Shown here one piece after another: positions 1 to 23,433 of a stretch of DNA of 23,433 nucleotides. Position 1 is the first letter of the stretch, and every line of letters begins with the position of its first letter. Location of the stretch: the IMG/VR virus record IMGVR_UViG_3300025305_000147, positions 1 to 23,433 of that record; one strand, written 5' to 3'. The DNA comes from a virus. Both the position numbers and the translations under genes were made by a program. The notes below the pieces were generated by a model. That model did not search any database. It saw only the letters and a list, made by a program, of their open reading frames with translations, and was not told where the DNA came from.

Positions 1-9
1 CAAGTGTGC

Positions 10-83
10 GAAGCACTCCTTATTGCTGTTGCTGTTTCTTAACGTCCGTACCATTGTCATGGTATATATATTTTCTTTAACTC
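10..83 (+). repeat. Long direct repeat, copy A (pairs with 1737-1805)
   Basis: This 74-nt stretch matches 1737-1805 almost base for base: a GAAGCACTC start, an ATTGCTGTT tract, one 14-mer box and a TGGTATATATATTTTC AT-rich tail. Copy A has one extra GCTGTT unit. A small hairpin (GTGC 6-9, GCAC 13-16) lies at its left edge and has a 7-bp counterpart beside copy B. It looks like a cassette boundary duplicated about 1.7 kb apart, which suggests the cassette array continues to the left of the window. Confidence 0.8.
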
Positions 84-130
84 CTTAACTCCTTACGTCC
101 GTACCATTGCCATGGGACGTCCGTACCATT
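42..130 (+). repeat. 14-mer ACGTCCGTACCATT array 1 (three copies)
   Basis: Perfect copies of ACGTCCGTACCATT lie at 42-55, 95-108 and 117-130. The last two start 22 bp apart with GCCATGGG between them, the same unit found at 526-561. The last copy ends 35 nt before the -35 box of the next promoter. The arrangement suggests a protein-binding operator or enhancer series read on one face of the helix. An iteron role in replication is the main alternative. Confidence 0.85.
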
Positions 131-165
131 GCTAGGGTCTCTTATTTCTTCGTTTTGTTGGTGTG

Positions 166-202
166 TTGACGCCACGATGCTACCATGATATGCTTCATGG
201 GT
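166..202 (+). promoter_or_regulatory. Sigma70-like promoter P1 with downstream TTCATGGGT box
   Basis: The -35 TTGACG (166-171) is followed after exactly 17 nt by -10 TATGCT (189-194), and TTCATGGGT (194-202) overlaps the expected transcription start. The whole block is closely similar to P2 at 597-633 although the downstream genes are unrelated. Host sigma70 use is inferred from the hexamers. Confidence 0.65.
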
Positions 203-234
203 AGGCGGAATTCACTCTTGACGGGAGACGCATT

Positions 235-444
235 ATGAGTTTGAGAACGGACAGAAAAGATTCTCGCATTCAGTATGACTACGACAATCAGGCATGGGTC
301 GTGGACGGTACCTATCAGGACTGTGGGCACCCTGAAGCGGGAACGATAATGGGCAACGATGGTCCTAGACCCGGTGAACCATTTCCGGGGTGTGATTGCT
401 ACGGACGAAGACACAAAGGGGAGAAGGCACCTTCGATCTACTAG
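235..444 (+). CDS. Small hypothetical phage protein, cassette 1 (69 aa)
   Basis: I do not recognise this protein. It is a hydrophilic 69-aa product, rich in Asp, Gly and Tyr, with Cys at residues 30, 53 and 55 (a CDC pair) and His at 32 and 60. A metal-binding role is possible but not shown. There is no signal peptide or membrane segment. The ATG is well supported: GGGAG at 223-227 lies 7 nt upstream, promoter P1 ends 40 nt upstream, and a 9-bp GC hairpin follows the stop. It is a complete single-gene transcription unit, which suggests an early accessory function. An antisense frame over the same stretch has no such signals. Confidence 0.7.
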   Translation: MSLRTDRKDSRIQYDYDNQAWVVDGTYQDCGHPEAGTIMGNDGPRPGEPFPGCDCYGRRHKGEKAPSIY

Positions 445-454
445 CAACGGGGAC

Positions 455-490
455 GGGGGGGGCGTCAGCCCCCCCCACGCCCGAACCATT
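455..490 (+). terminator. GC hairpin terminator after cassette 1
   Basis: Nine G/C pairs (455-463 with 468-476) close a GTCA loop, followed by a degenerate 14-mer (ACGCCCGAACCATT, 477-490) and a T-rich TTCTTTT tract. The apex GGGC-GTCA-GCCC is identical to the hairpin after cassette 2. Confidence 0.65.
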
Positions 491-525
491 TTCTTTTAAA
501 TAAATAAGTCTCCGAAGGAGTCCTT

Positions 526-561
526 ACGTCCGTACCATTGCCATGGGACGTCCGTACCATT
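526..561 (+). repeat. 14-mer array 2 (two copies, 22-bp period)
   Basis: ACGTCCGTACCATT occurs at 526-539 and 548-561 with GCCATGGG between, identical to the 95-130 pair. A short hairpin (CTCC 510-513, GGAG 517-520) lies just upstream. The last copy ends 35 nt before the -35 of P2, the same distance as in cassette 1. Confidence 0.85.
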
Positions 562-596
562 CCTACAATCTATTATTTATTTGTTTTGTTAATGTT

Positions 597-633
597 TTGA
601 CGCCATGATGCCACCCTGATATGGTTCATGCGT
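597..633 (+). promoter_or_regulatory. Sigma70-like promoter P2 with downstream TTCATGCGT box
   Basis: The -35 TTGACG (597-602), a 17-nt spacer and -10 TATGGT (620-625) are followed by TTCATGCGT (625-633). Even the spacer resembles that of P1 (GCCAYGATGCYACC). The -10 ends 39 nt before the ATG at 665. Confidence 0.65.
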
Positions 634-664
634 CAGAAGGATTCACTCTCAAAGGGGGGCAAAA

Positions 665-970
665 ATGTTCGAGCAACACATCAGAAATTGGGTCTTCAAT
701 AATGACGAGCGTTGGGCTCGCTACCCTAACGTGAAACTCACAACGCTCGGTGGGATTGATCGTTACTGCCTCCGTGTGCCTGCAGGACACTTTGTTACAC
801 GGGTCATGGAGAATGACCTTATGGGAGCAATGGGCCACGCTGACGGGGAAAATAAGAAGGCAATTGTTGAGATCTGTAAGTATGTTTACAATGAAATTCC
901 GCCGGGCGTCAGTCACGGGAGCGTGGAGGCAGTCAGGGATTGGTTCAAGTCTGGCCCGATCATCCGCTGA
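665..970 (+). CDS. Hypothetical phage protein, cassette 2 (101 aa)
   Basis: I do not recognise this protein. It is a soluble 101-aa product with a Trp/Asn-rich start (residues 1-20), a hydrophobic centre and a probable C-terminal helix containing EAVRDWF. No membrane segment or metal motif is visible. The start is supported by AAAGGGGGG at 651-659 and by the shared promoter-leader module. A longer frame opening at 750 in another phase is its shadow. The gene ends 14 nt before a perfect 11-bp hairpin, so it is an independent cassette. Its job cannot be read from sequence; position and layout fit a small early protein that acts on the host. Confidence 0.75.
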   Translation: MFEQHIRNWVFNNDERWARYPNVKLTTLGGIDRYCLRVPAGHFVTRVMENDLMGAMGHADGENKKAIVEICKYVYNEIPPGVSHGSVEAVRDWFKSGPIIR

Positions 971-983
971 TATTTGGACGAGA

Positions 984-1022
984 TGGGGAGGGGCGTCAGC
1001 CCCTCCCCACGTCCGAAGCATT
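984..1022 (+). terminator. GC hairpin terminator after cassette 2
   Basis: A perfect 11-bp stem (984-994 with 999-1009) closes a GTCA loop, followed by a degenerate 14-mer (ACGTCCGAAGCATT, 1009-1022) and TTCTTT. The sequence differs from terminator 1 while keeping pairing and loop, so the structure appears conserved. Confidence 0.7.
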
Positions 1023-1026
1023 CTTT

Positions 1027-1084
1027 ACGTCCGTACCATTCCTATATGACGTCCGTACCATTCCTATATGACGTCCGTACCATT
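1027..1084 (+). repeat. 14-mer array 3 (three copies, 22-bp period)
   Basis: Perfect copies lie at 1027-1040, 1049-1062 and 1071-1084, all 22 bp apart. The 8-bp linker here is CCTATATG instead of GCCATGGG, so the 14-mer is the conserved element and the spacing is kept while the linker changes. The last copy ends 46 nt before the -35, that is 35 plus 11. Confidence 0.9.
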
Positions 1085-1130
1085 TAAAAAATATATCAAT
1101 GCATTAATTTTCTGTCATTTTGTGGATCAG

Positions 1131-1167
1131 TTGACGGTACAATCTTATCGTTGTACCGTTCATGGGT
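1131..1167 (+). promoter_or_regulatory. Sigma70-like promoter P3 with downstream TTCATGGGT box
   Basis: TTGACG (1131-1136), 17 nt, then TACCGT (1154-1159), a weak -10, and the TTCATGGGT box (1159-1167). The spacer carries a small inverted repeat (GGTACAA / TTGTACC) not present in P1 or P2, which may be an operator. The -10 ends 41 nt before the ATG at 1201. Confidence 0.6.
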
Positions 1168-1200
1168 CAGCAGAAGTTAACTTTAGACGGGAGACAGAAA

Positions 1201-1626
1201 ATGTCAGAAACAAGGAACACACCGACAGCAACACCATTCACCCATTACGAAGCTACTATTGAGAATGGGGAATCGGGTTTGCTTCGCAAATTGCCCGAAG
1301 GAGTCGTTGTCGAAGTGGGTCTGGACACAGATCAAGTATCTGACGTCCTCGACTCAGAACGGTATGCCGATTGGCACTGTTCGCTCAGGCACCGCCTGCA
1401 GGAACTGGTGGACGCAGGCAGGATCTCAATCAAGAGAGAGTACGAGTGTACAGTATCGGTTACTCTCACTTTCGTCATCTCTGACACAGTGTCAGCAGAG
1501 AGTGAAGACGATGCACGCGACGTCTTTGGGGAACACGTCGAGGAGAACTGGCAAGACTTGGTTGATCTGGACAGTGTCGACATTCCTGAAGTCGTAGACG
1601 TGGAGGTCGAGCGAGCAGAACTCTAA
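1201..1626 (+). CDS. Acidic hypothetical phage protein, cassette 3 (141 aa)
   Basis: I do not recognise this 141-aa acidic protein. The C-terminal half shows a beta-strand block (residues about 80-95, YECTVSVTLTFVIS) followed by an Asp/Glu-rich helix and a final strand rich in Val and Glu, a beta-alpha-beta pattern common in small phage proteins of unknown role. The first 15 residues are Thr-rich and probably disordered. I chose the ATG at 1201 rather than 1162 because GGGAG at 1189-1193 lies 7 nt upstream and the GACGGGAGAC context is identical to cassette 1; a start at 1162 would fall inside the promoter's TTCATGGGT box. Confidence is high that it is a gene and low for any function. Confidence 0.8.
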   Translation: MSETRNTPTATPFTHYEATIENGESGLLRKLPEGVVVEVGLDTDQVSDVLDSERYADWHCSLRHRLQELVDAGRISIKREYECTVSVTLTFVISDTVSAESEDDARDVFGEHVEENWQDLVDLDSVDIPEVVDVEVERAEL

Positions 1627-1643
1627 ACGCTAATCCCGTCAGG

Positions 1644-1683
1644 AGGGCGAGCCCGGAAAGGAGATGGGGCTCGCCCTTTTTTT
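1644..1683 (+). terminator. Rho-independent terminator after cassette 3
   Basis: AGGGCGAGCCC (1644-1654) pairs perfectly with GGGCTCGCCCT (1667-1677) and runs into seven Ts (1677-1683). This is the most classical terminator in the window. Confidence 0.9.
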
Positions 1684-1724
1684 GTCCCCCCCGCACCCGC
1701 ACCATTTCAAATCACAAAGAAGTT

Positions 1725-1743
1725 GTGCTTCGTTAAGAAGCAC
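1725..1743 (+). repeat. Inverted repeat at cassette boundary
   Basis: GTGCTTC (1725-1731) pairs with GAAGCAC (1737-1743) around GTTAA. The equivalent place beside repeat copy A (6-16) keeps only the GTGC/GCAC core. Confidence 0.55.
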
Positions 1744-1805
1744 TCATTATTGCTGTTTCTTTAATGTCCGTACCATTTACATGGTATATATATTTTCTTT
1801 AACTC
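1737..1805 (+). repeat. Long direct repeat, copy B (pairs with 10-83)
   Basis: Nearly identical to 10-83, including the box ATGTCCGTACCATT (one mismatch, 1764-1777) and the TGGTATATATATTTTC tail. The stretch 1684-1940 contains no supportable gene: it holds this repeat, two more 14-mer-like boxes and promoter P4. Confidence 0.8.
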
Positions 1806-1841
1806 TACACGTCCGTACCGTATTCATACGTCCGTACCCTT
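1764..1841 (+). repeat. 14-mer array 4 (three diverged copies)
   Basis: Copies are ATGTCCGTACCATT (1764-1777), ACGTCCGTACCGTA (1809-1822) and ACGTCCGTACCCTT (1828-1841). The start-to-start distances are 45 and 19, so the spacing is looser than in arrays 1-3. The conserved core across all copies is GTCCGTACC. Confidence 0.75.
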
Positions 1842-1889
1842 TTTATTTTCTTTTCCTTTCTTTATTCTTATCCATGCAATAAGTCATGC

Positions 1890-1918
1890 TTGCGTCATTC
1901 ATATAAGTGTGTTATGTT
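1890..1918 (+). promoter_or_regulatory. Sigma70-like promoter P4
   Basis: TTGCGT (1890-1895), a 17-nt spacer, then TATGTT (1913-1918), 48 nt after the last 14-mer-like box. It keeps the architecture of P1-P3 but lacks the TTCATGNGT box; a long structured leader follows instead. Confidence 0.55.
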
Positions 1919-1939
1919 GTGTGTGTCAGACAACGCAGA

Positions 1940-2057
1940 GGGTGGTCTCCGATAAAACGGTAAGTACCCGCCACCCCAGATCCAAGAGGATTGGAGAAGC
2001 CACGGAGAGTGTGGAGCAGGGTTCGGCACTCGACTCGGAGAATGGAGCCGGGAAACC
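1940..2057 (+). ncRNA. Candidate structured 5' leader RNA
   Basis: Four consecutive helices can be drawn. GGGTGG (1940-1945) pairs with CCACCC (1971-1976) and encloses CCG/CGG (1949-1951, 1958-1960). TCCAA (1981-1985) pairs with TTGGA (1991-1995), CCAC (2000-2003) with GTGG (2011-2014), and GGTT-CGGC (2020-2027) with GCCG...AACC (2047-2057). They lie between P4 and the RBS at 2071 of the next gene. No known riboswitch class is recognised. Without covariation this remains a prediction, and the lone GGTTCG resembling a tRNA T-arm is not supported by an acceptor stem. Confidence 0.4.
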
Positions 2058-2082
2058 TTAACGTAGTATGCGGGAGATAGTA

Positions 2083-2427
2083 ATGAGTCTATTGAGACAG
2101 GGAAGTGGCCCTCGTTGGGGGGCACAGACGTGTGTCGTTCGGCTGTATCGAGTGGACCCATTTTATGACGATTGCGAATGTTGCGGGGAGCCACCTGTGG
2201 ACTTTATGGAAACAGCCAGAAAAGTGTTGCATACGATCCACGGAAACCATGGTTTGAACAAGAGTGTAACGATTGGTACGATACTTGAGAAACACGTCAA
2301 GTGTGAAGAGGACGTGGTAACTGCTCTTCGGGAGGCATCGAACGGGATGGGGATCATCGACTGTCCGTGGTGTGGACGTTCCAGAATCCAGTATGGTTGT
2401 GGTTGCCATCAGGATTACGGGTATTAG
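2083..2427 (+). CDS. Hypothetical Cys-rich zinc-ribbon-like protein (114 aa)
   Basis: Not assigned to a named family. The protein has two cysteine clusters: an early CECC near residues 27-30, and near the C-terminus CPWCG followed by a CGCH group, a spacing like a small zinc ribbon. The middle part (residues about 37-85) is predicted helical without motifs. I chose ATG 2083 because GGGAGA (2071-2076) lies 6 nt upstream; the in-frame ATG at 2068 would precede this RBS. It is the only cassette here with a long structured leader, so its expression may be controlled after transcription. A zinc-binding regulator or anti-host protein is possible but only inferred. A 168-aa antisense frame over it is a shadow. 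Confidence 0.75.
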   Translation: MSLLRQGSGPRWGAQTCVVRLYRVDPFYDDCECCGEPPVDFMETARKVLHTIHGNHGLNKSVTIGTILEKHVKCEEDVVTALREASNGMGIIDCPWCGRSRIQYGCGCHQDYGY

Positions 2428-2435
2428 ATAACTTA

Positions 2436-2459
2436 GGGGTGGGGCTTCGGCTCCACCCC
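2436..2459 (+). terminator. UUCG-capped hairpin after the zinc-ribbon gene
   Basis: GGGGTGGGGC (2436-2445) pairs with GCTCCACCCC (2450-2459), one G-T wobble, closed by TTCG in a C(TTCG)G context, a very stable tetraloop. No T tract follows, so it may attenuate or protect an RNA end rather than stop transcription; the next RBS starts about 10 nt later. Confidence 0.5.
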
Positions 2460-2476
2460 GCCTCCCAAGGAGGGGA

Positions 2477-2560
2477 ATGAGAGAATTAGCTGATTCATTA
2501 GGTGGGCTTGGCATGATATCAGTGATCATGTTGGTTTTGTTTCTTAGTTGCGGGGCATAA
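2477..2560 (+). CDS. 27-aa single-pass membrane peptide
   Basis: A very short gene: about 10 polar residues (MRELADSLGG), then a hydrophobic helix with core LGMISVIMLVLFL, ending SCGA. A strong AAGGAGGGG RBS (2468-2475) sits directly before the ATG, and the stop lies inside a small GGGGC/GCCCC hairpin (2552-2556, 2563-2567). It precedes a second small membrane gene by 22 nt. The layout fits a pair of phage membrane peptides acting at the host envelope, for example in superinfection exclusion or as an accessory to lysis. Function is not known. It could be a chance frame, but RBS plus hydrophobicity argue otherwise. Confidence 0.55.
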   Translation: MRELADSLGGLGMISVIMLVLFLSCGA

Positions 2561-2582
2561 CAGCCCCAAAGGGAGGAACTAA

Positions 2583-2738
2583 ATGTTTGATTCATTCATG
2601 GTACAAGCCATGGCTTTTGCGGTAGTCGGATCGTTTTTGTTCGTGGCTTTGTTTTGCTGTGTGCTTTACTTGGGTGCCTATCTTCAAAGGCACTCCGCTC
2701 AACCCATGACCAATTTCTTTTGGAGGAAGCGTTATTAA
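2583..2738 (+). CDS. 51-aa single-pass membrane protein
   Basis: A 51-aa protein with one clear membrane helix at residues about 10-34 (core AFAVVGSFLFVALFCC) and a basic C-terminal tail ending WRKRY, predicting the tail in the cytoplasm. GGGAGG (2571-2576) lies 6 nt before the ATG. It shares an intergenic hairpin with the 27-aa membrane peptide upstream, and a terminator follows its stop by 5 nt, so the two probably form a bicistronic unit. Size and single helix are compatible with an exclusion or accessory lysis peptide; a holin is possible but usually longer. No family is recognised. Confidence 0.65.
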   Translation: MFDSFMVQAMAFAVVGSFLFVALFCCVLYLGAYLQRHSAQPMTNFFWRKRY

Positions 2739-2743
2739 GTACC

Positions 2744-2783
2744 CGCACCCGTCCCATTACACATGCGGGCGGGTGCGTTCTTC
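2744..2783 (+). terminator. Rho-independent terminator after the small membrane genes
   Basis: CGCACCCG (2744-2751) pairs with CGGGTGCG (2770-2777), followed by TTCTTCTCTTCTC. The 5' arm includes GCACCCGTCCCATT, another degenerate version of the 14-mer seen after other cassettes. Confidence 0.75.
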
Positions 2784-2793
2784 TCTTCTCGGT

Positions 2794-2821
2794 TTGCTAT
2801 CTTCACATAACCGACTAGATT
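2794..2821 (+). promoter_or_regulatory. Possible sigma70-like promoter
   Basis: TTGCTA (2794-2799), a 16-nt spacer, then TAGATT (2816-2821), 35 nt before the ATG at 2857. It follows a terminator, so a new promoter is expected here. It lacks upstream 14-mer boxes, so this unit may be controlled differently from the first four. Confidence 0.35.
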
Positions 2822-2856
2822 AGTGGAGTAACACTAACCCCAACGGGAGGATAGCC

Positions 2857-3252
2857 ATGAGTGAGTTTAACGAGAAAATCTACGAGGACATTCCGCTCCG
2901 TAACGAGGACGGAAGTCTAAAGCTGGGTCGAGTGGCACAGGGTAGGTTTGTGGGGACCTCGGAAAGCTTTAAGGCCGAGGTTGTCGAAGCTGTAGTCGAC
3001 GAGTTGATGCGACTACTCCGTAAAGCCCACGATGAAACGCTAGAACAAAGCGGATCGAAGCGGAGTATGTGGAACCCCACAAGCGACATCGAAGTAATGC
3101 TCAACCAATATGACGCATATCAGGAACTTGGGATGGGGCGTGGTGGTGTGGACTTTGACGGAATGATGCGGAGCATGTACCTGTGTGGGTTAGACCATAA
3201 GGTCTACTCTGAGATGATAGAGCGTAGACCGAACACTGAGGGGGGGGAATAG
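2857..3252 (+). CDS. Hypothetical phage protein (131 aa)
   Basis: I do not recognise this soluble 131-aa protein. It has a predicted amphipathic helix at residues 39-62 (EAVVDELMRLLRKAHDETLE) and a Gly/Met-rich segment (GMGRGGVDFDGMM) after residue 91. GGGAGG upstream (2844-2849) supports the ATG. Its last base is the first base of the next gene's GTG (TAGTG), so the two are translationally coupled and probably work together. It is likely to be an early gene because it lies before the hairpin block at 3547-3610. Confidence 0.75.
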   Translation: MSEFNEKIYEDIPLRNEDGSLKLGRVAQGRFVGTSESFKAEVVEAVVDELMRLLRKAHDETLEQSGSKRSMWNPTSDIEVMLNQYDAYQELGMGRGGVDFDGMMRSMYLCGLDHKVYSEMIERRPNTEGGE

Positions 3253-3536
3253 TGGCCTACTTCAATAGGTTTGACGTGGCGGAGGCTTGGTACCTTTACC
3301 TTCGGGACTACCACGAAGGACAATGGGGTTGGCAGTATCGGAGGCTGTGCAAACTTCGGGAGCGGTTCAGTCCGAGGGCCTCGGTTCGGGAGAATGGTGC
3401 GGAGGGGTTGAGTCGCAACGGGCGGGAGATCTATCGGGAGATAGTCGAGCGTGCGGAGGCGGAAGCACAACGGGCGGAGCGGGACGGGCGGAGAATGTGG
3501 AAAGCCCACGACGATCTGCAAGGGAGAATCCGATAG
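3252..3536 (+). CDS. Hypothetical basic, aromatic phage protein (94 aa), GTG start
   Basis: A 94-aa protein starting with GTG overlapping the previous stop by 1 nt, with GGGGGGG (3241-3247) as RBS. The N-terminus is rich in aromatic residues (WYLYLRDYHE, QWGWQY); the rest is a long Arg/Glu-rich helix (residues about 58-94). No family is recognised. The charged helix with aromatic head could bind nucleic acid or a protein partner such as the product of the coupled upstream gene, but this is inference. Antisense and shifted frames over the same GC-rich DNA are probably artefacts. Confidence 0.65.
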   Translation: MAYFNRFDVAEAWYLYLRDYHEGQWGWQYRRLCKLRERFSPRASVRENGAEGLSRNGREIYREIVERAEAEAQRAERDGRRMWKAHDDLQGRIR

Positions 3537-3546
3537 GCGGAACGCA

Positions 3547-3610
3547 TGCGGGCGGGGGGGCATCCTCCCCCCCCCGCAATCGGTTTCACGACCCCCCCCG
3601 TGGGGGGGGG
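3547..3610 (+). terminator. Paired GC-rich hairpins
   Basis: The first hairpin pairs TGCGGGCGGGGGGG (3547-3560) with CCCCCCCCCGCA (3567-3578). The second pairs eight Cs (3592-3599) with eight Gs (3602-3609). Neither has a T tract. They separate the small-gene region from the packaging genes. From 3611 to 3813 the DNA is AT-rich and holds no gene. Confidence 0.55.
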
Positions 3611-3708
3611 AGACCCTAAAAAGTGCGAAGCTCCTTACTTATCTATAAACACAGTTTTGCTCACTAAATTGCACAATTTTCCACTCTCCCTACTACTCAT
3701 ACCTTCTT

Positions 3709-3756
3709 ACGTTCATACGCTGGGGGTTTTTTCAAAAACTTTTGCCATGGGACTCC
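3709..3756 (+). promoter_or_regulatory. Degenerate 14-mer boxes before the late genes
   Basis: ACGTTCATAC (3709-3718) resembles ACGTCCGTAC, and TTGCCATGGGACTCC (3742-3756) resembles the box-linker-box junction of arrays 1 and 2. Between them lies GTTTTTTCAAAAAC. This is the expected place for control of the structural genes. A weak -10-like TATGTT lies at 3799-3804 without a convincing -35. Confidence 0.3.
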
Positions 3757-3813
3757 TAGACCCCTTAAATTTTTTTTTCAATTTTTCGGCTCTAGTGGTA
3801 TGTTCCAATTGCC

Positions 3814-4125
3814 ATGACAAAAATATCCGACGTAGATTCTGTATTGGACGAGGCAGTTCATACTTATTCGATCATGAAGAAGTTGCGTATGTTACGTCGT
3901 GGTTCACCGACGGATTACACGGCGAACAATCTTGCGGAGGATTATCCTGACCATTATACATTCTTTGGTTCTCACCAAAATATCAGGTTCATTGGAAAAC
4001 CTGCTGGGGAGATACTAGAAGACTATCTTACGGAGTTGGGATATTCACGCGGAAGCGACTTATGGTTCAGTTTAGCCCATATTGTTGTGGAGAGAGGAGA
4101 GTTTCTGAATGACGGTTCTATCTGA
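3814..4125 (+). CDS. Hypothetical phage protein upstream of packaging genes (103 aa)
   Basis: Not recognised. A 103-aa soluble protein, helical at residues about 7-27 and with a C-terminal segment (EILEDYLTELGYSRG) suggestive of a small alpha/beta fold. The ATG at 3814 has no visible RBS; the preceding bases are AT-rich and a TATGTT lies only 10 nt upstream, so the start is uncertain and a near-leaderless message or a later ATG at 3873 are alternatives. It overlaps the next gene by 17 nt, which supports it as the first gene of the packaging operon. A small terminase would be expected near here, but nothing in this protein identifies it as one. Confidence 0.6.
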   Translation: MTKISDVDSVLDEAVHTYSIMKKLRMLRRGSPTDYTANNLAEDYPDHYTFFGSHQNIRFIGKPAGEILEDYLTELGYSRGSDLWFSLAHIVVERGEFLNDGSI

Positions 4126-4378
4126 CCGACTGTTGGACATTGGCATTGAAAATGTTTTGGTAATGGACGGATATGATGATTGCGTTATTGGTGTACTGGA
4201 GCGGTTCGGGATGGACCCTGTCGTGATGTACGACAAGGAAAAGGTAATAAATAAGATCATGGACGAGAGTCCCGGCGGTTCCTACGAGGAAGCTGTCGAG
4301 TATTACGAATTCAATCAGCTAGGCGGCTGGCATGGCGACAAGACGCCGGGTTTCCTAGTTCGTTTACCGCAAGAATGA
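4109..4378 (+). CDS. Conserved phage hypothetical, VLVMDGYDD type (89 aa)
   Basis: An 89-aa protein with a recognisable pattern: VLVMDGYDDCVIGV near residues 16-29, then YDKEKVINKIM and EEAVEYYEFNQLGGW. From memory this belongs to a family of small uncharacterised phage proteins with a VLxxDGxDDAxIGV start and an EAxEFFEFN centre, found in many tailed phages. The function is unknown. GGAG at 4097-4100 supports the ATG, which overlaps the previous gene by 17 nt, and its stop shares ATGA with the next gene. Confidence 0.8.
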   Translation: MTVLSDRLLDIGIENVLVMDGYDDCVIGVLERFGMDPVVMYDKEKVINKIMDESPGGSYEEAVEYYEFNQLGGWHGDKTPGFLVRLPQE

Positions 4379-4611
4379 AGGCCAGAGTTCATGTCAACAT
4401 GCACAACATTCGCTGGAACGCGAAACACGAAGACGATAAGCGTCCAGTGATAACCGTGAAGACATACAAATCGAACGAATATGCCGATACGGTTAAAATA
4501 AACGGCCCTTCGAGGGTTGTTTATTCTCCCGACAAGCCGCTTTCGTGTGGTGCAAGGGTTTGGATCGAGTGTGATTATGAGGACATTGGTTATCCGACCG
4601 GGAATGAGTAA
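4375..4611 (+). CDS. Conserved phage hypothetical, SCGARVWIE type (78 aa)
   Basis: A 78-aa, probably all-beta protein with the run VHVNMHNIRWNAKH, then VITVKTYKSNEYADTVKING and the end pattern GPSRVVYSPDKPLSCGARVW. I recall this as a small uncharacterised phage family often beside the VLxxDGxDD protein, as here. It starts in an ATGA overlap with the upstream stop, so it is translated by coupling. The function is unknown; placement just before the terminase suggests expression with packaging genes. Confidence 0.8.
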   Translation: MKARVHVNMHNIRWNAKHEDDKRPVITVKTYKSNEYADTVKINGPSRVVYSPDKPLSCGARVWIECDYEDIGYPTGNE

Positions 4612-4614
4612 TTA

Positions 4615-6102
4615 ATGGACGTAGCTGCTGTTTCAAGTCAGGTCGAGGGTCTTCCTTTTGGTCAGCAGAAGGAAATACTGAGTCTTCTGGAGGAATTGCA
4701 CGACGCGAAGGATCGTGAGGGTGCCCACGAGGACTTTCTGGCATTTGTTCGGCAGGTTTGGCCCGCATTTATCGAGGGCAACCATCACCGTATCATGGCG
4801 GACGCATTCAATCGTATTGCCGAGGGCGAATTGAAGCGACTCATTATTAATATGCCGCCCCGTCATACGAAGTCCGAGTTCGCTTCTCATCTGTTTCCTG
4901 CGTGGTATTTGGGCAAGTTCCCTGACAGAAAGGTCATTCAGACGTCTCATACGGCGGAATTGGCCGTGGGATTCGGTCGTAAGGTGCGTAATCTGGTCGG
5001 TTCACCCGACTACAACCGCATCTTCCCGAACGTAGCACTGAGTGCAGACTCGAAAGCGGCGGGCCGGTGGAACACGAGCGAGCAGGGCGACTACTTCGCT
5101 ATTGGGGTAGGCGGTGCTGTTACGGGTAAGGGTGCGGACATCCTGATTGTTGACGACCCGCATTCTGAGCAGGAAGCCGCGCAAAACGATCCATCTGTTT
5201 ACGACAAGACATACGAATGGTACACCTCTGGTCCACGTCAGCGGTTACAGCCGGGCGGCGCGATCTGTGTAGTTATGACGCGCTGGTCGAAGAAAGATTT
5301 GACGGGCCAGATATTGAAGGCATCCATCGAGCGTGGCGGTGCTGACGAATGGGAGATCATAGAACTGCCCGCAATCCTGCCTAGCGGCAAACCGCTTTGG
5401 CCCGGATTCTGGCCGATAGAGCAGTTGGAGGCACTACACGCAGAACTTCCCGTATCGAAGTGGAGTACGCAGTACCAGCAAGATCCGACTGCGGAAGAGT
5501 CAGCCATCATCAAGAGGGAATGGTGGAATGAATGGAAGGAACGGAAACCGCCCGCCTGTGAATTTGTTATTCAGTCGTGGGACACCGCGTTTCTCGCCAA
5601 GGAAACGGCGGACTACAGCGCATGTACCACATGGGGCGTTTTCTATGACGAGGACAAGAACGCGAACATCATTTTACTGGACGCACTTCAGGAGCGACTG
5701 GAGTTTCCCGACTTGAAGGCGCGTGCCTACGAGATGTGGAAGGAATACGAGCCGGACGCATTTATTGTGGAGGCAAAGGCAGCAGGAAGCCCACTCATTT
5801 TCGAGCTTCGCCGTATCGGTATCCCCGTTGCCGAGTACACTCCCGGCAGAGGACGCGACAAAATTGCGCGAGTAAATGCTGTATCGGATTTGTTTCATAG
5901 CGGCCATGTATGGGCACCGAACAAGAGATGGGCGGAAGAAGTGATTGAACAATTCGCTTCTTTCCCTACGGGCGATCATGATGATTTAGTTGACTCATCC
6001 ACTCAGGCGTTGCTAAGGTTCAGGCAGGGCGGCTTCATAAGCTTGGACAGTGATGAACCCATGGACGATCTCATGCCGATGCGTCGGGCGGATTATTATT
6101 AG
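4615..6102 (+). CDS. terL: Terminase large subunit
   Basis: The packaging motor: an ATPase that pumps DNA into the prohead through the portal and a nuclease that cuts the concatemer. In 495 aa the N-terminal ATPase shows a Walker-A-like MPPRHTKSE (residues 80-88), Walker B ILIVDDPHS (176-184) and a coupling motif VVMTRWS (219-225). The C-terminal RNase-H-like nuclease shows SWDTAF (D323), IVEAKAAGSPL (E386) and GDHDDLVDSS (D454, D456, D457), giving the expected acidic triad. Length and motifs fit the Terminase_6 type. It starts 3 nt after the previous stop with GGGAATGAG just upstream. The expected small subunit is not recognisable nearby. Confidence 0.95.
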   Translation: MDVAAVSSQVEGLPFGQQKEILSLLEELHDAKDREGAHEDFLAFVRQVWPAFIEGNHHRIMADAFNRIAEGELKRLIINMPPRHTKSEFASHLFPAWYLGKFPDRKVIQTSHTAELAVGFGRKVRNLVGSPDYNRIFPNVALSADSKAAGRWNTSEQGDYFAIGVGGAVTGKGADILIVDDPHSEQEAAQNDPSVYDKTYEWYTSGPRQRLQPGGAICVVMTRWSKKDLTGQILKASIERGGADEWEIIELPAILPSGKPLWPGFWPIEQLEALHAELPVSKWSTQYQQDPTAEESAIIKREWWNEWKERKPPACEFVIQSWDTAFLAKETADYSACTTWGVFYDEDKNANIILLDALQERLEFPDLKARAYEMWKEYEPDAFIVEAKAAGSPLIFELRRIGIPVAEYTPGRGRDKIARVNAVSDLFHSGHVWAPNKRWAEEVIEQFASFPTGDHDDLVDSSTQALLRFRQGGFISLDSDEPMDDLMPMRRADYY

Positions 6103-6523
6103 CTATCTACAGCACGATACCCTAGCGACTGCGGGCAAAACTCCTGTCTGTAGTTTGTGTGGCGAGGAAACAAAAACAGGTGGCCTGTGGGCGGGGCATC
6201 AGAATATTGTTGTTTGCAGCCACGCTTGTGCGAAGAAAGTAATACTGCTGGCCCTCGACGCAATTTCTGGTGCTGATGGCTCTATATCATATGCAGAGTG
6301 GATGAAGCTGGCGGATAAATCCTATGATCGGTGGGAACGATACAATGTGTTACACCGTGAAAGCGAGAGGGATTTTGTGGATTCGCTATGCCCTGAGTGT
6401 AAAGTGAAACTAAACGAGAGACAATTCAGTTTCAGGGATAGTACCCAGTACGCGGTATATCCCCAGACTTGTCTTGGTTGCGAAAACCATTTGGAACCGG
6501 ATGTATGTCATGCCGATAGATAA
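6053..6523 (+). CDS. Cys-rich zinc-ribbon protein overlapping terL
   Basis: A 156-aa protein in a different frame from terL. Counting from the GTG at 6050, two metal-binding pairs are visible: C34xxC37 with C56 and C60 (CSLCGEE, CSHAC), and C114xxC117 (CPECK) with C141xxC144 (CLGCENH), each suited to one zinc. The linker is helical (about residues 60-105). The start is uncertain: ATG 6053 and GTG 6050 lie 50 nt inside terL, and no ATG, GTG or TTG occurs between there and the first zinc motif; ATT codons at 6092-6100 after GGGCGG are a non-standard alternative. It may bind DNA or a packaging partner, but no family is assigned. Confidence 0.7.
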   Translation: MNPWTISCRCVGRIIISYLQHDTLATAGKTPVCSLCGEETKTGGLWAGHQNIVVCSHACAKKVILLALDAISGADGSISYAEWMKLADKSYDRWERYNVLHRESERDFVDSLCPECKVKLNERQFSFRDSTQYAVYPQTCLGCENHLEPDVCHADR

Positions 6524-9002
6524 ATCACTGACGGGCCTTTTAGATCAGGACGAGTTTGAGATGGGGCCGGAAGGTCTCGTGGTCGTGGAGGAAGAAGAGA
6601 TTCCAGAAGATACCCTCCTAACCGAGATGGACGATGGGAGCATGGTAGTGGACTTCGATCCACTTTCCGAATTGTTGGGCGGCGAGGATGAGTTCGACTC
6701 AAATCTTGCCGAGTCAATAGAAGATAAGGAGTTGCGTACCATCGCCGTTGATCTCATCGGCAAGTTCGATGCAGACAAGAGGAGCAGGGGCGATTGGGAG
6801 CAGACCTACGAGGAAGGGCTCGACCAGTTGGGTCTGGAGATTGAGGATCGTACTACCCCATGGGCTGGAGCCTGTGGCGTATTTCATCCCATGCTTTCCG
6901 AGGCCGTGGTAAGATTCCAGAGCCAGACGATTCAGGAGATCATGCCAGCCAAGGGTCCGGTCAAAACCCAGATCTGGGGAATGGTAACGAAGGAACGGGA
7001 AAAACAGGCTCGTCGTGTTCAGGACTATATGAACTTCCAGCTTCTTGAAGTCATGACCGAATATCGGTCTGAGACCGAGAAGCTTCTTTTTAGCCTTCCT
7101 CTTGCAGGTTCCGCATTTCGTAAAATCTATTTCGATCCATCGCTTGGCCGACCGACTTCGATGTTTGTGCCCGCAGAAGATTTCGTGGTTTCATATAACG
7201 AGGCGGATCTGGAACAGGCGGAACGCTATACCCATGTAATGAAGAGGAGTACCAATCAGGTACGAAAACTTCAGGTCAACGGGTTTTACCGTGATGTAGA
7301 ATTGACTGCGTCCCATATAGAAGAGAACCCGATCACGGAGAAGTTGAACGAGATTGGTGGCGTGAGTCCGTCGTTCGAGAAGGAAGAACGCCACGAACTA
7401 TTGGAGATGCATGTAGATTTCGACTTGCCGGGACAGGAAGATCCCGATGGAGTCGCACTCCCATATGTCATTACTATCGACAAGGGCAGTGCCACCATTT
7501 TGTCGATTTACCGGAACTGGGCCGAAGACGACTCACACAGAATAAAAAAACAACATTTCGTGCATTACGGTTACGTTCCCGGTATCGGCTTTTACAACCT
7601 TGGCTTGATCCACATGATCGGCGGTCTCGCGAAATCAGCGACCAGTCTGCTGCGTCAACTGGTGGATGCGGGCACACTTTCCAATTTACCCGGAGGGCTA
7701 AAGACTCGTGGACTCAGAATCAAGGGCGACGACACGCCCATCATGCCCGGAGAATTCCGGGACGTTGATGTTCCGGGCGGTGTTATCCGGGACAATATCA
7801 CTTTCCTTCCTTACAAGGAACCTTCTTCGGTCCTTTATCAGTTACTGGGTAATATCGTCGAAGAGGGTCGTCGATTCGCTTCCATGGCGGACCTCAAAGT
7901 AGCAGACATGAACCAAGATGCTCCCGTTGGGACCACTCTTGCGATCATGGAGCGGGCGATGAAGGTACAGTCCGCAATTCAGGCACGCATTCACGCGAGC
8001 TTAAAACAGGAATTCAAGATTCTAGCACAGATTATCCACGATTATACGGACCCCGATTATCCATACGAGACGGACGAGGGCGAAGGGATCAAGGCTGAGG
8101 ACTTCGATGACCGGATCGATGTCGTTCCGGTATCCGATCCGAATGCAAGTACGATGGCTCAACGCATAATGCAGTATCAGGCGGCATTGCAACTGGCAGC
8201 ACAGGCACCGAATTTGTATGACCTGCCGCTGCTGCATCGACAGATGATGGAATTAATTGGTGTTCCCAACGCCGATAAGGTCGTGCCACAGCCTGACGAT
8301 GTACCACCGAAAGATCCTGTCAGCGAGAATCAGGACATGCTCACTCAGGCACCCGTCAAGGCGTTCGAGTATCAGGATCATGAAGCGCATATGCGTGTTC
8401 ATATGGTTCTCAAGAACGATCCGCAGATGGGTCAGGAAATGCAGAACAGTCCCATGGGCGGCGCAATATCAGGCGCACTCGATGCTCATGTACGCGAACA
8501 TCTGGCGTTCATATTCAGGGATCAGATCGAAACAGAGCTTGGCGTGGAGCTTCCGCCGTTCGGCGAGCCGCTGCCCCAAGATATGGAAAAACGTCTCAGC
8601 ACCTTGGTGGCCGACGCTGCCGACCAAATGCTGGGCAAGAAACAGCAACAAGCACAGGCAGCCGAAAATGCTGCCATGCAGGAAGATCCTATCGTTCAGC
8701 AGAGGGAACGCGAACTTGGTATCCGCGAAATGGAAGTCCAGCGGAAACAGCAGGCCGATTCAGCGAAGCAGCAGCTTGAGCAACAGAAGCTTGCTGCCAG
8801 CCAAGAGAAGGGTGCAGCAGAACTGGCCCTTGAAAGAGAGAAGCTTGCAAGCAAGCAGCAGATAGATGTTGCCGAATTGTCACTGGAAGAAGAGGAATTA
8901 AGACTAAAGGCCGAGCAGGACCAACAAAAATTCGAGTATTCACAGGAGTTGGAAGCAATGAAATTCGGACTAGAAGTCGCAAAGGAAGAAAAGAGTGAGT
9001 GA
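6510..9002 (+). CDS. Portal protein
   Basis: The dodecameric portal is the DNA gate, terminase dock and tail attachment site. Evidence is position (after terL, before scaffold and coat), size (about 830 aa, longer than P22 gp1 at 725 aa) and a recognisable segment TTPWAGACGVFHPMLSEAVV followed by RFQSQTIQEIMPAKGPVKT. The N-terminal ~75 residues are very acidic. The last ~135 residues are Gln/Glu-rich helix and coiled coil (QQQAQAAENAAMQ onward), comparable to the long helical barrel of P22-type portals. In-frame starts are TTG 6474, ATG 6501 and ATG 6510; I prefer 6510, which gives the least overlap with the zinc-ribbon gene, but RBS support is weak for all three. Confidence 0.88.
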   Translation: MPIDKSLTGLLDQDEFEMGPEGLVVVEEEEIPEDTLLTEMDDGSMVVDFDPLSELLGGEDEFDSNLAESIEDKELRTIAVDLIGKFDADKRSRGDWEQTYEEGLDQLGLEIEDRTTPWAGACGVFHPMLSEAVVRFQSQTIQEIMPAKGPVKTQIWGMVTKEREKQARRVQDYMNFQLLEVMTEYRSETEKLLFSLPLAGSAFRKIYFDPSLGRPTSMFVPAEDFVVSYNEADLEQAERYTHVMKRSTNQVRKLQVNGFYRDVELTASHIEENPITEKLNEIGGVSPSFEKEERHELLEMHVDFDLPGQEDPDGVALPYVITIDKGSATILSIYRNWAEDDSHRIKKQHFVHYGYVPGIGFYNLGLIHMIGGLAKSATSLLRQLVDAGTLSNLPGGLKTRGLRIKGDDTPIMPGEFRDVDVPGGVIRDNITFLPYKEPSSVLYQLLGNIVEEGRRFASMADLKVADMNQDAPVGTTLAIMERAMKVQSAIQARIHASLKQEFKILAQIIHDYTDPDYPYETDEGEGIKAEDFDDRIDVVPVSDPNASTMAQRIMQYQAALQLAAQAPNLYDLPLLHRQMMELIGVPNADKVVPQPDDVPPKDPVSENQDMLTQAPVKAFEYQDHEAHMRVHMVLKNDPQMGQEMQNSPMGGAISGALDAHVREHLAFIFRDQIETELGVELPPFGEPLPQDMEKRLSTLVADAADQMLGKKQQQAQAAENAAMQEDPIVQQRERELGIREMEVQRKQQADSAKQQLEQQKLAASQEKGAAELALEREKLASKQQIDVAELSLEEEELRLKAEQDQQKFEYSQELEAMKFGLEVAKEEKSE

Positions 9003-9183
9003 AGACGTCCTGTCGTTACTCAGAAAAAAGATTCGAGATGAAATGAACGAGTTGGCAGACCATCTGGCGGTAGGTTCTGCTCAGAATATAGAGGAATACC
9101 GTAAGATATGTGGTATGATAGAGGGTCTTGCATGGACGGAGCGCGAAATCATAGATATTGAGGAGAGACTTAGAGAACTTTAG
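8995..9183 (+). CDS. Small conserved phage coiled-coil protein (62 aa), GTG start
   Basis: A 62-aa helical protein beginning GTG AGT GAA, overlapping the portal stop by 8 nt, with AAAGGAAG (8981-8988) as RBS. The pattern LLRKKIRDEMNELADHLAVG, then EEYRKICGMIEGLA, then a C-terminal charged helix matches a small uncharacterised family that I recall sitting directly after portal genes in podovirus-like phages. It may help portal or prohead assembly, but no function is established from sequence. Confidence 0.8.
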   Translation: MSEDVLSLLRKKIRDEMNELADHLAVGSAQNIEEYRKICGMIEGLAWTEREIIDIEERLREL

Positions 9184-9244
9184 TTGGTGGGTAAGTAAAA
9201 GATAACGCTGTCCCAGAGCGCACATTTAAAAACGAGAGATTGCA

Positions 9245-9667
9245 ATGGCTAGACTCGCACCAGAAACAGTAGATGAATATGACGGAGCAGTACCATCCCA
9301 AGAAGGATCGGAAGAAGAGCCGTCACCTCAACTTGCAACGCAATTGCCGGAGCCAAAAGGCTACAAATTGCTGATTGCACTCCCCGAAGTGGCCGAAACT
9401 ACTGAAAGTGGCATCATCAAGTCCATTAAATCCCAGCATGAAGAGTCAATTTCGACCGTGGTGGGCTGGGTGATAAGCATGGGTGCCGATGCCTATGCCA
9501 ATTTTTCTCGATTTCCTACTGGACCGTACTGTAAAGTGGGCGATTGGGTGGTATTCCGTGCTTTTTCTGGCACAAGAATCAAAATTCATGGCAAAGAATT
9601 CCGTTTAATCAACGACGACACTGTTGAAGCGGTTGTCCAAGACCCCAGAGGCGTAGAGAGGGCCTAA
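9245..9667 (+). CDS. GroES-like co-chaperonin (Cpn10)
   Basis: A 140-aa protein with a GroES fold signature in its C-terminal 100 residues. PKGYKLLIAL (37-46) is the first strand. ETTESGIIKSIKSQ (51-64) takes the place of the GroES mobile loop that contacts GroEL, with GII in place of GIV. STVVGWVISMG (70-80) matches the VxxVGxG strand, KVGDWVVFRAFSGTRIKIHG (97-116) the KVGDxVxFxxYxGTEVKxDG region, and FRLINDDTVEAVV (119-131) the final ILREDDILAVV-like strand. The acidic N-terminal 35 residues are extra. In phages such proteins replace host GroES so that GroEL can fold coat proteins (T4 gp31 is the known example). Its location just before scaffold and coat genes agrees. Confidence 0.85.
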   Translation: MARLAPETVDEYDGAVPSQEGSEEEPSPQLATQLPEPKGYKLLIALPEVAETTESGIIKSIKSQHEESISTVVGWVISMGADAYANFSRFPTGPYCKVGDWVVFRAFSGTRIKIHGKEFRLINDDTVEAVVQDPRGVERA

Positions 9668-9668
9668 A

Positions 9669-10700
9669 ATGAGCGAAGAAAACGAAAGAATGAGCAGCGA
9701 AGACAAATTTCTGGGCGTAAGGACGACCATCACGCCTACTGAATCGAATTCAGAGGGTGAGGAACTGACGGTTACCGACGATATCGACATTGAAGTCGTT
9801 GATGATCGCCCAAGCGAGGACCAAAGAGTCCCCGCAGCGAAAAAAGTGGACGATGATGTGGAATTGTCGGACGATGAACTGTCTCAGCTAGGGTCTCGTG
9901 CCCAAAAACGTATTAAAAAGCTTAAATGGGAGTATCACGAGGAGCGTAGAGCCAAGGAAAAGTCCGATAGGCTTGCATCTGAGGCTGTCAATTACACACA
10001 AAACCTGCAAGGGGAGAATCAGCGGCTGCTCAAACTGGTACATGATTCACAAAAGGCCCTGACGGAAAGAAGTCGGTATGGTGCGGAAGCTGCCCTTGCT
10101 GTTGCACAGGAAAACTACAAAAAGGCACACGAATCTGGTGATTCCGAGCAGATTATGGTGGCGCAACAAAACTTGACTGCTGCACAATTGGCTCAAGCGG
10201 CTGCGCCGGATGTATCGCAGAAGGTTATTGATAACTGGAAAAGTCAGGTGATGGCTGAACAGCGTCAAGCTCATAGGGAGCAGCCTGAAGAAGAATTTCG
10301 TGTTCCTGAACCCGATGCAAGGGCCGTGGAATGGCAGGAAGCCAACCCGTGGTTCGGCAATGACAAGGAAATGACGAGCTTTGCGTATGGTGTGCATGAA
10401 AAGCTCGTTGCCGATGAAGGTGTTGACCCTACTTCGGAAGAGTATTATGAATTAATCAACAAACGCATGGAAGAAGTTTTCCCAGCGCATTTCAGTAGCA
10501 ACGTATCGGCATCGCAAGATTCTGTTATTGTTGAGACTGCACCTCGTCGCAAGGCGAGCCCCGTGGTTGCGCCAGCGTCCAGAAACAATGGCGCGGTACC
10601 TCGCAAAGTTGTGTTAACCTCGACCCAAGTGTCGCTTGCAAAGCGTTTGGGGCTGACGCCTCAGCAATATGCACAACAGCTTCTTAAGGAGATGTCCTAA
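9669..10700 (+). CDS. Scaffolding protein (probable)
   Basis: A 343-aa protein with the make-up of a capsid scaffold: an acidic, probably disordered N-terminus (residues 1-75), a long charged coiled coil from about 78 (QKRIKKLKWEYHEERRAKE) to about 180 rich in Gln and Ala, and a small basic C-terminal domain (KVVLTSTQVSLAKRLGLTPQ) that could bind coat protein. It would guide prohead assembly and then leave. It follows the GroES-like gene by 1 nt and its stop overlaps the next start (TAATG). Identification rests on composition and position, since scaffolds diverge fast. Confidence 0.78.
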   Translation: MSEENERMSSEDKFLGVRTTITPTESNSEGEELTVTDDIDIEVVDDRPSEDQRVPAAKKVDDDVELSDDELSQLGSRAQKRIKKLKWEYHEERRAKEKSDRLASEAVNYTQNLQGENQRLLKLVHDSQKALTERSRYGAEAALAVAQENYKKAHESGDSEQIMVAQQNLTAAQLAQAAAPDVSQKVIDNWKSQVMAEQRQAHREQPEEEFRVPEPDARAVEWQEANPWFGNDKEMTSFAYGVHEKLVADEGVDPTSEEYYELINKRMEEVFPAHFSSNVSASQDSVIVETAPRRKASPVVAPASRNNGAVPRKVVLTSTQVSLAKRLGLTPQQYAQQLLKEMS

Positions 10701-11173
10701 TGGCTGAGAAACGCGCTCCAAGGGAGCCCAGATCTTTAGACACTCGTGAAAACGAGAGTCGTGAGAGGTCGTGGGAGCCCGCATCCATTCTTCCAGACCC
10801 TGAGCCGCAAGATGGTTGGGTGTTTCGGTGGATACGAACTTCTATGGTAGGCCATCCAGACAACACGAACGTGTCAAAGCGTTTTCGTGAAGGATGGGAA
10901 CCTGTTCGTGCCGAAGATCACCCGGAAATGCAGATCATGAGTGATCATGATTCGGACTGGGCAAGGAAAGGTGGAATTGAAGTCGGTGGTTTGCTGCTCT
11001 GTAAGGCAGCGCAAGAGGAAGTGGAAGCTAGGCAGCAGTATTATGCCCAGCACGCTCGATCACAGATGCAAGCCGTCGATAATGCTTATATGCGTGAGAA
11101 CGATCCTCGGATGCCGGTTCTTGCGCCTGATCGTAAAACCCGCGTGGCTTTTGGCAAAGGTAGTAGAGGCTAG
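10700..11173 (+). CDS. Conserved head-associated phage protein (157 aa)
   Basis: A 157-aa protein with the pattern FRWIRTSMVGHPDNTNVSKR, REGWEPVRAEDHPE, GGIEVGGLLLCK and MQAVDNAYMRENDPRMPVL. I recall this as a conserved uncharacterised family located between scaffold and coat genes in marine podovirus-like phages. It is very basic at the N-terminus, with a helical segment at about 103-130. It starts within the scaffold stop (TAATG) and is probably a minor capsid or assembly component. Function is not established. Confidence 0.75.
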   Translation: MAEKRAPREPRSLDTRENESRERSWEPASILPDPEPQDGWVFRWIRTSMVGHPDNTNVSKRFREGWEPVRAEDHPEMQIMSDHDSDWARKGGIEVGGLLLCKAAQEEVEARQQYYAQHARSQMQAVDNAYMRENDPRMPVLAPDRKTRVAFGKGSRG

Positions 11174-11201
11174 AGTCACATGACCTATTCTTGAGGTAAT
11201 T

Positions 11202-11819
11202 ATGGCTACAACGGCAACACCGTATGGGGCTAGACCGATTGGCTCTCTCAGTTGTTCCGGGTCTTATACCGGAAAGGTGAGACATCTGCCGATCATTACG
11301 ACGTATGGCACCCAGATTTCTTACGGTGATTTTTGTAAGGTCGCGTCAGATGGTACCATTGCAAAGGATACTGGTACTACTGCGACGACTGCAGTCGGGA
11401 TCTTCATGGGCTGTTCTTATACAGACCCAACAACAAATCAGAAGACGTTTTCGCAGTTCTGGCCTGCATCTAATGCAGCAACTGATGCGATGGCGTATGT
11501 GCTTGATGATCCTTTCGTCGTGTTTCAAATGCAGGCTGACGAGGCAATGAATACTACGGATCGCGGATTGAATGCATCCATAGTCGTTACAGCAGGTAGT
11601 AGCACTCTCGGCCACTCCAAGAGTGCGCTTGATGGTAGTACGCCAGCTACAACGAACACGTTGCCTCTTCGTATCATTGATTTCGTTGAAGGGCCTAGCA
11701 GCCTACCCCCAAAGGGGACAACGGCCAGTGATGCATATCCAGATGTTATCGTGAAGTTTAACGCCGCTTCTAGCGGGTCAGCTTCTAATCATTCCTACTT
11801 GAACGCCACTGGCGTATAG
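11202..11819 (+). CDS. Probable capsid decoration or head structural protein (205 aa)
   Basis: A 205-aa beta-rich, Thr/Ser-rich protein with few charges. Recognisable segments are TPYGARPIGSLSCSGSYTG at the N-terminus, ISYGDFCKVASDGTIAKDTG, GIFMGCSYTDPTTNQKTFSQ and AYVLDDPFVVFQMQAD. I recall related proteins directly before the coat gene in uncultivated marine phages. The position suggests a head decoration protein or other abundant virion part. TGAGGTAATT before the ATG is a good RBS, and the coat gene begins 11 nt later. The precise role is inferred from context only. Confidence 0.75.
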   Translation: MATTATPYGARPIGSLSCSGSYTGKVRHLPIITTYGTQISYGDFCKVASDGTIAKDTGTTATTAVGIFMGCSYTDPTTNQKTFSQFWPASNAATDAMAYVLDDPFVVFQMQADEAMNTTDRGLNASIVVTAGSSTLGHSKSALDGSTPATTNTLPLRIIDFVEGPSSLPPKGTTASDAYPDVIVKFNAASSGSASNHSYLNATGV

Positions 11820-11830
11820 GAGACTGACTA

Positions 11831-12766
11831 ATGGCTATTTCACGAGCACAACTTCTCAAGGAACTACTTCCGGGCCTTAACGCACTCTTTGGATTGGAGT
11901 ATGCACGGTACGATGACGAGCATTCCGAGATCTATGAGACGGAAAGTTCCAGTAGATCTTTCGAGGAAGAAGTGAAGCTTTCGGGCTTCGATGCTGCCCC
12001 GGTTAAGGATGAAGGGTCGGCAATTTCGTATGACGCTGCACAGGAGAGCTTTACGGCTCGTTACAATCATGAGACAGTCGCCATGGGCTTTGCTATCACA
12101 GAAGAAGCCATGGAAGACAATCTCTACGATTCCCTGTCGGCTCGTTACACCAAGGCTTTGGCTCGCGCCATGGCCCACACCAAGCAGGTGAAGGCAGTAT
12201 TCCCGCTTAATAACGGGTTCACCAACGCTTTTCAGAGCGGCGACGGTGTAAATCTCTTTACGGCATCAAGTGATGGCGTAACTGGCGGAGACGGTCACCC
12301 ACTCGTTTCGGGTGGTACGAACTCGAACCGTCCAGCTACTGCTGTTGACCTCAACGAGACTTCTCTTGAGGCTGCCGTAATCCAGATTGGCAAATGGACG
12401 GATGAGCGTGGTCTATTGATCGCTGCTCGCCCCCAGACGCTTGTCATCCCGCCCGACTTGCAGTTCGTGGCGACACGGGTGATGAAATCTGAACTTCGTC
12501 CTTCAACCGCCGACAACGACATCAATGCTGTAAGAAGCATGGGTGTTGTGCCCGGTGGTACGGTCGTGAACCACTTCCTGACGGATACGGATGCATGGTT
12601 CCTTCTGACCGATGTTCCAGATGGGATGAAGCACTTCAATCGTGTTGCTCTTGAGACAAGCATGGACGGTGATTTCGATACCGGAAATGTTCGTTATAAG
12701 GCTCGCGAGCGGTACAGCTTCGGTGTCTCCGACCCACTAGGGATCTGGGGTTCGCCGGGAGCGTAA
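11831..12766 (+). CDS. Major capsid protein
   Basis: A 311-aa protein in the coat position with features of an HK97-fold coat related to the Mu gpT type: an N-terminal E-rich arm (SEIYETESSSRSFEEEVKLS) followed by GFDAAPVKDEGSAISYD, MGFAITEEAMEDN, an insertion with DGVNLFTASSDG and GDGHPLVSGG, RPQTLVIPPDLQFVATRV in the core and YKARERYSFGVSDPLGIWGS at the C-terminus. It makes the icosahedral shell, helped by the scaffold and probably the phage GroES-like protein upstream. AGGAG (11819-11823) supports the start. A structured gap follows, as often after coat genes, which may separate its expression level from downstream genes. Confidence 0.88.
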   Translation: MAISRAQLLKELLPGLNALFGLEYARYDDEHSEIYETESSSRSFEEEVKLSGFDAAPVKDEGSAISYDAAQESFTARYNHETVAMGFAITEEAMEDNLYDSLSARYTKALARAMAHTKQVKAVFPLNNGFTNAFQSGDGVNLFTASSDGVTGGDGHPLVSGGTNSNRPATAVDLNETSLEAAVIQIGKWTDERGLLIAARPQTLVIPPDLQFVATRVMKSELRPSTADNDINAVRSMGVVPGGTVVNHFLTDTDAWFLLTDVPDGMKHFNRVALETSMDGDFDTGNVRYKARERYSFGVSDPLGIWGSPGA

Positions 12767-12774
12767 GATAGTTG

Positions 12775-12841
12775 AAGGACGGAGGCGGTCATTATGACCG
12801 TTGGGGAAGACATGGTATGGCTGGTGATCGTTTCCGTCCTT
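12775..12841 (+). terminator. Long-stem hairpin after the coat gene
   Basis: AAGGACGGA (12775-12783) pairs with TCCGTCCTT (12833-12841), followed by TAATTAT. Inside is a near-perfect palindrome, CGGTCAT-T-ATGACCG (12786-12800). It could be a partial terminator that keeps coat message abundant while letting some transcription into the tail genes. Confidence 0.5.
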
Positions 12842-12844
12842 TAA
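12794..12844 (+). CDS. Possible 16-aa leader peptide
   Basis: ATG at 12794 is preceded by GGAGG (12781-12785) with 8 nt spacing and opens a 16-codon frame (MTVGEDMVWLVIVSVL) ending at 12844, exactly across the long-stem hairpin. Translation would melt the stem, so it could act as an attenuator switch. The frame is very short and may be accidental. Confidence 0.25.
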   Translation: MTVGEDMVWLVIVSVL

Positions 12845-12854
12845 TTATGAGTTA

Positions 12855-12922
12855 CTGGGATTGATAGTCCTGACGACTGACCCAGCAGACGTTTACGAAG
12901 ACTTCAGGACGAAACCTTTCGT
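12855..12922 (+). promoter_or_regulatory. Structured 5' region before the gene at 12937
   Basis: GTCCTGA (12867-12873) pairs with TCAGGAC (12904-12910), and alternatively CTGGG (12855-12859) pairs with CCCAG (12881-12885); the two cannot form together because they interleave. ACGAA/TTCGT (12909-12913, 12918-12922) makes a small hairpin just before the AAGAAGG RBS. The arrangement may control translation of the next gene. Confidence 0.3.
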
Positions 12923-12936
12923 AAGAAGGTACGGTT

Positions 12937-13458
12937 ATGGCTAACACAACCTTTTCAGGTCCAGTCAGGTCCGAAGATGGATTTGATGTGGTATCTAAAA
13001 GTTCTACAACTGGCGCATTCACAACGGAATTCAGCCTAGACGGATCGGGATTGCAGGTTACTCCCGTTACGTTTAGCGATGCGGATACCACCCTGACTGC
13101 CACCGCTAATAGTGGCAGGATCAATGTTGTTCCAGCAATCACTGGAAACCGGACACTCACTCTTCCGTCACCTACGGCGGGGATATGGTTCAGGTTTGTT
13201 TACGGTGGGGCGGCAGAAGAAGCGCAGAACCTGATCTTTGATACAGGTTCCGATACGAATTTCTTCATCGGTGGCATCGTCCATATGGATTCCAATGCAG
13301 ACAACGTGTCTGTTTATGCTGACGGCAACTCAAACTCTACGCTAACCCTGACAGATTTTGGTATCTTTGAAATCAACATTCTGGCAAAGGATTCAACGAA
13401 TTGGATCATTTGGGGTTATCAGGAAGGTGCAGACGTACCTGCCTTTGCTGATCAGTAG
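12937..13458 (+). CDS. Beta-rich virion protein (173 aa)
   Basis: A 173-aa Thr/Ser/Gly-rich protein with alternating short strands and no membrane or enzymatic motif. It begins MANTTFSGPVRSEDGFDVVS and carries NRTLTLPSPTAGIWFRFVYG and TLTLTDFGIFEINILAKDST. I recall similar proteins after the coat gene in marine phage contigs. It is flanked by hairpins on both sides, so it is probably expressed as its own segment. It may be a head fibre, decoration or neck protein. AAGAAGG before the ATG is the RBS. Confidence 0.72.
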   Translation: MANTTFSGPVRSEDGFDVVSKSSTTGAFTTEFSLDGSGLQVTPVTFSDADTTLTATANSGRINVVPAITGNRTLTLPSPTAGIWFRFVYGGAAEEAQNLIFDTGSDTNFFIGGIVHMDSNADNVSVYADGNSNSTLTLTDFGIFEINILAKDSTNWIIWGYQEGADVPAFADQ

Positions 13459-13476
13459 GAGATGATTTGTTAAACT

Positions 13477-13515
13477 GAGATAGGCCACCCATCTTCCGGT
13501 GGGTGGTCATATCTC
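13477..13515 (+). terminator. Long stable hairpin
   Basis: An almost continuous stem joins 13477-13491 to 13500-13515, with one bulged A (13509) and one G-T pair, around an 8-nt loop. No T tract follows; it may work as a factor-independent pause, an RNA-processing site or an mRNA 3' end protector. Confidence 0.55.
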
Positions 13516-13520
13516 CTATT

Positions 13521-13549
13521 GCAAGCGGGGCTAGGAGCCCTGTCCTTGC
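13521..13549 (+). promoter_or_regulatory. Second nested hairpin before the next gene
   Basis: GCAAG (13521-13525) pairs with CTTGC (13545-13549), enclosing GGGCT-AGG-AGCCC (13528-13540). It ends 12 nt before the ATG at 13562, with the RBS GGGGAGA directly after the stem. Confidence 0.45.
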
Positions 13550-13561
13550 GGGGAGAAACTG

Positions 13562-13957
13562 ATGGCTGACGCAGTAACCTCACAAACGATTCAAGACGGC
13601 GACCGTATTGCCGTCATGAAGTTCACCAACATCTCCGATGGTTCAGGCGAAAGTGCCGTGACCAAGATAGATGTTTCCGCCCTTCGAGCCGAATCCGGCA
13701 CCGAAAAAGCCTGCGATGGCGTAACAATCCAGCAGATGTGGTATGATTGTTCCGGTATGACTGTAGATATTCTTTGGGATGCCAGTACCGACGTTATCTG
13801 TTGGACGCTCAGTGGCTACGGTTTCTATGATTTCCGGCAGGCTGGGCCACTCACCAATAATGCATCCAGTCCAACCGGAGATGTAAACTTTACTACTACA
13901 GGGCACTCAAGCGGTGATCGTTATACCGTTATGTTGGCCCTGAGAAAGAGTTACTAA
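13562..13957 (+). CDS. Conserved beta-rich virion protein (131 aa)
   Basis: A 131-aa protein with segments I recall as widespread in marine podovirus-like phages: MADAVTSQTIQDGDRIAVMK, FTNISDGSGESAVTKIDVSA, DILWDAS and NFTTTGHSSGDRYTVMLALR at the C-terminus. It is all-beta, without membrane segments, and lies between coat and adaptor genes, so it is probably a structural component of the head-neck region. GGGGAGA (13550-13556) is a strong RBS. Its stop overlaps the next start (TAATG). Confidence 0.78.
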   Translation: MADAVTSQTIQDGDRIAVMKFTNISDGSGESAVTKIDVSALRAESGTEKACDGVTIQQMWYDCSGMTVDILWDASTDVICWTLSGYGFYDFRQAGPLTNNASSPTGDVNFTTTGHSSGDRYTVMLALRKSY

Positions 13958-14145
13958 TGGCTGAAGATCCGAGAAACCCGACCGCAAAAGTTCCAAGCTT
14001 TCAGGAGATAGCGGAGAAGAAGGCAGAAGAAGATCATTTTTGGGGATATACGAGCAGAATTGCTGAAAATTATCCCGAACACGCGGATGAGCGTGGGTAT
14101 ACTAGCCGTATCGCCAAGAAGTATCCGAATTGGAAGGCATTCTAG
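13957..14145 (+). CDS. Small protein with a tandem GYTSRIA repeat (62 aa)
   Basis: A 62-aa charged protein whose second half is a duplicated 17-residue unit: GYTSRIAENYP at 30-40 and GYTSRIAKKYP at 47-57. The N-terminus is helical and rich in Glu and Lys. No family is recognised. It starts in the preceding stop (TAATG), so it is translated by coupling, and sits before the MPFKSEKQR-type gene. The repeat looks like two copies of a short binding motif, perhaps for a symmetric partner in the virion; this is inference. Confidence 0.65.
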   Translation: MAEDPRNPTAKVPSFQEIAEKKAEEDHFWGYTSRIAENYPEHADERGYTSRIAKKYPNWKAF

Positions 14146-14147
14146 GG

Positions 14148-14405
14148 ATGCCCTTCAAGAGTGAGAAGCAGAGAAAATATCTGTGGGCGAAGCATCCTGA
14201 AGTCGCTGAGAAGTGGACTAGTGAGGGATATGCGACTGGCGGGATGATTAAGAAGTCAATTACGAATAATATGAAGCTTGCAGATTTTTCTCGCATGAGG
14301 GCCGGAGGAATGGTCCGTGACGGTCGTCTGGCCCCAAATCAAAAGAATGGGGTTAAGGTACAAGATTTTCAAAGCTTAGTATGTAAAAAATCGAAGGAGT
14401 CCTAA
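14148..14405 (+). CDS. MPFKSEKQR-type small phage protein (85 aa)
   Basis: I chose ATG 14148 because MPFKSEKQRKYLWAKHPEVA is a recognisable start of a small uncharacterised protein found in many phages. A TTG start at 14130 would lie inside the upstream gene. GGAAGG (14132-14137) is the RBS, 10 nt upstream. The C-terminal part has two Gly-Met turns (ATGGMI and RAGGMVRDG) typical of proteins in this neighbourhood. Basic and probably partly disordered. The role is unknown; the position suggests a virion or assembly protein. Confidence 0.78.
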   Translation: MPFKSEKQRKYLWAKHPEVAEKWTSEGYATGGMIKKSITNNMKLADFSRMRAGGMVRDGRLAPNQKNGVKVQDFQSLVCKKSKES

Positions 14406-15079
14406 TGGCTACATCGGGAACCTCGACATTCAACCTTGATATTTCAGAGGTTATAGAGGAAGCGTTTGAGAGATGTGGTCTTCAGTCGAGGACAGGATAC
14501 GATATCGACACGGCTCGACGATCACTCAATCTCTTGAGTCTTGAATGGGCAAATCGGGGACTTAACTTCTGGTGTGTTGAGCAGGGGACAAAGACGTGTT
14601 CCGTAAGCACTTCTACTATTACGCTTGATGCGGACACCGTTGATTTGATTCAACACTGGATTCGTGAGGGGTCGGGAACGTCACAAAATGACCAGCCTCT
14701 TACAAGATTCAGTGTGTCTCAGTATTCCACGATCCCGAATAAGCTGACAGAGGGTCGTCCTGTAAATATATATATTGATAAGCAGCGCGATGCTCTCGTA
14801 GCCTATCTCTGGCCCACACCTGATAAAGCTTACACGTTTGCATATCAGCAGATACGGCGCATTGAAGACACGGGCATTGTTGGGTCGAATGATCCCGATG
14901 TTCCTGCCCGCTTTCTTCCACCACTTGTGTCTGGTCTTGCATACATGATTTCTCAGAAGTACCCCGAAGCATTTGGCCGATCTTCCGAATTGAAATCCGA
15001 ATATGAATTTCAGTGGGATTTGGCGCAGGCTGAAGACCGTGATCGTGCCTCTGTTCATTTCGTGCCGGGAGGATATTAA
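14405..15079 (+). CDS. P22 gp4-like head-to-tail adaptor
   Basis: A 224-aa protein resembling the tail accessory factor that closes the portal of P22-like phages. Its key stretch is the helical N-terminus SEVIEEAFERCGLQSRTGYD followed by ARRSLNLLSLEWANRGLNFW, a pattern I associate with gp4-type adaptors, then a beta section (TKTCSVSTSTITLDADTVDL) and a C-terminal part with YMISQKYPEAF and a charged helix. It would bind the portal after packaging and provide the tail platform. AGGAG (14395-14399) and the TAATG overlap support the start. Confidence 0.8.
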   Translation: MATSGTSTFNLDISEVIEEAFERCGLQSRTGYDIDTARRSLNLLSLEWANRGLNFWCVEQGTKTCSVSTSTITLDADTVDLIQHWIREGSGTSQNDQPLTRFSVSQYSTIPNKLTEGRPVNIYIDKQRDALVAYLWPTPDKAYTFAYQQIRRIEDTGIVGSNDPDVPARFLPPLVSGLAYMISQKYPEAFGRSSELKSEYEFQWDLAQAEDRDRASVHFVPGGY

Positions 15080-15414
15080 TGGCTAAGTTCGCCAATGGTA
15101 AATATGCTTTCGGGTTCTGTGATCGCACGGGTTTTCGCTATAAGCTCAAGGATTTGGTGCCGCAGATTAAGGCGGGCCGGATGACAGGGCTCATGGTGGG
15201 CAAGAATATGTTGGACAAAGATCAGCCCCAGAACTTCTTGGGACGGCTGGGAGATTATGCCGACCCACAGGCTCTGAGAGATTCTCGCCCGGACACGTCG
15301 CAAGATACAAGCAGAAGGCTATTTGCGTTTAATCCGGTAGGGAACGGGAACGCCAATACTGCGGGCAACCTTGTTGCTCGTGGCAAGGTGGGGACTGTGA
15401 CGGTGACAACATGA
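15079..15414 (+). CDS. Conserved neck-region hypothetical (111 aa)
   Basis: A 111-aa protein with a conserved N-terminus, MAKFANGKYAFGFCDRTGFR, then YKLKDLVPQIKAG and LMVGKNMLD, and a central DPQALRDSRPDTS motif. The C-terminus is FNPVGNGN and VARGKVGTVTVTT. I recall it as a frequent companion of gp4-type adaptors in marine podovirus-like genomes. The function is unknown; a small neck or connector component is plausible. GGAGG (15068-15072) precedes the ATG, and the stop shares ATGA with the next gene. Confidence 0.75.
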   Translation: MAKFANGKYAFGFCDRTGFRYKLKDLVPQIKAGRMTGLMVGKNMLDKDQPQNFLGRLGDYADPQALRDSRPDTSQDTSRRLFAFNPVGNGNANTAGNLVARGKVGTVTVTT

Positions 15415-16043
15415 CTTACGCCGAACTGACTGCGGCTATCAAGGATTACTGTCAAAACACGGAAACAAACTTTGTTGCAGCAATAGATACGTTCATTAAA
15501 CAGGCCGAACAACGGATTTACCGTTCTGTTAATCTGCCCGTTAATCGCAAGAATGTAGCCGGTACAATCACCGATGGGAATCAGTATTTGGCTATGCCGA
15601 CTGATTTTCTACTTCCATTGTCGCTGTCGATAACGAGTTCGAGCAACCAGATATTCCTGATTAACAAGGACGCGAACTTTATCAGGGCGACATATCCGAA
15701 CGCATCGACGGAAGGGGTGCCTAAATACTACGGTATTTTTGCGAGCGATACGTTCATTGTCGGACCTACGCCAAACGCCGATTTCACAACGGAGCTTCAC
15801 TACTACTATCAGCCAGCCTCGATTGTCGATACAAGCCCTTCGTGGTTGGGCACAAATGCTGACACGGCATTACTCTATGGATGTTTGGTTGAGGCGTATA
15901 CCTATATGAAGGGTGATGCAGACTTGATGCAATTGTACCAACAAAGGTATCAAGAGGCATTGCAGCTTCTCAAGATGCAAGCTGAGGGACGCATGACCAG
16001 AGATGAATACAGAGACGGCACAATCAGGCTACCTCAATCATGA
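15411..16043 (+). CDS. Tail-tubular/adaptor-like protein (210 aa)
   Basis: A 210-aa protein resembling phage adaptor proteins of the T7 gp11 (tail tubular A) or small neck type: N-terminal helices with TYAELTAAIKDYCQNTE and FIKQAEQRIYRSVNLPVNRK, a central beta segment (YLAMPTDFLLPLSLSIT; GVPKYYGIF; TELHYYYQP) and a C-terminal helix bundle (ALLYGCLVEAYTYMKGDADL). The pattern of helix, beta centre and late helix pair is known for this class. It probably forms a ring between portal/adaptor and tail. Coupled to both neighbours by ATGA overlaps. Confidence 0.75.
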   Translation: MTYAELTAAIKDYCQNTETNFVAAIDTFIKQAEQRIYRSVNLPVNRKNVAGTITDGNQYLAMPTDFLLPLSLSITSSSNQIFLINKDANFIRATYPNASTEGVPKYYGIFASDTFIVGPTPNADFTTELHYYYQPASIVDTSPSWLGTNADTALLYGCLVEAYTYMKGDADLMQLYQQRYQEALQLLKMQAEGRMTRDEYRDGTIRLPQS

Positions 16044-16321
16044 TCTTTAATGGAGAGGTGGGAAACGTATCGGTCTTTACGAGCAGCAATGGGTCATTGC
16101 CTTCAGGACACTGGGCACGACGTGCGACTGATTACATTATCAAGGTGGGAGATAAGTCCCATCCAGAAATTGCAGAACAGGCGACGGCCTTCAGGGAAGA
16201 GATATACAAGGCAATCGATTACTACATCAAGGAAGCGGTTAAGGAGGATCGTTCCAAGGTGATCAGCCTGCTGCGTTCAGCAGGTCATAATGATTTAGCT
16301 AACTCCATGGAGAAGTTGTAA
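16040..16321 (+). CDS. Conserved small hypothetical (93 aa)
   Basis: A 93-aa protein with a short Gly/Ser-rich N-terminus (residues 1-22, ending SGHWARRA) and a mostly helical remainder (EIAEQATAFREEIYKAIDYY, then RSKVISLLRSAGHNDLANSM). I recall similar small proteins beside tail-adaptor genes in marine phages. The amphipathic helices suggest an oligomer or tail assembly factor. The function is unknown. Its start is in an ATGA overlap and its stop in a TAATG overlap, so it belongs to a tightly coupled operon. Confidence 0.75.
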   Translation: MIFNGEVGNVSVFTSSNGSLPSGHWARRATDYIIKVGDKSHPEIAEQATAFREEIYKAIDYYIKEAVKEDRSKVISLLRSAGHNDLANSMEKL

Positions 16322-16752
16322 TGGCAATCAGTCAAGCGATGTGTACAAGTTTCAAGAAAGAGTTGTTGGAAGCGAAACACAATTTTCTCAACTCCGGTGG
16401 AAACACCTTTAAGATCGCGCTCTATACGAGCAGTGCATCGCTGGGTGCTTCCACTACGGCATATACTACGAGCAACGAGGTCAGCGGCACGAATTATTCG
16501 GCTAAGGGCAATAGTCTTACGCGGGTCGATCCGTCCACTAGCGGGACGACAGCCCTTACCGATTTCGCTGATACGTCATGGACTACGGCAACAATCACCG
16601 CAAGAGGTGCATTGATATTCAATGAAGATACGAGTGGTGATACATCGGTTCTTGTTCTGGATTTTGGAGCAGATAAAACCGCTACTGCTGGTACGTTCAC
16701 AATAGCATTTCCTGCCGCAGATTCGAGTAACGCCATTATCCGTATAGCGTAA
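16321..16752 (+). CDS. Conserved beta-rich tail or virion protein (143 aa)
   Basis: A 143-aa Thr/Ser/Ala-rich beta protein with clear conserved segments: MAISQAMCTSFKKELLEAKH, FKIALYTSSASLGASTTAYT, TTSNEVSGTNYSAKGNSLTR, TTATITARGALIF and a C-terminal SSNAIIRIA. I recall near-relatives in many uncultivated marine phage contigs. It has no catalytic motif and lies just after the tail adaptor genes, so it is probably a structural tail part. Start and stop both overlap neighbours (TAATG), indicating coupled translation. Confidence 0.8.
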   Translation: MAISQAMCTSFKKELLEAKHNFLNSGGNTFKIALYTSSASLGASTTAYTTSNEVSGTNYSAKGNSLTRVDPSTSGTTALTDFADTSWTTATITARGALIFNEDTSGDTSVLVLDFGADKTATAGTFTIAFPAADSSNAIIRIA

Positions 16753-17093
16753 TGGCTAACGTAACAGGCTGGGGTCGCTCTACTTGGGGCTCTGGCACTT
16801 GGGGTGAACCTGTTCCCGTTGAAGTAACAGGTGTAGCTGGTACGGGTGCAGTTGGGTCAGTAACCGTTGAGTTACTTATAACTGTATCGGTTACTGGACT
16901 GGCCGGGACAGGCTCGGTAGGAAGCGTTACGGTAACTGCTGGTACAGGTGTAACAGTTTCGCCGACAGGTGTCGTCGGAACGGCAGAAATGACTGGCGTA
17001 AATGTATGGAGTATTATAGATGACTCACAAACACCTAATTGGGCGGAGGTAGATGATTCACAGACACCAAGCTGGGAACCTGTTTTTAACTGA
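16752..17093 (+). CDS. Repeat-rich virion protein with DDSQTP motifs (113 aa)
   Basis: A 113-aa low-complexity protein built from repeats. GWGRSTWGSGTWGEP at the N-terminus is followed by VTGVAGTGAVGSVTV, VTGLAGTGSVGSVTV and a degenerate third copy, then two C-terminal units DDSQTPNWAEV and DDSQTPSWEPV. The Val/Gly repeats suggest stacked beta strands, as in fibres or decoration stalks. I recall the DDSQTPxW repeat at the C-terminus of phage proteins in this genomic position. The number of repeats probably varies between relatives. It starts in the previous stop (TAATG). Confidence 0.75.
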   Translation: MANVTGWGRSTWGSGTWGEPVPVEVTGVAGTGAVGSVTVELLITVSVTGLAGTGSVGSVTVTAGTGVTVSPTGVVGTAEMTGVNVWSIIDDSQTPNWAEVDDSQTPSWEPVFN

Positions 17094-17111
17094 TACCTTT
17101 GGAGGAATTAA

Positions 17112-17534
17112 TTGAATACAATATCCATGGTGGTCTTGGTTCTTCATGTACTGTTTCTTATTTGGGCTTCGATTATTGATAATTTTGCTAGGATAGATAG
17201 GTGGTTCAGTAGGTTTATTTGGCCGTGGTTGCCAAGATTCTTGAAGGGCGGCTCCCGGTGGATGGTTTGGGTATCCCACATATTCGTGGCCTTGTTGATG
17301 ACAGGCTACTTCGTATTGTGGGGAATGGTATTGCCGGAAAGTTCGGCGGACATGGCACAGATGGGGTCGGCTGCCGCACTCCTATATTATCTTGTGAGGG
17401 GTTGGGGGAACTGGCGTCAAAACGCAAAGGAAAAAACGGAAGGCAAGTGGAAGGTTCCCAGTGGGTGGGGAATCGATGGCATTATGAACATTGCAGGTCC
17501 ATTGTTGGTTCATATATGGACTTGGACACTTTAG
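17112..17534 (+). CDS. Trp-rich multi-pass membrane protein (140 aa), TTG start
   Basis: A 140-aa protein starting at TTG 17112, justified by GGAGG (17101-17105) with 6 nt spacing. Predicted membrane helices are at residues about 4-22, 50-72 and 84-96, with a possible fourth at 121-138. It has 13 Trp residues (about 9%), several at helix ends as in interfacial anchors, and basic loops (PRFLKGGSR; RGWGNWRQNAKEK). Among tail genes, a membrane protein may be a holin or a membrane-active factor. Three helices fit a class I holin, but no endolysin is next to it, so this is only a candidate. Confidence 0.7.
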   Translation: MNTISMVVLVLHVLFLIWASIIDNFARIDRWFSRFIWPWLPRFLKGGSRWMVWVSHIFVALLMTGYFVLWGMVLPESSADMAQMGSAAALLYYLVRGWGNWRQNAKEKTEGKWKVPSGWGIDGIMNIAGPLLVHIWTWTL

Positions 17535-17550
17535 GGGCTAGGGACGAAAC

Positions 17551-19638
17551 ATGGCGGATTATGTCAACAATCTAAGGCTGACGGAGATTGCGACAGGTGA
17601 CGAGTCAGGCACTTGGGGCACCACGACAAATACCAATTTAGAGCTTATAGCAGATGCTTTTGGTTCCGGTACCGAAGCCATTACAACCAATGCAGATACG
17701 CATACTACTACTATAGCAAATGGTTCGGCTGACGAAGGCAGGGCCATATACCTGAAGTATACGGGCACATTGGATTCTGCCTGCACCATTACTCTGGCAC
17801 CGAACACGATAAACAAACTCTGGATTATCGAGAATGCGACAAGTGGTTCTCAAAATATCATTATCAGTCAGGGTTCAGGGGCCAACATTACAATCGGCAA
17901 TGGCAAGGTTTCGGCAATCTTTACGGATGGTGCCGGGTCTGGTGCGGCTGTTCTGGATGCGTTTGCCGACCTAGAACTGAGCAGCACCCTGACCGTGGCT
18001 GGCGCGAGTACGCTTACTGGTGCTGTCACGATGAGCGGCGATGCCAGTGTAGGCGATGATCTAACTCTCGTGTCAGATGCGGCAGTTCTAAACTTTGGCG
18101 CGGATAGCGATGTAAATCTTACCCATGTGGCTGATACTGGGTTGCTCCTTAATTCCACAATGCAGCTTCAGTTCAATGACTCGTCACAGTTTATCAATGC
18201 GCCCAGTAACGCAATTCTCGACATTAACGCTACCGACGAAATCGAGTTGAATGCTACTGCCGTTGACTTGAACGGCACTTTGGATGTGTCAGGGACAAGC
18301 ACTTTGACTGGCAATGTCACGATGTCTGCCGATGCTACGGTAGGTGATGATCTAACATTGTTGTCGGATGCCGGAGTTTTGGGCTTTGGTGCAGATACGG
18401 ATGTTACTCTTACCCATGTAGCCGATACCGGATTGCTGCTGAATTCCACAATGCAGCTTCAATTCAACGACTCATCCCAGTACATCAACGCTCCTAGTGC
18501 AACCGTCCTTGATATCAATGCTACCGACGAAATTGAATTAAACGCTACTGCTGTTGATCTGAACGGTACGCTGGATGTATCTGGAACAAGCACGATGGCG
18601 GGCGACCTGAATGTCGATTCGGGAATCCTATTTGTCGATGTATCGAATGATGTTGTTGGCATAAATACCACCAGCCCGCTCGACAGCCAATATCTGCACG
18701 TTATAGCAAATAGCGGAGAGGGTGCGTTGAGTCCCGCATCCCAATCAGTTGCTACGTTTCAGCGTAATTCGGGTTCCGGGGTTTCAGCCTATATTTCGGT
18801 TGGTTCGGGTTCTGCCGAAGAAGCCGGTATTCTGCTTGGTGACAAGGACGGACTGGAGGTCGCTGGGGTCAAGTACAATAATAGCGACTCGTCAATGGCA
18901 TTTCGGGTCAGTAATTCCAACAGGATGGTTATAGATTCGAGCGGTAGGGTAGGAATTGGAACGACAGCCCCTTCCGGCTATGAGGCGGGTGCAGACGATC
19001 TAGTTCTCTATACGTCTGGTGCTACGGGAATGACCATCGCCTCCGGTACTTCAAGCAATGGAGTGATCCATTTCGCTGATGGAACAACCGGCGATGATGA
19101 ATATCGTGGCATCATCAAGTATCGGCATTCTGCTAACGACATGATCTTCAGTGCCGACGCTACGGTGTCGCTTACGCTGACAAGTTCTGGGGCCACGGTA
19201 GCAGGGGCACTCTCCAAGGGGTCCGGCTCCTTTAAGATCGACCACCCGCTCCCATTGATGAACGACACGCACCATCTGGTCCATAGTTTCATTGAGGGAC
19301 CAAGGGCGGATTTGATATATCGGGGAACTGCCACGCTTTCGTCCGGTTGGGTTCAGGTAGATTTGGACGAGGAAGCAGGAATGACCGATGGAACGTGGGA
19401 GCTACTGTGTAGAGATCCGCAGGCATGGATTCAAAATGATACGGGCTGGGACGGTGTAAGAGGTTCTGTCGAGGGTGGAACGCTCACGATTGAATGTCAG
19501 GACACCGATTCGAGCGACACGGTTTCGTGGATGGTCGTGGCAGAACGTCAGGATCAGCACATTATGGAAACGCCATGGACCGACGATGATGGTCGTCCGA
19601 TCCTTGAGCCAGAAAAGCCCGACGATGACGATGAATAG
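17551..19638 (+). CDS. Tail fibre protein with 97-aa tandem repeats
   Basis: A 695-aa Ser/Thr/Asp-rich fibre, probably trimeric. Residues 1-140 form a virion-attachment region (MADYVNNLRLTEIATGDESG). Residues 146-242 and 243-339 are two near-identical 97-aa repeats (core LTHVADTGLLLNSTMQLQFN and DINATDEIELNATAVDLNG), with a partial third unit from 340. RVGIGTTAPSGYEAG (about 475) is a motif of fibre shafts. The last ~110 residues form a distinct domain (HHLVHSFIEGPRADLIYRGT; VSWMVVAERQDQH) with an acidic tail ending DDDDE; this may be the receptor-binding or trimerising tip. AGGGGCTAGGGA precedes the ATG. Confidence 0.85.
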   Translation: MADYVNNLRLTEIATGDESGTWGTTTNTNLELIADAFGSGTEAITTNADTHTTTIANGSADEGRAIYLKYTGTLDSACTITLAPNTINKLWIIENATSGSQNIIISQGSGANITIGNGKVSAIFTDGAGSGAAVLDAFADLELSSTLTVAGASTLTGAVTMSGDASVGDDLTLVSDAAVLNFGADSDVNLTHVADTGLLLNSTMQLQFNDSSQFINAPSNAILDINATDEIELNATAVDLNGTLDVSGTSTLTGNVTMSADATVGDDLTLLSDAGVLGFGADTDVTLTHVADTGLLLNSTMQLQFNDSSQYINAPSATVLDINATDEIELNATAVDLNGTLDVSGTSTMAGDLNVDSGILFVDVSNDVVGINTTSPLDSQYLHVIANSGEGALSPASQSVATFQRNSGSGVSAYISVGSGSAEEAGILLGDKDGLEVAGVKYNNSDSSMAFRVSNSNRMVIDSSGRVGIGTTAPSGYEAGADDLVLYTSGATGMTIASGTSSNGVIHFADGTTGDDEYRGIIKYRHSANDMIFSADATVSLTLTSSGATVAGALSKGSGSFKIDHPLPLMNDTHHLVHSFIEGPRADLIYRGTATLSSGWVQVDLDEEAGMTDGTWELLCRDPQAWIQNDTGWDGVRGSVEGGTLTIECQDTDSSDTVSWMVVAERQDQHIMETPWTDDDGRPILEPEKPDDDDE
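17986..18567 (+). repeat. Two tandem 291-bp coding repeats in the fibre gene
   Basis: Units 17986-18276 and 18277-18567 encode nearly the same 97 aa, with a partial third unit after 18568. Many differences fall at third codon positions while the protein is kept, so the duplication is old and under selection on the protein. Confidence 0.8.
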
Positions 19639-19680
19639 ATGTACTTCGTACAACGAGCGTGGCGTGACAGGTAAATAGTT

Positions 19681-19920
19681 ATGGACCTTAGTATGACAAA
19701 TATAATATCTGTTCTCGCTGCTCCACTTGCCGCAGGTGCGGCCTATGGTGGGGTGAGGGCGGGACTGAATGGGGCCAGACAGTCCCTAATGCAAATCGAA
19801 CGTATTGTTAACCGTCTAGATGAGAAGGTGGATAAACATGGGGAACGCCTCGCGTCAGTCGAAACAGAAACAGCAAACCTCAAAGAGCGCATCGCCAGCG
19901 TTAGTAAGGGAACAGGATAA
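19681..19920 (+). CDS. Small membrane-anchored coiled-coil protein (79 aa)
   Basis: A 79-aa protein with a short hydrophobic segment at residues 6-24 (core SVLAAPLAAGAAYGGV) and a charged heptad-like helix at 33-75 (QIERIVNRLDEKVDKHGERL). The layout is like haemolysin XhlA-type phage proteins but with helix order reversed, so a lysis-accessory role is possible, not shown. The RBS is poor; a second ATG at 19693 is an alternative start. Its last 83 nt overlap the next gene in another frame. Confidence 0.6.
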   Translation: MDLSMTNIISVLAAPLAAGAAYGGVRAGLNGARQSLMQIERIVNRLDEKVDKHGERLASVETETANLKERIASVSKGTG

Positions 19921-20137
19921 CGCTCCGGCAACACCCGAGCCTGTGAGGATAGATTTTTCTGCCCCACAAGCAGAGTTGATCAAACAACTCCTTGTCGCAG
20001 TGCAAGAATCTCAATCACAACTCCAACTTGCGTTAATGGCTGCTGGGATCGATGGCAGAGATGTTCTGGGTGGGGATCTTGATGATCCGGTGCCGCATCT
20101 GATAGTTGGCAATGCTGGCGGTATCAGCGAGGGTTAG
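19838..20137 (+). CDS. Hypothetical protein overlapping the coiled-coil gene (99 aa)
   Basis: A 99-aa protein: a polar Ser/Gln/Lys N-terminus (MGNASRQSKQKQQTSKSAS), a helix SAPQAELIKQLLVAVQESQS, and an acidic Gly-rich C-terminus ending GGISEG. I chose ATG 19838 because AAGGTGG lies about 8 nt upstream; ATG 19820 is in frame but lacks an RBS. It overlaps the upstream gene by 83 nt in another frame. It lacks a signal peptide or lipobox, so the overlap is not a classical embedded spanin pair. Function is unknown. Confidence 0.65.
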   Translation: MGNASRQSKQKQQTSKSASPALVREQDNAPATPEPVRIDFSAPQAELIKQLLVAVQESQSQLQLALMAAGIDGRDVLGGDLDDPVPHLIVGNAGGISEG

Positions 20138-20142
20138 CGTTC

Positions 20143-22530
20143 ATGCCGTTTACGAAGATATCTCCCAAGCCGGGCCTTTTCACGGACGGTACTAGGTATT
20201 CCGCAGAGGGTACTTGGTACGATTCCGATAAGGTGCGATTCCGTAAGGGGTTCGCCGAGAAGATCGGCGGGTGGGTCAGGTACGTCACTTCGAGCTTTCT
20301 GGGAGCCTCCAGAAAACTTCATGACTGGGTCACTGACGACGGTAGCGCGTATATCGGCGTAGGGACCAACCTGAAGTTGTACCTCAATTATGGTGCTAGT
20401 TATTACGATATAACTCCTGTCCGGGCCACCGATACACTTGGCACTGACCCAATAGCTACGGTCAGCGGAACGTCGGTCATCACAATCACGAGTCCTTCTG
20501 CACACAATGCGGTACAGGGGGACTATGTTACACTGGCAGGTGCGGATGCTTCGGGTGGAATAGGGACGGGCGATATTAACAAAGAGCATCGTATTGTTGC
20601 CCTTGGAGACCCGAGCGACGCGAACCCGACGACGAAGTACCGGGTTATCTGCGATGCCAAGGCAACCTCTACGGACACGGCGGCTGGCGGATCAAGCGTA
20701 ACAGCCGCATATCAAATCAATACGGGCCTAAATACCTATGTTGCGGGTTCTGGTTGGGGTGCTTCTGGCTGGGGTAGTGGCGGGTTCGGGTCAGTGGAGG
20801 GGATAGGTCAATCTAACCAACTGCGTATCTGGTCGATAGAAAACTTCGGCGATGACATGATCGCCAATCCGAGACAGGGCGACATCTACTACTGGGACGA
20901 AAGCAATGGCACCGGAAATGCTGCGGTAGCCCTGAGCGATATTACGCGCAGAACGATAACGCTTGGTACTGACCCTATTACGACTACCAGCGGGTCTACC
21001 GTTATTACGGTAAAAGATGTGAGTGGTCACGGCGCAGGTGTAGGCGATACGGTAACGATTTCCGGCGTCGATGCTACAGTGGATGGGATTACCGCAAGCA
21101 GACTTAATGTGGAAATGACAATTGCGTCTACCCCCACCAAGACCACTTGGACAGCAGACATTGGTGGGTCAAATCCAACATCTGGAGGAGTATCTGGAGG
21201 TGGATCTAGTGTGTCCGCTGTTTATAAGGCTGGCGTTTATTACACTCCCGTTGCTGCCACGCAAGTCATGATATCGGATGTAGGTCGGCATGTTGTTGCT
21301 CTTGGCTGTAACCCCATTGGTTCGAGTACGATCAATCCGCTCTTTGTTCGCTGGTCTACTTCAGAGAATGCGGCACAGTGGCAGCCGCTATCAACGAACA
21401 GTGCAGGTGGTCAAGAGCTGTCGTCCTGCTCAGAGATCATTGGCGGCATACGGGTTCGTAAGGAAATCCTGATCTGGACCGATTGCGGTATTGTCAGCAT
21501 GAGTTATGTCGGCAGTCCCTACTACTTCTCGTTTAATGAGGTAGCCAAGGGGATGTCCATGATATCTCCGAATGCTGCGGTGAATGCGAACGGAACCGTA
21601 TTCTTTATGGACCGTGGAGCCTTCTATACTTACACGGGAACAGCACAGCGACTTCCGTGCCCTGTCCTTAGTACGGTGTTCGACGACTTCGATCTCAGTC
21701 AATCTTTCAAGGTTGTATGCGGGTCCAATACAGATTTCTCCGAAGTTATATGGATGTATCCGTCCGAGTCTGGTAATGGCGAGAATGACAGGTACGTCAT
21801 CTTCAATTATGACGAACAGGTCTGGTATGTAGGGACATTGGTTCGGGGTGCATGGAGTCATGCGGCCACCAAGACATATCCCCTCGCTTCTTCTATACGA
21901 ACCGTTGCGTTGGGCGCGGACCCAATAACTACAAGCAACACTACGGGCACCGTAACGATAACCCAGACGAGCCATGGCCTGTCTGCCGATGATGAGATCA
22001 TACTAAATAATGTGTCCGCTGTTGGCGGCTTTACTGCGCTCCTTCTGAATGATCAGCATACGGTTGCTTCGATTACCGACGCAGATACCTACACAATTAC
22101 ATTGGGCGACGTTGCTACATCTACGGCTTCGGGCGGAGGGTCCCTTGGGACGGCGATCTGCCCCAATGTTCTTTATAGCCATGAGAACGGGCACGACGAT
22201 GACGGTTCGGCCATGACCGCGTATATCGAGACGGGCGATATGGACCTCGGCGAAGGGGACCAGTTCTGGTTCCTGAACCGGATGATACCTGACATTCAGT
22301 TCAGGGATGCGGATTCAGGTAACGAAGTCACGGTGAGCTTGAATGGTCATGACTATCCGGGCGCATCGCAGTCCGAGATTGCGAGTGCCACGGTAACGTC
22401 CAGTACGGACCAATCGTTCATCCGTGGACGGGCAAGACAGGTAGCAATGAAGGTGCAAAGTACGGGTTCAGGCTATGGATGGCGCGTAGGATATGTACGA
22501 ATTGACGGAAGAACGGATGGTAGACGATGA
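20143..22530 (+). CDS. gp10-like tail protein with three inserted beta domains
   Basis: A 795-aa protein resembling P22 gp10 (packaged-DNA stabilisation, 472 aa), the tail hub-like closure that follows gp4. The N-terminus PFTKISPKPGLFTDGTRYSA, with TWYDSDKVRFRKGFAEKIGG and LGASRKLHDWV, is the recognisable core, as are NPRQGDIYYWDES, WSTSENAAQWQPL and YVIFNYDEQVWYVGTL. Three inserts of about 90 aa (residues 97-192, 271-361, 587-672) each begin LGxDPITT-like, continue TVITI, HG and GD(T/Y)V, and explain the extra length. They may be outward-facing adhesion domains. GAGGG before the ATG gives a moderate RBS; the stop shares ATGA with the next gene. Confidence 0.82.
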   Translation: MPFTKISPKPGLFTDGTRYSAEGTWYDSDKVRFRKGFAEKIGGWVRYVTSSFLGASRKLHDWVTDDGSAYIGVGTNLKLYLNYGASYYDITPVRATDTLGTDPIATVSGTSVITITSPSAHNAVQGDYVTLAGADASGGIGTGDINKEHRIVALGDPSDANPTTKYRVICDAKATSTDTAAGGSSVTAAYQINTGLNTYVAGSGWGASGWGSGGFGSVEGIGQSNQLRIWSIENFGDDMIANPRQGDIYYWDESNGTGNAAVALSDITRRTITLGTDPITTTSGSTVITVKDVSGHGAGVGDTVTISGVDATVDGITASRLNVEMTIASTPTKTTWTADIGGSNPTSGGVSGGGSSVSAVYKAGVYYTPVAATQVMISDVGRHVVALGCNPIGSSTINPLFVRWSTSENAAQWQPLSTNSAGGQELSSCSEIIGGIRVRKEILIWTDCGIVSMSYVGSPYYFSFNEVAKGMSMISPNAAVNANGTVFFMDRGAFYTYTGTAQRLPCPVLSTVFDDFDLSQSFKVVCGSNTDFSEVIWMYPSESGNGENDRYVIFNYDEQVWYVGTLVRGAWSHAATKTYPLASSIRTVALGADPITTSNTTGTVTITQTSHGLSADDEIILNNVSAVGGFTALLLNDQHTVASITDADTYTITLGDVATSTASGGGSLGTAICPNVLYSHENGHDDDGSAMTAYIETGDMDLGEGDQFWFLNRMIPDIQFRDADSGNEVTVSLNGHDYPGASQSEIASATVTSSTDQSFIRGRARQVAMKVQSTGSGYGWRVGYVRIDGRTDGRR

Positions 22531-22730
22531 CACTTAAAACTTACCGACCACTCAACTCTGCGCCATTGGAGTATGAAGAGAGGGACGAAAGTATTTCACG
22601 CAGAACGATTGAACAAAATTTCCAAGATGTTAGTAGTGATATATATTCTGTGAAGACGCAAGACGATAAAGATGCTTCACTAGCATTACGCAAATATCAA
22701 TTTTTGTTGCTTGGTGCTAGTAATGGCTGA
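22527..22730 (+). CDS. Small phage protein after the gp10-like gene (67 aa)
   Basis: A 67-aa protein starting in the ATGA overlap with the gp10-like gene. It is polar and helical (SISRRTIEQNFQDVSSDIYS; DKDASLALRKYQFLLL), without metal or membrane motifs. I vaguely recall similar small proteins at this point in marine podovirus genomes. The role is unknown; it may assist fibre or tail attachment. The last 8 nt overlap the next gene. Confidence 0.7.
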   Translation: MTLKTYRPLNSAPLEYEERDESISRRTIEQNFQDVSSDIYSVKTQDDKDASLALRKYQFLLLGASNG

Positions 22731-23052
22731 TAACTTAAAAGTATTGGGGCAATTAGCACCGAGTGCTACAACGGATACGGATCTGTATACCGTACCTGAA
22801 GACACTCAGACTACGGTCAGTTCAATTGCCGCAGTCAATCGCTCAGGCGGGGCACTAACCTTTAGGGTGGCCGTCCGTCCGAAGGGCGCATCCGTAGAGA
22901 ATAAGCATTACATCTATTACGGTAAGTCTGTCGCTGCCAACGATACGGTATTTATTATTGTTGGCATAACTCTGAGTGATGATGACGTGATCAGTGTATA
23001 CGCAAGTTCGGGTGATATGAGTTTCAGCATATTTGGCGTGGAGACGAGCTAG
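22723..23052 (+). CDS. Conserved beta-rich virion protein (109 aa)
   Basis: I chose ATG 22723 over a TTG at 22711, because the conserved family starts MADNLKVLGQLAPSATT. Characteristic segments are DLYTVPEDTQTTVSSIAAVN, RSGGALTFRVAVRPKGAS, YIYYGKSVAANDTVFIIVG and MSFSIFGVETS. The alternating strand pattern and frequency in environmental phage contigs, as I recall it, suggest a tail or fibre-associated structural protein, perhaps a small trimeric tip. No RBS is obvious, so translation is probably coupled to the overlapping upstream gene. Confidence 0.78.
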   Translation: MADNLKVLGQLAPSATTDTDLYTVPEDTQTTVSSIAAVNRSGGALTFRVAVRPKGASVENKHYIYYGKSVAANDTVFIIVGITLSDDDVISVYASSGDMSFSIFGVETS

Positions 23053-23054
23053 AT

Positions 23055-23433
23055 ATGACTTCGATAGCGTATGATTACGGTTTTGGCAAGCGGCGTCCTT
23101 CTCCTTCTTCACTATCCGCCGGTATTTTCGGTGCCGGACTTGGCGGACTTGGCGGACTTAGGGAACAGATGGAGCGGTTACGACAGCAGCAGATCGCCTC
23201 GGACGCAGGAGCGAAGTTCCCCGGTTTCGATCCGGCCCACGCCGGGCCTGCGATAGACGTGATGTCTCCCTCTGACAACTATGGAATTCCCATAGCTGCA
23301 CCCACAGGCATAGGCAACATCGGGCGCACTTTTGACATAGGTATGGTAAGACCAATAGGCCATGAGCCTCGTCGTCGTCACCCGCGTCGCCCTCACATTC
23401 AGCGTCCATACCCTGAACCTATGGGTGGAGGAG
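23055..23433 (+). CDS. Gly/Arg-rich protein, cut by the window end
   Basis: A frame opens at ATG 23055, 2 nt after the previous stop, and stays open to the last base (126 codons). It reads MTSIAYDYGFGKRRPSPSSL, then a Gly/Leu tract (GAGLGGLGGLREQ), a short helix, SPSDNYGIPIAAPTG, a basic block (EPRRRHPRRPHIQRPYPEP) and the Gly run at the window edge. The composition is mostly disordered, and the Arg/His block could bind nucleic acid or lipid. Such low-complexity proteins occur among ejection or tail proteins of podoviruses, but no family is identified. Antisense frames here are less convincing because the + gene continues the operon. Confidence 0.6.
   Translation, partial: MTSIAYDYGFGKRRPSPSSLSAGIFGAGLGGLGGLREQMERLRQQQIASDAGAKFPGFDPAHAGPAIDVMSPSDNYGIPIAAPTGIGNIGRTFDIGMVRPIGHEPRRRHPRRPHIQRPYPEPMGGG

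Follow-up and report, generated by a model that had tools for sequence, protein, structure and literature searches.

GroEL, a protein-folding machine of bacteria, has GroES as its lid, and the usual limit of the GroEL-GroES cage is about 60 kDa. Co-chaperonins carried by phages are usually explained by reference to T4, whose coat protein is too large for the bacterial cage. In T4 gp31, the roof loops are missing and the cage is enlarged for the oversized coat (PMC6318259). The HTVC023P-type pelagiphages have 13 core genes, of which co-chaperonin GroES is one (PMC9599517); the gene was thus already on record for these phages, and the co-chaperonin described here is not new in kind. What the present analysis adds is its close link with one coat/portal lineage and an altered GroEL-docking tripeptide: in a phage lineage that is abundant in marine and fresh waters, a GroES gene accompanies the coat/portal module wherever this is found, small though the coat is. 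The reason for a phage to supply a lid of its own can be tested in the cultivated phages Caulobacter RW, Alcaligenes QDWS535 and HTVC023P, and Lys/Arg in the docking tripeptide makes a concrete prediction on GroEL affinity.

The Head Module

The window, i.e., the whole stretch of DNA analyzed here, is an entire IMG/VR record of 23,433 bases, linear, from a marine virus that infects bacteria, and probably represents a genome fragment. Its head module comprises, in order:

4615-6102, + strand, large terminase subunit (TerL), from profile matches
6474-9002, + strand, portal protein (phrog_1216)
8995-9183, + strand, 62-residue acidic ORF directly upstream of the co-chaperonin gene, conserved in relatives
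9245-9667, + strand, GroES/Cpn10-fold co-chaperonin, 140 residues, from profile, PHROG, PDB, structure and alignment evidence
9669-10700, + strand, 343-residue acidic scaffold candidate, proposed from position and composition only (phrog_28737, unknown function)
10700-11173, + strand, 157-residue conserved head-module protein, from synteny and phrog_36003 (unknown function)
11202-11819, + strand, 205-residue conserved head-module protein, from synteny and phrog_37556
11831-12766, + strand, major capsid (coat) protein, Mu gpT-like, 311 residues, 33.7 kDa (phrog_371)

The TTG start of the portal gene in the mechanical listing is probably too early, with an in-frame ATG at 6513. The 62-residue ORF, which has no match in PHROG, carries a motif, MNE.AD..A.G.A.D..EYR...G.IEGLA..ER...DLE, that is kept in nearly all relatives of the locus; the product, a conserved but unnamed head-module component, is probably helical. 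The 205-residue protein has a weak, sub-cut-off match to an XM1 gp53-like minor capsid protein. The scaffold candidate begins one nucleotide past the co-chaperonin stop codon, and the gene order is the same in relatives. A sequence-only reading had placed the co-chaperonin gene next to scaffold and coat genes: the scaffold candidate does lie directly downstream, but the coat gene is about 2.2 kb away and non-adjacent.

Other features of the window lie outside this gene order. Between TerL and the portal, a 157-residue ORF (6050-6523, + strand) with no match in PHROG encodes several CxxC pairs, zinc-ribbon-like, and overlaps both neighbors. At 18024-18593, inside a tail-fibre-like ORF (17551-19638), two tandem copies of a 291-bp unit match at 77%, an in-frame duplication of a domain of about 97 residues. 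A perfect 22-bp tandem repeat present in 2.6 copies (ACGTCCGTACCATTCCTATATG) occupies 1027-1084, where coding potential is poor. Spurious ORFs close by contain similar "VRTI" stretches, which makes the repeat a possible regulatory element.

Sequence and Predicted Fold of the Co-chaperonin

The protein encoded at 9245-9667 matches Pfam Cpn10 (PF00166) over residues 38-131 with 35.6 bits (E = 9.7e-9), above the curated cut-off of 21.1 bits, and phrog_3188, "co-chaperonin GroES," with E = 4.8e-15. NCBIfam GroES models also match, with scores under their cut-offs, as expected of a diverged phage form. Used as a single sequence, the protein finds GroES sequences in the PDB at E = 5e-5; a profile of its family reaches 3e-6 to 3e-7 (Thermus Cpn10, E = 3e-6), and the Cpn10 profile in turn matches 48 of 52 family members. 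The chain can be divided as follows:

residues 1-30, variable acidic N-terminal extension
residues 33-39, conserved lead QLPEPKG
residues 54-60, mobile loop ESGIIKS
residues 61-69, helix after the mobile loop, predicted in the AlphaFold2 model
residues 81-98, roof segment
residues 97-104, KVGDWVVF
residues 109-116, GTRIKIHG
residues 124-131, DDTVEAVV
residues 132-140, C-terminal tail QDPRGVERA

The motifs cited in the sequence-only reading are all present, namely S55-G-I-I-K-S60 in the mobile loop, K97-V-G-D-W-V-V-F104 (KVGDxVxF), G109-T-R-I-K-I-H-G116 (GTxxKxxG) and V127-E-A-V-V131, but VEAVV is not the end of the protein as that reading had it: the strongly conserved nine-residue tail follows. 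The acidic N-terminus that it described is acidic here, with a net charge of -7 over residues 2-32, but the extension is poorly conserved across the family, in which its length varies from 7 to 54 residues, its median charge is -2 and about 70% of members are net negative.

An AlphaFold2 model, built from 52 aligned relatives that came from viral and genome contigs, has a mean pLDDT of 87.4; most of the core exceeds 94, and the first 30 residues are at about 60. The model contains a GroES-type β-barrel, the fold that marks Cpn10 membership, so the predicted structure agrees with the proposed likeness to GroES and gp31. The best 36 PDB matches of the model in Foldseek are all chains of the Cpn10 family; they include the M. 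tuberculosis, human (Hsp10), Thermus and E. coli Cpn10 chains, the chloroplast co-chaperonins of 7ekq, T4 gp31 (1g31, E = 7.5e-4) and the GroEL-gp31 complex (2cgt). Identity is 19-26% in most structural matches to GroES/Cpn10. The top viral structure matches are proteins named "Co-chaperonin GroES," some with an rmsd of 1.3-1.6 over about 105 residues.

The gene is under purifying selection: the median pairwise dN/dS is about 0.08 over residues 32-140, in 42 pairs with unsaturated dS. A chance motif match is rejected by the Pfam and phrog_3188 matches, the Foldseek results and the number of viral relatives (see below). Family, fold, synteny and selection agree, and the identification of the product as a phage GroES-fold co-chaperonin encoded within a head cluster is well supported; the proposal of a phage-encoded GroES-like protein is thereby borne out.

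Distribution Among Phages

A protein search found at least 600 relatives of the co-chaperonin in viral contigs. Annotated carriers include phages of Planktothrix/Synechococcus, Pelagibacter, Roseobacter, Caulobacter and gammaproteobacteria, and the gene is nearly always labelled GroES, as in the pelagiphages HTVC023P/HTVC027P, CRP-901/902, Caulobacter RW and the Planktothrix phages; Alcaligenes phage QDWS535 has a Cpn10 gene at the same place. The gene order is common to phages of Alphaproteobacteria, Gammaproteobacteria and cyanobacteria. The window protein belongs with the co-chaperonins of the HTVC023P-like head module (phrog_3188): it is a homologue encoded between portal and scaffold/coat genes, with both coat and portal homologous.

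In a tree whose hosts are only Pseudomonadota, and in which a mis-extracted fragment (the vir526 row) and the T4 gp31 placement (apparently long-branch noise) are not relied on, the phage Cpn10s form a clade apart from 30 cellular GroES proteins with a bootstrap of 87; this separation leaves recent capture from a host unsupported. A prophage origin was also considered and rejected, the matches in the genome collection being either phage-like contigs binned into MAGs or ordinary cellular GroES. The assembly Maricaulis MAG IN14 (genome G003, L093) has one cellular GroES and, on small contigs, ten more Cpn10 genes whose scores are phage-like; the bin therefore probably contains many contigs of related phages. 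Separately, a phage-type Cpn10 (57 bits; L228, G035:C12:129280-129564) is found on a 465-kb contig of a bacterial genome with its own GroES, probably a prophage of a related lineage.

Association With the Coat and Portal Lineage

To avoid sampling on the co-chaperonin itself, viral contigs were collected by their coat protein, yielding 80 loci, 58 of which extend 2.7 kb or more upstream of the coat gene. The co-chaperonin gene is present in all 58, and its end lies 2.0-2.5 kb ahead of the coat. The coat lineage is represented by 21 records of annotated phages, with identity down to about 29%, and Cpn10 is found in every one, in 16 (including HTVC023P) by whole-record HMM search and in five by tblastn; the genomes of the coat lineage are related, and the 58/58 and 21/21 counts represent non-independent events. 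Searches from the two most distant members returned the same 21 records and one distant fragment, MT836833 (10.8 kb), which has a coat match and no Cpn10. Conversely, none of the 11 phages with a related terminase but no phrog_371 coat has Cpn10.

The association extends beyond a fixed position. In vir526, which is assigned to Methanomicrobiales and has the same coat lineage, Cpn10 lies upstream of TerL (L103, 1027-1383), and in ct7ZZ929/ctJAH347 it is far away from the head genes; its retention is thus not merely positional hitch-hiking. The portal lineage (18 records) has nearly the same distribution as the coat lineage, so the partner of the co-chaperonin is the head module, within which the coat is not separable from the portal.

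A Modified Mobile Loop and a Conserved Roof and Tail

In the cellular GroES proteins sampled, the third GroEL-contact residue of the mobile loop is always hydrophobic (Ile/Val/Leu), as in GGIIIP, GGILLP and SGIVIP. The window protein keeps G-I-I and has Lys at the third contact residue. Across 148 family members, the tripeptide is mostly [ILV]-[ILYVF]-[KR], with Lys/Arg at the third position in 124 and a hydrophobic residue in 23. Textbook loops are kept by distant phage relatives that share the synteny (HTVC027P, GGLIL; DSL-LC04, GGIVL; Caulobacter RW, GGIIL), and the basic residue therefore probably arose inside the phage family. Lys at this position could weaken GroEL binding. On a simple count, the loop exceeds that of cellular GroES by about four residues; in several family members it is rearranged. 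The ordered loop and the helix at residues 61-69 in the AlphaFold2 model are only suggestive. Conservation of the loop residues thus holds in part: most members retain G-[ILV]-[IL], yet Lys/Arg mostly occupies the third contact position and the arrangement has changed in several.

Measured by information content, the loop motif, with 2.9 bits, is conserved to about the same degree as the core on average (3.1); the stretch after the loop, with 1.9, is much less so, and the barrel and the C-terminal tail are more so. In the family alignment, roof residues Y84, F90, P91, G93 and C96 and tail residues D133, P134 and G136 (the DPRG tail) are near-invariant. Part of the conservation at about 33-40, 60-67, 79-86, 95-101 and 122-129 reflects a bias, since the first search for relatives started from those peptides; the coat-sampled set is free of it. 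The roof is highly conserved. The segment from G80 to KVGD is GroES-like in length, and a roofless lid of the gp31 type is rejected on that length.

Proposed Function and Alternatives

Neither the window, a fragment, nor any of 11 relatives was found to encode Cpn60 (GroEL), so a phage-encoded GroEL partner finds no support in these genomes and the lid would have to use host GroEL, if any. We favor, with a probability of roughly 80%, a GroES-type co-chaperonin that resides in the portal-scaffold-coat module and acts as a heptameric lid of host GroEL over a head protein. The co-chaperonin would assemble into a heptamer, its modified mobile loop would bind the apical domains of host GroEL, and the lid would shut a head protein, in all likelihood the 33.7-kDa coat, into the cage late in infection, when synthesis of structural proteins surges. 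Association and abundance make the coat the best candidate client. The sequence-only reading went further in proposing dedicated folding of the coat by host GroEL. Host GroEL as the partner is the natural expectation where no phage Cpn60 is found; dedication to the coat is supported by genetic association only, since the gene tracks the portal-scaffold-coat module and the coat is inseparable from the portal.

Against the favored reading stand the Lys third contact, the fragment MT836833 with its coat match and no Cpn10, the relatedness of the genomes counted, and a coat that host GroES could accommodate; at 33.7 kDa this coat is so far below the cage limit that the T4 rationale of a bigger cage fails here. 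The phage may instead gain an extra supply of lids after host synthesis has stopped, a roof adapted to its own coat, or a different GroEL affinity via the altered loop. GroES and gp31 each serve several substrates, and a small coat needs no special cage; the protein might accordingly be a general-purpose lid, boosting or redirecting host GroEL to the benefit of many proteins of the phage or the host rather than of the head module specifically. We regard this as unlikely, because the gene goes with the head module in 58/58 and 21/21 cases and is lacking in the related-terminase controls.

Slightly less likely still is reuse of the GroES fold in a head-assembly factor or virion component that works without GroEL, e.g., a ring acting with portal, scaffold or coat. 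The altered tripeptide in most members, rearranged loops in some, the ordered, helix-containing loop of the model, the highly conserved roof and C-terminal tail, and a distribution bound to the head module would all suit such a protein, whereas the retention of G-[ILV]-[ILYFV] in most members and the textbook GGIVL/GGILL/GGIIL loops of distant relatives with the same synteny speak against it. A derived tripeptide beside a conserved roof and tail could likewise mean that a protein which began as a general lid of GroEL has become an assembly ring specific to coat or portal, with weak or no GroEL dependence, a scenario to which we give equally little credence. That the gene is a decayed passenger recently taken from a host and lacking a phage function is scarcely credible: some pelagiphage genes are indeed host-derived auxiliary genes (PMC9599517), but strong purifying selection, the clade apart from cellular GroES and conserved synteny contradict it.

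Comparison With Known Systems

The host-GroEL lid proposed here resembles bacterial GroES in its barrel, its KxGDxVxF and GTxxK motifs and the position of its loop, and differs in the longer loop, the Lys third contact, the N-terminal extension, the conserved C-terminal tail and its separate clade. With T4 gp31 it shares a phage GroES fold serving capsid assembly, by experiment for gp31 and by inference for the window protein. The parallel, drawn already from sequence and supported by the 1g31 match, stops at the cage: the roof segment is present and the 33.7-kDa coat fits a normal one. Moreover, the T4 gp31 gene is away from the head genes and its coat, gp23, is large, whereas the window gene lies inside the head cluster. 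The siphovirus Pseudoalteromonas phage B8b also has a GroES-like gene among structural genes (PMC4294664), located just before the tape-measure gene region, unlike the place between portal and coat in the window. The closest systems are the HTVC023P-type phages (HTVC023P, HTVC027P, 023Pt_psg01), CRP-901/902, DSL-LC04 and Pag-Yong1/MinM2, in which a phrog_3188 homologue sits between portal and scaffold/coat; the window subfamily is set apart by its Lys third contact and DPRG tail, while HTVC027P, DSL-LC04 and CRP-902 have hydrophobic GG[ILV][ILV][LI] loops.
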